Source: an uncultured Clostridia bacterium (GTDB lineage Bacteria; Bacillota; Clostridia; Oscillospirales; Ruminococcaceae). Taken from it: DNA of 64,000 nt. The stretch's first letter is position 1; each line of letters starts with the position of its first letter. The notes under the pieces are model-generated. The model did no database searches. It had not been told where the DNA came from and worked only from the letters and a program-made list of their open reading frames with translations. The stretch spans positions 62,001-126,000 of the forward strand of contig CANRKB010000001.1 in NCBI GenBank assembly GCA_947631115.1, read 5' to 3'. A program made the position numbers and the translations under genes. Shown here piece after piece: positions 1 to 64,000 of the stretch.

Positions 1-361
1 GGCGCTGAAAAAGCAGTTCCGACCGGAACTGCTCAACAGGATAGACAACATCATCGTGTTTGAAAAACTGACAAACGAAAATATGGAAAAAATATGTCGG
101 AAACTTCTTGACGGAGTAGCGCAAAGAGCCATGCACAGCGGCATAGAGCTTTCGTTTGACGAAAGCGCCGTAAAGGCGCTCTGCCGAAGATCGCTAGACG
201 AGAATATGGGCGCAAGACCGCTCCGCCGCGAGATAACGGCAAAAATAGAAGATATGCTCGGCGGCAAAATAATTTCGGGAGAGATACCCCAAAAGTCAAA
301 AGCCGAAATCTTCGCAGAGGGCGAAAATTTCGGCGTCAGGATACTTGCCAATAACCGTTAA
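1..361 (+). CDS. Clp/Hsp100 ATPase, C-terminal fragment (gene starts before the window)
   Basis: This is the 3' end of an AAA+ protein unfoldase. The reading frame is open from base 2, so the gene begins upstream of the window. The visible 119 residues start with the FRPELLNRIDNIIVF segment, which is the sensor-2/arginine region of the second ATPase module of ClpA/B/C proteins. They continue into the D2 small domain with the typical GARPLRREI motif. Clp proteins of this kind unfold substrates for ClpP or disaggregate proteins. Without the N-terminal and first ATPase domains, ClpC, ClpB and ClpE cannot be told apart. The stop codon lies three bases from the stop of the convergent spoIVB, and no terminator hairpin was seen in that gap. 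Confidence 0.85.
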   Translation, partial: ALKKQFRPELLNRIDNIIVFEKLTNENMEKICRKLLDGVAQRAMHSGIELSFDESAVKALCRRSLDENMGARPLRREITAKIEDMLGGKIISGEIPQKSKAEIFAEGENFGVRILANNR

Positions 362-364
362 AGT

Positions 365-1489
365 TCAGCTAAGAGCCTCCGAAAGCATATTTTCGGCGAA
401 AACGGCATAGCCGCGCGTCGGGTCGTTTACGAGAACATGCGTCACCGCTCCCGCAAATTTTCCGTCCTGAATTATAGGCGAGCCGCTCATTCCTCGGACA
501 ATGCCGCCCGTCTGTTCAATAAGTTCGGGGTCCGTTATTTTTATGACCATGCTCTTTGAGCCGTCGAGATCCAGCAGATTTATCCGCTCTATCTCTATCG
601 AATAGGCTTTTGGAGCGTTTGAGTCAATTGTCGTCAATATCTGCGCGGGTCCCGCTTTTACTTCCTGCCTGAACGCCGCGGGATATATGTCGCCTGAGAT
701 TTCTCCGCTGTATTCTCCGAAAACGCCCGATTCGGTGTTTTTGGTCAGTTTTCCCGTTTCACTTCCCGAAAAAATGAGTCCGCAAAGTTCCCCCGCGCTG
801 CCGCTTTTTCCTTTTACAATGCCGAATATCTCGGCTTTTGTTATCTCTCCGCTTCCGAGCGGAATGGTCTCGCCTGTCGTAACGTCGCTTACGGAATGTC
901 CCAGACCGCCGAAAGTCTTTGTTTCGGGGTCAATAAATGTCAGCGTTCCTACTCCCGCGGCGCTGTCGCGGACGAAAACTCCTATTTTAAGACAGCCGTC
1001 CTCTTGCTTTGGAGCAAACTCAAAGCACATTTCTCTGTCGTCTCGCTCAAGAACTACCGAAGTGCTGTCCGAGCAAAGCTGCACCGCTCTGGAAATATCG
1101 CTGTTTGTGCTAACGCTTTCTCCGTTTACGGAAATTATAACGTCGCCCTCTTTTAACCCTGCGTCTTTTGCGGGAAACTCAGCCTTTACGACCATAACGC
1201 CGTCGGACTTTATTTTAATTCCGAACGGCGTTCCGCAAAGTATAACGTTTTGCCGTTCTTTTACAACGGTTTTTGCGGTTTTTATGGGAATGTTCCCGAA
1301 ATAATAAGCATACCCGTCGGACGTTCTGCAAAGCGTTGTTCCGCCGAAGCCGCACTCCGACAGCTTGCAGTCGGGAGAAAAGTTTATAACACCCGGGAGC
1401 GCCGCGCGGAATATACCGAAAAATACCGCAATGCATAATGCTATTGCAGCGGTCGCTCCCGAAAATAATTTTACTTTAATGTTCTTCAT
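365..1489 (-). CDS. spoIVB: SpoIVB serine peptidase (S55) of sporulation
   Basis: SpoIVB is secreted by the forespore and triggers pro-sigma-K processing in the mother cell by cutting SpoIVFA; this role is known from Bacillus. The 374-residue protein has an N-terminal membrane anchor (about residues 9-31), a PDZ domain (about 95-160) and an S55 peptidase domain. The catalytic set is visible: His198 in GGLGHS, Asp320 in ITDPEL, and Ser335 in GMSGSP. Asp-to-Ser spacing is 15, as in the Bacillus enzyme. The protein is somewhat shorter than the roughly 426 residues of B. subtilis. In Bacillus spoIVB follows recN; here it stands alone, converging on the Clp gene. It indicates that the host makes endospores. 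Confidence 0.93.
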   Translation of the reverse strand: MKNIKVKLFSGATAAIALCIAVFFGIFRAALPGVINFSPDCKLSECGFGGTTLCRTSDGYAYYFGNIPIKTAKTVVKERQNVILCGTPFGIKIKSDGVMVVKAEFPAKDAGLKEGDVIISVNGESVSTNSDISRAVQLCSDSTSVVLERDDREMCFEFAPKQEDGCLKIGVFVRDSAAGVGTLTFIDPETKTFGGLGHSVSDVTTGETIPLGSGEITKAEIFGIVKGKSGSAGELCGLIFSGSETGKLTKNTESGVFGEYSGEISGDIYPAAFRQEVKAGPAQILTTIDSNAPKAYSIEIERINLLDLDGSKSMVIKITDPELIEQTGGIVRGMSGSPIIQDGKFAGAVTHVLVNDPTRGYAVFAENMLSEALS

Positions 1490-1773
1490 TTCTTACTTAC
1501 ACTTTCAAAACCGATTTTCATTATTTATATTTATGCCGAAAAACGGCACGCGGCAAGAAAACTTGCCGACGAATATTATATTTCGCAAAATCCGCGTTCA
1601 ATATAAAAGGAAATTACAAACGGAGAAAACAAGTTATGCCGATTTTACAGGAAACCCGTTTTTTTGCCGCGGCATAATGCAAAGATGTAAAATCAACTCA
1701 AAAAAGGTAGATTCAGGCTATTTGGAAATGTTTTCCATATTTTTCAAAATGCTCATACAGCCCGAAAATGTAC
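1490..1773. other. Intergenic region upstream of spoIVB
   Basis: This 284-bp stretch carries no convincing reading frame. It must contain the spoIVB promoter on the minus strand, but no clear sigma-F or sigma-G consensus was recognised. A small perfect hairpin (7-bp arms CGGCAAG/CTTGCCG, AAAA loop, 1551-1568) sits about 60 bp before the spoIVB start and could be in its leader. Confidence 0.4.
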
Positions 1774-1802
1774 TTGACAATTTTGGCAAAATGAGGTATA
1801 AT
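1774..1802 (+). promoter_or_regulatory. Consensus sigma-A promoter of rnjA
   Basis: TTGACA (1774-1779) and TATAAT (1797-1802) are separated by exactly 17 bp, a perfect vegetative promoter. Transcription should start near 1809, about 330 nt before the rnjA start codon, so the transcript would have an unusually long leader. Confidence 0.9.
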
Positions 1803-1808
1803 AATATG

Positions 1809-2142
1809 GTATATATTTTCGGACAGTAGAAAATGTTAGATCTCGCTCCGCCGCATAATATGCAGACGGGTCTTATCGGCGGCATGAATCTGGAATTTTG
1901 GGCTTGAGCCCTTTTATATATGTTACGGCAATACTTTCGGACTTTATATTGAATAAGTATTTCCGTGCGCTTATTTATTTTTTGCCGAATATCCATAACT
2001 ATAATTCCGCGATACGTTTTTTCATCTTGTAAATCTTTCCTGTTGTTTTTTGTTACAATTCGCGGCTACATACTTTGCGCTGTTTTTTTATGGGTCTTTG
2101 GCGTTTTCAATGTTTTAAAATACTTTGCAGAAAGGAATATTT
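1809..2142 (+). other. Long structured leader of rnjA (possible small RNA or attenuator)
   Basis: About 334 nt lie between the predicted start of transcription and rnjA, without a plausible ORF. A stem CCGCCG/CGGCGG (1848-1853 with 1877-1882) continues inward as ATAA/TTAT. A GC hairpin GGGC-TTGA-GCCC (1900-1911) follows and is trailed by TTTTATATA, which resembles a short terminator and would release an RNA of about 110 nt. Farther down, AATACTT/AAGTATT and AATAAG/CTTATT pairings overlap and exclude each other near 1928-1977. No known riboswitch consensus was recognised. RNase J autoregulation or a separate sRNA are inferences only. Confidence 0.4.
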
Positions 2143-4029
2143 ATGGGATTATTGTCGGAAAATAAGCTCCTTATAGAATCGGAAAAAATTTCGGGAAAAG
2201 CAAATAAAAATGTGTTGGGGACAAAAAGACCCAATGCTTCTGTCGGGAAAAACACTCCTGTTCTTAAGAATAAGCCTGTACTCAGAAGCAGAGATAACTT
2301 AAGCTCAAAAGGCTCTGTCTTAAATCAAAGCCAGACCTATGTCCGCAGGACCGTGAGAGAAAAGCCGCGCTCCGCTCCCGTCAGATTTATAGCGCTCGGC
2401 GGGCTTAATGAAATAGGAAAGAACCTCTATGTCTACGAGTGTTCAAACGATATGTTCATAGTCGACTGCGGAATTGCTTTCCCCGATGAAGAAATGCTCG
2501 GAGTAGACCTTGTTGTACCCGATTTCACCTATATCGAAAAGAACAAGGAAAAATTAAGAGGAATTGTCATAACCCACGGACACGAGGATCATATCGGCGG
2601 GCTTCCTTATCTTCTTAAAAAGATAAACGTTCCCGTATACGGAACAAGACTGACTTTAGGGCTTGTCGAGGGAAAACTCAAAGAACACGGGCTGTTATCT
2701 TCCGTTTCGCTCAATGTCGTAGAACCCCGCCAGAATGTCAGAATGGGCTGTATGAGCGTTGAGTTTATCAGGGTCAATCACTCTATCCCCGATTCCTGCG
2801 CGGTGGCTATCCATACTCCCGCGGGCGTTATAGTTCACACGGGCGACTTTAAAGTCGACTATACGCCTATAGAGGGCGGGATAATAGACCTTGCGAGATT
2901 CGGAGAGCTTGGAAACAGAGGCGTGCTTGCGCTTATGAGCGAAAGCACGAATGTAGAGCGCCCGGGTTATACGAAAAGCGAGCGTTCTGTAGGAGAGAGC
3001 TTTCACGGGCTTTTCGACAGGGCGGAAGGCAGAAGAATAATCATCGCGACATTTTCGAGCAATATCCATAGGATACAGCAGATAATAAACGAAGCCGTCA
3101 GACACGGACGCAGGGTCGCAGTTTCGGGAAGAAGCATGACGAACGTTATAGCAAAGGCAGTGGAGCTTAATTATATAAGCGTTCCCGACAACACCCTCAT
3201 TGATATAGACGAGGTAAATAATTACGATCCCGAAGAGCTTGTAATTGCCACAACGGGAAGTCAGGGCGAGCCGCTTTCCGCGCTTTCGAGAATGTCGAGC
3301 GGCGATCATAAGCAGGTCACCATAACCCCCAACGACTTTATAATCATATCCGCAAACCCCATACCGGGAAACGAAAAGCTGGTCACAAAGGTCGTAAACG
3401 AGCTTATGAAGCAGGGCGCGGAAGTTATCTACGAAAGCATGTACGAAGTTCATGTTTCGGGACACGCCTGCCAGGAAGAACTTAAAATGATGATCTCCCT
3501 TACAAAGCCGAAATTCTTTGTTCCTATCCACGGAGAATACAAGCACCTCAAAAAGCATACCGTCTTAGCCCACGGAATGGGTATCCCTGAAAACAACACG
3601 TTTATAGCGGGGCTGGGCGACGTTCTTGAAACGGACGGCGTGGATATGAAATTTGCGGGAGTCGTTCCGAGCGGAATGGTCATGGTAGACGGCTCGGGAG
3701 TAGGCGACGTCGGAAGCGTCGTTCTCCGCGACAGAAAACATCTCTCCGAGGACGGCGTTATAATCGTGGTCGCAACAATCGACCGCGAAAGCGGAAAGAC
3801 CGTCGCGGGTCCCGATATTGTGTCGAGAGGATTTGTCTATGTCCGCGAGAGCGAAGAATTGTTAGATGAGGCAAGAGAGGTCGTAAAGAATATAATGGAC
3901 GATCTTCTCGAAAGAAACGTCCGCGAGTGGGGAAATATAAAGTCTGCCATGCGCGACGGACTTTCGGATTATATCTATTCAAAGACGAAAAGAAGTCCGA
4001 TGATACTTCCGATAATAATGGAGATCTGA
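2143..4029 (+). CDS. rnjA: Ribonuclease J
   Basis: RNase J is a metallo-beta-lactamase/beta-CASP nuclease with endo- and 5'-3' exonuclease activity, central to mRNA decay in Firmicutes. The start chosen is ATG 2143, preceded by AAAGGA with good spacing; an in-frame TTG 18 bases upstream lacks a ribosome site. The 628-residue product has the metal-binding HGHEDH motif at 145-150, a beta-CASP domain in the middle and the C-terminal dimerisation part. About 78 residues precede the conserved core that begins at VRFIALGGLNEIGKN; this basic, low-complexity extension is longer than in most family members (usually about 555 residues in total). Downstream gdpP follows after 32 bp. Confidence 0.95.
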   Translation: MGLLSENKLLIESEKISGKANKNVLGTKRPNASVGKNTPVLKNKPVLRSRDNLSSKGSVLNQSQTYVRRTVREKPRSAPVRFIALGGLNEIGKNLYVYECSNDMFIVDCGIAFPDEEMLGVDLVVPDFTYIEKNKEKLRGIVITHGHEDHIGGLPYLLKKINVPVYGTRLTLGLVEGKLKEHGLLSSVSLNVVEPRQNVRMGCMSVEFIRVNHSIPDSCAVAIHTPAGVIVHTGDFKVDYTPIEGGIIDLARFGELGNRGVLALMSESTNVERPGYTKSERSVGESFHGLFDRAEGRRIIIATFSSNIHRIQQIINEAVRHGRRVAVSGRSMTNVIAKAVELNYISVPDNTLIDIDEVNNYDPEELVIATTGSQGEPLSALSRMSSGDHKQVTITPNDFIIISANPIPGNEKLVTKVVNELMKQGAEVIYESMYEVHVSGHACQEELKMMISLTKPKFFVPIHGEYKHLKKHTVLAHGMGIPENNTFIAGLGDVLETDGVDMKFAGVVPSGMVMVDGSGVGDVGSVVLRDRKHLSEDGVIIVVATIDRESGKTVAGPDIVSRGFVYVRESEELLDEAREVVKNIMDDLLERNVREWGNIKSAMRDGLSDYIYSKTKRSPMILPIIMEI

Positions 4030-4061
4030 CAGGAAAGCCGAATTGAAAAGGCGGTGATGGT

Positions 4062-6125
4062 TTGAGAAATTTTTACAGAAGCAATGTCTTTCTCGCGATA
4101 GTTTGTACGCTTATTGTCGCGGTCATAGTGATAGACGTATATGTTTTCAGACATGAGCCTGTTATTTTCTGGATCTCGCTTCCGCTTCTGCTGGCGGTTT
4201 CGGGCGTGGCTCTGGGAAAACTGTTTCAGATAAGGCAGAGCGAGTTTCGGTATTTTGAACAGCTGTCCGATGAGATACAGGGCGCTCAGAGAAATTCGCT
4301 CGTAGATTTTCCTATGCCCATGGCGATAGTCGACAACAACAGGACCGTTATCTGGAGCAACGACAGCTTCGACGAGGAGTTCTTCACTCCGAGCGAGGAG
4401 CAGTATTCGATAGACGACGTTACGGAAATGCCGCTCGCGCTGTTCGGCTCGGAGGGCAGGGAGATACGCTTCGGGGACAAGTGGTTCAGGGTATACTCAA
4501 ACTCTCATAACTTCAGCGTTGATGAAAAGATACTCAAAAAACAGCTTTTTGAACCCGAACAACCCGAACAGGACAACGAAACGATAACCATGCTCATTTT
4601 CCGCGATATAACCAACTTTAAAAAGCTGAAAATGACGTATGAAAAATCAAAGCCTATCGTTATGATAGTTATGGTAGATAACTATGAGGAGCTGCTTTCG
4701 GGCGCAAAGGAAAGTGAAAGAGCGTATGTCACCATACAGGTAGACAGGCTTATAGAAGAATACTTTGCGGAAAAAAAGGCGGTTTTGAAAAAAATAACGG
4801 GCGACAAATTTCTTATCGTTCTCGAAAGACAATACCTCGATGAAATGATAAGCGAAAAGATGTCGCTTATAAATAAGGCTCACGAAATTATCGTCCGCGA
4901 CAGAGCCGCCGTTACGCTTTCGATAGGCGTGGGAGATACCGCGGAATCATTGGCTCAGGGCGAGAGGTTCGCCAGCGAGATGATAGAAAAGGCTCTCGAA
5001 AGAGGCGGCGACCAGGCGCTTATAAAGACCGCAAACGGCTTTAACGCGTTCGGAGCTGCGTCACCGGGAAGAGAGCGCACGGGAAAGGTAAAGATACGCC
5101 TTGCGGCGGAAAATATCAAAAGCCTTATAAGTACCGCCGATACCGTGTATATAATGGGACATAGCTATGCGGATTTCGACAGCGCGGGCTCGGCGATAGG
5201 ACTTACCTGCGCGATAAGAAGACTGGGCATTCCCGCATATACCGTCGCACGTTTCAGAGATGAATCAAAGACAAACGCAAAAGCCCTTTTCGATAAGTTC
5301 AGCGATTATGACACTTCCGTCGCTATCGAACCCGAGGAAGCGAAAAAATGGATAACGGACAAATCGGTACTTATTGTCGTCGATACGCATATCCTTAAAA
5401 AGCTTGAGGACAAAGAGCTTTACGAAATGGCAAAGAAAAACCGCGTCGTCATAGTCGACCATCACCGACTGAGCGCGGGCGCAATAACCGAGTTCGGCGT
5501 AAGATGCCAGGAAAGCAACGCCTCGTCGGCAGCGGAGCTGGTGACGGAGCTTATACAGTATTTCAGTCCCGACGCGCTAATAAATGCGCGAGAGGCGGAG
5601 GCGCTGCTTGCGGGCATAATGCTCGACACAAAGGACTTTGTCATGCGTTCGGGAGTTTCGACGTTTGAAGCCGCGGCTTATCTTAAAAAGCAGGGCGCGG
5701 ATACTATCTCCGTCAAAAAGCTGTTCGACACGACTATTGAAAACAAGATGAGAAAGGCAAAGATAATTTCTTCCGCAGAGATATACCGCGGAAAATGCGC
5801 TATCTCAAAGGTGAGCGAGAGTTTTTCGGGTCTGCGTATCGTATGCGCGCAGGCAGCGGACGAAATGCTGTATATAAACAGCGTTGACGCGGCGTTTACT
5901 GTCTATCCGATAGAAAACGGCTGGGGAGTGAGCGCGAGGTCTTTAGGAAAAATAAACGTTCAGGTCATCATGGAAAATCTGGGAACAAATCCCGACGACG
6001 GCGGCGGGCATCAGTCGATGGCGGGAGCGCAGCTGTACGGCTGTACGCTCGACGAAGCCTATGACAGCCTTACAAAAGCCATAGACGTATATTTCTCGAA
6101 TGTACCCGAAGAACCTAAAAAATAA
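4062..6125 (+). CDS. gdpP: c-di-AMP phosphodiesterase GdpP (DHH/DHHA1)
   Basis: GdpP hydrolyses cyclic di-AMP and so influences wall homeostasis, potassium and stress responses. The start is TTG 4062, with AAAGGCGGTGA just upstream. The 687-residue protein shows two N-terminal membrane helices (about 8-28 and 32-52), a PAS-like segment, a degenerate GGDEF domain (about 195-330), a DHH domain with ADFDS near 370 and VDHH near 465, and a DHHA1 domain with GGGHQSMAG near 647. Order and length match GdpP of Bacillus. It lies in the conserved setting gdpP-rplI-dnaB, with 24 bp to rplI, so co-transcription is likely. Confidence 0.95.
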   Translation: MRNFYRSNVFLAIVCTLIVAVIVIDVYVFRHEPVIFWISLPLLLAVSGVALGKLFQIRQSEFRYFEQLSDEIQGAQRNSLVDFPMPMAIVDNNRTVIWSNDSFDEEFFTPSEEQYSIDDVTEMPLALFGSEGREIRFGDKWFRVYSNSHNFSVDEKILKKQLFEPEQPEQDNETITMLIFRDITNFKKLKMTYEKSKPIVMIVMVDNYEELLSGAKESERAYVTIQVDRLIEEYFAEKKAVLKKITGDKFLIVLERQYLDEMISEKMSLINKAHEIIVRDRAAVTLSIGVGDTAESLAQGERFASEMIEKALERGGDQALIKTANGFNAFGAASPGRERTGKVKIRLAAENIKSLISTADTVYIMGHSYADFDSAGSAIGLTCAIRRLGIPAYTVARFRDESKTNAKALFDKFSDYDTSVAIEPEEAKKWITDKSVLIVVDTHILKKLEDKELYEMAKKNRVVIVDHHRLSAGAITEFGVRCQESNASSAAELVTELIQYFSPDALINAREAEALLAGIMLDTKDFVMRSGVSTFEAAAYLKKQGADTISVKKLFDTTIENKMRKAKIISSAEIYRGKCAISKVSESFSGLRIVCAQAADEMLYINSVDAAFTVYPIENGWGVSARSLGKINVQVIMENLGTNPDDGGGHQSMAGAQLYGCTLDEAYDSLTKAIDVYFSNVPEEPKK

Positions 6126-6149
6126 GACTGACTAAAGGAGAATAGGTTT

Positions 6150-6602
6150 ATGAAAGTTATTTTGCTTGCAGACGTAAACGGAACTGGGAAAAAAGGCGAG
6201 ATCAAAGAAGTAAAGGACGGCTACGCGATAAACGGACTTATCAGAAAGGGTCTTGCACAAGAAGCCACCCCGCAGAATCTTAACCTTTTAAAGGGTCAGC
6301 AGGACGCGGCTCAGCATAAGATCGACGTTGAAAAAGCCAATGCAAAGGCTATAGCCGAAAAGCTCGAGGGAAAGACCGTCTGCGTAAAAGCAAGAGCGGG
6401 ACAGAACGGAAGACTTTTCGGAACGGTAACTTCAAAGGAAGTTTCTGCGGAAATAAAGAAATCTTTCGGCGTAGACGTAGATAAGAAAAAGATAAACATT
6501 CCCATGAAGATAGAGGGCTTCGGGGTTTATTCCGTTGAAGCGAAGCTTTATGCGGGAATATCGGCTAAGTTTTCCGTTGAGGTAGCGGAGGAGGCGAAAT
6601 AA
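6150..6602 (+). CDS. rplI: 50S ribosomal protein L9
   Basis: L9 binds 23S rRNA at the base of the L1 stalk and helps keep the reading frame. The 150-residue product starts [17 protein letters not shown], typical of the N-terminal RNA-binding domain, followed by the long connecting helix and the C-terminal domain. The start ATG has AAAGGAG upstream. Its stop codon TAA overlaps the ATG of dnaB (TAATG), so the two genes are translationally coupled, as in many Firmicutes. Confidence 0.97.
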
Positions 6603-7969
6603 TGTCTGCCGCTGATTTTGAGGGAATAAATCTCCCGTGTAATATCGGAGCGGAAAAGTCCGTTTTGGGGTGCGTATTTGCGGACAACAGCCGAAAAGGC
6701 GTTTTGAGCGAGGTAATAGGGAGTCTTCGCGCGGAGCATTTCTATGTAGAACTGCACGCAAGTATCTACGGCGTTATGTCAAGGTTGTATCTCGCGGGTT
6801 CACGACTTGACACGCTGGTTATACTCAACGAATGTATAAAAGAGGGAATATTTGAAAACGAAGAAGAAGCCGCTTCCCGCGCAAAAGAGTTTCTGGACGC
6901 GGCTCCGAGTTATTCCGCTATAACCGCATACGCAAAGATAGTAATAGAAAAATATATGCTCCGAAGCCTTATACTTGCCGCAAACGATATAATAAAATCG
7001 GCAAGCTCCGAAACGGACGGCGCGGATAAAGCGTTAGACCTTGCGGAGCATAAGATATACGACATAAGGGCGGGCGAAGAAGACAGAAGCCTTACGCATA
7101 TAAGCGGAATAGTTTTCGAGAGGATAAAAGACCTGACGGAGCTTGCAAAAGAGTCCGCCAGAAACAACGGAAAGCCCGTGCTTAAAGGTTTTGAAACGGG
7201 ATTTTCGGAGGTCGATAAAAAGCTCTTCGGATTAAACGCTTCGGACCTGCTCATCCTTGCGGCAAGACCGGGAATGGGAAAAACGTCGTTTGCCATGAAT
7301 ATAGCCGTAAATGTTTCCAAAAAATACCGCGACAGGACGGTCTGCGTATTCAGCCTCGAAATGTCAAAAGAACAGCTTGTTGCGAGAATGATCTCCTCCG
7401 AGGCGCTCCTTTCGTCCGAGTCAATGAAAACGGGAATTATCTCAAACGATAAATGGTCAAGCATAACCGAAGCCGCCGACGTTTTGTCTCAGCTTCCGAT
7501 ATACATTGACGACACTCCCGTTTGCAGCGTTACTTCGGTAAAATCAAAGCTCAGAAGAATAAAAGGTCTCGGGCTTGTAGTCATAGATTATCTTCAGCTT
7601 ATGACTTCCGTAAATGATTACCACGGAAACAGAGTAGCCGAGATTTCTGAAATAACCAGAGATCTGAAAGTGCTTGCAAAAGAGCTGAACGTGCCCGTAA
7701 TAGTCCTTTCCCAGCTTGCAAGAGGAGCCGAGAAGCGCGAGGATAAGCGTCCGCTTTTGTCAGACCTCAGAGATTCGGGTTCTATAGAGCAGGACGCGGA
7801 TATAGTTATGTTTTTATATAGGGACAGCTATTACGACCCTACAAATCCGAACAGGGAACTATGCGAATGTAATATAGCCAAAAACCGCCACGGCGAAACA
7901 GGCGTCGCAAAAATAGGCTGGAAGGGCGAGTATACAAAGTTTGTAAATGTTGAATTCAAGCAGGCTTGA
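6602..7969 (+). CDS. dnaB: Replicative DNA helicase DnaB/DnaC
   Basis: This is the hexameric 5'-3' helicase of the replication fork (called DnaC in Bacillus). The 455-residue protein has the N-terminal primase-interaction domain beginning with LPCNIGAEKSVLG, followed by a RecA-fold motor with P-loop ARPGMGKTS at about 221-229 and a Walker B region VVIDYLQLM near 325. The terminal GWKGEYTKFVN is usual. A GGAGGAGG ribosome site lies inside rplI. No intein interrupts the P-loop. tilS follows after 6 bp. Confidence 0.97.
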   Translation: MSAADFEGINLPCNIGAEKSVLGCVFADNSRKGVLSEVIGSLRAEHFYVELHASIYGVMSRLYLAGSRLDTLVILNECIKEGIFENEEEAASRAKEFLDAAPSYSAITAYAKIVIEKYMLRSLILAANDIIKSASSETDGADKALDLAEHKIYDIRAGEEDRSLTHISGIVFERIKDLTELAKESARNNGKPVLKGFETGFSEVDKKLFGLNASDLLILAARPGMGKTSFAMNIAVNVSKKYRDRTVCVFSLEMSKEQLVARMISSEALLSSESMKTGIISNDKWSSITEAADVLSQLPIYIDDTPVCSVTSVKSKLRRIKGLGLVVIDYLQLMTSVNDYHGNRVAEISEITRDLKVLAKELNVPVIVLSQLARGAEKREDKRPLLSDLRDSGSIEQDADIVMFLYRDSYYDPTNPNRELCECNIAKNRHGETGVAKIGWKGEYTKFVNVEFKQA

Positions 7970-7975
7970 GAAAAA

Positions 7976-8965
7976 ATGGATCTGATTGAAAGTGCAAAAA
8001 CGGTTTTTTTCGGGAAAAATATTCTCGATGAAACAAAAACTGTAGTCTGCGCGCTTTCGGGCGGCGCAGACAGTACCGCGCTCCTTATCGTTTTAAAAGA
8101 GCTTTCGGGTGAAAAGGGCTTTAAGCTCGGAGCTTGTCATTTAAACCACGGACTCCGCGGTGAAGACAGCGACGGGGACGAGCGGTTCTGCGCCGAGCTT
8201 TGCGAAAAAATGGGCGTGGAGCTTTACAGGAAAAAGGTCTGCGTTAAAGACCTTATCGAAAAGCACGAAAGTTTGGAAGAAGCGGCAAGAAAGGTGCGAT
8301 ACGAGTTTTTTGAAGAAGCAAGAGAACATTTCGGAGAAAATTCCTATATCGCTACCGCTCATAACGCAAACGACAACGCCGAAACCGTCCTTTTCAATAT
8401 GATAAGAGGCACGGGGCTTAAAGGTCTTTGCGGAATACCGCCCTTTAGGGATAGGATAATCCGCCCGCTTATATACGTGAGCAGGAGCGAAATAGAACAG
8501 TTTCTCAAAGAGCGCGGTCAGACGTATGTCACCGACAAGACAAATTTTTCCGAGGAGATTACAAGAAACAGGATAAGGCTGAAAATACTTCCCGAAATGA
8601 TGAAGATAAATCCGTCGGTTTTGGGAACAATATCAAGAATGACAAAAAACCTCCGAAGCGACAGCGACCTTCTCGAAGAAATGTCTGAAGACGTTTTGAA
8701 AAACGCAAAACGCAATAACGGTTTTGAAGCGTCCGAGATAGATAAACAAAGTTATCCGATAAAGAGCAGAGCCGTAAGGAAGATATTGATAAACGGCGGC
8801 GTTGAGCCGTCGGCGCTTAGAATAAAAACGGCGCTTTCTTTGCTCTCAAAACGCAGCGCCAGATATAATCCCTGCAAAAACAAGTTCTTTACAATAAGAA
8901 AAGGCATTTGCTTTGTGGAAAATATTGAACAGAAATTCGGCGGTTTTAACGAAAAGCACGCTTGA
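7976..8965 (+). CDS. tilS: tRNA(Ile)-lysidine synthase, short form
   Basis: TilS makes lysidine at position 34 of the minor tRNA-Ile, letting it read AUA; this matters here because ATA is a very common Ile codon in the window. The N-terminal PP-loop SGGADSTALL (about 29-38) binds ATP, and CHLNHGLRG follows at about 52-60. With 329 residues it is much shorter than the Bacillus enzyme (about 470) and resembles the short type that lacks most of the C-terminal domains. It is followed by hpt, a common Firmicutes pairing, although a 227-bp gap with its own promoter separates them. Confidence 0.92.
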   Translation: MDLIESAKTVFFGKNILDETKTVVCALSGGADSTALLIVLKELSGEKGFKLGACHLNHGLRGEDSDGDERFCAELCEKMGVELYRKKVCVKDLIEKHESLEEAARKVRYEFFEEAREHFGENSYIATAHNANDNAETVLFNMIRGTGLKGLCGIPPFRDRIIRPLIYVSRSEIEQFLKERGQTYVTDKTNFSEEITRNRIRLKILPEMMKINPSVLGTISRMTKNLRSDSDLLEEMSEDVLKNAKRNNGFEASEIDKQSYPIKSRAVRKILINGGVEPSALRIKTALSLLSKRSARYNPCKNKFFTIRKGICFVENIEQKFGGFNEKHA

Positions 8966-9022
8966 GTGTTGAAAACTATTGTATACAGCAAGGAAATTTC
9001 AGCAAATATTCATAAAATAGGT

Positions 9023-9051
9023 TTGCAATTTTTATCTTCTTATGATATAAT
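9023..9051 (+). promoter_or_regulatory. Sigma-A-like promoter for hpt
   Basis: TTGCAA (9023-9028) and TATAAT (9046-9051) are 17 bp apart. The -10 box is part of a palindrome with 13-bp arms (9045-9057 and 9060-9072), so a repressor or a stem at the RNA 5' end could act here. Confidence 0.7.
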
Positions 9052-9172
9052 AATCGCAGGCGATTATTATATGCTTATGTCCACGCACATCCGCAAAATT
9101 TTTTCAAAATTTTGCTCCGTGCGGTAATGGACAATTATATCATAAATTCTTGCGAATTTATGATATAATAAT
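9041..9172 (+). repeat. Palindrome-rich hpt leader bounded by 14-bp direct repeats
   Basis: The direct repeat TATGATATAATAAT occurs at 9041-9054 and 9159-9172. Between the copies lies a nested hairpin: TGTCCA/TGGACA (9078-9083 with 9128-9133), then GCAC/GTGC, then GCAAAATTTT/AAAATTTTGC. A palindrome with 16-bp arms (9134-9149 with 9154-9169, loop TTGC) contains the right repeat. The layout could be a small miniature-element insertion or a structured 5' leader of about 130 nt. No coding sequence is present. Confidence 0.7.
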
Positions 9173-9192
9173 TTGAAGTAGGAGGAAAACAT

Positions 9193-9720
9193 ATGTTTTT
9201 TCCGAACGAGGTTGAACGCGTACTCTACAGCGAGGAGCAGATAAAAGCCCGCGTAAAGGAAATGGGCAAGCTCCTTACAGAAGAATACGCCGATAAGAAT
9301 CCTCTGTTTTTGTGCGTACTGCGCGGAGCGAGCGTTTTCTTCTGCGATCTGATAAGGAGCGTCGAGTGTCCGCTTGAGATAGATTTCATCAGAGCGAAAA
9401 GCTATGTAGGAACAAATTCGAGCGGCAATGTCGAAGTAGAGGGCGATCTTTCAAAAATTTCGGGACGTGACGTCGTTATAGTCGAGGACATCGCAGATAC
9501 CGCGAGAACGCTTTCAAAGCTCAAAGAGCTTCTGCTCCGGAAAAATCCGAAATCGCTTAAAACGGCGGTCTTTCTCGACAAGCCCTCAAGGCGCGTTATA
9601 AAAGACTTTAAAGCCGACTATACGGGCTTTGAGATAGAGGATCTCTTTGTGGTGGGATACGGTCTTGACTGCGACGATAAATTCAGAAATCTTCCGTATA
9701 TCGGAGTTATAAAAAGTTAG
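9193..9720 (+). CDS. hpt: Hypoxanthine(-guanine) phosphoribosyltransferase
   Basis: The enzyme salvages hypoxanthine and guanine with PRPP to IMP and GMP. The 175-residue protein has the PRPP-binding motif VVIVEDIADTART near 95-107 and the flexible loop region KSYVGTNSSG near 76-85. GYGLDCDDKFRNLPYIG is the family C-terminal signature. The ATG has a strong GGAGGAAAAC site. Its usual neighbours tilS and ftsH flank it. ftsH starts 120 bp downstream. Confidence 0.95.
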   Translation: MFFPNEVERVLYSEEQIKARVKEMGKLLTEEYADKNPLFLCVLRGASVFFCDLIRSVECPLEIDFIRAKSYVGTNSSGNVEVEGDLSKISGRDVVIVEDIADTARTLSKLKELLLRKNPKSLKTAVFLDKPSRRVIKDFKADYTGFEIEDLFVVGYGLDCDDKFRNLPYIGVIKS

Positions 9721-9840
9721 GTACATAAATTTCAGGCTGCGTATAAAGCCCGAGCTTTAGGGGCGGTCTGCGATCTTTCGGCTGCGGATGTTCGCGGCTT
9801 GTAAATATAAATTCACGCGTAATGCGGAAAGGCGGTTTAA
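9721..9840. other. hpt-ftsH spacer with partial repeat
   Basis: This gap contains the segment CAGGCTGCGTATAAAGCCC (9733-9751). It resembles the left end of the branched hairpin at 43698-43804 and of a sequence at 31924-31954. No promoter was recognised. The ftsH ribosome site AAAGGCGG ends the gap. Confidence 0.35.
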
Positions 9841-11778
9841 ATGAAGAAAAATAAGCTTACGGGCGTAATAATCTACTTCGTGATAATTTTACTTCTTATC
9901 TTCGGAGTAGTTTCCGTTTTGAATATGGTAAGCGGAAACTCGAGGAGAGACGCAGTGTCGTATTCGGATATTATTTCCGAGTTTGATAATTTGAACGTTT
10001 CAAAATATGAACTGGATCTCGGAAGCGGACTTCTCAGATATTATCTCAAGGGAACGGAAAACGATCCCCAGCAGATAAAAACTTACAGCGTTCCGAACGT
10101 AAATATATTCTTAAACGATATAAACAGCGGGTATAACAAAGACGGAAAAATGGCGAATTATCGCGTGAGGTATAACGAGGCGAACCCCGATAATCACCTT
10201 GTCGAAAATTATATCCCCATTTCCGATAATTCATTCTGGCTCAATCTCCTGCCGTATCTGTTTCTTGTTCTCGTAATGGTAGTATTCACCATTGTTATTT
10301 TCAGGCAGACAACGGGCGGCGGAAAGATGAACACTTTCTCCCGCGCGAACGTTCGTCAGATGACGGGAAAGAAAGTCACTTTCAATGACGTAGCTGGCGC
10401 TGACGAGGAAAAGCAGGAGCTGGTTGAGATCGTCGATTATCTGAAAAATCCCGGAAAATACCGCGAGATAGGCGCAAGAGTTCCTAAGGGCGTTCTGCTC
10501 GTAGGACCTCCCGGAACAGGTAAGACGCTGCTTGCAAAGGCAGTCGCAGGAGAAGCCGACGCGCCGTTCTTCTCTATTTCGGGTTCGGATTTCGTAGAGA
10601 TGTATGTCGGCGTCGGAGCGTCGCGTGTGCGCGATCTGTTCGACCAGGCGAAAAAGCATACTCCCTCCATTATCTTCATAGACGAAATAGACGCGGTAGG
10701 ACGCCAGCGCGGCGCGGGTCTCGGCGGCGGTCACGACGAGCGAGAACAGACGCTGAACCAGCTGCTCGTTGAAATGGACGGCTTTACCGAAAACGAAAAC
10801 ATCATAGTTATGGCGGCTACCAACAGGCGCGATATTCTCGACCCCGCGCTTATGCGTCCCGGACGTTTCGACAGACAGGTAGTGGTAAGCTACCCCGATA
10901 TAAAAGGACGCGAGGAAATACTCAAAGTCCACACCAGAAACAAGAACATCGGTCCCGATGTCGACCTTAAAACCATCGCCGCAACAACGGCGGGCTTTAC
11001 GGGAGCGGATCTTGAAAACCTCGTAAACGAGGCGGCGCTGCTTGCGGCAAGAAAGAACAAGCGCGCTATAACCAAGGAAGAAATAGAAGAAGCTACTATA
11101 AAGGTAGTCGCAGGTCCCGAAAAGAAGTCAAAGGTCGTATCCGACGATGAAAAGCGCCTCACCGCATATCACGAGGCAGGTCACGCAATTACGACTTATT
11201 TCTGCAAGACGCAGGATAAAGTACACCAGGTGTCAATTGTTCCGCGCGGTTCTGCGGGAGGATTTACAATGCATCTTCCCGAAAAGGACAGAAGCTTTAT
11301 CTCAAAGACTTATATGGAAGAAGAGATAATTGTCCTGCTAGGAGGACGCGCGGCGGAAAAGCTCATACTTGACGATATTTCTACGGGCGCGTCAAACGAC
11401 ATCGAACGCGCAACGGGCGTTGCGCGCGACATGGTAATGCGCTACGGCTTCTCCGAAAAGCTTGGTCCTATTCTTTACGGAAACGCCAGCCACGAGGTAT
11501 TCCTCGGCAGAGATTATTCTCAGGGCAAGAATTATTCCGAAAACGTCGCTTCCGAGATAGACGCGGAAATACGCGAGCTTATCGAAACAGGCTATGAAAA
11601 GGCAAAGGATATTCTTTCGGTACACGGAGATATGCTTGAAAAATGCGCGCAGTATCTGATGAAGCACGAAAAGATAAACGGTCCCGATTTCTATAAACTT
11701 ATGGCGGGAGAAATAACCATAGACGGCGAAAAGGTCGAGCTTGAAAAGAATCCGACCGACGCTGACGGCGAAGAATAA
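9841..11778 (+). CDS. ftsH: ATP-dependent zinc metalloprotease FtsH
   Basis: FtsH is a membrane AAA+ protease for quality control of membrane and regulatory proteins. The 645-residue protein has two membrane helices (about 8-28 and 133-155) around an extracytoplasmic domain. Walker A GPPGTGKT lies at 222-229, Walker B is FIDEIDAVG near 280, and the SRH region contains [19 protein letters not shown]. The zinc site HEAGH is at 444-448. Length and order are typical. A hairpin downstream probably ends or attenuates transcription. Confidence 0.97.
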
Positions 11779-11782
11779 AAAA

Positions 11783-11817
11783 TTCGGAGCTAATGAGCAA
11801 AACTCATTAACTCCGAA
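11783..11817 (+). terminator. Probable terminator/attenuator after ftsH
   Basis: A 35-nt hairpin has arms TTCGGAG-c-TAATGAG and CTCATTA-a-CTCCGAA (two 7-bp helices, one mismatch, CAAAA loop). It is followed by AATTGTTT rather than a clean T-run, so termination may be partial. Confidence 0.55.
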
Positions 11818-11846
11818 ATTGTTTAAAATAAGAAAGGCAGAGGGAT

Positions 11847-12266
11847 ATGATAGAATACATAGACAAAGCTCCGACGCTTGAAGAATATAAGGAAATGCGC
11901 CGGGCGGTAAACTTTATAGTATTGTCCGACAGGATAGCCAAAAACGCCTTAAACAACGCGTTTCATATAACCACCGTCCGCGATAACGGCAGAGCCGTAG
12001 GAATGATAAGAGTGCTTTCCGACGGCAGCTACGCAAATTTCATAACCGATGTAATGGTCATTCCCGAATACCAGCACAAAGGTATCGGAACGACGATGAT
12101 GAAGCGGACAATGGATTTTATGTACGGCACGCTTGAAGAGGGCGAAACTATCATACTTTACCTTATGTCCGCGTCGGGCAAAGAGCCTTTTTATAAACAA
12201 TTCGGCTTTCGCGAGCGCCCTAATAACGACTGGGGAGCAGGCATGAGCCAGTGGATCACTAAATAA
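11847..12266 (+). CDS. GNAT-family N-acetyltransferase
   Basis: This is a 139-residue single-domain GNAT protein. The acetyl-CoA pyrophosphate loop is visible as YQHKGIGTTMM (about 73-83), matching Q/R-x-x-G-x-G/A. The PFYKQFGF segment near 115 is the usual strand 6/7 region of small GNATs. The substrate cannot be deduced. It starts at ATG with GAGGG upstream, 68 bp after ftsH and beyond the hairpin. It could be transcribed by read-through. Confidence 0.85.
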   Translation: MIEYIDKAPTLEEYKEMRRAVNFIVLSDRIAKNALNNAFHITTVRDNGRAVGMIRVLSDGSYANFITDVMVIPEYQHKGIGTTMMKRTMDFMYGTLEEGETIILYLMSASGKEPFYKQFGFRERPNNDWGAGMSQWITK

Positions 12267-12303
12267 ATTTTGTGCATTATTTTCATGGTATGTGAAATAA
12301 TCC

Positions 12304-12332
12304 TTGACAAAAGCTTATTGTTATGCTATAAT
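12304..12332 (+). promoter_or_regulatory. Consensus sigma-A promoter
   Basis: TTGACA (12304-12309), 17 bp, TATAAT (12327-12332): a perfect match. It drives the zinc-ribbon membrane protein, with a leader of about 75 nt that includes GTGGCATTGCCAC, a small inverted repeat. Confidence 0.9.
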
Positions 12333-12414
12333 ATTTAAGATAGGGAAGTGTGGCATTGCCACGAGGCTTTGTTTTTTATACATTGCGGAAATTTCAGTTA
12401 AAGAGAGGTAAATT

Positions 12415-12972
12415 ATGGAAAGATTTTGTCCTACTTGCGGTTCTCTTGTACAGGGAGACGGGGATTTTTGCCCTTCGTGCGGTGCAAAGCTCGGCGGAGC
12501 GGTAAACCTTGAAAAGCCGATAACATCGCAGCCTACTACGGGCGGAAGTATGCCTGACACGTCAAGCAGCAATCTGAATAACCAGAGCAACATGAACAAT
12601 CAGAACAATCAGAGCGGCAATTATTCACAAATGCCGAATTATCCTCAGAATTTCAGTTCGGGCAATTATAGCGCACCCGCGGAAGAAATGTCTGTAGGTC
12701 AGTGGGTGCTTACGATTTTCCTTTCGGGACTCGGTATAATCGGAATTATACTTTTGTTTGTATGGGCGTTCGGCTCCGATAACAATACCGCGAGGAAAAA
12801 TTATGCGCGCGCAATGCTTATCTGGGAAGCAATTGCGTTGGGATTGATAATATTGATCTACGGCGGTTTGTGCATTTGCGGAATGTCGCTGGGCAATATG
12901 TTCGGCGGTTCTTATAGCGACATATATGATAATCTGAATTATTATACATCCACATTGTTTATGGGAATGTGA
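12415..12972 (+). CDS. Zinc-ribbon membrane protein of unknown function
   Basis: The family is not recognised. The 185-residue protein opens with a zinc ribbon (CPTCG near 5-9, CPSCG near 22-26), continues with an Asn/Gln/Ser-rich flexible stretch (about 50-90), and ends in two hydrophobic helices (about 100-122 and 135-155). Similar zinc-ribbon plus membrane proteins are common and poorly characterised in Clostridia. The AGAGAGG ribosome site and perfect promoter suggest strong expression. A second zinc-ribbon membrane protein is encoded convergently just downstream (13167-14708), so the two may be functionally related. Confidence 0.8.
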   Translation: MERFCPTCGSLVQGDGDFCPSCGAKLGGAVNLEKPITSQPTTGGSMPDTSSSNLNNQSNMNNQNNQSGNYSQMPNYPQNFSSGNYSAPAEEMSVGQWVLTIFLSGLGIIGIILLFVWAFGSDNNTARKNYARAMLIWEAIALGLIILIYGGLCICGMSLGNMFGGSYSDIYDNLNYYTSTLFMGM

Positions 12973-12974
12973 TT

Positions 12975-13083
12975 CTAGAGGCTAGAAATTAAGATGCTAG
13001 AGGCTAGAGTTGTAATTAAGACGTTATTTGCTAACTTTAACGTATAAAAGAAATAAGAGGCTGGGGTTTAAACTCTAGCCTCT
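12975..13083. repeat. TAGAGG-type intergenic repeats and hairpin
   Basis: Two copies of CTAGAGGCTAGA (12975-12986, 12997-13008) are followed by the hairpin AGAGGCTGGGG/CTCTAGCCTCT (13056-13083). The same word family starts the large repeats at 15.9, 28.4 and 56.7 kb and forms hairpins at 31.8 and 32.8 kb, so it is a dispersed repeat rather than a gene-specific sequence. Confidence 0.75.
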
Positions 13084-13091
13084 AAAAGCTA

Positions 13092-13127
13092 AGAGCGTAA
13101 GCCTGCGATAGGTTTACGCTCTTTTTT
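13092..13127 (+). terminator. Intrinsic terminator
   Basis: AGAGCGTAAGCC pairs with GGTTTACGCTCT (12 bp with one G-T pair, 7-nt loop) and is followed by TTTTTT. It ends transcription of the upstream zinc-ribbon gene. Its stem could also stop the convergent gene, though the T-run suits the plus strand. Confidence 0.9.
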
Positions 13128-13166
13128 ATTAACACAATTCGATAACACCTGCTTTGCGGGTACCTG

Positions 13167-14708
13167 TTATCCCGCTTTCGCTTTTTTATTCCTGATCGCT
13201 TTTGTGATAAGCTTCATGGCTACAAACACGCCTATAAAGACTATGCCTGCAATGAGCGATCTTATTCCCATGGTGGTGAAATCTTGCGCAAGCGTCTTGC
13301 TGAGAATTCTTGAGAGAGTCTTGTTTACTATTGCGTAGTCAAGTCCCGTAAACATCGAAAGATTTGCCGTTACAAGATTTACGCAAAGCGCCGCTACGCC
13401 CGACACCGCAAACGCAATTCCCAAAGTCAGCGCCGCCGCGTCAATACGCTTTGTTATCACCGCAATAACTACCGCAAGCCCTACTGCAAGCACCACCGCC
13501 GCAATTATCGTTATTACCGACAGCAGCATTTGAGGAAGACTTCCCGCGCTTTCAAGCAAACTTGACGGATTATAGGAGCTGATAGTTTTCTTGTTCTCTT
13601 TTATGACAACTTCCATTTCCTTGTTTATTTCATCAATGAATAAAGGATCTTTTCCGTCGAGAACATAATTTACGGCTTCTTCCGAGAGACCTTTAAGATC
13701 GCTTTCGTTGAGAGGTTCGCTGTCGTCGCCCGTGAGCAGATAGCTTTCATATGCCTTTATAACATCGCTCAGATATGCTTTAACCGAGGATTTTTCATCG
13801 TTGAGGAGGCTGTCTACTCTTTCTTTGTCTATCTCAAACGTCTGCTCTTCAAACTTTTCGTTTGAATATTTATCGATAATTGCTTTTATCTCGTCGTCGC
13901 TGAATTTTGAGAAGTTATTTACCAGAGTATCAATATCAAGGTCGTTTATGCTGTTTACTCCGTCTATTTTCCTTACGAAAGCGTCAAGGTCGATCCCGGG
14001 AATATTCTTTATGTCGTTTACCGTGACATTGTTCGTTTCCAGAAGCCCTTTTGCTATCTGATGTTCATAATCTTCAAGCAATACGCTTATAAGTTCGCTT
14101 AAGGTCGCGTCTTCGTCAAGCTTGCCCTCTTCGGTCAGATCGAGTTTCATATCGCCTACTACTACGTTTCCTAATTCAATTTCAACTACCGCTTCGGATA
14201 TTGCTTCTCTTGAAAGCGTTTTTCTTACGGAAGATACAGCTATCGCGGCAGTCGAAAATACGGTAATAAGTATACCGAACGCAATGCAAATCGCAACCGC
14301 GCCCGCAACGTTCATCTTTTTCCTTTTCTTCGGTTTTTCTATGACCTCGGCGGTCTGCGGCGCGGAATATTCGGCGTCAGGCTCGTTTACCTCCGTTTGT
14401 TTATCTATAACGGCGGTTGCGGAACGCTTCGCGGTATCGTCGAAGGATCCCGTGCTATTTGTTTCGGTCGCCCGTTCAGGCTCGTTGGTTATTTCCGCAG
14501 CAGGCTCGATATTTTGCGCTTTTTCAGGCTCGGTGCTTTCGGGAATAACAGCGGGTCCATCGTAAACAACAGGCTCTTCGTCGATCACTGCGGGATCTGC
14601 GGAGGTCTGTTCTTTTGCGTCGTTGGCTACAGCTGCAAGGGGCGTTCCGCAAAATTCGCAGAACTTTGCACCGTCAGGTACGTTATTTTTACAAGATGGG
14701 CAGATCAT
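13167..14708 (-). CDS. Large zinc-ribbon multi-pass membrane protein, unknown function
   Basis: The start taken is the ATG at 14708, with GAGG about 8 bases upstream; a GTG three codons earlier is less likely. The 513-residue protein has an N-terminal zinc ribbon (CPSC, CEFCG), an acidic Glu/Pro/Ala-rich linker to about 130, a membrane helix (about 140-162), a largely helical domain likely outside the cell (about 165-390), and three or more membrane helices (about 395-420, 427-450, 483-503). It is not a recognised family. Internal weak repeats of the type xxLDxDxxVxxF are seen in the outer domain. It is transcribed from its own promoter, divergent from the aldolase gene. Confidence 0.8.
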   Translation of the reverse strand: MICPSCKNNVPDGAKFCEFCGTPLAAVANDAKEQTSADPAVIDEEPVVYDGPAVIPESTEPEKAQNIEPAAEITNEPERATETNSTGSFDDTAKRSATAVIDKQTEVNEPDAEYSAPQTAEVIEKPKKRKKMNVAGAVAICIAFGILITVFSTAAIAVSSVRKTLSREAISEAVVEIELGNVVVGDMKLDLTEEGKLDEDATLSELISVLLEDYEHQIAKGLLETNNVTVNDIKNIPGIDLDAFVRKIDGVNSINDLDIDTLVNNFSKFSDDEIKAIIDKYSNEKFEEQTFEIDKERVDSLLNDEKSSVKAYLSDVIKAYESYLLTGDDSEPLNESDLKGLSEEAVNYVLDGKDPLFIDEINKEMEVVIKENKKTISSYNPSSLLESAGSLPQMLLSVITIIAAVVLAVGLAVVIAVITKRIDAAALTLGIAFAVSGVAALCVNLVTANLSMFTGLDYAIVNKTLSRILSKTLAQDFTTMGIRSLIAGIVFIGVFVAMKLITKAIRNKKAKAG

Positions 14709-14772
14709 TTTATACACCTCACAAACGATTTATACTTGCTCTCAATTATACAATAATCAAAAGTTACTTTTA

Positions 14773-14801
14773 ATTATACAATATTTTGTATACATTTGCA
14801 A
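14773..14801 (-). promoter_or_regulatory. Promoter of the large zinc-ribbon gene
   Basis: On the minus strand TTGCAA (14801-14796), 17 bp, TATAAT (14778-14773). A second TATAAT on the same strand lies at 14750-14745. The promoter is divergent from the one at 14830. Confidence 0.7.
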
Positions 14802-14829
14802 GAGTTTTTTAAAAAAATTTTGTCAGCAC

Positions 14830-14858
14830 TTGATTTTTTTGGAAGAAAGTGTTATAAT
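14830..14858 (+). promoter_or_regulatory. Promoter of the aldolase-like gene
   Basis: TTGATT (14830-14835), 17 bp, TATAAT (14853-14858). The distance to the divergent -35 box is about 28 bp, so a shared regulator is possible. Confidence 0.75.
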
Positions 14859-14913
14859 AAAATGCGGACTTTAGGCGATGTTCGAAAGAATATAAACAAA
14901 GAGGTGCAAAAAA

Positions 14914-15891
14914 ATGCCTGACAGAAAAGGTAATCTTATGAGCGTCAGAAAGGACGTAAAAGTTCTTGACGCTACTATCCGCGACGGCGGACTATGCAAT
15001 AATTTCGAGTTTACGGACGAGTTTGTGACCGCGCTTTATAAGGCGAACATAAAATGCGGAATAGACTATATGGAATTTGGCTATAAAGCAAGCAAGAACA
15101 TGTTTAAGAAGAGCGATTTCGGAAAGTGGAAATTCTGCGACGAAGAGGACATTCGCTCAATTGTCGGCGAAAACATCTCGGACATGAAAATATCCGTTAT
15201 GGCGGACGTGGGTCGCTGCGATTTTAAGGAGGATTTTCTTCCGAAGTCGGAGAGCGTTATAGACATGGTGCGCGTGGCGTGTTACATACACCAGATACCC
15301 GCGGCGATAGAGATGATAGAACATCTTCACGGTCTGGGGTATGAAACTTGCTGCAATATTATGGCAATATCGCAGGCTAATCTCAATCAGATAAACGAAG
15401 CTCTCGATATGATTTCCAAGAGTTCGGTAGATGTAATATATCTTGTGGACAGCTATGGGTCGCTGTTTCCCGAGAATGCGGGAGATCTGGCGGCGAAATA
15501 TCTCGAATTTGCCGAGGCAAACGGGAAGAAAGTCGGCTTTCACGGTCACAACAATCAGAATCTTGCGTTTGCGAACACGATAGAAACGATGTCGCTGGGA
15601 GTGTCGTATCTTGACGGAACGGCGCTTGCGATGGGGCGCGGCGCGGGAAACTGCGCGATGGAACTTCTGCTCGGATTCCTGAAAAACCCGAAGTACAGTA
15701 TTTTCCCGCTGCTTGAGTTTATAGAGAAGTATATGATGCCGCTGAGAAATTCTGGCGTTACATGGGGTTATGACTTGCAATATATGATGACGGGACAGTT
15801 AAACCGTCATCCGCGCGAGGCTATGCAGTTCACGGCTGACAAGCGCGGCGATTACAGCGAGTTTTATAAACAGCTGCTGGAGAATTTTTAA
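14914..15891 (+). CDS. DRE-TIM (HMGL-like) aldolase/metallolyase
   Basis: The 325-residue protein is a TIM-barrel of the HMG-CoA lyase-like superfamily, which cleaves or condenses 2-oxo or 3-hydroxy acids with a divalent metal. The signature appears as DATIRDGG (about 19-26). The metal-binding HGHNN lies near 209-213. The family best known from this pattern is 4-hydroxy-2-oxovalerate aldolase; similar proteins in Clostridia are annotated only as aldolase-domain proteins. Its partner, an acylating aldehyde dehydrogenase, is not nearby, so the substrate stays open. It is a single-gene unit followed by the multi-hairpin repeat A. Confidence 0.8.
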   Translation: MPDRKGNLMSVRKDVKVLDATIRDGGLCNNFEFTDEFVTALYKANIKCGIDYMEFGYKASKNMFKKSDFGKWKFCDEEDIRSIVGENISDMKISVMADVGRCDFKEDFLPKSESVIDMVRVACYIHQIPAAIEMIEHLHGLGYETCCNIMAISQANLNQINEALDMISKSSVDVIYLVDSYGSLFPENAGDLAAKYLEFAEANGKKVGFHGHNNQNLAFANTIETMSLGVSYLDGTALAMGRGAGNCAMELLLGFLKNPKYSIFPLLEFIEKYMMPLRNSGVTWGYDLQYMMTGQLNRHPREAMQFTADKRGDYSEFYKQLLENF

Positions 15892-15910
15892 AAAACAAGG
15901 GGGGGACCCC

Positions 15911-16425
15911 ATCTAGAGGCTAGAAGCTAGAGGCTAGAAACTGTAATGAGCGGCGAACAACGTTAAAATCAAAACCACAAAACGAGCGGCGGCGCAAAAG
16001 TTTTTTGAAAAGGGAGTCCAGAGGGGAAAAATTTTTTTCAAAAAATTTTTCCCCTTTGGCGGGGGTACGGGGGCAGCGCCCCCGTCGCGTTAGCATAGCG
16101 CATCAGGTTAAATGCCTGCGGCATTGAACCTGGGGGTGCGGGGAAAACAAGAGTTTTCCCCGCATTGCCGTTTCAAAGCCATGCTTTGAAACGGCAATCC
16201 TAGGAGAGGTGTTGAGCGGGGAAGTACCTTAAGTGTGAAAAACCTTTGAGCGGGAAAGAAAAACGTTAAATTTATTTTAAAGTGATAAATGAGCGAAAAA
16301 GTTTTCAGCTATGCGCTTATAGATTAAATCAACTCAATTTGAGAAAAAGAGAGTTTGGAGGCGCCGTAATTTCATTGCTTTAGCAATGAAATTACGAACG
16401 GAGCGTAAGCGAAGTGAGCAGGCGG
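15911..16425 (+). repeat. Multi-hairpin dispersed repeat, copy A
   Basis: This gene-free stretch is a chain of hairpins preceded by TAGAGG words (15913-15938). H1 16023-16054 (GGGGAAAAA.../...TTTTTCCCC), H2 16067-16085 (ACGGGGGC/GCCCCCGT), H3 16104-16132 (CAGGTTAAATGCC/GGCATTGAACCTG), H4 16138-16163 (GCGGGGAAAAC/GTTTTCCCCGC), H5 16164-16198 (16-bp arms), H6 16365-16396 (14-bp arms). Copies B (28.4 kb) and C (56.6 kb) share the order and much of the sequence. All three lie downstream of plus-strand genes in the same orientation. No transposase or ORF is inside. Confidence 0.9.
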
Positions 16426-16551
16426 GTGGTTTGGTAACGGAGAGGGTTCGGGCGGGGAACTTGTTGCGGGTGTGCGCGTTTAAGTTTGAAAAGCGAAATA
16501 ATGAGAAAAAAGCCTTCCCGCTTGTTTTTTACAACTTTGCCCGAAATTGTG

Positions 16552-16580
16552 TTGATTTTTTTTTAGAAATATGGTATAAT
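16552..16580 (+). promoter_or_regulatory. Promoter of the remA-gmk-priA operon
   Basis: TTGATT (16552-16557), 17 bp, TATAAT (16575-16580), with transcription starting about 28 nt before the remA start. Confidence 0.8.
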
Positions 16581-16614
16581 TACTTAGAATGTATAAAAAT
16601 CGGAGATGAAAAGA

Positions 16615-16857
16615 TTGAAACCCGTAAATATTGGTTTTGGAAATGTCGTAAACGAGGATAGGATAGTCGCTGTAGTCAGCCCCGAGGCTGCGCCGATAAA
16701 ACGTATAGTCCAGCTTGCAAAGGACAGCGGTTCGGCGATAGACGCTACCTGCGGGAGAAAAACGCGTTCGGTCATAATCTGCGACAGCGGTCATGTTGTT
16801 TTGTCCGCGCTTATGCCCGATACTATCGCGGGGAAGTCCGCCAAAAACGGCGATTAG
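16615..16857 (+). CDS. remA: RemA-type DNA-binding regulator (DUF370)
   Basis: RemA is a small DNA-binding protein that activates biofilm matrix genes in Bacillus. The core [15 protein letters not shown] and [14 protein letters not shown] matches the family over its whole length. Two starts are possible: ATG 16606 directly abuts GGAG, while TTG 16615 has about 10 bases between GGAG and the codon and is preferred here (80 residues). It precedes gmk by 17 bp, the same order as in Bacillus and many Clostridia. Confidence 0.93.
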
Positions 16858-16874
16858 TCAATAACGGAGGAATT

Positions 16875-17489
16875 ATGGAAAATAAAGGCGTTTTGTTTGT
16901 CATATCGGCTCCTGCGGGCTGCGGAAAGGATACGATCTTAAACGAGTTCTTCCTGCATACAGACACCGCGGGCTATGCTGTTTCAGCCACTACAAGAAAG
17001 CCCCGCGAGGGTGAGATAAACGGCGTGCATTATCATTTTCTCACTGTCGAGGATTTCAAGGATAAGATACAGTGCGGCGAAGTTCTTGAATATACCGAGT
17101 ATTGCGGGAATTATTACGGCACTCTTAAAAAGAGCGTTAATGACCTTATAAACAGCGGGAAAGACGCAGTGCTTAAAATCGAGGTAGAGGGCGCCATGAA
17201 TATCAGAAAACAGTTTCCCGATTCCTGCCTTGTATTTATATTGCCGCCGTCGCTTGAAGTTCTCGAACAAAGGCTCCGCGGCAGAGGCACCGAGACCGAG
17301 GAGAAAATTATAGAGAGAACAACGCAGGCAAGAAACGAACTTAAATTTGCCGAGAATTATGATTATCTTATAGTGAACGACGACCTGAAAACCGCCGTAG
17401 ACGATCTGTTGAGCGTGTTCCGCGCGGAAAAACTGAGGAGAACGCGCTGCGGGGAAGTTTTGAAAAATGTTATGGGAGAAAAGCATTGA
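16875..17489 (+). CDS. gmk: Guanylate kinase
   Basis: The enzyme phosphorylates GMP to GDP. The 204-residue protein has the P-loop as APAGCGKDT (about 12-20), with Asp after the Lys where Gly or Ser is usual, and the GMP-binding ATTRKPREGE (about 39-48), HYHFLT and GNYYGT segments. Length is typical. Its last codons overlap the priA start by 4 bases, so translation is coupled. Confidence 0.95.
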   Translation: MENKGVLFVISAPAGCGKDTILNEFFLHTDTAGYAVSATTRKPREGEINGVHYHFLTVEDFKDKIQCGEVLEYTEYCGNYYGTLKKSVNDLINSGKDAVLKIEVEGAMNIRKQFPDSCLVFILPPSLEVLEQRLRGRGTETEEKIIERTTQARNELKFAENYDYLIVNDDLKTAVDDLLSVFRAEKLRRTRCGEVLKNVMGEKH

Positions 17490-19870
17490 CCGCAAAGATA
17501 GCCGTTGAAAATACGCTGTTCGTTTTTGACAAGCTGTTTTCATATGCGATACCGCCCGAGCTGTCCGAAAAGGTTTCTGCGGGAATACGCGTCGTCGTGC
17601 CTTTCGGCAGAGGCAATACAAAGCGCGTGGGGCTTGTGTTTGAGGTCTGCAATGAAGATATTGAAAAGGCAAAGCCTATAAGCGCTGTAATTGACGACGA
17701 GCCTGTAATTTCAAGCGAGTTGTCGGAGCTTTGCAAGTGGCTCAGCGAAAACACCTTTTGCACTTATTTCGACGCTTTCAGAACAATGATCCCGCCGGGA
17801 TTATCATATTCTCTGAAAAGCAGATTTTCCGTATCCGATGAAACTTTGCTTGCTTCGGAAGATGATAAAAAACTCGCCGAGCAGCTAAAAAATGCGGACA
17901 ATATCGAGCTTCTCATTTCCGAGAGAAAGTCCGACATAGACCGCCTTTTAAAAAGCGGCGCCGTTGTCCGCGAGGAAATACCAAAGCGCAGGGTCGGCGA
18001 CGAAAACATAGTTATGGTGAGGCTTTCCGAGAGCTATGACGAATCGGAAAAGCTCACGCCGAAACAGAAAAAGGCGGTCGAGTTCGTCCGCGAAAACGAG
18101 AGCGCGTCCGTTCACGAAGTGTGTTATGCCTGCGCGTCAACACCCGCGGTCGTAAACAGGCTCGTTGAAAAGAACATTCTCGAAAAATACGAGTATTCCG
18201 TTTTCCGTACCGACATCAGCGAAACAAGAAGCGAAGACCCCGACGATATAATTTTCTCGCCTAAGCAGCAGGAAGTTTTTGACGGGATATTGTCGCTTAT
18301 GAACGACGAAAAACCGCGCTGCGCGCTTCTGAGGGGAGTTACGGGAAGCGGAAAGACCTCCGTTTACATACGCCTTATAAACGAGGCGGTAAAACAGGGA
18401 AAGACCGCGATAATGCTCGTCCCCGAAATATCTCTCACTCCGCAGACTGTCGGAAAATTCCGCAGGCTGTTCGGAAATTTAGTTGCAATTATGCATAGCT
18501 CGCTTTCCGTAGGCGAACGCGCCGACGAATACCGCAGGGTCAAAGAGGGAAAAGCGCGGATAGTTATCGGTACAAGGAGCGCGGTTTTCGCACCCGTAAA
18601 AGACTTGGGGATAATCGTTATTGACGAGGAGGGCGAGCAGAGTTATAAATCCGAAAACGCTCCGCGCTATCATGCCCGCGATATTGCAAAACAGCGTTGC
18701 TTCGCGCAGAACGCGCTTCTTTTGCTGGCGTCGGCGACGCCCTCTCTTGAAAGTTATTATAACGCAAAAAAAGGCAGATACAGCCTGTTTGAGATAGACG
18801 AGCGGTATAACAGCGCGGTGTTGCCGGGCGTAAGCATAATAGACATGAAAAACGAGCGTCAGGGCGGCAATATGTCGGACTTCAGCGAGCCGCTGATAAA
18901 TGCGCTTGAGGATAATTTAAACAAAGGCGAGCAGTCCATAATACTGCTCAACAGGCGCGGCTACCGCACGAGCGTCAGATGCGCGCGCTGCGGAAAGCCC
19001 GTTGAGTGTCCTAACTGCGCCATTCCGCTTACATATCATAAAGCTAACGAGTCGATGATCTGCCACTATTGCGGGTTTATGAAAAGACCCGACAGGATAT
19101 GCAAAAAATGCGGAGGGCAGTTTTTCGGCATGACGGGCGAGGGTACTCAGCTCGTCGAGGACGCGCTTTCGCAGGTATTCCCAACGGCAAGGATATTGAG
19201 AATGGACGCAGACACGACCTCGGGAAAAGCGGCGTTTGAAAAGAAATTCAGCGCTTTCGCCAGGCACGATTATGACATTATGGTGGGAACGCAGATGATA
19301 GCGAAGGGGCTTGATTTTCCCGATGTGACTTTAGTCGGCGTTCTTAAAACGGATAATCTGCTGTATAATGCCGATTATAAGGCATATGAGCGGACATTTT
19401 CGCTTATAACCCAGGTCGTCGGTCGCGCGGGACGCGCCGACAAAATGGGCAGGGCTATAATACAGACGTTTTCTCCCGAGCATTTTGTCATAAACCTGGC
19501 GGCAGCCCAGAATTATCCCGCGTTTTACGATGAGGAAATAAAGCTCCGAGAGGCAACGTTCTGCCCGCCTATGTGCGATATAGTGACGTTCGGCTTTTCC
19601 GCGACATCTCAGAGCGTTTGCGCAAATGCCGCGAGGAAATTTGCCGCTATGCTCAAAAATAAAGCGGAGGAGTTCGGAGATCGCGTACCTATAAGGATAT
19701 TGGGTCCCGCGCCGAACGTTATTGAAAAAGTGAACGGGAGATACCGGTTTACGCTTCTGGCAAAGTGTGTGAACAGTCCGCTTCTTCGCAGGACCGTCAG
19801 AGAAACTCTTATGGCGGCGTACGAGGACAAGGAGCTTGAAAACGTAAAGTTTTTTGCGGATATAAACTGA
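17486..19870 (+). CDS. priA: Primosomal helicase PriA
   Basis: PriA restarts stalled forks by loading DnaB. The 794-residue protein starts at TTG 17486, overlapping gmk, with GGGAGAA upstream. The N-terminal DNA-binding domain is followed by the helicase core with Walker A GVTGSGKT (about 285-292). A cysteine-rich zinc-binding domain with four CxxC pairs (about 498-545) interrupts the helicase. The Walker B box reads DEEG (Asp380) instead of the usual DEEH, an unusual substitution at a conserved position. The remaining helicase motifs look intact, so activity is likely retained. def follows 12 bp later. Confidence 0.95.
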   Translation: MTAKIAVENTLFVFDKLFSYAIPPELSEKVSAGIRVVVPFGRGNTKRVGLVFEVCNEDIEKAKPISAVIDDEPVISSELSELCKWLSENTFCTYFDAFRTMIPPGLSYSLKSRFSVSDETLLASEDDKKLAEQLKNADNIELLISERKSDIDRLLKSGAVVREEIPKRRVGDENIVMVRLSESYDESEKLTPKQKKAVEFVRENESASVHEVCYACASTPAVVNRLVEKNILEKYEYSVFRTDISETRSEDPDDIIFSPKQQEVFDGILSLMNDEKPRCALLRGVTGSGKTSVYIRLINEAVKQGKTAIMLVPEISLTPQTVGKFRRLFGNLVAIMHSSLSVGERADEYRRVKEGKARIVIGTRSAVFAPVKDLGIIVIDEEGEQSYKSENAPRYHARDIAKQRCFAQNALLLLASATPSLESYYNAKKGRYSLFEIDERYNSAVLPGVSIIDMKNERQGGNMSDFSEPLINALEDNLNKGEQSIILLNRRGYRTSVRCARCGKPVECPNCAIPLTYHKANESMICHYCGFMKRPDRICKKCGGQFFGMTGEGTQLVEDALSQVFPTARILRMDADTTSGKAAFEKKFSAFARHDYDIMVGTQMIAKGLDFPDVTLVGVLKTDNLLYNADYKAYERTFSLITQVVGRAGRADKMGRAIIQTFSPEHFVINLAAAQNYPAFYDEEIKLREATFCPPMCDIVTFGFSATSQSVCANAARKFAAMLKNKAEEFGDRVPIRILGPAPNVIEKVNGRYRFTLLAKCVNSPLLRRTVRETLMAAYEDKELENVKFFADIN

Positions 19871-19882
19871 AAGGACAGTAAG

Positions 19883-20347
19883 ATGGCTTTAAGAGAAATA
19901 ATAAAATTCGGCGAAGACGTGTTGAGGAAAAAATGCCGCGAGGTCACCGCTTTTGACGAAAAGCTGGCGCAGCTTCTCGACGATATGACGGAAACTTTGA
20001 AAGAGGCGGACGGCGTGGGTCTTGCCGCGCCGCAGGTCGGGATATTGCGCAGGGCGGTGGTTATAGACGTCCGCGATGAAAAGGGCGTTATAGAGCTAAT
20101 AAATCCCGTGATAATAAAGACCGAGGGCGTTCAGGTCGGAAGAGAGGGCTGTCTTTCGGCTCCCGGAGAATGGTGCGAGGTAGAGCGCCCGCAGACCGTC
20201 ACGGTAAAGGCATTCGACAGAACGGGAAAAGAGTTTGAGCTAAAAGGAAGCGACCTGCTTGCAAGGGCAATTTGCCACGAAGTCGACCATCTCGACGGGA
20301 TATTGTTTATTGACAGAGTAAAACAGGACATAGCAAAAAGGTCGTGA
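19883..20347 (+). CDS. def: Peptide deformylase (first copy)
   Basis: Deformylase removes formyl groups from nascent proteins using Fe or Zn. All three family motifs are intact in the 154 residues: GVGLAAPQVG, EGCLSAPG and HEVDH (metal site Cys plus two His). It is followed only 4 bp later by a second complete deformylase. The two share the motifs but differ much elsewhere, so the duplication is old or one copy was acquired. The setting before fmt is the usual one. Confidence 0.95.
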   Translation: MALREIIKFGEDVLRKKCREVTAFDEKLAQLLDDMTETLKEADGVGLAAPQVGILRRAVVIDVRDEKGVIELINPVIIKTEGVQVGREGCLSAPGEWCEVERPQTVTVKAFDRTGKEFELKGSDLLARAICHEVDHLDGILFIDRVKQDIAKRS

Positions 20348-20351
20348 AAAA

Positions 20352-20810
20352 ATGATAAGAGAGATCCTGACATTTGACGATCCGCTTCTTCGCGAACATT
20401 CGCAAAAGGTTGAGAAATTCGACGAGGAGTTGTGGGAGCTTCTTGACGATATGTATGAAACGATGAAAAACGCGGAGGGCATTGGTCTTGCCGCGCCGCA
20501 GGTGGGCGTTTTAAAGCGCGTCGTCGTTATAGACACGGGCGGAAAAGCGGGGAAACTTGAGCTTATAAACCCTATTATAACAGCCATGTGGGGAAAACAG
20601 GAAGAAGCCGAAGGCTGTCTTTCATACCCGCATAAGCGCGGCATAGTTTTAAGACCCATGCACGTCCGCGCAAAAGCGTATGACCGTTTCGGAAAGCTCC
20701 ATAGATACCATGTAAAAGAACTTTTGGCGCGGGCTTTCTGCCACGAAACAGACCACCTGAACGGCGTTCTTTACAAGGATAAAGTGACAGAGTGGGTAGA
20801 AGACGAGTAA
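20352..20810 (+). CDS. def: Peptide deformylase (second copy)
   Basis: The 152-residue protein also carries intact GIGLAAPQVG, EGCLSYP and HETDH motifs. Between CLSYP and the metal site it differs strongly from the first copy. Having two in tandem, both apparently active, suggests divergence in substrate or metal preference, or tolerance to deformylase inhibitors; neither can be decided from sequence. It is in the same operon, 28 bp before fmt. Confidence 0.95.
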   Translation: MIREILTFDDPLLREHSQKVEKFDEELWELLDDMYETMKNAEGIGLAAPQVGVLKRVVVIDTGGKAGKLELINPIITAMWGKQEEAEGCLSYPHKRGIVLRPMHVRAKAYDRFGKLHRYHVKELLARAFCHETDHLNGVLYKDKVTEWVEDE

Positions 20811-20838
20811 AAAGCATTTGAAATGAGGTTTGGTATAT

Positions 20839-21783
20839 ATGAAAGTCGTTTTTATGGGAACTCCCGAGATAGCGGCAAAGAGCCTCTGTTATCTGAAAGA
20901 AGTGGGATTTGAGATAGCGGCGGTTTTTACTCAGCCCGACAAAGTTAAAAACCGCGGGCAAAAGCTCGAAGCCTCTCCCGTCAAAAAGCTCGCGGAGGAA
21001 TACGGTATCCCCGTTTATCAGCCGACTTCGCTCAGAAAAGGCGAGGACGCGGAAAAGTCGCTTGAAATATTGCGCTCTATAGAGCCGGAAGTTATAGTGG
21101 TCGTGGCATACGGACAGATACTTCCCAAAAGTATTCTGGAGCTTCCGCTGTACGGGTGTATAAATCTTCATGCTTCTCTTTTGCCGAAATACCGCGGAGC
21201 CGCGCCTATACAGCGGTGTATACAAAACGGCGAAACAATGTCGGGAGTATGCACGATGAAAATGGACGAGGGACTTGATACCGGAGACGTTATCATGGTA
21301 TATAAACAGCCCATAGGTCCCGATATGACGGGAAGCGAACTTGAGGAGATATTCGCCGTTAGAGGCGCCGAGCTTATAGCGCAGACGCTCGTAAAGCTTT
21401 CGACCTGCTCCGCATTTTACAGCAGCCAGGAGTATTGCAAAACGCCAAGTTATGCCGAGAAGATAACCAAAGAAGAGCTTCTTACGGATTTCTCAAAGCC
21501 CGCAAAACAGGTTCACGATTTTATCCGCGCTATGGCTGACGTTCCGTGCGCTTATACTTTTTTAAACGGAAAACGCATGAAGCTCTATCGCTCGGCGCTT
21601 ACGAACGAGAAGTCGGAGCTTCCCGCGGGAACGGTCGCAGACGAAAAACGGCTTCTGATAGCCTGCGGCGACGGGCGCTGCATAGAGCTTAAAGAGATAC
21701 AGCTCGAAGGCTCAAAGAGAATGAAAACGGAGGATTTTCTTCGCGGAAAGAAAGTAGAAAAGGGAACAAGGCTCGGAAAATAA
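20839..21783 (+). CDS. fmt: Methionyl-tRNA formyltransferase
   Basis: Fmt formylates initiator Met-tRNA with 10-formyl-THF. The start is ATG 20839 with GAGG at 20825-20828; an in-frame TTG three codons earlier lies too close to that site. The 314-residue product has the hydrolase/transferase core with HASLLPKYRGAAPIQ (about 108-122), containing the catalytic Asn-His region, and a C-terminal OB-fold domain. Formylation and the two downstream-acting deformylases are thus encoded side by side. Confidence 0.96.
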   Translation: MKVVFMGTPEIAAKSLCYLKEVGFEIAAVFTQPDKVKNRGQKLEASPVKKLAEEYGIPVYQPTSLRKGEDAEKSLEILRSIEPEVIVVVAYGQILPKSILELPLYGCINLHASLLPKYRGAAPIQRCIQNGETMSGVCTMKMDEGLDTGDVIMVYKQPIGPDMTGSELEEIFAVRGAELIAQTLVKLSTCSAFYSSQEYCKTPSYAEKITKEELLTDFSKPAKQVHDFIRAMADVPCAYTFLNGKRMKLYRSALTNEKSELPAGTVADEKRLLIACGDGRCIELKEIQLEGSKRMKTEDFLRGKKVEKGTRLGK

Positions 21784-21813
21784 ACGAACCACCGATTTGT
21801 TTAGGAGAAGAAA

Positions 21814-23133
21814 ATGGCAAACGCACGATATACGGCGGTAAAGCTGCTGCTGAAAATGGACAGCGGAAAAGCGTATTCAAATATCCTGCTCGACAAGGAA
21901 CTTTCCGAACAGGGACTTTCCGAGCGCGACAAAGCATTTGCCGCGGCGCTGTTTTACGGCGTTACGGAGCGGAAAATGACGCTTGATTATATTATTGCGC
22001 AAAACAGCAGGATACACTTTGAAGAAATAGAAGCGGAAACTGCGACAATATTGCGCGTCGGGTTTTACCAGCTTTTGTATATGCCGTCCATACCCGAAAG
22101 CGCCGCTGTAAACGAAAGCGTAAAGCTTTGCAGACAGTTTAAGCTCTACAGCTCCGAGGGATATGTAAACGGCATGCTGCGCAGTTTTCTGAGAAAGAAC
22201 AAGGCGGTTTCATATGACGGGCTTTCGGATGAAGAAAGGCTTTCGATAGAGTATTCCTGCCCCGTATGGCTGGCGAGAAAGTGGAAAAACGAATACGGCG
22301 AGGAAAACGCCGTAAAGGCATTAGAAGCCTCTCTCGGCGCTCCGCCGCTCTATGCAAGGGTAAATACCTACAAGACGACGGACGAGGATCTTGTAGACGC
22401 GCTCAAAAAAGAGGGCGTTTCGGCTGAGATAAACCCAAAGCTCAGCGGCTGTATAAAGCTGAATAAAATAGGAGATATAGAAAAGCTTAAAGCTTTTAAA
22501 AACGGTCTGTTTCATATACAGGACGTTTCGAGCCAGCTTTGCTGCCTTACATTAAGACCGATAGTAAATGAAACGGTCATAGATATGTGCGCCGCCCCCG
22601 GAGGAAAATCCTTTACAATGGCGGAGCTTATGGGAAACAACGGTCATATTTACAGCCTAGACCTCTACGACGCGAGAACGGATCTTATAGCCGAGGGCGC
22701 AAAGCGCTTAGGCTTAAGGATAATAGAAGCAAGACAGAACAACGCCGTAAGGTTTGATGAAACGCTTACAAAGGCTGACAGGGTATTGTGCGACGTTCCG
22801 TGTTCGGGGCTTGGCGTTATCCGCCGCAAGCCCGAGATAAAGTACAAATCCGAGAGCGAGTTTGACGACCTGCCTACGCTTCAGAGGGCGATTTTAGAGG
22901 TGTCCTCGCAGTATGTGAAAGTTGGCGGAACGCTCGTTTATTCGACCTGCACGCTTTCGCGCCGCGAGAATGACTTTGTCGCTCAGGCTTTTGCGCAGGA
23001 TCACCCCGAGTTTTCTCCGATAGTACAGCCTATCCCGTATGAAAACGCAGTAAACAGCCCCATGAGAACGTTCTTCCCCGAAAAAGACGGCGGCGACGGC
23101 TTTTTTACCGCGGCTTTCAGGCGCATAAAATGA
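21814..23133 (+). CDS. rsmB: 16S rRNA (cytosine-967 C5) methyltransferase
   Basis: RsmB (Sun) methylates C967 of 16S rRNA. The 439-residue protein has an N-terminal NusB-like RNA-binding domain (about 1-130) and a SAM-dependent Rossmann domain with DMCAAPGGKSF (about 258-268), DVPCSGLG and STCTLS, whose cysteines are the catalytic pair of RNA m5C enzymes. It lies between fmt and rlmN, as in Bacillus, with 7 bp to rlmN. Confidence 0.95.
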   Translation: MANARYTAVKLLLKMDSGKAYSNILLDKELSEQGLSERDKAFAAALFYGVTERKMTLDYIIAQNSRIHFEEIEAETATILRVGFYQLLYMPSIPESAAVNESVKLCRQFKLYSSEGYVNGMLRSFLRKNKAVSYDGLSDEERLSIEYSCPVWLARKWKNEYGEENAVKALEASLGAPPLYARVNTYKTTDEDLVDALKKEGVSAEINPKLSGCIKLNKIGDIEKLKAFKNGLFHIQDVSSQLCCLTLRPIVNETVIDMCAAPGGKSFTMAELMGNNGHIYSLDLYDARTDLIAEGAKRLGLRIIEARQNNAVRFDETLTKADRVLCDVPCSGLGVIRRKPEIKYKSESEFDDLPTLQRAILEVSSQYVKVGGTLVYSTCTLSRRENDFVAQAFAQDHPEFSPIVQPIPYENAVNSPMRTFFPEKDGGDGFFTAAFRRIK

Positions 23134-23140
23134 GGAGCTT

Positions 23141-24172
23141 ATGGAAAAAACAGACATTCTCTCGCTTTCATCGGAAGAACTTGCAGAACAGATCTGCGCG
23201 ATGGGCGAGAAAAAATTCAGAGCAAAACAGGTTTTTGATTGGCTGCATGTAAAAAAGGTCAGCGATTTTTCTCAAATGAGTAATATTTCTGCCCAATTCC
23301 GCGAGCAGCTTTCCGAAAAATTTTGTATATATCGCCCAAAAATTAAAAAAAGACTTGTAAGCCGTATAGATAATACTGTAAAATATCTGTATGGATTAAG
23401 CGACGGGTCGTCGGTAGAGAGCGTGCTTATGGAGTATAACCATGGAAACAGCCTTTGCGTTTCAACGCAGGTCGGCTGTAAAATGGGTTGCAGGTTCTGC
23501 GCGTCTACCATAGCGGGGTGGATAAGGAATTTAAAGCCCTCGGAAATACTCGGGCAGATCTACGAAAGCGAGCGCGACAGCGGAAAACCCGTTGACAGCA
23601 TAGTGCTTATGGGGATAGGCGAGCCTCTGGACAATTTTGAAAACGTTGTAAAGTTTTTAAAGATACTTTCCGAGAGCGGCTACAGCCTCAGAAGAGTTTC
23701 GCTTTCGACCTGCGGAGTGGTGGATAAGATATACGAGCTTTCCGAGATGAAGCTCGGCGTTACGCTTTCGGTGTCGCTCCATGCGGCGACAGACGCAAAA
23801 CGCAGCGAGATAATGCCGATAAACAAGCGCTACGACCTTAAAACATTGATGAAAGCCTGCGACGATTATTTCAATGCCACGGGGCGGAGAATTTCATTCG
23901 AGTATTCTCTTATAGAGGGCGTGAACGACGACGACAGCTCGGCGGACGAGCTTATAAGACTTCTCGGCGGGAAAAACTGCCATGTAAACCTTATACCGAT
24001 AAACGAAGTTAAAGAGCGCGAATATAAAAAGAGCCGTTCTGTCGAAAGGTTTCAGAAGCGGCTTTGCGCGGCGGGACTGAACGCAACTGTCCGCAGAACT
24101 CTCGGGGCGGATATAAACGCGGCTTGCGGTCAGCTGAGGCGCGACGACCTGGAAGAAAAACATAACAATTAA
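23141..24172 (+). CDS. rlmN: Dual-specificity 23S rRNA/tRNA adenine-C2 methyltransferase
   Basis: RlmN is a radical-SAM enzyme making m2A2503 in 23S rRNA and m2A37 in tRNA. The 343-residue protein has the cluster motif CKMGCRFC (about 110-117), the GGEP-equivalent MGIGEPLDN and the C-terminal ACGQL cysteine needed for the protein-bound intermediate. It shows no sign of being a Cfr homologue. prpC begins 68 bp later. Confidence 0.95.
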   Translation: MEKTDILSLSSEELAEQICAMGEKKFRAKQVFDWLHVKKVSDFSQMSNISAQFREQLSEKFCIYRPKIKKRLVSRIDNTVKYLYGLSDGSSVESVLMEYNHGNSLCVSTQVGCKMGCRFCASTIAGWIRNLKPSEILGQIYESERDSGKPVDSIVLMGIGEPLDNFENVVKFLKILSESGYSLRRVSLSTCGVVDKIYELSEMKLGVTLSVSLHAATDAKRSEIMPINKRYDLKTLMKACDDYFNATGRRISFEYSLIEGVNDDDSSADELIRLLGGKNCHVNLIPINEVKEREYKKSRSVERFQKRLCAAGLNATVRRTLGADINAACGQLRRDDLEEKHNN

Positions 24173-24240
24173 AACAATTACATTACAGCAATTCGACAAT
24201 TAACATTATTGCATAACTTTCTTCAGAAAAGGGGTGTATT

Positions 24241-24978
24241 ATGGAAATATATTCTAAAACGGATATTGGACTTGAAAGAACAGAAAATCAAGACAGCGTC
24301 TGGGGAGAAATGCTTTCTCCCAATGTCTGCGCCGCCGTTTTGTGCGACGGAATGGGCGGCGAGAGCCGCGGCGGACTTGCGAGCAAGCTTGCCGTGGATG
24401 TGGTGTCGCAAAGAATAAAAGAATATTTTAACGAAGACCTCGGAAGCAACGCCATACGAAACCTGCTTATAACCGCCGTTGTCGCGGCAAACTCCATAGT
24501 GCGCGGGTATCCCAAAGAAAAAGAAGACGAGATAATGGGAACGACCTGCGTCGCGGCTATCGTTTATAAAAAGACCGCGCACATAATAAACGTAGGCGAC
24601 AGCAGAGCATACCAGCTCTTTTGCGAGGGCGACGACGAGTGCATAAGACAGATCACAAAAGACCATTCTCATGTTCGCGAGCTTGTGGATAAGGGAATTA
24701 TAACCGAAGAAGAAGCAAGGACCCACCCCAAAAGAAGCAAAATAACGCGAGCCGTTGGCGCGGAAGAAGAGATAATCCCCGATTATTTCGAGCTTGATCT
24801 GAACGACGGGGATATGCTGCTTTTGTGCAGCGACGGACTTTCGGCATACGGCGACGAGCTGGATATACTCGATATATGCTTTGACAATAAGCCGCGCGAT
24901 TGCTGTAAAAAGCTTGTGGATTATGCGAATAATAAAGGCGGACACGATAATATTTCCGTGGCGCTTATCGCAGTCTGA
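24241..24978 (+). CDS. prpC: PP2C-type Ser/Thr phosphatase PrpC/Stp
   Basis: This phosphatase reverses phosphorylation by the neighbouring PASTA kinase. The 245-residue protein shows the PPM motifs: RTENQDS (Asp metal ligand, about 14-20), LCDGMGGE (about 38-45), INVGDSRAY, LCSDGLSAY and GGHDNISV near the C-terminus. Length is normal. The gap of 177 bp to prkC is larger than usual for this pair, and it holds a separate promoter with an operator-like array. Confidence 0.95.
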   Translation: MEIYSKTDIGLERTENQDSVWGEMLSPNVCAAVLCDGMGGESRGGLASKLAVDVVSQRIKEYFNEDLGSNAIRNLLITAVVAANSIVRGYPKEKEDEIMGTTCVAAIVYKKTAHIINVGDSRAYQLFCEGDDECIRQITKDHSHVRELVDKGIITEEEARTHPKRSKITRAVGAEEEIIPDYFELDLNDGDMLLLCSDGLSAYGDELDILDICFDNKPRDCCKKLVDYANNKGGHDNISVALIAV

Positions 24979-24989
24979 AGTTTGATTTT

Positions 24990-25043
24990 TTACAGGCTGA
25001 TTTATTACAGATTTGTTACAGTTTTATTACAGTTTGGTTACAG
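24990..25043 (-). promoter_or_regulatory. Array of five TTACAG boxes (WalR/OmpR-family operator candidate)
   Basis: TTACAG occurs at 24990, 25005, 25016, 25027 and 25038 on the plus strand. The last four are spaced exactly 11 bp apart. Read on the minus strand the array is TGTAAC-N5-TGTAAT-N5-TGTAAC-N5-TGTAAT. This matches the WalR (YycF) consensus TGTWAH-N5-TGTWAH. It ends 12 bp before the -35 box of the prkC promoter, a position suited to an activator. PhoP-type boxes (TTHAYA) match less well. Confidence 0.65.
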
Positions 25044-25055
25044 CTGAAAAAAAGG

Positions 25056-25084
25056 TTGACTTTTGGAGAAAAGTGTGGTATAAT
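25056..25084 (+). promoter_or_regulatory. Promoter of prkC
   Basis: TTGACT (25056-25061), 17 bp, TATAAT (25079-25084), about 70 nt before the prkC ATG. It sits directly downstream of the TTACAG array. Confidence 0.8.
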
Positions 25085-25155
25085 ACGATATGTATTGGTA
25101 TTGTTACTTATAAGCAGTTTTCGTTTAAGTGTGATCAAAAGGGGAAAAGATTATA

Positions 25156-27477
25156 ATGGACAGTAATATCGGAAAAAAACTTGACGGAAGATATGAGCTT
25201 TTAGAGCTTATAGGAGTCGGCGGGATGGCGGAAATTTACCGCGCAAGAGACATCCGTGAGGACAGAACGGTCGCAGTAAAGATCCTTAAAACGGAGTTTG
25301 CGGGGAGCGATGAGTTCCTTCGCCGTTTCCGCAATGAGAGCAAGGCTATAGCGTTGCTTTCACATCCGAATATCGTAAAGATCTATGACGTCGGATTTAC
25401 CGATAAGGTACAGTTTATCGTCATGGAGTATGTAGACGGTATAACTCTCACGGATTATATTGAACAGCAGGGCGTTCTTAAATGGAATCATGCGGTGCAT
25501 TTTACTATTCAGGTTCTGAAAGCGCTCCGTCATGCACATGACAGGGGTATTGTCCATCGCGATATAAAAAGCTCGAATATCATGCTCTTAAGCGACGGAA
25601 CAATAAAGGTCATGGATTTCGGCATTGCCCGATTCAACCGCGAGAACAACAATACCGTGTCCGATAAGACAATAGGTTCAGTACACTATATAAGCCCCGA
25701 ACAGGCAAGGGGCGACCTCACCGACGAGAGAAGCGACATCTATTCCGTGGGCGTTGCGCTTTATGAAATGCTTACGGGAAAGAAACCGTTTGACGGAGAT
25801 ACGGCCGTAGCTATTGCGCTGAAGCATATGCAGACTGCGCCGAAGCGTCCTACGGAAATAAATGAAACTATCCCCGAGGGTCTGGAGCAGATAGTTTTAA
25901 AGGCTATGCAGAAAGATCCGTCCGCGCGTTATCAGACTGCGGGCGAGATGATAACCGACCTTGAAGAATTCAAAAAGAATCCCGGAATGGTTTTCGATTA
26001 TAAGTTCGATACAAATGATAAATCGTTAAAGACTTTGGCGGGTATGTCGCCTGCGGCTGAGCCGGAAAAGACGCGCGCGCCGTTAAAAGTGGGCGAATAT
26101 GACGAAGACTATGAAGATGAAGAAGTCGATGATTCGGAAACTGACGAAGACGAAGACGAATACGATGATTTCGACAACGAACGCCGTTCGCCGATAATTC
26201 CGATCTTGTTCGCGGTAGGCGCGGCTATAGTTGTGGCGGCGGTATTCCTTATTCTCTTCGTGCTTTCTCGGAATTTCAGCAAGAGCGGCTCGCAAAGCTC
26301 TTCGAGCAGCGGAACTCTGAACGGCGTTGTTATTGAAAACGGCGAATTCCCGATGCCTCAGCTTATCGGAATGAATTGGGAAGAAGCCAATAAACAATAC
26401 GGAGACGGCGCTCTTATGACCCTCGTAAAACAGGACGAATACAGCAGCGAATACGAAGAGGGCGTTATATTTGAGCAGAGTACCGTAGAGGGCAGAATGG
26501 TAAAAGTCGGCTCTCAGGTCATAGTAAAAGTAAGCATGGGCAATAAGAAGATCCAGATCCAGGATTTCCGCGACAGAGATTTTGAATCGGTAAAGAGACA
26601 GCTTGAAAGAGATCATCTTGTTGTAAAAGTATCCAGCATGGAAAGCGATGAAATAGACGAGGGCAGAGTAATTTCTACCGACCCGCCTGCGGACCAGTTT
26701 GCCGAGCAGGGATCGACAGTCGTCGTTTATGTCAGCATGGGCGCGGCTGAAAAGATGAAGATAGTTCCGAAGCTTGAGGGAATGCCTCTCCAGGAGGCGT
26801 TAAACCGCTGCGATGAATATAATCTTGTTCCGAAGATAGAATACGAAGATAGTATCGAAGAAAAGGGCAAGGTATTAAAGCAGAGCGTAAAGCCCGATGA
26901 AAAGGTAATGCCGGGAACAGAGATAACCCTTACGGTCAGCAGCGGCGAACTTCCCGAAAAGGAGTATGACTGGAGCTTTACGCTTCCGCAGAATATTTCG
27001 GGAGACTTCCAGTTCAAGCTGTATATTGACGGAGAACTTTCAAACACAAAGACTGTAAATGTCGGTCTTGCTGCGTCAAAGACGCAAGTATATAAGATAA
27101 AAGGTCAGAACGGCACGCAGAAGACATATACGATAATTGTCAGAAATACAGCCAACGGAAAAGAAGGCACTTATATCGAGAGCAACATTACGTTTACGAG
27201 CGACGCATTCCAGGAGCAAAAAGTAAAGACGAACAGCAACGTATTTAAAGAACTTGCGGATAAGCCTGTTTCCAGCAGCAAGCCTCCGCAGAGTTCGTCC
27301 AAACCCTCTTCGAGCTCGTCGTCGACTAAACCTCCTCAGAGTTCATCGTCGACTCAGTCGAGTTCGTCCAAGCCTACTCCAAGCTCGTCTTCTTCAAGTT
27401 CGAGTTCATCGGCTAGCTCGCCGGCTTCGTCAAGTTCCGCTGAACCTGTTGAAAACGAACCGACCGAAAGAACATAA
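25156..27477 (+). CDS. prkC: PASTA-domain Ser/Thr protein kinase PrkC/Stk
   Basis: PrkC senses muropeptides or lipid II and phosphorylates wall, division and translation proteins. The 773-residue protein has a Hanks-type kinase domain (Lys42, HRD 134-136, DFG near 154), a strongly acidic juxtamembrane stretch (about 315-345), a membrane helix (about 347-370) and three PASTA repeats (about 395-460, 461-528, 529-595). After them come an extra domain of about 100 residues and a Ser/Pro/Lys-rich tail of about 70 residues (about 703-773). The Ser-rich end is unusual for the family and may thread through the wall. rsgA follows after 13 bp. Confidence 0.95.
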   Translation: MDSNIGKKLDGRYELLELIGVGGMAEIYRARDIREDRTVAVKILKTEFAGSDEFLRRFRNESKAIALLSHPNIVKIYDVGFTDKVQFIVMEYVDGITLTDYIEQQGVLKWNHAVHFTIQVLKALRHAHDRGIVHRDIKSSNIMLLSDGTIKVMDFGIARFNRENNNTVSDKTIGSVHYISPEQARGDLTDERSDIYSVGVALYEMLTGKKPFDGDTAVAIALKHMQTAPKRPTEINETIPEGLEQIVLKAMQKDPSARYQTAGEMITDLEEFKKNPGMVFDYKFDTNDKSLKTLAGMSPAAEPEKTRAPLKVGEYDEDYEDEEVDDSETDEDEDEYDDFDNERRSPIIPILFAVGAAIVVAAVFLILFVLSRNFSKSGSQSSSSSGTLNGVVIENGEFPMPQLIGMNWEEANKQYGDGALMTLVKQDEYSSEYEEGVIFEQSTVEGRMVKVGSQVIVKVSMGNKKIQIQDFRDRDFESVKRQLERDHLVVKVSSMESDEIDEGRVISTDPPADQFAEQGSTVVVYVSMGAAEKMKIVPKLEGMPLQEALNRCDEYNLVPKIEYEDSIEEKGKVLKQSVKPDEKVMPGTEITLTVSSGELPEKEYDWSFTLPQNISGDFQFKLYIDGELSNTKTVNVGLAASKTQVYKIKGQNGTQKTYTIIVRNTANGKEGTYIESNITFTSDAFQEQKVKTNSNVFKELADKPVSSSKPPQSSSKPSSSSSSTKPPQSSSSTQSSSSKPTPSSSSSSSSSSASSPASSSSAEPVENEPTERT

Positions 27478-27490
27478 ATATATCAGAGAT

Positions 27491-28384
27491 ATGAGTGAAA
27501 GTACATTTAACGGAATAATAACAAAGTCCGTCGGGGGCGTCTACTATGTGGACGCCCTCGGCGGTGATTTTTTCGGAGAAAACATAAAATGCGCCGCACG
27601 CGGTATTTTTCGTCAAAGAGGGATAAGTCCTGCGGCGGGGGATACGGTGATGGTTGGAGTTTCGGAAAACGCCGAGCCTGTCATTATAGAAATATCCGAG
27701 CGGAAAAATTATCTGTCAAGACCCCCGCTTTCAAATCTTGACAGGATCTTTTTTGTAAACAGCACGGTTGAGCCGAAAGTAAACAGGCTTATACTTGATA
27801 AGCTGATTGCGGTAGCCGACAGCAAAGACATTGAGCCAATAATAGTTTTTACAAAGATAGATCTTGAAAAAGCGGGAGAATTGCCTGAGATATACCGAAG
27901 CATAGGTATTTCGGTGTGTGCTGTTGACAATATAACGGGCGAGGGCGCAGACGAAGTAAGAGAGCTTATAGGCGAGGGAATCTCGGCGTTTATCGGAAAT
28001 TCGGGAGTTGGGAAATCCAGCCTGCTTAATGTGCTGTTTCCCGAGCTTGAACTGAAGACGGGGGAGATAAGTCAAAAGCTCGGCAGAGGCAGGCACACGA
28101 CCAGGCAGGTAGAGTTGTTCAAGATCGGAAACGGCTATATAGCGGACACGCCTGGATTTTCGACAGTAGACATCGGGTGTTATTGCGACATACCGAAAGA
28201 CGAGCTTGACGGGGCGTTCAGGGAGTTTCGGGAGATAACGCCGAAATGCAGGTTTGCAAATTGCCGGCATATAAAGGAGAGCGGGTGCGCTGTGAAAGAA
28301 GCAGTTGAAAACGGACAGATCGCGCGAGAGAGATACGACAGCTACCTTAAAATTTTCGAGGAATATAGAGGAAAGAACTTTTAG
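27491..28384 (+). CDS. rsgA: Ribosome small-subunit GTPase RsgA
   Basis: RsgA is a circularly permuted GTPase in 30S maturation. The frame is open for 79 codons upstream inside the prkC tail, but those codons are Arg/Leu-rich shadow sequence. The family N-terminus begins at ATG 27491 (MSESTFNGIITKSVGG), giving 297 residues. An OB-fold is followed by TKID (G4), GNSGVGKSS (G1) and a C-terminal zinc site CRFANCRHIKESGC. In Bacillus it is followed by rpe and thiN; here the repeat B follows at once. Confidence 0.94.
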   Translation: MSESTFNGIITKSVGGVYYVDALGGDFFGENIKCAARGIFRQRGISPAAGDTVMVGVSENAEPVIIEISERKNYLSRPPLSNLDRIFFVNSTVEPKVNRLILDKLIAVADSKDIEPIIVFTKIDLEKAGELPEIYRSIGISVCAVDNITGEGADEVRELIGEGISAFIGNSGVGKSSLLNVLFPELELKTGEISQKLGRGRHTTRQVELFKIGNGYIADTPGFSTVDIGCYCDIPKDELDGAFREFREITPKCRFANCRHIKESGCAVKEAVENGQIARERYDSYLKIFEEYRGKNF

Positions 28385-28905
28385 AGGTAAGAAGTAAAAG
28401 TTAAGAGGTAAGAAGCTGTTTCGAGCGGCGAACAACGTTTGATTTTCAAACCGCAAAACGAGCGGGCGCACGAAAGTTTTTTGAAAAGGGATTCCAAAGG
28501 GGAAAAATTTTTTTCAAAAAATTTTTCCCCTTTGGCAGGGGCGCGGGGACGGAGTCCCCGCAAAAGCCATTTAGCGCTAAAGGGTGCGGGGAAAACAAGA
28601 GTTTTCCCCGCATTGCCGTTTCAAAGCCGTGCTTTGAAACGGCAATCCTACAAAGAGGTGATGAGCGTAAAACCGCCCCAGAAATGCATTTACATTTGAG
28701 CGAGAAAGAAGAGCGTTTGAGTTATCCAAAAGTGATAAAAAAGCGGACTGCTTTTCGGTTATGCGCCTATAAGCCCAAACCACTTAAACCAAGGAAAAGT
28801 GTGTAGGGCGGCGCCGTAATTTCATTGCTTTAGCAATGAAATTGCGAATGGAGCGTAAGCGAAATGAGCAGGCGTTAGCGAAGCTAACGCAACGGCGCCG
28901 CCCGG
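28382..28905 (+). repeat. Multi-hairpin dispersed repeat, copy B
   Basis: The order matches copy A: TAGAGG/TAAGAGG words (28382-28415), H1 28499-28530, H2 28544-28560 (CGGGGAC/GTCCCCG), H4 28586-28611, H5 28612-28646. H3 is replaced by an unrelated small palindrome TTTAGCGCTAAA. The H6 region forms a closed multi-branch structure: outer arms GGGCGGCGCCGT (28806-28817) and ACGGCGCCGCCC (28892-28903) enclose an 11-bp hairpin (28818-28843) and GCGTTAGC/GCTAACGC. No coding capacity was found. Confidence 0.9.
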
Positions 28906-29075
28906 GCGGGTGTGTGCGTTTGGTAAAGGAGAAGGCTTAATGCGTGGGAGTGCGTTTCGGTTATGCGCCTTTAAGCCCAAACCACACAATAACAAGAGGA
29001 CTGCTTTTCGGTTATTACTGAATACTGTACATTGTACACTGTCAACTGTCAACAGGCTATGCGCCTATAGATTAA
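28906..29075. repeat. Satellite repeats after copy B
   Basis: This stretch repeats words from inside copy B. TTTCGGTTATGCGCCTATAAGCCCAAACCAC near 28754 recurs near 28956 with one change, and CTGCTTTTCGGTTAT recurs near 29000. CTATGCGCCTATAGATTAAA near 29058 matches copy A near 16309. Short tandem words (GTACATTGTACACTGTCAACTGTCAAC) lie between. No gene is seen. Confidence 0.65.
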
Positions 29076-29105
29076 AATAACTTAGTTCTTAAAAACAACT
29101 TCCTC

Positions 29106-29134
29106 TTGACAAAACGCTAAAACTGAGTTATAAT
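29106..29134 (+). promoter_or_regulatory. Consensus sigma-A promoter of the HMA gene
   Basis: TTGACA (29106-29111), 17 bp, TATAAT (29129-29134), a perfect match. Just downstream GTTAG-N6-CTAAC forms a small inverted repeat across the likely start of transcription, a possible operator. Confidence 0.88.
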
Positions 29135-29181
29135 AAGTTGTGGTTAGTTGTATCTAACTTATATTGAAAGGAGCAGTAATT

Positions 29182-29460
29182 ATGAAAAAAATAACTATGA
29201 AGATCGACGGAATGATGTGCGGAATGTGCGAAAGCCATGTAAATGACGCTGTAAGAAACGCGTTTAAGGTGAAAAAAGTAAGTTCTTCGCATACAAAAGG
29301 GGAAACCGTGATACTTTCGGAAAACGAAATAAATGAAGAAGAGCTTCGCGCCGCTGTCGAAAAAACAGGGTATAAGGTCTTGTCAATAACAGTAAGCGAA
29401 CAGGAAAAGAGGGGACTTTTCGGGAAAAAACAGTCGTATAAATTTCAGTTTTTGACATAA
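29182..29460 (+). CDS. Heavy-metal-associated (HMA) domain protein
   Basis: The start is ATG 29182 with AAAGGAG upstream. The 92-residue protein is one HMA domain with the metal-binding motif MMCGMC (about 11-16), the M-x-C-x-x-C type known from CopZ and P-type ATPases. After it comes a short basic tail (about 75-92). This suggests a small metal chaperone or sensor, probably for Cu(I) or Zn(II). No metal ATPase or metal-responsive repressor gene is nearby. Confidence 0.85.
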   Translation: MKKITMKIDGMMCGMCESHVNDAVRNAFKVKKVSSSHTKGETVILSENEINEEELRAAVEKTGYKVLSITVSEQEKRGLFGKKQSYKFQFLT

Positions 29461-29468
29461 AAATGTTG

Positions 29469-29497
29469 TTGACAATAATATGTTATTATGTTAGAAT
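29469..29497 (+). promoter_or_regulatory. Promoter of the CAP-domain gene
   Basis: TTGACA (29469-29474), 17 bp, TAGAAT (29492-29497). It begins 9 bp after the stop of the HMA gene. Confidence 0.75.
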
Positions 29498-29532
29498 TAA
29501 AAGAGATCAAGATCCGGAGAGGAATGACGCCA

Positions 29533-31248
29533 ATGAAACGACGCTTTTTTATGTGCCTTTTGTCCGCTTTATTTGTGCTGACATTTTTTTGCAGCGTTAC
29601 AAAGGGCGAAGTTTCGTATGCCGCAGAAACGTTTACTCTCAATTACCCTACCCAAGAGCAGATAAAACAGCGTTATAAACAGTTGAATATAGATTTCGAC
29701 AAAAGCGCTTCTTATACCGAAAATTATTCGACGGCCGCGCCTTATTCCGCGGGAAACATTTCTCAAAGCGACAGGCAGAACGCTCTTAACGCCGTAAATT
29801 TCTGCCGATACATAGCGGGACTTCCCGACGACGTTGTTATGACAGACGAGTATAACGCGCTTGCTCAGGCGGCGTCCCTCGTTCTTCTTGCAAACGGAAG
29901 TCTGAGCCATTCCCCCCAACAGCCCGCGGGTATGCCCGAGAGCCTCTATAAAACAGGCGCCGAGGGCGCGGGAGGTTCAAATATTGCAAAGGGTTATACA
30001 AACCTTGCAAGATCCGTTATATTCGGTTATATCGAGGATTCCGACGAGGACAATATTTCGCTTTTGGGTCATAGACGTTGGATTTTAAGCCCCGCGCTAA
30101 AGTCCATAGGATTCGGCATGACGGGTTCATATTCCGCCGCGTATGTAAAAGACACAAAGCGCAGCGAAACTTTTGCGGGTGATTATGTCGCATGGCCGCC
30201 GAAAAATATGCCGATCGAACTCTATAAGTCGCATTCGGATAATTATGCGTTTTCCGTTGTGCTGGGAGAGGATTATGACGAGCCGGATATTTCAAACGTC
30301 ACTGTAGATCTGTCCTCAAAGAGTCAGAATAAAAGCTGGCATCTGACGAAAAACAGCACGGGTATTTCGGAGTATCTTACCGTAAACAACTCAAATTACG
30401 GCGGGAAAAAGTGTATAATATTCAACGTCGGTATGTTTTCGCAAAACGACACCGTGACCGTAAAAATAAACGGTATCACTAAAAACGGCGTTTCGGCTCC
30501 TATAAGCTATACAGTTGATTTCTTCAGCATTTATCACGACCACAACTATACGTCAAAAATAACGAAAGAACCTACCTGCGACTCAGCAGGCGAGATAACG
30601 TACACCTGCGAATGCGGCGACAGCTACACAAAGAGCATAGATAAAAAAGAACATAGCTACACCGAGAAAAAGGTGAAAGAAGAAAGCTGTACGGACAGCG
30701 GTCTGATAACATATACTTGCAAAAATTGCGGCGACAGTTATTCAAAGCAGATTCCCGCCCTCGGACACAAGTTCGGCGCATATGAGATAATAAAGTACCC
30801 TACAGCTGACAGCGACGGCATAGCCGAAAGAATATGCTCCCGCTGCGGTTTAAAAGAGCAGCACCGCGCTGTCCTTAAAAATCCCTCGGGAACAACAAGT
30901 TCAATTGACAGCGAAGCAAGCGATATTGAACCTGCCGACAGCGAAGCAAGCGATGTCGAATCAAGCGACAGTGAAACAAGCAATATAGAAACAAGCGACA
31001 GCGAACCCACCGACAGCGAAACAAGCGAGCCTAAAGAAAACAGCTCGGATAATGCGGGCATTGAAGAAAACGAAACTGCCGCTGTTGAGGATTTTGACGA
31101 CGCGCTGTTTATTGTAGAAGAACCCGATTTTCAAGAGGAAAGATCTCCGACGGAAAGCGGAGTTCCCTCTCTTGTGATAATAATTGCATGCATTTTCAGC
31201 ACGGCAGTACTTTTCGTTATTTTCCTATTAGGCAAGAATAAACAATAA
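29533..31248 (+). CDS. Surface CAP/SCP-domain protein with Cys-rich repeats
   Basis: The start chosen is ATG 29533, placed 10 bases after GGAGAGG and opening a clear signal peptide (about 1-30, cleavage near SYAA). The 571-residue protein has a CAP (SCP/PR-1, YkwD-like) domain at about 70-220 with the conserved His and Glu of LSHSP and EGAGGSN. A beta-rich domain follows. Then come three repeats of the pattern H-x-Y/F ... C ... Y-x-C-x-x-C-G (about 335-445). A Ser/Asp/Glu-rich low-complexity linker (about 455-510) and a C-terminal membrane helix (about 545-567) end the protein. It is probably displayed on the cell surface; the activity is unknown. Confidence 0.85.
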   Translation: MKRRFFMCLLSALFVLTFFCSVTKGEVSYAAETFTLNYPTQEQIKQRYKQLNIDFDKSASYTENYSTAAPYSAGNISQSDRQNALNAVNFCRYIAGLPDDVVMTDEYNALAQAASLVLLANGSLSHSPQQPAGMPESLYKTGAEGAGGSNIAKGYTNLARSVIFGYIEDSDEDNISLLGHRRWILSPALKSIGFGMTGSYSAAYVKDTKRSETFAGDYVAWPPKNMPIELYKSHSDNYAFSVVLGEDYDEPDISNVTVDLSSKSQNKSWHLTKNSTGISEYLTVNNSNYGGKKCIIFNVGMFSQNDTVTVKINGITKNGVSAPISYTVDFFSIYHDHNYTSKITKEPTCDSAGEITYTCECGDSYTKSIDKKEHSYTEKKVKEESCTDSGLITYTCKNCGDSYSKQIPALGHKFGAYEIIKYPTADSDGIAERICSRCGLKEQHRAVLKNPSGTTSSIDSEASDIEPADSEASDVESSDSETSNIETSDSEPTDSETSEPKENSSDNAGIEENETAAVEDFDDALFIVEEPDFQEERSPTESGVPSLVIIIACIFSTAVLFVIFLLGKNKQ

Positions 31249-31329
31249 TGGCTGAATAGTTTGCAATATAAAGTGAATAATAAGTTCAGCCTGATTTTTC
31301 CAAAAGTGCTTGTAATGCGCTCAAATAGC

Positions 31330-31358
31330 TTGACAAAACGGGACATTTGTGGTATAAT
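31330..31358 (+). promoter_or_regulatory. Consensus sigma-A promoter of ssrA
   Basis: TTGACA (31330-31335), 17 bp, TATAAT (31353-31358), a perfect match, about 28 nt before the mature 5' end of tmRNA. Confidence 0.93.
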
Positions 31359-31385
31359 CAATTTGGATAGTTATCCACACCAAAC

Positions 31386-31735
31386 GGGGTCGTAAAGGCT
31401 TCGACGGGGATCCTGATGCATGATAAGCGAGCGGTGCGGGCGAAGCACCAAAATAGCGCAAACTTAAATTTAAACGCAGACGAAGATCTCGTTTTAGCAG
31501 CTGCCTAAGCGCGCTGCCGTCAACCTCTGCTTTACTGCGGGCAGAGCTTTGACGTCGGATAGCAGTGAACGTCTTCGGCGAGTTGTCTTGCAGCCGTTGA
31601 CGTACCAAAGACTACCAAATCCGAAAGCCTGTCTGTCGGCGCTCGGATAAGGGAATTTTAAACGACTGACTGCGCTCGGAGAAAGTTGTGAGGACGGGTT
31701 TTCGGACAGGGGTTCAATTCCCCTCGGCTCCACCA
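31386..31735 (+). ncRNA. ssrA: Transfer-messenger RNA (tmRNA)
   Basis: tmRNA rescues stalled ribosomes and tags the peptide for proteolysis. The 5' end GGGGTCG pairs with CGGCTCC at the 3' end, followed by an encoded CCA at 31733-31735. A T-arm GGTTCAATTCC lies at 31711-31721. The tag frame starts at GCA 31458 and reads ANLNLNADEDLVLAAA, ending at TAA 31506-31508. The hydrophobic Ala-rich end is the usual degradation signal. It is the one-piece type, about 350 nt. An antisense frame over its 3' half (MVEPRGIEPL...) is a well-known spurious protein. Confidence 0.97.
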
Positions 31736-31737
31736 TC

Positions 31738-31873
31738 TAGAGGTTAGAGGTAAGACGTAAGAGGTAAGATTTCCGGGAAACTTTTAAGAGAAAAAGTTAT
31801 TCGGCGATCTGAGGAAGAAGCAAGAGGTTAGAGTCCAAACTTTAACCTCTTACTTCTTACATCTTATCTCTAA
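31738..31873 (+). repeat. TAGAGG-type repeats forming a long imperfect inverted repeat after ssrA
   Basis: CTAGAGGTTAGAGGTAAGACGTAAGAGGTAAG (31738 onward) is mirrored, with few mismatches, by CTTACTTCTTACATCTTATCTCTAA near 31849-31873, an arm of about 25 bp. Within it AGAGGTTAGAG/CTTTAACCTCT near 31813-31840 is a nested hairpin of the same type as at 13056 and 32785. It probably serves as the 3' boundary of ssrA transcription. Confidence 0.65.
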
Positions 31874-32150
31874 AAGCGCAAAACGCTGTAGTTAGTAAAG
31901 GTGTCCGCTTTTTGGACATTATAGACTATAGATAAAGCCCATATGCGTTGTCAGCGATTTGCTTGCATAATGCGTGGATATTGCGCTAAGCTTTTACCTC
32001 CGTAAGCGGGGGTGCGGGGGTGCGCAGCGCCCCGCATTCTCCCCCTTCCCCTTCGGGGAAGGGGGCAGGTGGATGGGGCGAGTGAGTGTAATTTAGAAAA
32101 ACAACGTTTGAAAAGAATCAAGATATGTTTTTATACAAGCTGGAGTTTAT
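31874..32150. repeat. Mosaic of repeat fragments
   Basis: No gene is seen here. GACTATAGATAAAGCCCATATGCG (31924 on) resembles the branched hairpin at 43698. GGGGGTGCGGGGGTGCGCAGCGCCCCGC (around 32008-32035) resembles the H2 part of repeat A. CCCCCTTCCCC-TTC-GGGGAAGGGGG (32041-32065) is a perfect 11-bp hairpin with a TTCG-type loop. Confidence 0.6.
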
Positions 32151-32210
32151 TTGTACTCGGAGATAATCATGAATGTTATGAAAAAGGGTCATATCAAGGG
32201 TATTGATCGT

Positions 32211-32750
32211 ATGGTAAAACTGCTAAAGATTGTTATTATATGCGTTTTGTCATTCAGTATGACCGGCTGTTCTTTGTACACAAATATCTACAAAGATTAT
32301 GCAGATAAGTTTATTGATAGATCTGAAAAACGTCATCCATTCTCGTGGGTGGGAATGCAAAAAGATAAAATGCTTGTAGGATTTACCGAGGAGCAGGAAA
32401 AAAAGATACTTGAAGCGTTTAATGTAGTGATACCTGAAAATGAAGAAGAAGCGTATGTTTATTCATTTTATTTTTCCAAGTATGAAGATTATTTGAATTA
32501 CATACTGGAGATTGATGGCGTAAAGGATTATGACGCATTTTTTAAAGCCAATGCTGGTCGTGTAAAAGAAAATGGGCTCGACGGAAAGAGCGAGAACGAA
32601 CTAATGAAATACTATCATCCAATGACAGAATATTATATTTCATATTTAGAAGTCTTTTACGCAGATCCATATGCTCAAACCGACGAGGACAAGGAAATGA
32701 TTTCCGTTTTAAGTTCACTTTATAACGAACTGAAAGAAGCGAAAATGTGA
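32211..32750 (+). CDS. Small putative lipoprotein, unknown function
   Basis: The start chosen is ATG 32211, ten bases after AAGGG, which gives a compact signal peptide; in-frame ATGs upstream (32151, 32169, 32178) would add a long hydrophilic head. The lipobox is SMTGC with Cys at about position 19. The mature part (about 160 residues) is hydrophilic, rich in Tyr, Glu and Lys and mostly helical. No family is recognised. Its base composition is more AT-rich than neighbouring genes and it sits among repeat fragments, which fits acquired DNA. Confidence 0.7.
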   Translation: MVKLLKIVIICVLSFSMTGCSLYTNIYKDYADKFIDRSEKRHPFSWVGMQKDKMLVGFTEEQEKKILEAFNVVIPENEEEAYVYSFYFSKYEDYLNYILEIDGVKDYDAFFKANAGRVKENGLDGKSENELMKYYHPMTEYYISYLEVFYADPYAQTDEDKEMISVLSSLYNELKEAKM

Positions 32751-32784
32751 TCGGACAGCTTTTAGAGGTTAGAGGTAAGACATA

Positions 32785-32824
32785 AGAGGTTAGAGTTTAA
32801 ACCCTAGCCTCTTTTTTCTTTTAT
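32785..32824 (+). terminator. Terminator built from a TAGAGG-type hairpin
   Basis: AGAGGTTAG (32785-32793) pairs with CTAGCCTCT (32804-32812) and runs into TTTTTTCTTTT. The same stem words occur at 13056-13083, where a separate terminator follows. Confidence 0.8.
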
Positions 32825-32957
32825 ACGGCATATTTGGCAAACAGCCTCTTCGCAAATACTTCCTATTGTACACTATTTTTCGTTCGTCAATTTTCACAAA
32901 AAATATGACGAATTATTTTTTTCGGCATAAATATTTTGCGGTTTTTGATTTGCCTAC

Positions 32958-32986
32958 TTGATTTTTAATACAAGATATGGTATAAT
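32958..32986 (+). promoter_or_regulatory. Promoter of prmA
   Basis: TTGATT (32958-32963), 17 bp, TATAAT (32981-32986), about 33 bp before the prmA start. Confidence 0.78.
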
Positions 32987-33018
32987 TACAATGTATTTTT
33001 ATAGTGTGAGGAATACTT

Positions 33019-33990
33019 ATGGACAATTTCATTCAGATAGATATTTACACATCAAGCGCGGCGCTTGACGGTATCACCGCGAGACTTTCGGACCTCGGCA
33101 TAGACGGCTTTGCCGTAAGGGACAGCGCGGATTTTAAGGACTTTCTGGCTGATAAAAACGCAAATTGGGATTATGTAGACGACAGCCTTATGGGGCTTGA
33201 AAATGCCGAGCCGTGCATAACCGTCTACGTTCACGACAACGCCCAGGGCAGAGAACAGTTTACCGGTGTAAAGCTCATGGTCGAAGAACTCAAAGCGGAG
33301 AACTCGGACGGCTTTTACGGAAATGTTCGCTTTGAATTTGCAAATGTAAAAGAAGAGGACTGGGCGAATAACTGGAAGAAATATTATAAGCCTTTTCGCG
33401 TAGGCAAAACGCTTGTCGTAAAGCCCTCGTGGGAAGACTATGCAGCAGCCGGCGGCGACAGGATCCTTGAAATAGATCCCGCGTCCACTTTCGGCACGGG
33501 ACAGCACCACACCACCAAAATGGTAATGGAAGTTCTTGAAGACGCCGTAAATGGCGGGGAAAGAGTTTTAGACCTCGGCTGCGGAAGCGGGATACTTTCC
33601 ATTGCGGCGCTGCTTTTCGGAGCAAAAGAGGTTTGTATGTGCGACATTTTCGAGAACGCCGTAAAAACCGCCTCGGAAAACGTTGAGAAAAATCATTTCG
33701 ACAAATTGCGCTATAAAGCCTTTTGCGGCAACATAATCGAAAACGAAGCTCTTCGCGGAGAAATAGGCGGCGGATACGACGTTGTCTGCGCGAATATCGT
33801 GGCGGACGTTATCATAGGAATGAGCGGGCTTTTCGGCGAATTTATGAAAAACGACGCGCGGCTTATTGTTTCGGGAATAATTGACGAGAGATTTGACGAA
33901 GTCGAAAATGCGCTTTGTGAAAACGGATTTGAAGTGATCGTCAAAAAGAACGAGGACGGCTGGAACTGCGCTGAACTTAAAAGGCGATAA
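33019..33990 (+). CDS. prmA: Ribosomal protein L11 methyltransferase
   Basis: PrmA trimethylates lysines and the N-terminus of L11. The 323-residue protein has the N-terminal substrate-recognition domain and a SAM-binding domain with LDLGCGSGILSIAAL (about 181-195). The preceding EIDPASTFGTGQHHTT (about 153-168) is diagnostic of PrmA. The later CANIVADVI is the NxxP-like motif variant. The start has GTGAGGAAT upstream. A small membrane protein follows after 31 bp. Confidence 0.94.
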   Translation: MDNFIQIDIYTSSAALDGITARLSDLGIDGFAVRDSADFKDFLADKNANWDYVDDSLMGLENAEPCITVYVHDNAQGREQFTGVKLMVEELKAENSDGFYGNVRFEFANVKEEDWANNWKKYYKPFRVGKTLVVKPSWEDYAAAGGDRILEIDPASTFGTGQHHTTKMVMEVLEDAVNGGERVLDLGCGSGILSIAALLFGAKEVCMCDIFENAVKTASENVEKNHFDKLRYKAFCGNIIENEALRGEIGGGYDVVCANIVADVIIGMSGLFGEFMKNDARLIVSGIIDERFDEVENALCENGFEVIVKKNEDGWNCAELKRR

Positions 33991-34021
33991 TCGCATATAC
34001 TGCCTTTAAGGAGGCGGTATT

Positions 34022-34294
34022 ATGGAGTTTCTGGGAGCGTTTGCGGTCATATTTCTGCTTATTTTTGCCGCGGCAATGCTGGCGTATCTTTTGTGGAACG
34101 CGCTTAAAAGCGGCTGTACGGAGACGTTCGACATTTATGTAAAGTTCGGTGAAGATTTAGAGAGCTTTATTATTCATGCGCGCCGCGACGCTTATATAGG
34201 AGAGATAAAGATCATTGCCGACAAGAGCAGTGAAATTGAACCGGCAAAGCAGTTGTCCGAAAAGTATGACAATGTAAAGGTCGTAGGAAAATAA
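34022..34294 (+). CDS. Small single-pass membrane protein
   Basis: The 90-residue protein is not recognised. One N-terminal hydrophobic helix (about 4-26) is followed by a soluble region of about 60 residues with an alternating beta-alpha pattern. AAGGAGG precedes the ATG. It is placed between prmA and recD2, 31 and 18 bp away, so it belongs to the same operon. Confidence 0.75.
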   Translation: MEFLGAFAVIFLLIFAAAMLAYLLWNALKSGCTETFDIYVKFGEDLESFIIHARRDAYIGEIKIIADKSSEIEPAKQLSEKYDNVKVVGK

Positions 34295-34312
34295 ACGGTG
34301 AAGAACGGATAA

Positions 34313-36532
34313 ATGGATACGGAAAAGAATTTGATATGCGTTACGGGAAACGTAGAAGACGTTGTTTTCTATAATGCGGACAACGGTTATATCGTTCTGG
34401 ATATTGACGCAGACGGTGAGTTTATAGAAGCGTTCGGTGTAATGGGCGACGTCCGCGAGGGCGAACAGCTCACCATGTACGGCGAATACGTCACAAGCCC
34501 CAAATACGGCAAGCAGTTCAGCGTCGATATTTTTGAACGGCATATGCCGACAGACCTCAAAATGATGAAAAAATATCTTTCATCGGGCATTTTAGCGGGA
34601 GTAGGCAATGTCCTGGCTCGGAAGATAGTAGACGCATTCGGCGAAAGAACGGCGGATATTCTCGAAAACGATCCCATATCGCTTTCCGCGCTTAAAGGCG
34701 TTACCCCCGAAAAAGCGCTGCTTATAGGAAAAGAATACCAAAACATTTCGGGCGTAAGAAAAGCTCTTACATACTTTTCAAAATATTCCGTGCCGTATGT
34801 TTATATTTCCGCGGCATGGAAAAAATACGGGAGCGAACTTATACGCGCCGTCGAGGGAAACCCCTATCTGCTTTGCGGGTGGGGGATAGAGCTTCCGTTT
34901 GAGGACGCGGACAGAATAGCCGAAGATCTGAAATTCCCGAAAAACAGCGAGGAGCGCGTTTCGGCGGCTATTCTCCACGAGCTTCAAAAAGCCGTAAACG
35001 ACGGGCATACCTGTTTAAAAGAAACGCTGCTCAAGACTGAAGTAACAACGTGGCTTATGACGGACGAACATCTGTTTTCTTCGGCGACGGAATATCTTCT
35101 TTCAAACGAGGAGATTGCCGTATATGAAACCGGCGGCGACAGGTATATTTTCCTTTCGGAGTATTTCAGAGCGGAGAGCTTTATTTCTCAAAAACTTTGC
35201 GAGATGATAAAGCGCTCAAAAGATGAGAACACGGACTATTCCGAGGAAATAAGCGGCGTGGAATGGGAAAACGGAATAGAGTACGACGAGGTACAAAAAG
35301 CCGCGATAAACGGCTGTATGAACTCGCATATTTTCATAATAACGGGCGGTCCCGGAACGGGAAAGACAACAACCTTAAACGCCGTTATTGAGCTTTGCAA
35401 AAAACGTAATCTTAAAATAAAACTTGCCGCTCCGACGGGAAGAGCCGCAAAGAGGATAGCGGAGCTTACAGGCGCTCCCGCTCAGACGGTGCATAGGCTT
35501 TTGGAAGCCGATCTTTCGACAGGCGAAAGCGTTTTCAGGAGAAACGAGGACAACCCCGTTTCCTGCGACGTGCTGATAATAGACGAAATGTCGATGGTAG
35601 ACGAGCTTTTGTTCGCTTCGCTTTTGAGGGCGTTAAAAAGCTCTACGAGGCTTATTCTTGTCGGCGACAGCGACCAGCTCCCGTCAGTCAGCGCGGGGAA
35701 TATCCTAAGGGATATGGCGGGGTGCGGGAGAGTGCCGAAAGTCGAGCTTACAAAGATATTCAGACAGGCGGCGGAGAGCCTTATTGTGACAAACGCCCAC
35801 GCGATAATAAAAGGCGAGATGCCCGAGCTTTATGATAGGAAAAAGGATTTCTTCTTCATGCTCTCCGAAAGTGAAGATAACACAACAAACCTTGTAAGCG
35901 CGCTTTGCTCCCAAAGGCTTCCGAAAAGCTACGGCTACGACCCGATAGCGGATATACAGGTCTTGTGCCTTTCTAGAATGGGAACGGTAGGCACAATGCG
36001 GCTCAATGTCGCGCTTCAGAATGTATTGAATCCCCATTCTCCCGATAAGCGCGAGATAAAGTATATGAAAACGCTTTTCCGCGAGGGCGACAAGATAATG
36101 CAGAACAAAAACGATTATGAAGTAGAGTGGCGGCGTGGAAATGAAAAGTCGCGCGGAGTCTATAACGGCGATATAGGCACGATAATAGAAGCCGACAGAA
36201 TAAATATGCGCCTTCTTATAGACTTCGACGGCAGGCGGGCGGTATACGACGGGGACATGCTTAAAAACATAGAACACGCTTTCGCCATGACCGTACATAA
36301 AAGTCAGGGAAGCGAATATCCCGCGGTCGTTATACCTTTGCCGAACGGAATGGAAAAGCTGTCGTACAGAAATATTCTTTACACCGCCGTGACGCGCGCA
36401 AAATCCACGCTTATCCTTATAGGCACGGAAAACAAAATAAGCCGTATGCTTCAAAACGACAGACGGGATGAAAGAACGTCCTGCCTTAAACAAATGATAG
36501 AGGAAAATTTTGGACAGACAAAAGCTTTATAA
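34313..36532 (+). CDS. recD2: RecD2-type ATP-dependent DNA helicase
   Basis: RecD2 is a 5'-3' superfamily 1B helicase not joined to RecBC. The 739-residue protein has the long N-terminal domain with helix-hairpin-helix elements (about 85-200), Walker A GGPGTGKTT (about 345-353), Walker B LIIDEMSMVD and the C-terminal motif TVHKSQGSEYPAV. The last 23 bases overlap comF. The start ATG 34313 is only weakly provided with a ribosome site (GAAGAACGG). Confidence 0.94.
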   Translation: MDTEKNLICVTGNVEDVVFYNADNGYIVLDIDADGEFIEAFGVMGDVREGEQLTMYGEYVTSPKYGKQFSVDIFERHMPTDLKMMKKYLSSGILAGVGNVLARKIVDAFGERTADILENDPISLSALKGVTPEKALLIGKEYQNISGVRKALTYFSKYSVPYVYISAAWKKYGSELIRAVEGNPYLLCGWGIELPFEDADRIAEDLKFPKNSEERVSAAILHELQKAVNDGHTCLKETLLKTEVTTWLMTDEHLFSSATEYLLSNEEIAVYETGGDRYIFLSEYFRAESFISQKLCEMIKRSKDENTDYSEEISGVEWENGIEYDEVQKAAINGCMNSHIFIITGGPGTGKTTTLNAVIELCKKRNLKIKLAAPTGRAAKRIAELTGAPAQTVHRLLEADLSTGESVFRRNEDNPVSCDVLIIDEMSMVDELLFASLLRALKSSTRLILVGDSDQLPSVSAGNILRDMAGCGRVPKVELTKIFRQAAESLIVTNAHAIIKGEMPELYDRKKDFFFMLSESEDNTTNLVSALCSQRLPKSYGYDPIADIQVLCLSRMGTVGTMRLNVALQNVLNPHSPDKREIKYMKTLFREGDKIMQNKNDYEVEWRRGNEKSRGVYNGDIGTIIEADRINMRLLIDFDGRRAVYDGDMLKNIEHAFAMTVHKSQGSEYPAVVIPLPNGMEKLSYRNILYTAVTRAKSTLILIGTENKISRMLQNDRRDERTSCLKQMIEENFGQTKAL

Positions 36533-37226
36533 CTTTGAGCGAAAAATAATTTCGCTTGTTTATCCGAACAGATGCCCGTTCTGCGGGAAAATAATAAGCG
36601 CCGATGAATATATGTGCTTTAGCTGCCCCGAGTTTCTGCCGTATGTAAAAAAGCCGCTTGAGCCTATTGAAAATGTTTCGAGGTTTTATGCGTGCTGCTT
36701 TTATGCTTACCGCGCCAAAAAGGCGGTGCTCGGTATGAAATACGGCGGGCTTATTTATCCTGTTGAGGCTTTCGCTCGGATGATATACGAAAAGATAAAG
36801 GAAGAGCTGAAAAAAGCGGACGCTTTAGTTCCCGTTCCGAGCGGTTTTCTGAGCGTAAAGAAAAGAGGATTTGCGACGGCGGAAAAAATAGCCGAAAGAA
36901 TATCGCGGCTTAGCGGCGTTCCTGTTTTAAAAGCCCTGAAAGCGCAGGACGACAAGCAAGAACAGAAAATGCTCGGTATGAAAATGCGTCTTGAAAACGC
37001 AAGAAAGGCTTTTTATATAAACGACAAAGCCGATATTAGCGGAAAAAAGCTCATTCTGATAGACGACGTCTGTACTACGGGAAGCACGCTCTCCGTCTGC
37101 GCGGAGCTTCTGACAAACGCGGGAGCAAAGGAAGTCGTTGCCGCGGTTTTCGCAAAGACATACAGTATATCCCGCAACAGAATTGAAAGCAAAAAGTTTT
37201 ATAAAAAAAGGGTTTATTTGAAATAA
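36510..37226 (+). CDS. comF: ComF-family phosphoribosyltransferase-like protein
   Basis: ComFC-type proteins support DNA uptake in competence. The 238-residue protein starts at TTG 36510 with AGGAAA close upstream and overlaps recD2. It has an N-terminal zinc ribbon (CPFCGK ... CFSC, about 22-45) and a PRPP-binding loop LIDDVCTTGST (about 183-193). The pair recD2-comF is common in Clostridia. Other competence genes are not in the window. Confidence 0.9.
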   Translation: MDRQKLYNFERKIISLVYPNRCPFCGKIISADEYMCFSCPEFLPYVKKPLEPIENVSRFYACCFYAYRAKKAVLGMKYGGLIYPVEAFARMIYEKIKEELKKADALVPVPSGFLSVKKRGFATAEKIAERISRLSGVPVLKALKAQDDKQEQKMLGMKMRLENARKAFYINDKADISGKKLILIDDVCTTGSTLSVCAELLTNAGAKEVVAAVFAKTYSISRNRIESKKFYKKRVYLK

Positions 37227-37240
37227 TTGAGGTATAATAA

Positions 37241-38641
37241 ATGACAATAAGGATAACTCCCGAAGAGATCCGGCGCCAGCGGGATTTTTCTCAAAGGGTG
37301 AGGGATATTTTTTCCGCCTGTGAAGCGTTGCCTTTGGCTCATGTACACACTTTCGGCTGTCAGCAGAATGTGAGCGACGGAGAGAAAATAAAAGGAATGC
37401 TCTCTCAAATGGGATTTGGATTTTCCGACAGCCCCGAAAATACGGACATCGTGATATTCAACACCTGCGCGGTGAGAGAAAACGCCGAGGACAGGGTTTT
37501 CGGAAATCTCGGCGCTCTTAAACACGACAAGGCGAAAAACCCCGATATGATAATCGCCGTGTGCGGCTGTATGGTCGAGCAGGAACATATCGTAGAAAGA
37601 ATAAAAAAGAGTTTTCCTCATGTGGACATCGTTTTCGGCACAAACGCTCTGCACACCCTTCCCGAGCTTATTTACAGAGAACTTAATGAAAGAAAGCGCA
37701 TTTTTTCCGTTCCGAAAGATGGCGGAGTTATAGCCGAGGGTCTTCCGATAAGGCGCGAGAGCGTTATTTCGGCAAACGTTCCGATTATGTACGGCTGCAA
37801 CAATTTCTGCAGCTATTGCATAGTGCCTTTCGTAAGAGGCAGAGAGCGTTCGCGCGAAAAGTCGGAAATAATCAAACAGGTAAAACAGGCGGTCGAAAGC
37901 GGCGCAAGGGATATTTGGCTTTTGGGGCAGAACGTAAATTCATACGGAAAAGAACTCGGCGCAAGCTTTGCCGAACTTCTGCGTGAGATAAATTCGCTCC
38001 CGGGAGAATTTCGCATAAGCTATATGTCCAGCCACCCCAAGGACGCCACAAAGGAACTTATAGACGCAATAGCCGAATGTGAAAAAGTCACCCGACATTT
38101 TCATCTTCCCGTACAGAGCGGCTCGGACAGAGTGTTAAAGCTTATGAACAGGCACTATACAAGAGAAAATTATCTCGAAATTGTCGAGTATATAAGAGAG
38201 AAGATTCCCGATTGTTCGCTGACGTCGGATATTATCGTGGGATTTCCCGGGGAAACCTACGATGATTTTAAAGAAACGCTTTCGCTTGTAGAACGCGTGA
38301 GGTTCGATTCGCTTTTTACTTTCATTTTCAGCCTGCGCAAAGGCACGAAAGCCGAAGAACTTCCCGACCCCGTTAGGGCGGAGGAAAAGGGAAAATGGTT
38401 CAGAGAGCTTCTCGCATTGCAGGAAAAAATAGGAACCGATATGTACGGAAAATATGTCGGACAGACGTTTCGCGTACTATGCATGGGAGAGGGCAGAACG
38501 GACTCTTCGCTTCTTACGGGAAAGACTCCGCAGAATGTAATTGTGGACTTTGCGGGAGAAAAGGAGCTTATAGGGAGTTTTGTAAACGTAAGGATAGATA
38601 AGGCGCTCAACTGGGCGCTTTTGGGAACAATAATAAGATAA
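37241..38641 (+). CDS. miaB: tRNA-2-methylthio-N6-isopentenyladenosine synthase MiaB
   Basis: MiaB is a radical-SAM methylthiotransferase acting on i6A37 made by MiaA, whose gene is 6 kb downstream. The 466-residue protein has the UPF0004 domain with three cluster cysteines (GCQQN, NTCAV, GCMVE), the radical-SAM motif CNNFCSYC near 187-194 and a C-terminal TRAM domain. The start has GAGGT upstream, 14 bp after comF. Confidence 0.96.
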   Translation: MTIRITPEEIRRQRDFSQRVRDIFSACEALPLAHVHTFGCQQNVSDGEKIKGMLSQMGFGFSDSPENTDIVIFNTCAVRENAEDRVFGNLGALKHDKAKNPDMIIAVCGCMVEQEHIVERIKKSFPHVDIVFGTNALHTLPELIYRELNERKRIFSVPKDGGVIAEGLPIRRESVISANVPIMYGCNNFCSYCIVPFVRGRERSREKSEIIKQVKQAVESGARDIWLLGQNVNSYGKELGASFAELLREINSLPGEFRISYMSSHPKDATKELIDAIAECEKVTRHFHLPVQSGSDRVLKLMNRHYTRENYLEIVEYIREKIPDCSLTSDIIVGFPGETYDDFKETLSLVERVRFDSLFTFIFSLRKGTKAEELPDPVRAEEKGKWFRELLALQEKIGTDMYGKYVGQTFRVLCMGEGRTDSSLLTGKTPQNVIVDFAGEKELIGSFVNVRIDKALNWALLGTIIR

Positions 38642-38666
38642 TTTTAATTTAACGGAGGAAATCATT

Positions 38667-39080
38667 ATGACAGTTATTGAAGCGGCAAGAACACTGGGAA
38701 AAGCAGTACAGGCGGACGAACGCTATATAGCCTATACCAAGGCTAAAGAAGCAAACGACGCTGACGAGGGACTTCAGGAGCTTATCGGAGAGTTCAACCT
38801 TATCCGTCAGAACGCTGCGCTTGAAAACGGAAAAGACCCCGTCGATACCGAAAAGGTAAAGGAGCTTAACGTTAAAATGCAGGAAGCGTATGAAAAGGTC
38901 ATGTCGAACGAGAATATGGCTTTGTTTACAGTCGCAAAGCAGGGCATGGACGCGCTTATGAGCGAGATAAACACGATCCTCACTTATTCGGTTGAGGGAA
39001 TGGATCCCGAGACCTGCCCGTCTGCGCCGCCAACGGCTGACTGTACGGGAAGCTGCTCGACCTGCGGAGGGTGCGGCTGA
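38667..39080 (+). CDS. YlbF/YmcA-family protein with Cys-rich tail
   Basis: YlbF and YmcA form, with YaaT, the Y-complex that affects RNase Y cleavage, sporulation and competence in Bacillus. The 137-residue protein is a helical YlbF/YmcA domain followed by a short tail with four cysteines spaced C-x3-C-x2-C-x2-C (last 14 residues). The Bacillus complex binds iron-sulphur clusters, so the tail may be a cluster ligand. The gene sits between miaB and mutS, where ymcA lies in Bacillus. Confidence 0.88.
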   Translation: MTVIEAARTLGKAVQADERYIAYTKAKEANDADEGLQELIGEFNLIRQNAALENGKDPVDTEKVKELNVKMQEAYEKVMSNENMALFTVAKQGMDALMSEINTILTYSVEGMDPETCPSAPPTADCTGSCSTCGGCG

Positions 39081-39153
39081 GAAAAAACGGTCGGATGGAT
39101 AACGCCATTCTTATGATGTATTCTGCGTAAATAAAAGGAAGTCGGTCTGTCAA

Positions 39154-41745
39154 ATGGAAAATAAAATAACCGTATCACCTATGCTTAAGCAGTATCTCGA
39201 TATAAAATCGGCATACCCGCATCATATACTGTTTTTCCGCTTGGGCGATTTTTATGAAATGTTTTTCGATGACGCGGTAAATGTATCGCGCGAGCTGGAG
39301 CTTGTGCTTACAACGCGTTCGGGTTCGCCGATGTGCGGAGTTCCGTATCATAGCAGCGAGATATACATAAAAAGGCTCATAGAAAAAGGTTTTAAAGTTG
39401 CTATCTGCGAACAGCTGACCGATCCGAAAGCGTCAAAGGGACTTGTAGAGCGCGGAGTTATTCGCGTCGTAACGGCGGGAACAGTTGTCGAAGACTCAAT
39501 GCTCAGCGAGGACAAGAACAACTTTATCGCCAGCATTTTCGCCGAGGACGACGGCGTAGGAATGGTCTTTGCGGACATTTCCACCGGCGAGATAAACGCT
39601 TATGAAAAGCACGGAAAAGACCGCGAAGCCGAAATAATTTCGGGGCTTTCTGGTTTCGGTCCGGTTGAGATACTTATAAATCAAAGCTTTCTCGACCTGA
39701 AAAGTATCACCTCTTTTATCTCCGAGAATATGAAAAACAGCAGCTGCGAGTTGTGCGACGATGAAAAGTTCGACAACTCTGATCTTTCCGCCATAACCGC
39801 GCAGTTTGAAAACGTATCGGACATATCCGACATAGGCATAGGTTCAATGCCGCTTGTCCAAAAGGCGATGTGCGCGCTTTTCAGGTATCTGGGGGAGACA
39901 TACAAGGAAACCGTAAAGCGTTTTACTTCCGTTAATGTACAGAGCAAACAGGAGTATATGGAACTCGGCTTTAACGCCCGCCGAAATCTTGAGCTATGCG
40001 AAACTATGCGTACGGGAAACAAGCGCGGGTCGCTGCTTTATGTTATCGACAAGACCGTAACAAGCATGGGCAGGAGAAGACTGCGCTCGTGGGTTGAGCG
40101 TCCTCTTGCCGATCATTCAAAGATACTCGACAGACTGAGCGCCGTAGACGAGCTTATGAAAAACTCCGCGGGACTTTCAGACGTTCGGGAAGCGCTGAAA
40201 AACATATACGATATTGAGCGGCTTATGTCGAGAATAGCGTATAAGACCGCAAATCCCCGCGATATTTACGCAATGGGAAAGACGCTTTCGGCTATTCCCG
40301 CAGTAAAATCAGCGCTCGGAATATTCTCGTCGCGGCTGCTTAAAAAGCTGAACTTGGAGATAAGCGAAAGCGGCGACGCGGCGCGCCTTATAGAAAATTC
40401 CATAGCGGACGAACCGCCCTTGAATTTAAAGGACGGGGGAGTTATAAAAAGCGGCTTCAACGACGAGATAGACAGGCTGCGTTCTGTTTCGGGAGGCGCG
40501 GAGAACATACTCCGCGAGCTTGAAGTCCGCGAGCGCGAAAAAACGGGTATACGTACTCTGAGAGTAGGCTTCAACCGCGTTTTCGGTTATTATATCGAGG
40601 TGTCGAACAGCTTTAAAGATAAAGTCCCCGATAATTATATCAGAAAACAAACGCTTACAAACGGTGAAAGATTTGTGACTGAAGAACTTAAAAAGCTCGA
40701 GGGCGAGATACTCGGCGCAAACGAAAAGCTGATAGCGCTTGAACAGTCGGTGTTCTCGGAGATACGCGACTATATCGGGCAGAAGCTTTCCGAAATTCAG
40801 CAGACCGCCTTTGCTTTATCGCAGGCAGACGCGTTGTGTTCATTCGCGCAGGCGTCGCTTGAAAACGGATATGTAAAGCCCGAGATAACGCTCGAAAGCG
40901 TTATAGACATAAAGGACGGACGGCATCCCGTCGTTGAAAATATCGCCGTGGACGGGCAGTTTACGCCGAACGACGTATATCTTGACAATTCCGACAACAA
41001 GCTTCTTATCATCACGGGACCGAATATGTCGGGAAAATCTACGTTTATGCGCCAGACGGCAATAATTGTCATAATGGCGCAGATAGGGTGTTTTGTTCCC
41101 GCAAGTTATGCGAAGATAGGCGTTGTGGACAAGATATTTACGAGAGTCGGCGCGTCCGACGATCTGACCGCGGGACAGTCCACGTTCATGGTGGAAATGA
41201 ACGAAGTCGCGGATATTCTGAAGAACGCCACGAAAAACAGCCTTGTTATCCTTGACGAGATAGGGCGCGGCACTTCTACGTTTGACGGCATATCCATTGC
41301 AAAGTCGGTCGCGGAATATATCGTTTCAAAAATAGGCGCGAAAACGCTTTTTGCTACGCATTACCACGAGCTTATCGCAATGGAAAAGGAATATAAGGGC
41401 GTAAAGAATTTCAGCGTTGCCGTTACAAAGCGCGGCGACGACATAAAGTTTTTGCATAAAATTATCCCCGGCGGGACCGACGACAGCTACGGAATACAAG
41501 TCGCAAAGCTGGCGGGACTTCCGAACAAAGTCGTCGAGCGGGCGAAAGAAGAGCTTAAAGACCTTGAGATAAGCGGAAAGGTAAAACTGGCTGAAACGCT
41601 TGAAAAGGGAAAGAACAACCAGATAAGCCTTGTGGCGGTTGAAGAACAGAACGTTCTCGCAAGACTGCGCTCGGTAGATATAAACACCGTTACGCCCATG
41701 GACGCGCTTATATTTTTGAAAGAGCTTAAAGAAGATCTTAAATAG
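39154..41745 (+). CDS. mutS: DNA mismatch repair protein MutS
   Basis: MutS recognises mismatches. The 863-residue protein has the mismatch-binding domain with FRLGDFYEMF (about 24-33, the Phe-x-Glu motif), connector, lever and clamp domains, and the ATPase with GPNMSGKST (about 623-631) and LDEIGRGTSTFDG. The length is normal for MutS1. mutL follows 52 bp later. Confidence 0.97.
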   Translation: MENKITVSPMLKQYLDIKSAYPHHILFFRLGDFYEMFFDDAVNVSRELELVLTTRSGSPMCGVPYHSSEIYIKRLIEKGFKVAICEQLTDPKASKGLVERGVIRVVTAGTVVEDSMLSEDKNNFIASIFAEDDGVGMVFADISTGEINAYEKHGKDREAEIISGLSGFGPVEILINQSFLDLKSITSFISENMKNSSCELCDDEKFDNSDLSAITAQFENVSDISDIGIGSMPLVQKAMCALFRYLGETYKETVKRFTSVNVQSKQEYMELGFNARRNLELCETMRTGNKRGSLLYVIDKTVTSMGRRRLRSWVERPLADHSKILDRLSAVDELMKNSAGLSDVREALKNIYDIERLMSRIAYKTANPRDIYAMGKTLSAIPAVKSALGIFSSRLLKKLNLEISESGDAARLIENSIADEPPLNLKDGGVIKSGFNDEIDRLRSVSGGAENILRELEVREREKTGIRTLRVGFNRVFGYYIEVSNSFKDKVPDNYIRKQTLTNGERFVTEELKKLEGEILGANEKLIALEQSVFSEIRDYIGQKLSEIQQTAFALSQADALCSFAQASLENGYVKPEITLESVIDIKDGRHPVVENIAVDGQFTPNDVYLDNSDNKLLIITGPNMSGKSTFMRQTAIIVIMAQIGCFVPASYAKIGVVDKIFTRVGASDDLTAGQSTFMVEMNEVADILKNATKNSLVILDEIGRGTSTFDGISIAKSVAEYIVSKIGAKTLFATHYHELIAMEKEYKGVKNFSVAVTKRGDDIKFLHKIIPGGTDDSYGIQVAKLAGLPNKVVERAKEELKDLEISGKVKLAETLEKGKNNQISLVAVEEQNVLARLRSVDINTVTPMDALIFLKELKEDLK

Positions 41746-41797
41746 ATAAAACCGCGGAAAAGTCAGATCTCGGAATGTAGAATGAAACGGAGTAATA

Positions 41798-43696
41798 ATG
41801 CCTAAGATAAATCAGCTTGATAAAAGCGTTTACGAGCTTATCGCGGCGGGCGAAGTCATAGAACGCCCGTCGTCGGTCATAAAAGAGCTTTGCGAAAATT
41901 CGATAGACGCGGGCGCTAAAAACATCTGCGTTGAGATAAAGCGCGGCGGTATCTCGTATATGAGAGTTACGGACGACGGCTGCGGTATCTCTTATGAGGA
42001 CATGCCGCTTGCGTTTATGCGCCACGCCACAAGCAAAGTCCTTTCCGCTCATGACCTTGAAAACATAAATACTCTTGGCTTCAGAGGAGAGGCTCTTGCG
42101 TCTGTCTGCGCGGTGTCGCGCGTTGAAGCAATAAGCAGGAGAGCCGTGGACAAGCTCGGCGTTTCGTACAAAATGGAGGGCGGAGCGCCAACGGAATACG
42201 ACAGAATAGGCTGCGCGGAGGGTACGACGATAATTATCCGCGATTTGTTTTACAACACTCCAGCGCGCCTTAAATTTCTGAAAAAAGACGTTACAGAGGG
42301 AAATTATATCTCAAACGTTGTGGAAAAGCTCGCTCTCTCACACCCCGATATTTCATTCAGGTTTATCCGCGAGGGAAAACAGACCATACTTACTTCGGGA
42401 GACGGAAGCTTTTACAGTTCGATACACGCGGTTTTCGGAAAACAGTTCGCCGCGTCGATGATACCGGTAGAGAATATTTACCGTGAGATTGGAGTTACGG
42501 GATATGTAAGCTCTCCGCTTTTTACGAGATCAAACCGCACATTGCAGAATTTCTTCGTAAACGGGCGCAGCGTAAAAAGCCCGCTCTGCTGCGCGGCGCT
42601 TGAAGAAGCGTTCAGAAACAATATCATGGTCGGAAAATTCCCCGCCTGCGTTCTTTGCATAAATTTAGATCCCGCGCTTCTTGACGCGAACATATCCCCC
42701 GCAAAGACCGAAGTTCGGTTTTCAAATGAAAAAGCCGTTTTCGACGCTATCTATTTTGCCGTCAAAAATTCAATAACGGGATACGACGAGAGCCGCGAGA
42801 TAAAGCTTTCAAATAAAACAAACGAGGAAACGGGCGTTTCCGCGGCGCTTATATCTACAGTTAAAGTTCCCGTGGGAAACGACGTTTATTCGGTCAAAGC
42901 CCCTGTTCCCGACCCCGAGAGCTTTTATAAAAAGCCCGAGGTAAAAGCCGTTCAGCCGACGCTTTCGGGAGAAACGGTCTTGGACGAGAGCGAAAAAGCT
43001 GTTTTTGAACCGCGGATCGTCAAAAGCGATCAGCCCGATCTGAGCGGATTTTCGTTCCTTTCGGAAAAGTCTTTTGAAAAGCGTGAAACTCCCATAACGG
43101 AAGAAACGGAAGAACCTGCCGTCGAGCCGCAGGATATACGCGTCATAGGCGAACTTTTCAAGACCTATATACTTTGCGAAAGCAGAGATACTCTGATCCT
43201 TATCGACAAGCACGCCGCGCATGAGCGGATAAATTTCGAGCGTTTCAGGCGCGGAACGGATATTCACGGACAGCTGCTGATAGAGCCGAAAGAGGTATTT
43301 CTGAGCGCCGAGGAGTTTGAAGCGGTAAAATGCTTTAAGGAGCAGCTCGAAAACACGGGCATACTCATAAGGCTTACGGACGGCGGGAAAGTTTTTGTGG
43401 AGGGAGTTCCCCAGTCGCTTGAGGGAAGCGACCCCGAAGACCTTATACAGAGCATAGCCGAGATACTTGCTTCGGGAAACGACAACGCCGAGGGCGTGTT
43501 GTTTGACGATGTTCTTCATACAATGGCGTGCAAGGCTAGCATACGTGCAAACGAAACGCAGAGTATAGCGGAACTTACTTTCCTGGCGAAAGAGGTACTT
43601 AAAAATAACGACATACGCTATTGCCCGCACGGCAGACCCGTTATAACTCAAATATCAAAGCGACAGATAGAGCGCTATTTCGGACGAATACAATAA
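41798..43696 (+). CDS. mutL: DNA mismatch repair protein MutL
   Basis: MutL couples mismatch recognition to strand incision. The 632-residue protein has the N-terminal GHKL ATPase (ENSIDAGA, DDGCGI, GFRGEAL) and a C-terminal domain with the endonuclease motif DKHAAHERINFE at about 470-481 (canonical DQHAx2Ex4E, Gln replaced by Lys) and CPHGRP near 608. It is thus of the endonuclease type expected where no MutH exists. A variable linker lies at about 340-450. Confidence 0.96.
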   Translation: MPKINQLDKSVYELIAAGEVIERPSSVIKELCENSIDAGAKNICVEIKRGGISYMRVTDDGCGISYEDMPLAFMRHATSKVLSAHDLENINTLGFRGEALASVCAVSRVEAISRRAVDKLGVSYKMEGGAPTEYDRIGCAEGTTIIIRDLFYNTPARLKFLKKDVTEGNYISNVVEKLALSHPDISFRFIREGKQTILTSGDGSFYSSIHAVFGKQFAASMIPVENIYREIGVTGYVSSPLFTRSNRTLQNFFVNGRSVKSPLCCAALEEAFRNNIMVGKFPACVLCINLDPALLDANISPAKTEVRFSNEKAVFDAIYFAVKNSITGYDESREIKLSNKTNEETGVSAALISTVKVPVGNDVYSVKAPVPDPESFYKKPEVKAVQPTLSGETVLDESEKAVFEPRIVKSDQPDLSGFSFLSEKSFEKRETPITEETEEPAVEPQDIRVIGELFKTYILCESRDTLILIDKHAAHERINFERFRRGTDIHGQLLIEPKEVFLSAEEFEAVKCFKEQLENTGILIRLTDGGKVFVEGVPQSLEGSDPEDLIQSIAEILASGNDNAEGVLFDDVLHTMACKASIRANETQSIAELTFLAKEVLKNNDIRYCPHGRPVITQISKRQIERYFGRIQ

Positions 43697-43697
43697 C

Positions 43698-43804
43698 TCA
43701 GACTGCAGATAAAGCCCCATCTGCTGTGTCAGAAGCCCGGCGGCAGGCACAAAGCCTAGCCGCAGGACTTCTTCCTTGCATCTGGGACTTTCTCTGCAGT
43801 CTGA
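43698..43804. repeat. Branched hairpin between mutL and miaA
   Basis: Twelve-bp perfect outer arms TCAGACTGCAGA (43698-43709) and TCTGCAGTCTGA (43793-43804) continue as AAAG/CTTT and CCCA/TGGG. Inside is a second hairpin GCGGC..GGC/GCC..GCCGC. The left arm can alternatively close as GCAGAT/ATCTGC. The left end resembles sequences at 31924 and 9733. No T-run follows, so it is not a standard terminator. Confidence 0.7.
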
Positions 43805-43848
43805 AAGTTGACTTGTTATTCAGCATGAATATTTAAGGGTTGATATAA

Positions 43849-44805
43849 TTGAAAAAAATAATTGTTGTCTGCGGACCTACCGCTTCGGGAAAAACTGCGC
43901 TGTCTGTCGAGCTTGCGAAAATTTACGGCGGGGAGATAATATCCGCCGACAGTATGCAGATATATACCGATATGGACATCGCTTCGGCAAAGGCTTCTAT
44001 CGAAGAACAGCAGGGCGTACCCCACCACCTTATGGGCTTTCTAGACCCGAGCGAGAGCTTTTCGGTAGCGGATTATGTAAAGCTGTGCAAGGAAAAGGCA
44101 AACGACGTTATATCGCGCGGAAAAATTCCGATAATATGCGGCGGCACGGGGCTTTATATAAGCTCGTTCGTCGATAATCTGACATTCGACGAAAGCGGGC
44201 AGGACTATGAGTTCCGCGAGGAAATGAGAAAATTTGCCGAGGAAAACGGAGGCAAGGCGCTTCTCGAAAAATTGAGAGAGGTTGACCCCGAAACCGCTGA
44301 GACTCTGCACGAAAACAATATCGGCAGGATAATCCGCGCGCTCGAAGTCTATAAAACCACGGGGCATACCATTTCCGAGGCAAAAAGAAATTCCCGCAGA
44401 GAACTTTCGCCGTATGAGTTTATAATGATCTTTCTTGATTTTGCCGATCGCGAGCTGCTGAAAGACAGGATAAACAGGCGCGTCGACGATATGATAAAGC
44501 GCGGACTTTTGGAAGAAGCTCGTTCTTGCTTTATGCAAAACAGCCGTCCGACAGCCGCGCAGGCAATAGGCATAAAAGAGCTTTATCCGTATATGCGAAA
44601 TGAAAAAACGCTTGATGAGTGCATAGAAGAAATAAAGCTCCGCACCCGTCAGTATGCCAAAAGACAGCTTACTTGGTTCAGGCGCGACAGCCGAATGAAC
44701 AGATTAGTGATCGAAAACGGAGACAGTCTGGGTGATGTTGTCGCCAAAGCAAGAAAGATCATTGACGATAATTTACAGAATTTGGAAGCCAAGAGCCGAA
44801 ATTAA
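43849..44805 (+). CDS. miaA: tRNA dimethylallyltransferase MiaA
   Basis: MiaA adds the isopentenyl group to A37. The 318-residue protein starts at TTG 43849, nine bases after AAGGG. The P-loop is GPTASGKTAL (about 8-17). DSMQIY (about 33-38) and GGTGLYI (about 99-105) are family signatures. Its product is the substrate of MiaB encoded upstream. hfq follows 198 bp later. Confidence 0.95.
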   Translation: MKKIIVVCGPTASGKTALSVELAKIYGGEIISADSMQIYTDMDIASAKASIEEQQGVPHHLMGFLDPSESFSVADYVKLCKEKANDVISRGKIPIICGGTGLYISSFVDNLTFDESGQDYEFREEMRKFAEENGGKALLEKLREVDPETAETLHENNIGRIIRALEVYKTTGHTISEAKRNSRRELSPYEFIMIFLDFADRELLKDRINRRVDDMIKRGLLEEARSCFMQNSRPTAAQAIGIKELYPYMRNEKTLDECIEEIKLRTRQYAKRQLTWFRRDSRMNRLVIENGDSLGDVVAKARKIIDDNLQNLEAKSRN

Positions 44806-45003
44806 AAAAAATTTTGAAAAAATGTTGTTTTTTTATAGAAATTTTATAAATTTTTATAAAAAAAGTATAGCATTTTTTGAACAAATGTGTTATACTGTAT
44901 GTATATAGTTGGGGAACGTTCGGTTTTTTCGGACGCGACACCGATGAAATGCGGACAAGTTTAAAATGCTTCCGCTTTCAATACAGAGAGAAAAGGTGAT
45001 TTT

Positions 45004-45249
45004 ATGGCAAAGGACATCAATTTACAGGACGTTTTTTTAAACCAGGCAAGAAAGGACAAGATCCCCGTTACGATCTACATTACAAACGGATTTCAGTTTA
45101 AGGGCATCGTAAAGGGATTCGATAATTATACCGTCATTCTCGATACGGACGGAAAGCAAAATCTTATTTATAAACACGCGATTTCGACTATTACGCCGTT
45201 TAAGCCTGTTTCAATACTTGACGCTTATGAAAAAGGCGGAGAGGAATAA
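45004..45249 (+). CDS. hfq: RNA chaperone Hfq
   Basis: Hfq is an Sm-like hexameric RNA-binding protein. The 81-residue product has the Sm1 region ([20 protein letters not shown]) and the Sm2 signature YKHAISTI (about 59-66). AAAAGGTGA precedes the ATG. The leader has a small hairpin (CGTTCGG..TCGGACG, about 44918-44935). The miaA-hfq order is widely conserved. Confidence 0.96.
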
Positions 45250-45283
45250 GGGCTGCCTTTGCGATCCGGAGGTGAGCTTTTAG

Positions 45284-46495
45284 GTGAAGTCGGCGTGGAC
45301 AAGAGCCGTTCTGTTTATAATTTCGGCGTTCGTTATTATTATAGCTGTCGGTCAGATTTTTTTCTCGACGGGAAGCACCTTGAAAACCGAGACTGCGTTC
45401 AGCTATGATTTTGATGAAGAAATACCGTTTACGGGCGTTTTTATGCGCGATGAGACCATTGTGTATGACGACGGCGCGGGATATTTGAATTATGAGCATG
45501 ACGACGGAATAAAAGTCGGAAAAAGCACTGTCATCGCAAAGCGCTATAAAAGCAGCGAAGATATTGCCAGAAACCGCGAGATAGAGAAGATAAAAAAGCA
45601 AATAGAAATGCTGGAGAGCGCGGAAAAGCTTATCGGAACCGATAATTCCCAGCTTGAGGCGATTTCCGCTCAGATAAACGAGAGCCATGCTTCCATTGTG
45701 GACAGTATTCTAAACGGCAACTATTCCGATGTTTCAAAATACGGAAACGATCTTTTGTGCGCAATGTGTAAGCGCGAGATAACCCTGAAAGAATGCGACG
45801 GGTACGAGGCGAAGAAAAACGCTTTGAATCAAAGGATCTCCGCGCTTGAAGCGATAGTTGCGGATAGTTCGCACGATGTTGTCGCGGGCGGCACGGGTTA
45901 TTTTGTGAGCGGAATAGACGGATACGAGGGTACAATAGGCTATTCCGATTTCGATGTTCTTACGGAAGAGAAAATAAACGGGATAATAGAAACTCCCTCA
46001 AAACAGCCGGAGAAGAACGCTGTCGGAAAGCTTGTGGCGGATTATCGCTGGAGAGCGGCGGCGGTTATAGAAGAGCAGAAAATGTTCGGCATAGGCGCGG
46101 GTACGGATGTGGTCGTAAGAATAGGCTCAAGCTCAAGAATGTTGAACGCGACTGTCGTTTCAAAAAAAGAGTGCGGCGACGGCAAGGCAATATACGTTTT
46201 CGAGTGCGACGATCTTATTCCCGAAACGATGTCTTCAAGAACGGCGAGCTTTAAGCTTGTGGTAAAGAACTACGGCGGTCTGAGAATATCAAACGCCGCG
46301 CTGCATAATAACGATAAAAACGAGCTTGGAGTTTATATAAAGCGTGAGAACAAGCTGTACTTCAAAAAGGTCAACGTTTTGTACTGGGGCGAAGATTACG
46401 TCATTTGCACACAAGAAGCCGATGACGGTTATCTGAAGCTCTATGACATTGTTGTTACAGAGGGCAAGGATCTCTACGATGGAAAAATTGTTTAG
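45284..46495 (+). CDS. HlyD-like membrane-anchored protein of the division cluster
   Basis: The start is GTG 45284 with GGAGGTGAG upstream. The 403-residue protein has one N-terminal membrane helix (about 7-27), a beta-rich lipoyl/HlyD-like part, a coiled coil (about 95-185) and a C-terminal beta-domain. Proteins of this kind are annotated as HlyD-family adaptors, and in Clostridia they sit next to yggS and sepF. No ABC or RND transporter gene is nearby, so a transport role is doubtful and a role at the division site is an inference. It overlaps yggS by 17 bp. Confidence 0.75.
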   Translation: MKSAWTRAVLFIISAFVIIIAVGQIFFSTGSTLKTETAFSYDFDEEIPFTGVFMRDETIVYDDGAGYLNYEHDDGIKVGKSTVIAKRYKSSEDIARNREIEKIKKQIEMLESAEKLIGTDNSQLEAISAQINESHASIVDSILNGNYSDVSKYGNDLLCAMCKREITLKECDGYEAKKNALNQRISALEAIVADSSHDVVAGGTGYFVSGIDGYEGTIGYSDFDVLTEEKINGIIETPSKQPEKNAVGKLVADYRWRAAAVIEEQKMFGIGAGTDVVVRIGSSSRMLNATVVSKKECGDGKAIYVFECDDLIPETMSSRTASFKLVVKNYGGLRISNAALHNNDKNELGVYIKRENKLYFKKVNVLYWGEDYVICTQEADDGYLKLYDIVVTEGKDLYDGKIV

Positions 46496-47183
46496 TGCGG
46501 AATTTCCCGATATTCGCGAGAATTACGGGGTTATCTGCGGGAATATAGAAAAGGCAATGGCGCTTTCAAACCGCCGCGACAAAGTGAAGCTTATGGCGGT
46601 GACAAAGACGGTGCCGCCCGAAAGGGTAAATTTCGCGGTAGGGCTGGGGATAAAGCTTCTCGGCGAAAACCGCGTGCAGGAATACCTCGAAAAGCGCGAA
46701 AGTTACGCGCCCGCGGAGGTTCACTTTATAGGTTCGCTTCAGACCAATAAAGTGAAGTACATTATAGACAAGGTTTCTTTGATACATTCCGTCGACAGCC
46801 TGCACTTGGCGCAGGAAATAGACAGACGCGCCGCGCAGCACGGAATTGTTATGGATATACTCGCCGAGATAAATATAGGCGGTGAAGAAACAAAAGGCGG
46901 TATCCTCTCCGAAAGCGCAAAGAGCTTTTGCGGGGAATTGGAAACGCTAAAAAACATAAGGCTCAGAGGTCTTATGACTATCCCGCCCGCAGGGTGCGGG
47001 GAAGAAGTTTTCGCTCGTATGCAGGATCTTTTTGAAGAGATAAAGGCAAAGCGAAAAGGGGGGCTGTTCGATACGCTTTCGATGGGAATGTCGGGAGATT
47101 ATCAGACGGCAATAAAACACGGGGCAACCATTGTCCGAATAGGATCAGCGCTTTTCGGACAAAGGAAATACAATAACAAATAA
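46479..47183 (+). CDS. PLP homeostasis protein YggS/YlmE
   Basis: This is a PLP-binding TIM-barrel protein (PLPBP family) buffering pyridoxal phosphate. The start ATG 46479 lies within the preceding gene, with AAGGA about 9 bases upstream; 234 residues result. The Lys that binds PLP is in MAVTKTVPPE (about 35-44); HFIGSLQTNK, SMGMSGDY and IRIGSALFG are diagnostic. sepF follows 16 bp later, as in Bacillus (ylmE-sepF). Confidence 0.94.
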   Translation: MEKLFSAEFPDIRENYGVICGNIEKAMALSNRRDKVKLMAVTKTVPPERVNFAVGLGIKLLGENRVQEYLEKRESYAPAEVHFIGSLQTNKVKYIIDKVSLIHSVDSLHLAQEIDRRAAQHGIVMDILAEINIGGEETKGGILSESAKSFCGELETLKNIRLRGLMTIPPAGCGEEVFARMQDLFEEIKAKRKGGLFDTLSMGMSGDYQTAIKHGATIVRIGSALFGQRKYNNK

Positions 47184-47199
47184 TTGGGAGGAAATTAAA

Positions 47200-47643
47200 A
47201 TGGCAGGATTTTTGAGAAATTTGTTCGGCACGGCTGATGAGAACGAGGGCTTCGTTGATTATGAAAACGAGTCTTATGACACCTCTTCGAGCGCGGTAAC
47301 AAAGGAAGAAGCTTATTCTTCGAGCTACAGCGAGCCCAAGAGCTATACAAGCAGCTCAAGCTCAAAGTTTGTAAACATAGGAACGGGAAGCGCTGCTCCC
47401 ACCAAGATAAAAATACTCAAGCCCAAGAGCTATGAGGAGGTTATCGAGGTAGCGGTTGACCTTATCCGTGAGGGAACGACCATATTCATAAACTTAAACG
47501 GTCTTTCAAACGACATTTGCATAAGGATCGTTGACTTTATGACGGGTGTTACGGCTGCTTTCCAGGGCGACATCAAAAAGGTAGACGCTTATTGCTATGC
47601 GGCTGCGCCGAAGAATGTTGACCTTATAGACAGCATCGACTGA
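47200..47643 (+). CDS. sepF: Cell-division protein SepF
   Basis: SepF ties FtsZ filaments to the membrane and shapes the septum. The 147-residue protein has an amphipathic N-terminal helix (MAGFLRNLFG), a Ser/Tyr-rich linker (about 25-62) and the globular domain with KPKSYEE, FINLNGLSND and RIVDFMTG. The GGGAGGAAA site is strong. ylmH starts 3 bp after the stop. Confidence 0.95.
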   Translation: MAGFLRNLFGTADENEGFVDYENESYDTSSSAVTKEEAYSSSYSEPKSYTSSSSSKFVNIGTGSAAPTKIKILKPKSYEEVIEVAVDLIREGTTIFINLNGLSNDICIRIVDFMTGVTAAFQGDIKKVDAYCYAAAPKNVDLIDSID

Positions 47644-47646
47644 TAG

Positions 47647-48417
47647 ATGCCGTTTGAACTGACAGAAGACGAGCGTTATCTGTCCGCACATATTTCCGAC
47701 CTTTGCAGGATAAGCCGAAGGTCGGGAGTGCCGCGGTTTTCGGCGTTTTTAAACGAGAGAGAAGCGGCAATAGCAAAAGAGGCAGCGCGGACAGAGAACG
47801 CAATTCCTATGTTTTACGGCGGTTATGACGGCGCACAAAGAACGGTGTGCGGCTTTTTTGAGGGGACTTTCGCAGAGGAATTTGAAACAGACGGCATAAA
47901 CGGACTTTTTCCGATAAGGGCTGTTTCATTTTCGTTCAGGGTGCGCGATGTGCTTTCCCACCGCGATTTTCTGGGAGCGATGATGTCGCTCGGGATAAAG
48001 CGCGAAACGGTGGGGGACATTGCGGTTGACGACGGTTATGCGGCGGTTTTCTGCCTTGAAGCGGAGGCTGAGCTTATACGCGGAATAACAAAGGTCGGAA
48101 ATGTCGGCGTCTGCGCTGAGGACGGACTGACAAGACCTATAGTCATTAAAGAGCCGAAAAAAATTATAGCGAGCGTTTCGTCGATGAGATTAGACTGCAT
48201 CGTCGGGGCGTGCGCTAATATTTCAAGAGACAGATCCGCAGCGCTCGTAAAAAGCGGGCTGGTAAGCGCGGATTTTTCGGTGTGTCTTGAAACAAGCAGG
48301 ATGTTGTCAGAAAATTCTGTACTCTCAATAAGAGGGTACGGAAAGTTTAAAGTGTCGAAAATTGTCGGGACGTCCAAGAAAGGACGTTTGCGTGTTGAAA
48401 TTGAAAAATATGTATGA
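47647..48417 (+). CDS. ylmH: S4-domain RNA-binding protein YlmH
   Basis: YlmH is an S4-domain protein that in Bacillus acts on stalled or split ribosomes. The 256-residue protein has an N-terminal YlmH domain and a C-terminal S4 motif (about 175-245, SSMRLDCIVG...). Its position between sepF and divIVA is conserved. A separate hairpin lies downstream. Confidence 0.92.
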   Translation: MPFELTEDERYLSAHISDLCRISRRSGVPRFSAFLNEREAAIAKEAARTENAIPMFYGGYDGAQRTVCGFFEGTFAEEFETDGINGLFPIRAVSFSFRVRDVLSHRDFLGAMMSLGIKRETVGDIAVDDGYAAVFCLEAEAELIRGITKVGNVGVCAEDGLTRPIVIKEPKKIIASVSSMRLDCIVGACANISRDRSAALVKSGLVSADFSVCLETSRMLSENSVLSIRGYGKFKVSKIVGTSKKGRLRVEIEKYV

Positions 48418-48426
48418 TCTGTTTTT

Positions 48427-48462
48427 ATAGGAATTTCAGGCGGGAACGGCTGAAATTCCTAT
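48427..48462 (+). terminator. Hairpin between ylmH and divIVA
   Basis: ATAGGAATTTCAG (48427-48439) pairs with CTGAAATTCCTAT (48450-48462), 13 bp, loop of 10 nt. No T-run follows, so it may be an RNA-stability or processing element rather than a true terminator. Confidence 0.5.
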
Positions 48463-48542
48463 GAGAACAGAAAGGTTTTTGTTTGAGGTTTTTGTAGGAA
48501 AAAACCGCGTTGGGCGCAAATAAACGGGGAGGAAGTATTCAA

Positions 48543-49607
48543 ATGAACTCGAATGAAATTTTAAACAGGCATTTTGAAAAGGCGTTTAACGGATATAAGA
48601 TAGAAGATGTAGACGAGTTTCTGAGGGTAGTTTCTGAAGAATATTCAAAACTCCAAAAAGAAAACGACGAGCTTGAACATAAGCTCGGGATACTTGCGGA
48701 CAAAATTCGCGAGTATAGAAGCGATGAAGAAGCGTTGAAAGACGCGCTGCTCGTTGCGCAAAAACAGGCGAACGCTATTGTCGCGCAGGCAAAGGAAAAT
48801 GCGCAAAAGCTTACGGACGAAACCAACGAAAATATTGAAAAACTAACCGCCGAGGCGAATGCGGAAAACGAGAGAATTTTAAGAGAAGCAAACTATTATT
48901 CGGAAAAGACGAAAAAAGAAGCAGACGAGTTCTCCGAAAAAACAAGAAAAGAAGCGGAATTTAAAGCTTATGAAACCATAAGCGACGCTGAAAAGAAAGC
49001 GGAAGAAATAAGAACAGAGTGCGAAAAGCAAAAAGAAATCGAGAATACCGTTATAATGCAGGCGCAGAAAGAAGCGCTTGAATTCAGACAGAGGCTGCTT
49101 GACTGCTATAACGAGCAGATAAAGCTCATAGAAACGCTTCCCGAAAAATGCGAGAACGAATATGTAAAGCGCGCTTGCGAAGAAGAAAAGAAGCGTGAGG
49201 AAGAGCGGGCTGCGGCTGAAAAAGCCGAGGCGGAAAGGCTGGCTGCCGAAAAAGCCGAAGCGGAGAGAATCGCCGCCGAAAAAGCCGAAGCGGAGAGAAT
49301 AGCCGCAGAGAAAGCCGAAGCGGAAAGAATCGCCGCAGAGAAAGCCGAAGCCGAAAGACAGGCTGCCGAAAAAGCTGAAAAGGCTTTCGACGAGAAAAAA
49401 GCAGATGACGACAACGCTCTTGACGTTTCAGACGGCGACGATATTGAAAGCAGCATAAGCAATGCGATAAACAAGAAAAACGACCGCAAGGCTGTCGAAA
49501 GGACTGACGATAAAAAGTCTGACGATCTTCCTTTCTTTAATTCCACGGAAACAAGATCACTGCGTCATGCCGATCTGAGATTCGGCAAGAACAATGATAT
49601 GAAATAA
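48543..49607 (+). CDS. divIVA: DivIVA-family polar/septal protein
   Basis: DivIVA binds curved membranes at septa and poles. The start ATG 48543 is preceded by GGGGAGGAAG; a TTG 33 bases upstream is not credible. The 354-residue protein has the family N-terminus (NRHFEKAFNGYKIEDVDEFL) and a long coiled coil. At about 220-280 a ten-residue unit, AAEKAEAERI, is repeated about five times. The acidic tail is not conserved. The length is about twice that of Bacillus DivIVA. ileS follows 19 bp later. Confidence 0.92.
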   Translation: MNSNEILNRHFEKAFNGYKIEDVDEFLRVVSEEYSKLQKENDELEHKLGILADKIREYRSDEEALKDALLVAQKQANAIVAQAKENAQKLTDETNENIEKLTAEANAENERILREANYYSEKTKKEADEFSEKTRKEAEFKAYETISDAEKKAEEIRTECEKQKEIENTVIMQAQKEALEFRQRLLDCYNEQIKLIETLPEKCENEYVKRACEEEKKREEERAAAEKAEAERLAAEKAEAERIAAEKAEAERIAAEKAEAERIAAEKAEAERQAAEKAEKAFDEKKADDDNALDVSDGDDIESSISNAINKKNDRKAVERTDDKKSDDLPFFNSTETRSLRHADLRFGKNNDMK

Positions 49608-49626
49608 AAAAACCAAGGAGTCAACT

Positions 49627-52431
49627 ATGCAAGTAGATATTAACAGTACAGTAAATCTTCCGCAGACGGAATTTCCCATGCGCGCAAATCTGCCGAAGAG
49701 AGAGCCGGAAATGCTCGAAAAGTGGGAACAGGAGCGCCTTTATTATGCGCTTTCCGAAAAGAACAAGGGAAAGCCCTCTTATACGCTCCACGACGGTCCT
49801 CCATACGCAAACGGAAATATCCACCTCGGAACGGCTCTCAATAAAGTCTTAAAGGACATTATCGTAAAATACAAGTCCATGACGGGATATAATGCGAATT
49901 ACGTTCCCGGTTGGGACTGCCACGGTCTGCCGATAGAGCTTAAAGCGATAAAGCAGCTCGGCGTTGACAGCGCGCAGGTTTCTCCCGTAGAGCTTCGCAA
50001 AAGCTGCCGTCAGTTTGCTCTGTCCTGCCTTGACGAGCAGAAAGCTCAGTTCAAGCGTCTCGGCGTATGGGGAGATTTCGACGACCCGTATCTGACGATA
50101 AAGCCCGAATTTGAGGCAAAGCAGGTGGAAGTGTTCGGCGAGATGATGAAAAAGGGCTATATCTACAAGGGATTAAAGCCCGTTTATTGGTGCGCCGACT
50201 GCAACACCGCGCTTGCGGAAGCGGAGATCGAGTATCAGGACGACCCATGCTATTCTATTTATGTAAAGTTCCCGCTGTTTGACGACAAGGGAAAGTTTTC
50301 CGGTCTCGGAATAGATATGAAAAAGGCAAGCGTAGTTATCTGGACGACTACCACCTGGACGTTGCCCGGAAACCTCGCTGTCTGCTTAGGTCCTAACTAT
50401 GACTATACGTTCGTTCATGTCGAGGACGAACAGAGCAGGTCAAACGGCGAGTATCTGCTTATGGCACAGGAGCTTGTGCCTGTAGTTATGAAGGCTGTAG
50501 GAATTTCAAAGTATACTACCGTCGGAAACTTTAAAGGCAGCGACCTTGAATATATCGAAACAAACCACCCGTTTATGCCGAGAAAGTCGCCGATCATAGT
50601 CGGAAGCCACGTTACTCTCGACAGCGGCACGGGCTGCGTTCATACGGCTCCGGGCTTCGGCGTCGAGGACTACGAAGTCTGCAACAAGTATAAGGGAATG
50701 TTCAAGATAGTTGTTCCCGTAAACGAAAAGGGAATATTGACGGACGAAGCTGGAGAGTTTGAGGGACTAAAGACCTCCGACGCGAACAAGGCTATTGCTC
50801 AGCGTCTTGAGGACGATAATACGCTTCTCGCTATGGAGAAGATAGTCCACCCCTATCCCCACTGCTGGAGATGTCACGAGCCTATTATCTACAGAGCTAC
50901 AGACCAGTGGTTCTGCAATGTCGACGCATTTAAGCCCGAAACGATAAAGGCTATCGAGGGCGTAAAGTGGATACCCGAGTGGGGCGAGGAGCGCATAAAG
51001 AACATGGTCAATATGCGTTCCGACTGGTGCATTTCGAGACAGAGAAGATGGGGCGTGCCTATTCCCATTCTCTACTGCGAGGATTGCGGAAAGACCATTG
51101 TAAATGACGCGACCATAAAGGCTATTTCGGATATGTTCAGGAAAGAAAGCTCCGACGCATGGTACGCGAAAGACCCTTCTGAGTTTATACCCGCAGACGT
51201 AAAGTGCGAGTGCGGCTGTAATAAATTCCGCAAGGAAATGGACATCTTCGACGTATGGTTCGACAGCGGCTGTACGCACGCCGCCGTGCTTAAAGAACGC
51301 CCCGAGCTTTCGTGGCCCGCGGATCTTTATCTCGAGGGCTGCGACCAGTACAGAGGCTGGTTCCAGTCGAGCCTGCTGACGTCCGTTGCTACAACGGGAA
51401 AAGCGCCTTATAAGGCTGTCTGCACCCACGGCTGGGTAGTTGACGGAAACGGTCAGCAGATGCACAAATCCAAAGGCAACGTCATTCTCCCCGAAGAAGT
51501 AATAAAGGATTTCGGCGCGGACGTTCTGCGCTTGTGGGTAGCTTCTCTCGACTATCACGCTGATATTCGCGTATCAAAGGATATGCTTAAACAGCTTTCG
51601 GAGAGCTATCGTAAGATAAGAAACACCGCGCGCTATATTCTCGGAAACCTTTCCGACGGCAAGGATTTCAATCCGAATACCGAAATGGTCGAATTTGACA
51701 AGCTGCGCGAGCTTGATAAATGGGCGCTGGCAAGACTTGACGAGGTTATCGAAAAGGTAAAATCCGCATACGAAGCAATGGACTATTATCTTGCATATCA
51801 CGCGCTGATAAGCTTCTGCGTTGTCGATATGTCGAACTTCTATCTCGATATAGTAAAAGACGTTCTCTATTGCGAAGCGAAGAATTCTCCCGCGAGAAAG
51901 TCGGTTCAGACGACAATGTACGTAATTCTTGACGCAATAGTAAGACTTGTCGCTCCTATACTCACATTCACGGCGGACGAGATCTGGGGCTTTATGCCTC
52001 ATAAGAAAGAGGACGACCTCAGGGGCGTTCCGTTTAATCCTATGCCCGAAAAGACGGGAGTAAAGGCTGACGAAGAAAAGTGGGCGAAGATAAAGGCGGT
52101 AAGAGACGATGTGCTGAACGCGCTCGAGCAGAAGCGCGCCGAAAAGGTAATAGGAAAATCTCTTGAGGCTGAAGTTACTATCTATACAAACGACGAGAGT
52201 CTTAAAGGAATGGAAGCCGACCTTGCGGAAGCGTGCATTGTTTCAAAGGTAAACGTTTCGACAGAGGGCGAGGGCGAGAACAAGGGCGCTGTATGCTCTG
52301 TTACCGCCGTAAAGAAAGCGGGAGAACCCTGCGCGAGATGCTGGAAAGCAGACGACACGGTAGGCTGCGACGGCGAATACCCCACTCTTTGCGAGAGATG
52401 CGCAAAAGTTATTCGTCTTAATTTCTGCTGA
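49627..52431 (+). CDS. ileS: Isoleucyl-tRNA synthetase
   Basis: Class I aminoacyl-tRNA synthetase charging tRNA-Ile. The 934-residue protein has GNIHLG (HIGH motif, about 62-67), the CP1 editing domain with TTTWTLPGNLA, the HKSKGN motif (KMSKS-like, about 612), an anticodon domain and a C-terminal zinc site CARCW ... CERC. It belongs to the bacterial type. The gap of 19 bp to divIVA leaves no room for a T-box leader, so this copy is not T-box-controlled from here. Confidence 0.97.
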   Translation: MQVDINSTVNLPQTEFPMRANLPKREPEMLEKWEQERLYYALSEKNKGKPSYTLHDGPPYANGNIHLGTALNKVLKDIIVKYKSMTGYNANYVPGWDCHGLPIELKAIKQLGVDSAQVSPVELRKSCRQFALSCLDEQKAQFKRLGVWGDFDDPYLTIKPEFEAKQVEVFGEMMKKGYIYKGLKPVYWCADCNTALAEAEIEYQDDPCYSIYVKFPLFDDKGKFSGLGIDMKKASVVIWTTTTWTLPGNLAVCLGPNYDYTFVHVEDEQSRSNGEYLLMAQELVPVVMKAVGISKYTTVGNFKGSDLEYIETNHPFMPRKSPIIVGSHVTLDSGTGCVHTAPGFGVEDYEVCNKYKGMFKIVVPVNEKGILTDEAGEFEGLKTSDANKAIAQRLEDDNTLLAMEKIVHPYPHCWRCHEPIIYRATDQWFCNVDAFKPETIKAIEGVKWIPEWGEERIKNMVNMRSDWCISRQRRWGVPIPILYCEDCGKTIVNDATIKAISDMFRKESSDAWYAKDPSEFIPADVKCECGCNKFRKEMDIFDVWFDSGCTHAAVLKERPELSWPADLYLEGCDQYRGWFQSSLLTSVATTGKAPYKAVCTHGWVVDGNGQQMHKSKGNVILPEEVIKDFGADVLRLWVASLDYHADIRVSKDMLKQLSESYRKIRNTARYILGNLSDGKDFNPNTEMVEFDKLRELDKWALARLDEVIEKVKSAYEAMDYYLAYHALISFCVVDMSNFYLDIVKDVLYCEAKNSPARKSVQTTMYVILDAIVRLVAPILTFTADEIWGFMPHKKEDDLRGVPFNPMPEKTGVKADEEKWAKIKAVRDDVLNALEQKRAEKVIGKSLEAEVTIYTNDESLKGMEADLAEACIVSKVNVSTEGEGENKGAVCSVTAVKKAGEPCARCWKADDTVGCDGEYPTLCERCAKVIRLNFC

Positions 52432-52492
52432 TATTTCAATAAGGGAGAGGAGAAAAGCTCCTCTTCCTTATATTTGCAGTTATAAACAAAAA

Positions 52493-53038
52493 ATGCAGAA
52501 CGAAAAGAGGAGCAAATTGCAGTATATCTGGCTTTTGTTCGCCGCAGCTCTGGTCGGTTTTGACAGGGTAACAAAGCTTATAGTTACCGAAAACATGGAG
52601 CTGAAACAGACTATAAACCTCATCAAATTCGGCGATACCGAGGTACTGAATTTTTATTATTGTTTGAACGACGGCGCGGCTTTCAGCAAGCTGAGCGGGC
52701 AGAGATGGTTTCTTATAGCCGTAACGTCCGTTTTGATAATAGGTTTTTTATACGGCGTTTTGAGCAAGCGCCTTAAACACCCCGTACAGGTAGCGGCGGC
52801 TTCGCTCATAATAGGCGGCGGCATAGGAAATCTTATAGACAGGATATTTAACGACGGATTTGTTGTCGATTTTATCGACTTCAGGCTCATAAATTTTCCC
52901 GTGTTCAATGTAGCGGACATCTGCGCGGTAGTAGGCGCGGCGATTTTTGCAATTTCGGTGATCGTCTTTGAAGTGCGGGATATAAAAGCGCAGAAGAAAA
53001 AAGCCGAAAATACGGAAAATGACAATGGAAAAGATTGA
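52493..53038 (+). CDS. lspA: Lipoprotein signal peptidase (signal peptidase II)
   Basis: LspA cuts prolipoproteins after lipid modification, for instance that at 32.2 kb. The 181-residue protein has four membrane helices and the two catalytic Asp in GGGIGNLIDRI and FNVADICAVVG (about 103-113 and 137-147). The last 20 bases overlap rluD, indicating coupling. Confidence 0.95.
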   Translation: MQNEKRSKLQYIWLLFAAALVGFDRVTKLIVTENMELKQTINLIKFGDTEVLNFYYCLNDGAAFSKLSGQRWFLIAVTSVLIIGFLYGVLSKRLKHPVQVAAASLIIGGGIGNLIDRIFNDGFVVDFIDFRLINFPVFNVADICAVVGAAIFAISVIVFEVRDIKAQKKKAENTENDNGKD

Positions 53039-53921
53039 ATTTACCGCGGTTTCTTCGGACAGGCTGGATAAGCTTGTCGCTGAAAACACGGGGCTTTCCA
53101 GAAGCGGCGCAGCGAGGCTTATTGAAAACAACTTTGTGACTGTAGACGGAAAAAACGCCGAAAAGAAAACGGTCGTAAAAGAGGGTTCTCTTGTTGAAGT
53201 AACAATTCCCGACGCAGAAAAAACAGAGATAGTCCCCGAAAATATCCCGCTCGATATTGTGTATGAGGACGGAGATCTTCTTGTTGTAAACAAGCCTAAG
53301 GGAATGGTAGTACACCCCGCCGCGGGACATTATTCGGGAACGCTCGTAAACGCGCTTATGTTCCATTGCGGCGACAGCCTTTCGGGAATAAACGGCGAGC
53401 TTCGCCCGGGAATAGTTCACCGAATAGACAGGGACACAAGCGGGCTTCTTATGGTCGCAAAAAACGACCTCGCACATATTGGACTTTCCGAGCAGATAAA
53501 AGCTCATTCTTTCACAAGGGAATATCAGACGGTCGTGTGCGGGTGTATAAAAGAAAACGGAACGGTAAACGCTCCTATAGGCAGGCATAAGATCGACAGA
53601 AAGAAAATGTGCGTTACAGCCGAAAACTCGCGCGAGGCGGTTACGCATTATTCCGTGATAAAAAATTACGCTGGATATACCCACCTTTCGGTGTCGCTTG
53701 AAACAGGAAGAACCCACCAGATAAGAGTTCATCTTTCTTATATCGGACACCCCGTGGCGGGCGACGAGGTATACGGAAACGGAAAACCGAAGTGGCTTTG
53801 CGGACAGTGCCTTCACGCAAAAAAGGTAGGTTTTGTCCACCCTCGCACGGGAGAATATATGGAGTTTTCGAGCGAGTTGCCCGAGTATTTTGTGAGATTT
53901 CTCAGGGAAATAGATAAGTAA
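53019..53921 (+). CDS. rluD: RluD-family pseudouridine synthase
   Basis: The 300-residue enzyme has an N-terminal S4 domain and the catalytic region GIVHRIDRDTSGLL (about 130-143), whose Asp is the nucleophile. ATG 53019 and ATG 53025 are both possible starts. The lspA-rluD pairing is standard for Firmicutes. Its stop overlaps the next ATG (TAATG). Confidence 0.95.
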   Translation: MTMEKIEFTAVSSDRLDKLVAENTGLSRSGAARLIENNFVTVDGKNAEKKTVVKEGSLVEVTIPDAEKTEIVPENIPLDIVYEDGDLLVVNKPKGMVVHPAAGHYSGTLVNALMFHCGDSLSGINGELRPGIVHRIDRDTSGLLMVAKNDLAHIGLSEQIKAHSFTREYQTVVCGCIKENGTVNAPIGRHKIDRKKMCVTAENSREAVTHYSVIKNYAGYTHLSVSLETGRTHQIRVHLSYIGHPVAGDEVYGNGKPKWLCGQCLHAKKVGFVHPRTGEYMEFSSELPEYFVRFLREIDK

Positions 53922-54721
53922 TGGATTTTAGTAACGTTATTTTCGTGAGCGACCTTGACGGAACGCTTCTTACCGACGACAAACGGCTTTTGGAATGTGA
54001 CCTCAAAGCTCTGGAGCGCTTTCGCGAGGGCGGCGGCATTTTCGCGGCGGCTACGGGGCGCGGATATTCAATGGCAAAGCGCGTCGTCGAGCTTATAACA
54101 GACGTGCCGTCCGTTATCTTTAACGGCGCGGCGGTCTATGATTTCAAAAAGAACGAGTTCCTCTGGAAAAGCGAAATAGACAGCTGCGCGTATGAATATG
54201 TAGACAGGATAGGAAAAGCGTTTGAAAATATCGCCGTTGAGGTCTTGTGCGAAAAGACGGTTTATGTGCCGTATTTAAACGAGGTCGAGCAGACTCATCT
54301 CGACTGGGAACAGGTAAAGGCTGACTTTCGCAGTACGGACGAGATACCGAAAAGCGGTTGGCTCAAGTTTTTGTTTTCGGGAGAACCCGAGCTTATTGAT
54401 AAAGTCGAAAGCTACGTGAAAAACGGAGATTTCGGCGGGGTAAACTGGGTGAGATCGGGACCGTTGTTCTTTGAGTGCCTGCCGAAAGACGTGGATAAGT
54501 GGTCGGGATTTTGCAGGCTTATACGCATATTAAACGCCGAAAACCGCTTTACTGTCGCAGCGGGCGATTACAAAAACGACACGACAATGATAAAAAACGC
54601 AAATCTCGGCTGCGCTCCGAATAGCGCGCATGAAAGCGTAAAAGAAGCGGCGGATTTAGTCGTCTGCGACAACAACAGCGGCTCAATAAGCGAGATAATC
54701 GACTACATAGAGCGCCTTTAG
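53921..54721 (+). CDS. Cof-type HAD-IIB hydrolase
   Basis: The 266-residue protein has the HAD motifs DLDGTLL (about 12-18), a Lys-containing middle motif and AGDYKNDTTMI near 206, with the large C2B cap typical of sugar-phosphate or FMN phosphatases. The substrate is unknown. It starts on the overlapping stop of rluD, so it is translated with it. Confidence 0.88.
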   Translation: MDFSNVIFVSDLDGTLLTDDKRLLECDLKALERFREGGGIFAAATGRGYSMAKRVVELITDVPSVIFNGAAVYDFKKNEFLWKSEIDSCAYEYVDRIGKAFENIAVEVLCEKTVYVPYLNEVEQTHLDWEQVKADFRSTDEIPKSGWLKFLFSGEPELIDKVESYVKNGDFGGVNWVRSGPLFFECLPKDVDKWSGFCRLIRILNAENRFTVAAGDYKNDTTMIKNANLGCAPNSAHESVKEAADLVVCDNNSGSISEIIDYIERL

Positions 54722-54803
54722 CGGATAAGTAGTAAAAAGGTCTTGATGATATTTCGACAGGATATATCTGCAAATAAAATATATGTGTGATCGGAGGAAA
54801 GTT

Positions 54804-55655
54804 ATGGACAAAAAACTTGTAAGGGAGCTTGAAATTGACGCGGCAAAAATACGAATAGGCATAATCGAGGGCGTCTATAACGCAAAGTGCGGACACCCCG
54901 GCGGCGCGCTGTCTATAGCGGACGTGCTGGCTTATCTGTATAAACACCGCCTTAATGTCGACCCGAAAGACCCGAATAGCCCTACACGCGACAGAATGGT
55001 CTTGTCAAAAGGACACTCTGCGCCTGCGCTGTATGCGGCTTTGGCGCTTAGAGGATTTTTCCCGTTTGAAACGCTGAAAACATTGCGCCAAAGCGGCTCT
55101 ATGCTGGAGGGACACCCCGACTGTAACAAGGTTCCCGGGATTGACGCAAGCACGGGTTCGCTCGGTCAGGGATTTTCTCAGGCTTGCGGAATGGCGCTCG
55201 CGGGAAAAATATCCTGCGACAGCTATAAGGTGTACACCATTTTAGGCGACGGAGAAATTCAGGAGGGCATGGTATGGGAAGCCGCTATGTTCGCTTCTCA
55301 TTATAAGCTCGATAATCTCGTAGCGATAATTGACAACAACGGACTTCAGATAGACGGAAAACTCAGCGAGGTCATGTCGCCTTATCCCATAGACGAAAAA
55401 TTCGAGTCATTCGGCTGGAATGTTATCACAATAAACGGACACGATTTTTCACAAATGGAAAAGGCGTTCGACGCGGCGGAGAGGGTTATTGAAAAGCCGA
55501 CGCTCATTATTCTTAAAACGACAAAAGGAAAGGGCGTCGATTATATGGAAAACGCCGTTGAGTGGCACGGAAAAGCTCCGGGCGAAGAGGACTATCTGCG
55601 TGCGATAAAACAGCTTCGCGAACATCTTGAAGAGCTTGAAGGGGGCGTTGAATAA
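54804..55655 (+). CDS. Transketolase, N-terminal (TPP) subunit
   Basis: Split transketolases transfer two-carbon units between sugars in the non-oxidative pentose phosphate pathway. The start is ATG 54804 with GGAGGAAAG upstream. The 283-residue protein has the TPP motif GDGEIQEG ... NNG (about 146-175) and HPGGALS. It overlaps the C-terminal subunit by one base (TAATGG), so equal synthesis is likely. Confidence 0.95.
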   Translation: MDKKLVRELEIDAAKIRIGIIEGVYNAKCGHPGGALSIADVLAYLYKHRLNVDPKDPNSPTRDRMVLSKGHSAPALYAALALRGFFPFETLKTLRQSGSMLEGHPDCNKVPGIDASTGSLGQGFSQACGMALAGKISCDSYKVYTILGDGEIQEGMVWEAAMFASHYKLDNLVAIIDNNGLQIDGKLSEVMSPYPIDEKFESFGWNVITINGHDFSQMEKAFDAAERVIEKPTLIILKTTKGKGVDYMENAVEWHGKAPGEEDYLRAIKQLREHLEELEGGVE

Positions 55656-56593
55656 TGGCAGAACTAACCAGACGCGCGACGCGCGAGGGCTATGGCGACG
55701 GACTTTGCGAGCTGGCGGAAATTCGCCCAGACCTGCTTGTTCTTGACGCGGACTTGTCGGCTGCGACAAAGACGTCGGTGTTTAAAAAGGCTTATCCCGA
55801 AAAGCATTTCAATTGCGGAATTTCCGAGCAGAATATGATGGGAGTTGCGTCGGGACTTGCTTCGACGGGAAGGCTTGTGTTTGCAAGCTCGTTTGCAATG
55901 TTCGCTGCGGGAAGAGCATTTGAGATAATCAGAAATTCTATTGCATATCCGCGCGTAAATGTAAAGATAGGCGCGACGCACGGCGGAATATCGGTAGGCG
56001 AGGACGGAGCTACGCATCAGTGCTGCGAGGACGTGGCAATTATGAGAGCACTCCCAAATATGACAGTCATAGTTCCGGCGGATTATTACGAGGCAAAAGC
56101 GGCTGTACTTGCTATGGCTGATTTCAACGGTCCGACATATCTGAGGTTTGGAAGACTTGCGGTTCCTATGTTTAATACGCCCGACTATAAGTTCGAGCTA
56201 GGAAAAGGCGTTACGGTAAAGGACGGAAAGGATATAACCATAATCGCGAGCGGGCTTATGGTTGCGGAAGCAATGGACGCGGCGCAGGCTCTTAAAGAGA
56301 CGGGAATAGACGCGCGCGTTATAAATATCCACACGATAAAGCCGATCGACCGAGATATAATCGTAAAAGCCGCAAGGGAAACGGGAAAGATAATAACGGT
56401 CGAAGAGCATAGCGTTATAGGCGGTCTGGGTTCGGCAGTGGGAGACGTTGTACTTGAAGAATATCCTGTGCCGGTGATAAAGATCGGAATAAACGACGTG
56501 TTCGGACATAGCGGACCTGCAAAGGTGCTGTTAAAGGAGTTCGGACTTTCTGCGGAGAATATAGTAAACGTCGTAAAGGCGAACGTAAAATAA
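55655..56593 (+). CDS. Transketolase, C-terminal subunit
   Basis: The 312-residue protein has the pyrimidine-binding domain (CGISEQNMMG) and the transketolase C domain (TVEEHSVIGGLGSAV), the second half of the split enzyme. Both halves together have normal length. The multi-hairpin repeat C starts at the stop codon. Confidence 0.95.
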   Translation: MAELTRRATREGYGDGLCELAEIRPDLLVLDADLSAATKTSVFKKAYPEKHFNCGISEQNMMGVASGLASTGRLVFASSFAMFAAGRAFEIIRNSIAYPRVNVKIGATHGGISVGEDGATHQCCEDVAIMRALPNMTVIVPADYYEAKAAVLAMADFNGPTYLRFGRLAVPMFNTPDYKFELGKGVTVKDGKDITIIASGLMVAEAMDAAQALKETGIDARVINIHTIKPIDRDIIVKAARETGKIITVEEHSVIGGLGSAVGDVVLEEYPVPVIKIGINDVFGHSGPAKVLLKEFGLSAENIVNVVKANVK

Positions 56594-56597
56594 GCAA

Positions 56598-57045
56598 ACA
56601 ACAAAGACGCGCAAGGGGGAAAACCTTTTGAAAAAGGTTTTCCCCCTTGGACCCTCTTTCCAAAACTTTTATGCACCGCCGCTAAAGCGGCGGACGAAAG
56701 CCAAACAGCGCTTACGTTTAGAAGTAAGTGGTAAGAAACTGTTTTGAGCGGCGAAGCGCTTTAAATTTAAAACCACCTGACGAGCGGGCGCACGAAAGTT
56801 TTTTGAAAGGGAGTTTGAGGGAAAACTTTTTTTCAAAAAAGTTTTCCCTCAATAACGCGTTAGCAGGCGCATCAGGTTAAATGCCTTCGGCATTGAACCT
56901 GGGGTGCGGGGAAAACAAGAGTTTTCCCCGCATTGCCTTTTCAAAGCCGTGCTTTGAAAAGGCAATCCTAGGAGAGGCGTTGACCGTGGAACAACTCAAA
57001 GATCAGAAAACATTAGAGCGGAAAAGTAATAGCGTTAATGAATTT
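56598..57045 (+). repeat. Multi-hairpin dispersed repeat, copy C
   Basis: The forward part has H1 56816-56851 (17-bp arms), H3 56873-56901, H4 56906-56931 and H5 56932-56966. H2 is missing. Relative to A and B the arms differ at matched positions. The first part (56612-56693) has an 18-bp hairpin (CAAGGGGG.../...CCCCCTTG) and CCGCCGC/GCGGCGG; it matches module 1-H1 in the reverse orientation. The copy is therefore a head-to-head composite. No gene is present. Confidence 0.88.
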
Positions 57046-57137
57046 CAGCAGTAACAATGAAGCAAACCACATTTGCTCCCTATCTTCGCCAAATGGATAT
57101 AATTTGTTCAAAAATTGTACAAAATTGATAAAAGATA

Positions 57138-57166
57138 TTGACACAGAGGAAATTTTATTGTATAAT
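57138..57166 (+). promoter_or_regulatory. Consensus sigma-A promoter of the FtsK-like gene
   Basis: TTGACA (57138-57143), 17 bp, TATAAT (57161-57166), a perfect match, about 45 nt before the start codon. Confidence 0.93.
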
Positions 57167-57217
57167 CAATATAAGCCGTAGTGTGTCTGCGGATAAAAAA
57201 TAAGGAGAATTGAGTTT

Positions 57218-60200
57218 ATGGCTGATTTGATTAGTGAAATGCTTGGTAAATTTGCGGAGTTGGCTCAGGAAGAAAAGAATATCAACAGCGATATTGATAA
57301 AGCCTTAAAGGAATATAATGATTATTGCAAATCATCCGATGAGGATTTGAACAGAAAACTTGAAGAGATCCGCGGCAAGATCAGAAAAGTTTCCGAGTAT
57401 ATGCAGTATGCCCGCGAACACGCGACCGACCTCGAAGAAGCGCAGATGCCTTTTGAAACGTCCGAGGGTTCTCTCGAAAGTATTCGTCAGACCATAAAGC
57501 TCGATTCGCATAACGACCCGAACGCCGAGTCGCTCTATACAAAGGCGTCGGGGCAAAAGCTGTTTTACGAAGCCGAAATGGAGCGCACCAGAAAGCTCAT
57601 AGAGGGCAGTAAGGTTCAGGCGAAGCGCCAGTATGACAGCGACGTTGCGGCGCTTGAGGGCAGAAAAGAACAGCACGATAAAGACCTCCATGCTTATGTC
57701 CTGTCCGAGGATTTCAAGCGCTATCTCCAGCTGCTTTCGTTCGACAAGTCCGCATTCAACAGCCAAACCACCGTAAATCTCATAGACAAGAGCAAGATTT
57801 CCATCGGTCAGCGCAGGATACGTTTTTCCGTGCCAATGGAGGTAGAACAGGATCTGACGACCGTTTCGGGCGGCGAGTATAATGCCGCTTCGAGAACTAT
57901 CGGCGCGCCTTTCGGAGTTTCAACTCAGGAGGGCAGCGTTCTTATGCTCGAATATGACGACAGAAACCGGGCTTATCTTATGGGCGGCGTAGAAAGACTG
58001 CTGCTCAATTTTATAAAGTATTGCGGACAGAACATAACCGATATGGTTTATTTCGACGATACTCCGAATTCCGTCGAAAATCTTGAAATTATGTCAATGT
58101 TTGCCAGGGGCATAAATTCGTTTATAGTAGCTCCCCAGTCGCCCGTTGAAGCAAACAGCAAAATGGCTGAGCTTTATTCGCAGATAAAGGAAACGCCTAC
58201 GCCCGATTGCGTTACGAGAATTATCGTGCTTCGCGGTTTCCCCGAAGAGTTCAGCTCCGAGTTTTCCGCACAAGTCCTCGAGCTTGCCAAAGACGCAAAG
58301 CAGAGCGGAGTTTTGCTGGTAGTTATACATAACGGCACAACTCCCGACACCGATACCGTTACAGAGCTTCGCAGCATTGCTGCTACTATCCGCAGCAGAA
58401 ACGGAAGTTTTTATATCGACAATACCCGCGAGAGCCTTTTCTGGTATTCAAAACCTACGGATATTCCCGACAACATTCGCAGAACTTATGTAGAACAGCG
58501 CAGAATGGCGGCTGTCGCTAAGCCTGCTCCGCAGACAGCGCCTACAGTCCAACCTGTTGCTCCGACCGTTCAGCCCGTTGTACAGCCGGTACAGCCTGCT
58601 CCCGCGGCACAACCCGTACAGCCTGCCGCACCTGCCGTTGAGCCTGTTCAGCCTGCAGCTGTCGAACCTGTTCAACCCGCACAACCTGTTCAACCCGTCG
58701 AAGTTGAACCCGTACAGCCCGTACAACCCGCAGAAGTTGAACCTGTTCAGCCCGTACAACCTGTTGAGCCTGCACCCGTTGACGAAAAGCCCGCCGAGGC
58801 GCCTGTTGAAGAGGCAAAGCCAGAAGAGCCGAAGAAAGAGAGCAGCAAGGGCTTGCGCGTTGTTCCGAAGATCGTATTCGGAGCTGACGAAAAGGGTCTT
58901 GATATAAGCGGAAACGTTGCGTATATCTGCGGTAAGAACGGCGAAGATAAAACAAAGATAGTAAAGGCGGTCATAGATCAGATTGTTTCAAAGACCCACC
59001 CTGACAGCGCGGAACTTTGGCTGTTTGATAACGACGGAAGCATTATAAGCCTTGTTGACCCCGAGTGTCCGCATATAAAATACGCCGTTTCCGATGAAAA
59101 CGACGAAACTGCCGCAGATCTTATAGAGCTTCTAATAAAAGAAAAAGCGTCGCGCGCCGAGCTGTTCGGTGAAAAGAATTATGCAGATTACAGCGCCGTA
59201 CCCGCCGATGTTTATCTTCCGAGAGTAGTTGCGGTAATAAGCGACTTTACCGATTTCCTGAGGTCGATAGACCGCGTTCCGAAGTATTTGGGCAGAGACT
59301 TTAGACGTTCGCTTGAAAGCCTGTTTAAGAATTGCGCCGATTACGGAATAAATATCGTGCTTGTAGGAAACACGTTCTCCGAAAACGGAAAAGCTCCCGA
59401 TGTGTTCGTAAACGGCATAAAGTGCGCCGCGGCGATACCCGGAAAAGAAAAGGCGCTCGAAACGCTGTTCGGCTATAAGGCGGGAATAATTCACGACAGA
59501 TTTGTGCTTGTTTCGGGAAGCAACGTTGCCATAAGAATAAATGTTCCCGCACAGGGAGAAGCGAAGAATTACGTTTTGTCATACGAGTATGACGACAACC
59601 CCGAAAATTATCTCGGAAAGCGTCCGCTTATAGCAGACAGGAGAGCTTCAATTCCGTTCGGCGACCGCAGTTCTGCGCGCTCGGAGCTAATCTCCCAGAA
59701 AGAAAACAACGAGCTTATGCTGTTTTTGGGCGAGCCGAGCAAGGTGGCGGCAAACGCTCCTATGATACTTCGCGCGGGCTATGGAGAAAACGTTCTGGAG
59801 CTTGCGCCAAAGGGATATGCAAAGCCTGCGGCAATGACCGTTGCGGCGGCGCTTAGATCGCTCGAAGAGCAGGGCGTTCCTGCGGAAATAATTGCGGCAA
59901 AAGACGACCCCGTTTATTCCGAGCTTTATGCAAGCGGATTGCTTAATGATGTTAAGGTAAGCGACCGCGGCCGCATAAAAGAGCTTGCGGACAACGCTGA
60001 AAACGAGCTTTTGATTATACTTGGCGGGGATGTGCTTATGGCGGCGCTCCATGCGGAAGACCAGAACGCCGCGGCTGATCTTAAAAAGCTTCTTGTAAAG
60101 GGAGCAAAGAACGGACTTCGCGTTATGTTTGTATGCACGAGCGCAAGCCAGATGCAGGCGGGCTTCCTGTCGCTGTTCAGACATAAAGCGGTGTTCCCGT

Positions 60201-60316
60201 GCCCCGAAGCCGAAGCGGAAAAATTGCTCCAAAGCTGTGACTGCTGCCTTATGAACAATGAGTTCAGAATAAGCACGGACGGTGAAGAGTATACCGCGGT
60301 TCCTTATAAAATTTAG
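57218..60316 (+). CDS. Large FtsK/SpoIIIE-like protein with degenerate ATPase motifs
   Basis: The 1032-residue soluble protein has an N-terminal coiled coil (about 1-175), a first FtsK-like part without a P-loop (about 180-430), a low-complexity linker of VQP repeats (about 435-540), a second FtsK-like domain (about 545-800) and a third alpha-beta part (about 828-1032). In the second domain the P-loop position reads GKNGEDKT (about 572-579) and Walker B reads AVISDF, while the order of FtsK landmarks (DPECPHIKYAVSD, RAELF, LPRVVAV) is kept. ATP hydrolysis is doubtful. No membrane helix, ESX or WXG100 gene is nearby. It is a lone gene with its own promoter and terminator. Confidence 0.7.
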   Translation: MADLISEMLGKFAELAQEEKNINSDIDKALKEYNDYCKSSDEDLNRKLEEIRGKIRKVSEYMQYAREHATDLEEAQMPFETSEGSLESIRQTIKLDSHNDPNAESLYTKASGQKLFYEAEMERTRKLIEGSKVQAKRQYDSDVAALEGRKEQHDKDLHAYVLSEDFKRYLQLLSFDKSAFNSQTTVNLIDKSKISIGQRRIRFSVPMEVEQDLTTVSGGEYNAASRTIGAPFGVSTQEGSVLMLEYDDRNRAYLMGGVERLLLNFIKYCGQNITDMVYFDDTPNSVENLEIMSMFARGINSFIVAPQSPVEANSKMAELYSQIKETPTPDCVTRIIVLRGFPEEFSSEFSAQVLELAKDAKQSGVLLVVIHNGTTPDTDTVTELRSIAATIRSRNGSFYIDNTRESLFWYSKPTDIPDNIRRTYVEQRRMAAVAKPAPQTAPTVQPVAPTVQPVVQPVQPAPAAQPVQPAAPAVEPVQPAAVEPVQPAQPVQPVEVEPVQPVQPAEVEPVQPVQPVEPAPVDEKPAEAPVEEAKPEEPKKESSKGLRVVPKIVFGADEKGLDISGNVAYICGKNGEDKTKIVKAVIDQIVSKTHPDSAELWLFDNDGSIISLVDPECPHIKYAVSDENDETAADLIELLIKEKASRAELFGEKNYADYSAVPADVYLPRVVAVISDFTDFLRSIDRVPKYLGRDFRRSLESLFKNCADYGINIVLVGNTFSENGKAPDVFVNGIKCAAAIPGKEKALETLFGYKAGIIHDRFVLVSGSNVAIRINVPAQGEAKNYVLSYEYDDNPENYLGKRPLIADRRASIPFGDRSSARSELISQKENNELMLFLGEPSKVAANAPMILRAGYGENVLELAPKGYAKPAAMTVAAALRSLEEQGVPAEIIAAKDDPVYSELYASGLLNDVKVSDRGRIKELADNAENELLIILGGDVLMAALHAEDQNAAADLKKLLVKGAKNGLRVMFVCTSASQMQAGFLSLFRHKAVFPCPEAEAEKLLQSCDCCLMNNEFRISTDGEEYTAVPYKI

Positions 60317-60352
60317 TTGTAAAAACAAAAGAAAAGGGTTTATATACGAACT

Positions 60353-60385
60353 GAGATCCCCCACATTTGTGGGGGATCTCGTTTT
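60353..60385 (+). terminator. Strong intrinsic terminator
   Basis: GAGATCCCCCACA (60353-60365) pairs perfectly with TGTGGGGGATCTC (60368-60380), followed by GTTTT. It isolates the FtsK-like gene from the convergent pepV. Confidence 0.9.
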
Positions 60386-60397
60386 GTATAAAAACTT

Positions 60398-61756
60398 CTA
60401 ATTCAAAACATTCTCTATCGCCTTTGCAAACAACACCGCGTCTTTGAGCAGTTCGTCCTTGGTTATAAATTCATTGTCGCCGTGCATGTTATAGTCGGTA
60501 TCTCCGCGCTCCGCGCCAAACGCAACGCCGCCCTCGATGCTGTGGACATAAGTTCCGCCGCCTATCGCCACGCAATAGCCCTTTTCTCCCTCGTTCTCCT
60601 CGTAAACTTTGAGAAGCTGCTTTACAAAATCGCTGTCCTTCGAAACAATATGCGGCTCGTCGCCGAGATAATCATTGAACTTAAATCCCGCTTTGAAAAG
60701 CGCCTTGCGCTCCTGTTCTTCAACAAACGCAAGACTTTTGCACACGGGAAATCTCACGTCAATTGTTCCCGAACATTTCCCGCCCGAAACGTTGAAAATG
60801 CTGAAAACACAGGTAAGCGCTCCGCTTTCGTCCTTGCAGGAAAGCCCCATAGAGCCGCCGTCCGTTTCGCCGAACGGAAGAATGTCTTCAAGTCCTTTAA
60901 GAACGGGTTCAAGCCTGTTTATAAGCGAAATAAGAGCAGTTACGGCGTTTATTCCCGTTTCGGGAGTAGAAGCGTGAGCCGAGCGACCCTTGCAGACTAT
61001 TTCGGTGAGCTCGCCTTTTTGTTCTGTAAAGAACTCCGCGCCCGACCTGTCGCGCTTTATTTCGGACAGTATTTTTTCCTGCTCAATGGTTTTTAATACC
61101 GCCCTCGCTCTGTCGGGAACGGCGTTCGGTATCTTTCCTCCCTCAAAGCTGACCAGCTTATCGGAGCTTATAAATCCCGAAAAATTCGAACGCATCATGC
61201 CTTTTTCAATGTTTATAACAGGAAAGCTCCCGTCGGGCGTAAAAACTTTCGGCGGAAATTTGTCGTGCTTTTTGTATATTTCAAGATCTTCCGAGCCGTT
61301 TTCTTCGTTCGTTCCGAAAATAAGCCTTACGCCTTTACTCAGCGGGATATTCAGGTCTTTTATGCATTTCACCGCATACAGCGCCGCAACGGCGGGACCC
61401 TTGTCGTCTATGGTTCCTCTCCCGAACAGCACGCCGTCCTTTTCGCAAAGCTCAAAAGGATCGGTCTTCCAGTTGTCCTTGTTTACAGGCACAACGTCGA
61501 GGTGGCATAAAATGCCGAGTTCAAGTCCCTTTTCGGGGTACAAGTCCGCGCAGATAACGGCGTTTTCGTAGTTGGTTACCGAAAGCCCGTTCTTTTCGCA
61601 AAGCTCCGACATTTTCAAAAGCGCGTTCTTCGGCTCTTTTCCGAAAGGCGCGTCATCTGTCGGCTCTCCCATAACGCTCGGTATCTTTATAAGCTCCGAA
61701 AGCGCGTCTGTTATCTCGCCTTTTTTACCGTAGATATAGTCTTTTATTTCGTCCAT
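60398..61756 (-). CDS. M20 dipeptidase of the PepV/Sapep family
   Basis: Zn- or Mn-dependent dipeptidase cleaving dipeptides with broad N-terminal specificity. The 452-residue protein has the metal ligands in CHLDVVP (usually GHLDVVP, about 83-89), GTIDDKGP and TNEENGSED, and TPDGSFP is typical of PepV. The lid domain is present. It lies 3 bp after murC, in one operon; recycling wall or food peptides is an inference. Confidence 0.92.
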   Translation of the reverse strand: MDEIKDYIYGKKGEITDALSELIKIPSVMGEPTDDAPFGKEPKNALLKMSELCEKNGLSVTNYENAVICADLYPEKGLELGILCHLDVVPVNKDNWKTDPFELCEKDGVLFGRGTIDDKGPAVAALYAVKCIKDLNIPLSKGVRLIFGTNEENGSEDLEIYKKHDKFPPKVFTPDGSFPVINIEKGMMRSNFSGFISSDKLVSFEGGKIPNAVPDRARAVLKTIEQEKILSEIKRDRSGAEFFTEQKGELTEIVCKGRSAHASTPETGINAVTALISLINRLEPVLKGLEDILPFGETDGGSMGLSCKDESGALTCVFSIFNVSGGKCSGTIDVRFPVCKSLAFVEEQERKALFKAGFKFNDYLGDEPHIVSKDSDFVKQLLKVYEENEGEKGYCVAIGGGTYVHSIEGGVAFGAERGDTDYNMHGDNEFITKDELLKDAVLFAKAIENVLN

Positions 61757-61759
61757 TAT

Positions 61760-63139
61760 TCAAGCCTTCATCATTTCTATCATCATATCGGCTGCTTTGT
61801 TTACATCTCCGCAGCCCGTCGTTATGACAAGATCCCCGTATTCAACATTATCTACGACATACCGCGCCGTTTCCTCAAATGTCGGGAACCATACGCAGCC
61901 GTCTATCTTTTCCGCGAGGTCTTTCGCATAAATGTTGTAGGTGTTTTTTTCTCTGCCGCCCATAATTTCCGTCAGTACCACCTTATCGGCGATAGACAGC
62001 GCGTCTGCAAATTCGTCGAGGAGCATAGCCGTCCTTGAATAGGTGAAAGGCTGGTGTACTACCCACACTCTCTGAAAGGTCATGTCCTTTGCAGTTTTAA
62101 GCGTCGCGGCAATTTCCGCGGGGTGATGTCCATAGTCGTCCACAAACGTAACGCCCTTTATTTCCGCAAGCTTTTCAAACCGCCTCTGCGCTCCCGAAAA
62201 GTCCGCAAGCCCCTGTTTTATCGCGGGTATGGAAATTCCCGCCGTAAATGCCGCCGCAGCCGCCGCAACGGCGTTATAAACATTGTGTATTCCGGGAACG
62301 TTTACTACGATCCTGCAAAGCTGTTCCAGCCTGCTCATAAGCGTAAATTCCCACGAAAAATCCGAGATCTGCTTTATGTGATAGGGATAGAAGTCGCATT
62401 TGTCGGTCTTTCCGAAAGTAACGACCTTTACTTTTGTGTTTGCATTTTTTACCGCTTCCATTGTGTTTTCGTCGTCGCCGTTTGCGACAATAAAGTCTGT
62501 CGTAAGCTCGCAGAATTTTGAAAAGCTGTGCTTTAGATTGTCCATTGTCTTAAAATAATCGAGGTGGTCATGGTCGATATTAAGAATTACGGAAATGTTA
62601 GGGAACAGGTGTAAAAACGTGTCCTTAAATTCGCACGCTTCGCATACCATATATTCCGAATTTCCCGCTCTGCCGCTGCCGCCTATCGCTTTTAATTTCC
62701 CTCCGATAACCGCCGACGGGTCAACTTTTTCCGCCAGCAGTATCATCATAAGCATAGAAGTAACGGTAGTTTTACCGTGAGTACCCGCGACGCAGAAAGC
62801 CTTGTTAAACTGCGCCGTCACAAGCCCCAGAAGCTCGCTTCTCTCCGCAAGCTTAACTCCGCGCTTTTCGGCTTCTCTTGCAGCGATAAGCTCGGGGTTG
62901 TCGTCCATAATTGCCGCCGAATATACTATACAGTCCGCGTCGCCGATATTCTCCGCCGCCTGCCCCATATATACCGGTATACCCATTTTCCTTACGGCTT
63001 GAAGCGTAGAGGTTTCGTTGTTGTCCGAGCCGGTGAGATAATAACCCTTTGTGTGAAGTATCTGCGCGAGGGGATACATTCCGCTCCCGCCTATTCCTAT
63101 AAAGTGGATATGCTTTTTACCGCTGAGAAAATTTTCCAA
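61760..63139 (-). CDS. murC: UDP-N-acetylmuramate-L-alanine ligase
   Basis: MurC adds L-Ala to UDP-MurNAc. The start is TTG at 63139, with AAAGGAG about 10 bases upstream. The 459-residue protein has the N-terminal GIGGSGMYPLA, the ATP site AGTHGKTTVTSM (about 117-128), the IDHDHLDYF and HHPAEI motifs. All Mur ligase domains are present. It diverges from spoVG. Confidence 0.96.
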   Translation of the reverse strand: MENFLSGKKHIHFIGIGGSGMYPLAQILHTKGYYLTGSDNNETSTLQAVRKMGIPVYMGQAAENIGDADCIVYSAAIMDDNPELIAAREAEKRGVKLAERSELLGLVTAQFNKAFCVAGTHGKTTVTSMLMMILLAEKVDPSAVIGGKLKAIGGSGRAGNSEYMVCEACEFKDTFLHLFPNISVILNIDHDHLDYFKTMDNLKHSFSKFCELTTDFIVANGDDENTMEAVKNANTKVKVVTFGKTDKCDFYPYHIKQISDFSWEFTLMSRLEQLCRIVVNVPGIHNVYNAVAAAAAAFTAGISIPAIKQGLADFSGAQRRFEKLAEIKGVTFVDDYGHHPAEIAATLKTAKDMTFQRVWVVHQPFTYSRTAMLLDEFADALSIADKVVLTEIMGGREKNTYNIYAKDLAEKIDGCVWFPTFEETARYVVDNVEYGDLVITTGCGDVNKAADMMIEMMKA

Positions 63140-63252
63140 AATAAACAGCTCCTTTGTAATATCGGGAAATAATGCCCGACATAAATTATGTATAATTCGC
63201 CGCTTTTTTCTAACAATAATTCCCGTGATAAATCAGAACGGAGGCTCTTTTT

Positions 63253-63510
63253 ATGGAAATAAGCGACATCAAGATCAGAAAAACAATGCACGAGGGCAGG
63301 CTTCGCGCCGTTGTGTCGATAACTGTCGACAACGCAATTGCTATCCACGATATAAAGCTCGTTCAGGGCGACGAGCGGCTTTTTGTAGCAATGCCTTCCC
63401 GTCGCGAGGACAACGGCGTTTTCCGCGACATAATCCACCCTATCTCGTCCGAAGTCCGCGACGAGCTTGAACAAAAAATAGTCAGAGCTTATGAGAATTA
63501 TATTCAGTGA
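63253..63510 (+). CDS. spoVG: SpoVG RNA/DNA-binding regulator
   Basis: SpoVG is a small conserved regulator of septation, sporulation and virulence genes that binds nucleic acid. The 85-residue product has the core ALF/KLVQGDERLFVAMPSRR and FRDIIHPIS. The ATG is preceded by GGAGG. It is shorter than the Bacillus protein at the C-terminus. It is divergent from murC. Confidence 0.95.
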   Translation: MEISDIKIRKTMHEGRLRAVVSITVDNAIAIHDIKLVQGDERLFVAMPSRREDNGVFRDIIHPISSEVRDELEQKIVRAYENYIQ

Positions 63511-63530
63511 GAGAAATTCCCGCCGCCTTT

Positions 63531-64000
63531 TTATTCCTTTAAAAGTATAACGGTTTTCAGGATAGCGATCTGCGTTTTTGCGTCCTCTATCTCGTTGTTC
63601 ATTATCATTTCAGCCGCTTTTTCAAGCGGTATTTTTTCTGTATCAAGAAACTCGTCTTCGTCAAGTTTTTTGTTTCCCTCGGAAAGTCCCCGCGCAAGAT
63701 ACATATGGATGACCTCGCTGTCATAAGCGGGAGTAGGGAACAGCAGTCCCAGATAATCATACTTTTCACAGGTACAGCCCGTTTCTTCTTTAAGCTCTCT
63801 TAAACCGCAGTCATAGTGGCTTTCACCGTATTCGAGCTTTCCCGCGGGAATTTCAAGAAGCGCTTTTTGGTGGGGATACCTGAACTGCCTTACGAAAATA
63901 ACGTTTCCGTTTTCGTCCAGAGGAACAACGCACACCCCGCCCGGGTGCTTTATTACCTCTCTTATCACGGTCTCCCCGTTTTCAAGCTCCGCATTGTCCA
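63531..64000 (-). CDS. NUDIX hydrolase, ADP-ribose pyrophosphatase-like (5' end outside the window)
   Basis: The frame does not start at the internal GTG at 63968: it stays open to the window edge and reads DNAELENGET before VIREVIKHPGG, as expected for an ADP-ribose pyrophosphatase. The gene is thus cut by the window. The NUDIX box is complete as GKLEYGESHYDCGLRELKEETG (G-x5-E-x7-RE-x-x-EE-x-G). The protein likely hydrolyses ADP-ribose or another NDP-X. It converges on spoVG with a gap of 20 bp. Confidence 0.9.
   Translation of the reverse strand, partial: DNAELENGETVIREVIKHPGGVCVVPLDENGNVIFVRQFRYPHQKALLEIPAGKLEYGESHYDCGLRELKEETGCTCEKYDYLGLLFPTPAYDSEVIHMYLARGLSEGNKKLDEDEFLDTEKIPLEKAAEMIMNNEIEDAKTQIAILKTVILLKE

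Follow-up and report, generated by a model that had tools for sequence, protein, structure and literature searches.

The window, a stretch of 64,000 nucleotides from an uncultured Clostridia bacterium, contains a gene for a 1032-residue protein, referred to here as pseudo-FtsK. The gene and its associated features are as follows.

57115..57133, + strand: conserved element TTGTACAAANNTNATAAAA, 4 bp 5' of the -35 box, kept across loci
57138..57166, + strand: perfect sigma-70-type promoter TTGACA-17-TATAAT
57218..60316, + strand: pseudo-FtsK gene, an ORF with an ATG start, 1032 aa
57218..57772, + strand: residues 1-185, N-terminal helical/coiled-coil region (heptad periodicity over residues 2-70; pairwise identity)
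57773..58507, + strand: residues 186-430, FtsK-like module 1 without a P-loop (hhalign profile match)
58508..58849, + strand: residues 431-544, linker rich in Pro, Val, Gln and Glu and differing in length between homologues (composition, tandem repeat)
58850..59593, + strand: residues 545-792, FtsK-like module 2, whose Walker A (GKNGEDKT) and Walker B (ISDF) are both degenerate (hhalign, motif table)
59594..60313, + strand: residues 793-1032, FtsK-like module 3 without a P-loop (hhalign profile match)
60352..60381, + strand: intrinsic terminator-like hairpin of 13 pairs

The overall layout agrees with the original prediction, which had proposed an N-terminal coiled coil, a first FtsK-like half devoid of a P-loop, a VQP-repeat linker and no membrane helix. 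The 3.5-residue periodicity of residues 2-70 exceeds that of all 500 column shuffles, and residues 101-175 display no coiled-coil periodicity, with 184 of 500 shuffles equally high. The linker contains a 33-bp tandem repeat (2.8 copies) over part of its length, and ranges from 88 to 349 aa across 21 homologues. Hydropathy analysis revealed no evident membrane helix, the highest 19-residue Kyte-Doolittle mean being 1.25. Against Pfam FtsK_SpoIIIE the protein scores 18.6 bits, below the curated cut-off of 24; the sister members G010 and G025 lie just above it, at 26 and 25.7 with neighbouring stretches. The top NCBIfam match is EssC, with an E-value of 1.1e-5 and 23 bits where the cut-off is 778, and no FHA domain was matched by Pfam up to E 10. 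The mad8 defence-system model matches residues 552-615 only, with an E-value of 7e-5.

In the window's species, the promoter and the terminator-like hairpin bear out the proposal that the gene forms its own transcription unit. All 12 promoter positions are kept in 18 of 21 loci, with one mismatch in two loci and no promoter found in one. The promoter is indeed perfect as proposed but not unique, given that the window holds five 12/12 sites with 17-nt spacing, one of them just 5' of the tmRNA gene. The accompanying suggestion of high expression is partly supported only, as the gene ranks 13th of 47 window ORFs in codon adaptation, calculated against an uncurated reference set of 20 ORFs from the ribosomal-protein region. 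The element TTGTACAAANNTNATAAAA, which may be a UP element or a regulator site, has no mismatch in 13 of 21 loci and at most one in 17 of 21. Together with the -35 box it has one exact site in its own genome, and a common regulon was rejected, since the single other site has 3 mismatches.

A search of 295 genomes revealed 10 with matches, and nine EssC-like FtsK relatives were used for profile comparison. G303 and G150 match most of the profile; L111 and L112, whose match is confined to the surroundings of module 2, were included by eye for their length and layout. The relatives' profile excludes the plasmid proteins L094 and L095 (1431 and 1474 aa), which the tree sets beside EssC, as well as the FtsK-like L113 and L110, a protein of 761 aa with its P-loop at residue 159. 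Against the nine relatives, hhalign matched module 1 at 96.6% (E 6.3e-10), module 2 at 99.5% (E 4.3e-22) and module 3 at 97.0% (E 1.1e-10), in colinear order, and a profile of modules 2-3 aligned over 493 columns at 99.8% (E 4e-30). The first five relatives alone gave 94.0, 99.0 and 95.1% for modules 1, 2 and 3, and the module 1 score of 63.6 compares with at most 24.1 in 20 column shuffles and about 20 or less in reversed controls. Against L112 alone, module 2 is the sole match, modules 1 and 3 reaching 0.2% and 1.1%. Residues 1-185 show no profile similarity to the nine relatives (0.1%). Module 2 also matches EssC D2 (98.1%) and housekeeping FtsK (97.3%), whereas modules 1 and 3 match neither EssC (7.4% and 1.0%) nor housekeeping FtsK (1.4% and 0.6%). 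Among themselves, the family's modules are weakly similar by profile (1 versus 2, 44%; 1 versus 3, 2%; 2 versus 3, 13%). These profiles support the FtsK-superfamily origin first proposed for the three degenerate modules, which may retain a RecA/FtsK fold.

Judged from their sequences, the nine relatives look like the soluble coiled-coil EssC-like FtsK proteins of TerY-P/CoCoNuT operons, which passages of PMC11090510 (citing Anantharaman 2012) describe as having an N-terminal coiled coil, no transmembrane segment and only the central module active. Given such soluble proteins, the earlier statement placing all known inactive FtsK/EccC modules in membrane complexes is not supported as it stands. 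The heptad test gave some confidence in L091 only (3 of 200 shuffles equally high), so that a coiled coil shared by the nine relatives rests on the published description. The neighbourhood of L112 includes Pkinase, VWA and PP2C genes, with WXG100 under its cut-off, and the annotation of L091 contains TerY-P-type operon genes (WXG100, VWA, PP2C or kinase class).

Pseudo-FtsK shares with these proteins of the TerY-P triad and type III-A CoCoNuT the N-terminal coiled coil, the lack of an evident transmembrane helix and an identical order of the three FtsK modules, of which modules 1 and 3 have no P-loop. However, module 2 is apparently inactive in the window family and intact in the nine relatives, and the first 185 residues are unrelated by profile. 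The linker has up to 30% Pro in 60 residues, compared to at most 8-17% in the relatives. Furthermore, the family is found in one genus only, and the eight flanking genes in the window are ordinary housekeeping types without WXG100, VWA, PP2C or kinase genes, as assigned by Pfam. With EssC/EccC of type VII secretion, it has in common tandem FtsK modules, some of them degenerate, and a D2-like module 2, but differs in having no evident FHA or transmembrane part and in its modules 1 and 3, which do not match. Compared to FtsK/SpoIIIE translocases, module 2 is homologous, but there is no evident transmembrane domain and no intact Walker motif, and the genome encodes a separate housekeeping FtsK. 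These comparisons leave one unusual feature, namely that the last active module has been lost.

At the P-loop and Walker B positions of module 2, the window protein reads GKNGEDKT and VVAVISDF, respectively, confirming both degenerate motifs of the original prediction. None of the 21 homologues has a complete P-loop at this Walker A position; a single G....GK[ST] regex match, in L033, sits elsewhere in the protein. The glycine preceding the Walker A lysine is replaced by Asp or Glu in 19 of 21 homologues, and the Walker B Asp by Asn or Ser in 20 of 21, whereas GK[ST] and D-E are retained in module 2 of all nine relatives. Judging from these substitutions, module 2 would be devoid of ATPase activity.

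Alternatively, the remodelled P-loop, CGxxGx[DE][RK], might still bind nucleotide and perhaps hydrolyse it slowly, making the protein a nucleotide-sensing switch rather than a dead scaffold. The loop is kept in a new, non-random form, in which Cys and the first Gly are each found in 20 of 21 homologues and the acidic residue in 19, and the lysine position is basic throughout (Arg in 17, Lys in 4), so that phosphate or nucleotide binding may persist. In addition, an EssC D3 domain binds ATP at low millimolar concentration, according to the work of others as cited in PMC11154593. However, the acidic residue occupies the place of the phosphate-loop glycine, Thr follows the lysine in just 7 of 21 homologues, and the Walker B Asp is almost always gone; moreover, according to PMC11154593, neither DSF nor ITC revealed ATP binding by the degenerate DUF domain of EccC5. 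We consider such a switch unlikely.

The window's own genome (96% complete) has only two FtsK-family loci, encoding an intact housekeeping FtsK and pseudo-FtsK, and has no WXG100 match. Pseudo-subunits with a retained fold can join rings, and with an intact FtsK present the protein might regulate it, or another RecA-type ring, via mixed, poisoned oligomers; given that the housekeeping FtsK is not matched by modules 1 and 3 in profile comparison, we regard this as improbable. It appears very improbable that pseudo-FtsK is a divergent EssC/EccC ATPase of type VII secretion, or a partner of one. The best NCBIfam match and the D2-like module 2 would fit this assignment, but the dissimilar modules 1 and 3, the lack of an evident transmembrane helix, the missing WXG100 and the absence of a second FtsK-type locus besides the housekeeping FtsK do not, and in the sister species G017 an EssC-like locus lies apart from the pseudo-FtsK gene, on a different contig. 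A type VII secretion component was accordingly rejected as largely refuted by the missing WXG100, the locus count and the profile mismatch. The second FtsK-like locus of G017 had also been a candidate for a closer intact relative within the genus until it turned out to be EssC-like.

Pseudo-FtsK belongs to a single uncultured Clostridia genus, of whose 37 genomes 28 carry an orthologue; nine have none, five of which are at least 90% complete, indicating that the gene is dispensable. The alignment comprises 21 rows, leaving out seven of the 28 (G008, G010, G018, G025, G027, G032 and G033) as fragments, contig-split or frame-split. The reading frame is open in the 21 aligned species, and dN/dS ranges from 0.02 to 0.28 per region in seven pairs, with one linker value undefined and dS saturated in two pairs. 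By these comparisons the gene is real and all of its regions are under purifying selection. A functionless remnant of a mobile TerY-P-type element, or a recently inactivated gene, would account for the lost catalytic residues, the absent operon partners and the nine genomes without an orthologue, but is hardly credible in view of purifying selection in every region, the open frames, the conserved promoter and a mean column identity of 72% in the N half; dN/dS values far below 1 among species of the same genus largely refute a decaying pseudogene.

In a tree without three near-copies, the pseudo-FtsK family forms one clade of 18 rows (support 97/89), and the backbone does not resolve the nine relatives, EssC D2 or FtsK as nearest to module 2. 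Within the family, residues 1-185 are the most conserved part, with a mean pairwise identity of 0.68, and module 2 has the lowest identity, at 0.41 versus 0.48-0.68 elsewhere. By contrast, module 2 has the highest identity in the nine EssC-like relatives, at 0.325 versus 0.16-0.19 elsewhere. As module 2 is intact and best conserved in the relatives, but degenerate and least conserved here, pseudo-FtsK looks, from its sequence, like a genus-specific derivative that has lost the last active motor.

The gene stands alone in the window's species, as had been proposed, but of 19 sister loci, 10 have a REC-HD-GYP gene 3' of it on the same strand, and an HPt-like gene sits between the two in nine of these ten. 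This linkage is absent in the window's own clade. The co-occurrence of HPt is suggestive but not significant (9/16 versus 1/7, Fisher p 0.089, with the threshold chosen afterwards). WXG100, VWA, PP2C and kinase genes are missing from the recurrent neighbour clusters examined in the sister loci, namely those seen in at least 4 loci. Prophage or plasmid cargo was rejected, since tblastn matched no phage and gave just two weak matches to plasmids, and a viral-contig scan revealed no relative.

We favour, with moderate confidence, a cytosolic pseudo-ATPase that arose from three-module EssC-like FtsK ancestors and now serves as a non-motor scaffold or adaptor. The ancestor would have been of the TerY-P/CoCoNuT type, with a P-loop in module 2 only; this last active motor was probably lost in a single event preceding the radiation of the genus. 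None of the customary operon partners lies beside the gene. All modules are still under purifying selection, with the strongest constraint now on the coiled coil and module 1. We propose that partners are bound by the coiled coil together with module 1, that modules 2-3 supply an FtsK-like oligomer or docking surface, and that the linker joins both halves. The HPt-like protein and the REC-HD-GYP response regulator would be the best candidates for such partners in roughly half of the sister loci. A more specific version is rather doubtful: a pure scaffold of three dead FtsK modules, its constraint shifted to the coiled coil and module 1, might act as the hub of an HPt plus REC-HD-GYP phosphorelay with cyclic-di-GMP output in part of the genus.

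Pseudo-enzymes are familiar from the kinases. In the literature searched we found no soluble protein of the FtsK type in which every module is inactive, which does not establish its absence from print. Most sampled species of the genus keep, under purifying selection, a soluble-looking FtsK-like protein without an intact motor. The reversed conservation of motor and coiled coil relative to the intact relatives provides a natural test of which parts work independently of ATP, and might thereby aid in finding out what the coiled coil and dead modules do in the relatives associated with TerY-P/CoCoNuT.

The pseudo-FtsK gene carries a conserved upstream element, a promoter and a terminator-like hairpin, arranged as follows.

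57115-57133: conserved element TTGTACAAANNTNATAAAA, containing TTGTACAA, 4 bp 5' of the -35 box
57138-57166: promoter TTGACA-17-TATAAT, 5' of the pseudo-FtsK ORF
57218-60316, + strand: pseudo-FtsK ORF, 1032 aa
60352-60381: terminator-like hairpin of 13 pairs, 3' of the ORF

Pfam analysis revealed flanks of housekeeping types, with signal peptidase II, a pseudouridine synthase, a HAD hydrolase and two transketolase halves upstream; downstream, on the opposite strand, lie genes for an M20 peptidase, a Mur ligase and a NUDIX protein. The transketolase (54783-56593) occupies two adjoining ORFs, an N part of 290 aa and a C part of 312 aa. The pseudo-FtsK ORF is a gene under selection. For seven between-species pairs, the Nei-Gojobori dN/dS is 0.02-0.06 in the coiled coil, 0.05-0.16, 0.07-0.20 and 0.06-0.14 in modules 1, 2 and 3, and 0.12-0.28 in the linker (one value undefined), the ratios being rough for two pairs because dS is near or above 1. 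Mean column identity over 21 species is 72% in the N half and 54% in the C half. The helical N-terminus has a 3.5-residue periodicity over residues 2-70, equalled or exceeded by none of 500 column shuffles, which the same test did not find over residues 101-175. No 19-residue stretch of the protein exceeds a Kyte-Doolittle hydropathy of 1.25. The linker holds a 33-bp tandem repeat of 2.8 copies; in one homologue (L042, 7505-11612), two overlapping frames split the gene inside the linker, by a frameshift or an assembly error.

Sequence evidence supports the FtsK-like ancestry of the protein and the loss of its catalytic residues. The pseudo-FtsK protein scores 18.6 bits against Pfam FtsK_SpoIIIE, below the cut-off of 24 that two further family members pass; of the 21 C halves, 12 match this model with E no higher than 1, the best reaching 9.4e-5. 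NCBIfam EssC gave an E of 1.1e-5, far below its cut-off. Against the PDB, the C-half profile retrieved FtsK/EccC structures (best whole-sequence E 1.3e-6), and the N-half profile gave no FtsK/EccC match under E 0.6. A tblastn search of plasmids revealed a Rhodococcus FtsK/SpoIIIE protein with adjoining TerD genes, which was combined with four more plasmid proteins into a first profile of relatives. Modules 1, 2 and 3 match the same-numbered modules of these five at 94.0%, 99.0% and 95.1%, compared to 1.4%, 97.3% and 0.6% for housekeeping FtsK, where module 2 alone matches; the controls, namely profile reversal, one unrelated profile and module 1 shuffled by column 20 times, scored at background. 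This profile found 10 of 295 genomes of the order at E <1e-35, two of them matching across most of its length, and four proteins from those genomes (L108, L109, L111 and L112) were added. Extending the profile to these nine relatives improves the three matches to 96.6%, 99.5% and 97.0%, with a C-half alignment of 493 columns (E 4e-30). The EssC profile matches module 2 only (98.1%). Two results speak against this descent: residues 1-185 match nothing, and L112 by itself matches only module 2.

The neighbours of these relatives were also compared. Kinase and PP2C genes adjoin L112 and L109 (Pfam), L112 having VWA and WXG100-like genes as well, the WXG100 match being below its cut-off. VWA, WXG100, PP2C and kinase genes are annotated beside L091, and Hsp70 beside L108 (Pfam) and L090 (annotation); none of these five types was recognised beside L092, L093 or L111. 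At L112 (3767-12998), from a genome of the same taxonomic order as the window, an EssC-like FtsK with an intact module 2 is followed by two small proteins, one WXG100-like, and then by kinase, VWA protein and PP2C in an operon of TerY-P type. The part of PMC11090510 on EssC-like FtsK describes three ATPase domains with the central one alone active, an N-terminal coiled coil, no TM domains and two accompanying WXG100 proteins, and places the type among earlier-noted members of TerY-P operons; in part of PMC4978471, WxG and FtsK genes are mentioned with the TerY-P triad. Judged by layout and neighbours, the nine relatives probably belong to the type described in that part of PMC11090510. A heptad test was clear in L091 only (3 of 200 shuffles as high), with 40-185 of 200 as high in the other eight, and the hydropathy maxima of the nine are 1.36-1.93. 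In a sister species (G017), an EssC-like FtsK gene (L116, contig C5) lies on a different contig from the pseudo-FtsK gene; inspection by eye shows a TM-like stretch in it and two small neighbours that look WXG-like.

GK[ST] and the D-E pair are retained in all nine relatives. By comparison, none of 21 homologues has a complete Walker A at the module 2 position; the sole regex match to G....GK[ST], in L033, lies elsewhere. The glycine preceding the Walker A lysine is Asp or Glu in 19/21, and the lysine position holds Arg (17) or Lys (4), so that the [DE][RK] pair is a conserved replacement, which may form a salt bridge filling the pocket. Thr occupies the Ser/Thr position in 7/21. The Walker B Asp position has Asn in 13, Ser in seven and Asp in one, followed by Glu in five, Asp in 11 and other residues in five. 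Mean pairwise identity among the nine relatives peaks in module 2, at 0.325 versus 0.16-0.19 for the other regions. Across the 21 family members module 2 has the lowest value, 0.41, followed by module 3 (0.48), module 1 (0.56) and the coiled coil (0.68), and the 165 more distant of 210 pairs keep this order. Only the order can be compared, since divergence among the relatives is much greater and module 2 itself served in part to find them. By this order, the strongest constraint has shifted away from module 2 to the coiled coil and module 1. In the module 2 tree, 18 family rows form one clade (97/89), which has no settled place among relatives, EssC D2 and FtsK. This fits a single motor loss before the genus radiated.

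An orthologue was found in 28 of 37 genus genomes (own included), one represented by only 35 residues where a contig ends. With 24 others of the order, 30 of 61 genomes gave a match; those in G007 and G055 are weak and fall on other proteins, and the other eight genus genomes gave none. In overlapping samples, the N-half profile found the family in 3/394 genomes of the order, 3/197 of the family-rank sample and 1/398 of the phylum; the genomes hit are the own one and two further members of the genus. Besides these, the phylum sample gave a 41-column match (E 0.003) in G644. The seven named loci come from uncultured Clostridia and Oscillospiraceae MAGs.

The promoter is perfect (12/12) in 18 of 21 species, has one mismatch in two and was not found in one; the perfect sites lie 37-120 bp from the ATG, save one at 225 bp. 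The upstream element is exact in 13/21 species and within one mismatch in 17, one of which departs from the 4-bp spacing. The own genome holds a single exact copy of this element with its -35 box, and one further site differs at three positions; the element may be a UP element or operator. Perfect promoters are not rare in the window, which has five (1774, 12304, 29106, 31330 and 57138), one of them ~27 bp 5' of the tmRNA gene (31386-31735), and seven sites with at most one mismatch versus 0.24 expected. In codon adaptation, the gene ranks 13 of 47 ORFs (reference, 20 uncurated ORFs).

Among 19 sister loci, several ended by contig breaks, Mur ligase, M20 peptidase and VanY-type lipoprotein genes recur nearby (PF02557 found in the one lipoprotein tested). 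A same-strand REC-HD-GYP gene follows the pseudo-FtsK gene in 10/19, with an HPt-like gene in between in nine. Pfam recognises Response_reg and HD_5 in each of the two REC-HD-GYP proteins tested; the GYP label is our assumption. Of two HPt-like proteins tested, one fell just under the Pfam Hpt cut-off and one had no match; all seven aligned keep NAH-x-x-KG, the phosphoacceptor motif. Neither gene accompanies the pseudo-FtsK gene in the window's clade; the own genome contains no HPt homologue beyond a weak one (E 1e-11), and co-occurrence of HPt with the pseudo-FtsK gene is not significant (p 0.089).

We infer an oligomer, partners and the absence of ATPase activity. ATP use would have been lost, modules 2 and 3 may retain an FtsK-like docking or oligomer surface, and the coiled coil and module 1 would bind partners. 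The pseudo-FtsK protein is proposed to be, most likely, a non-motor scaffold.
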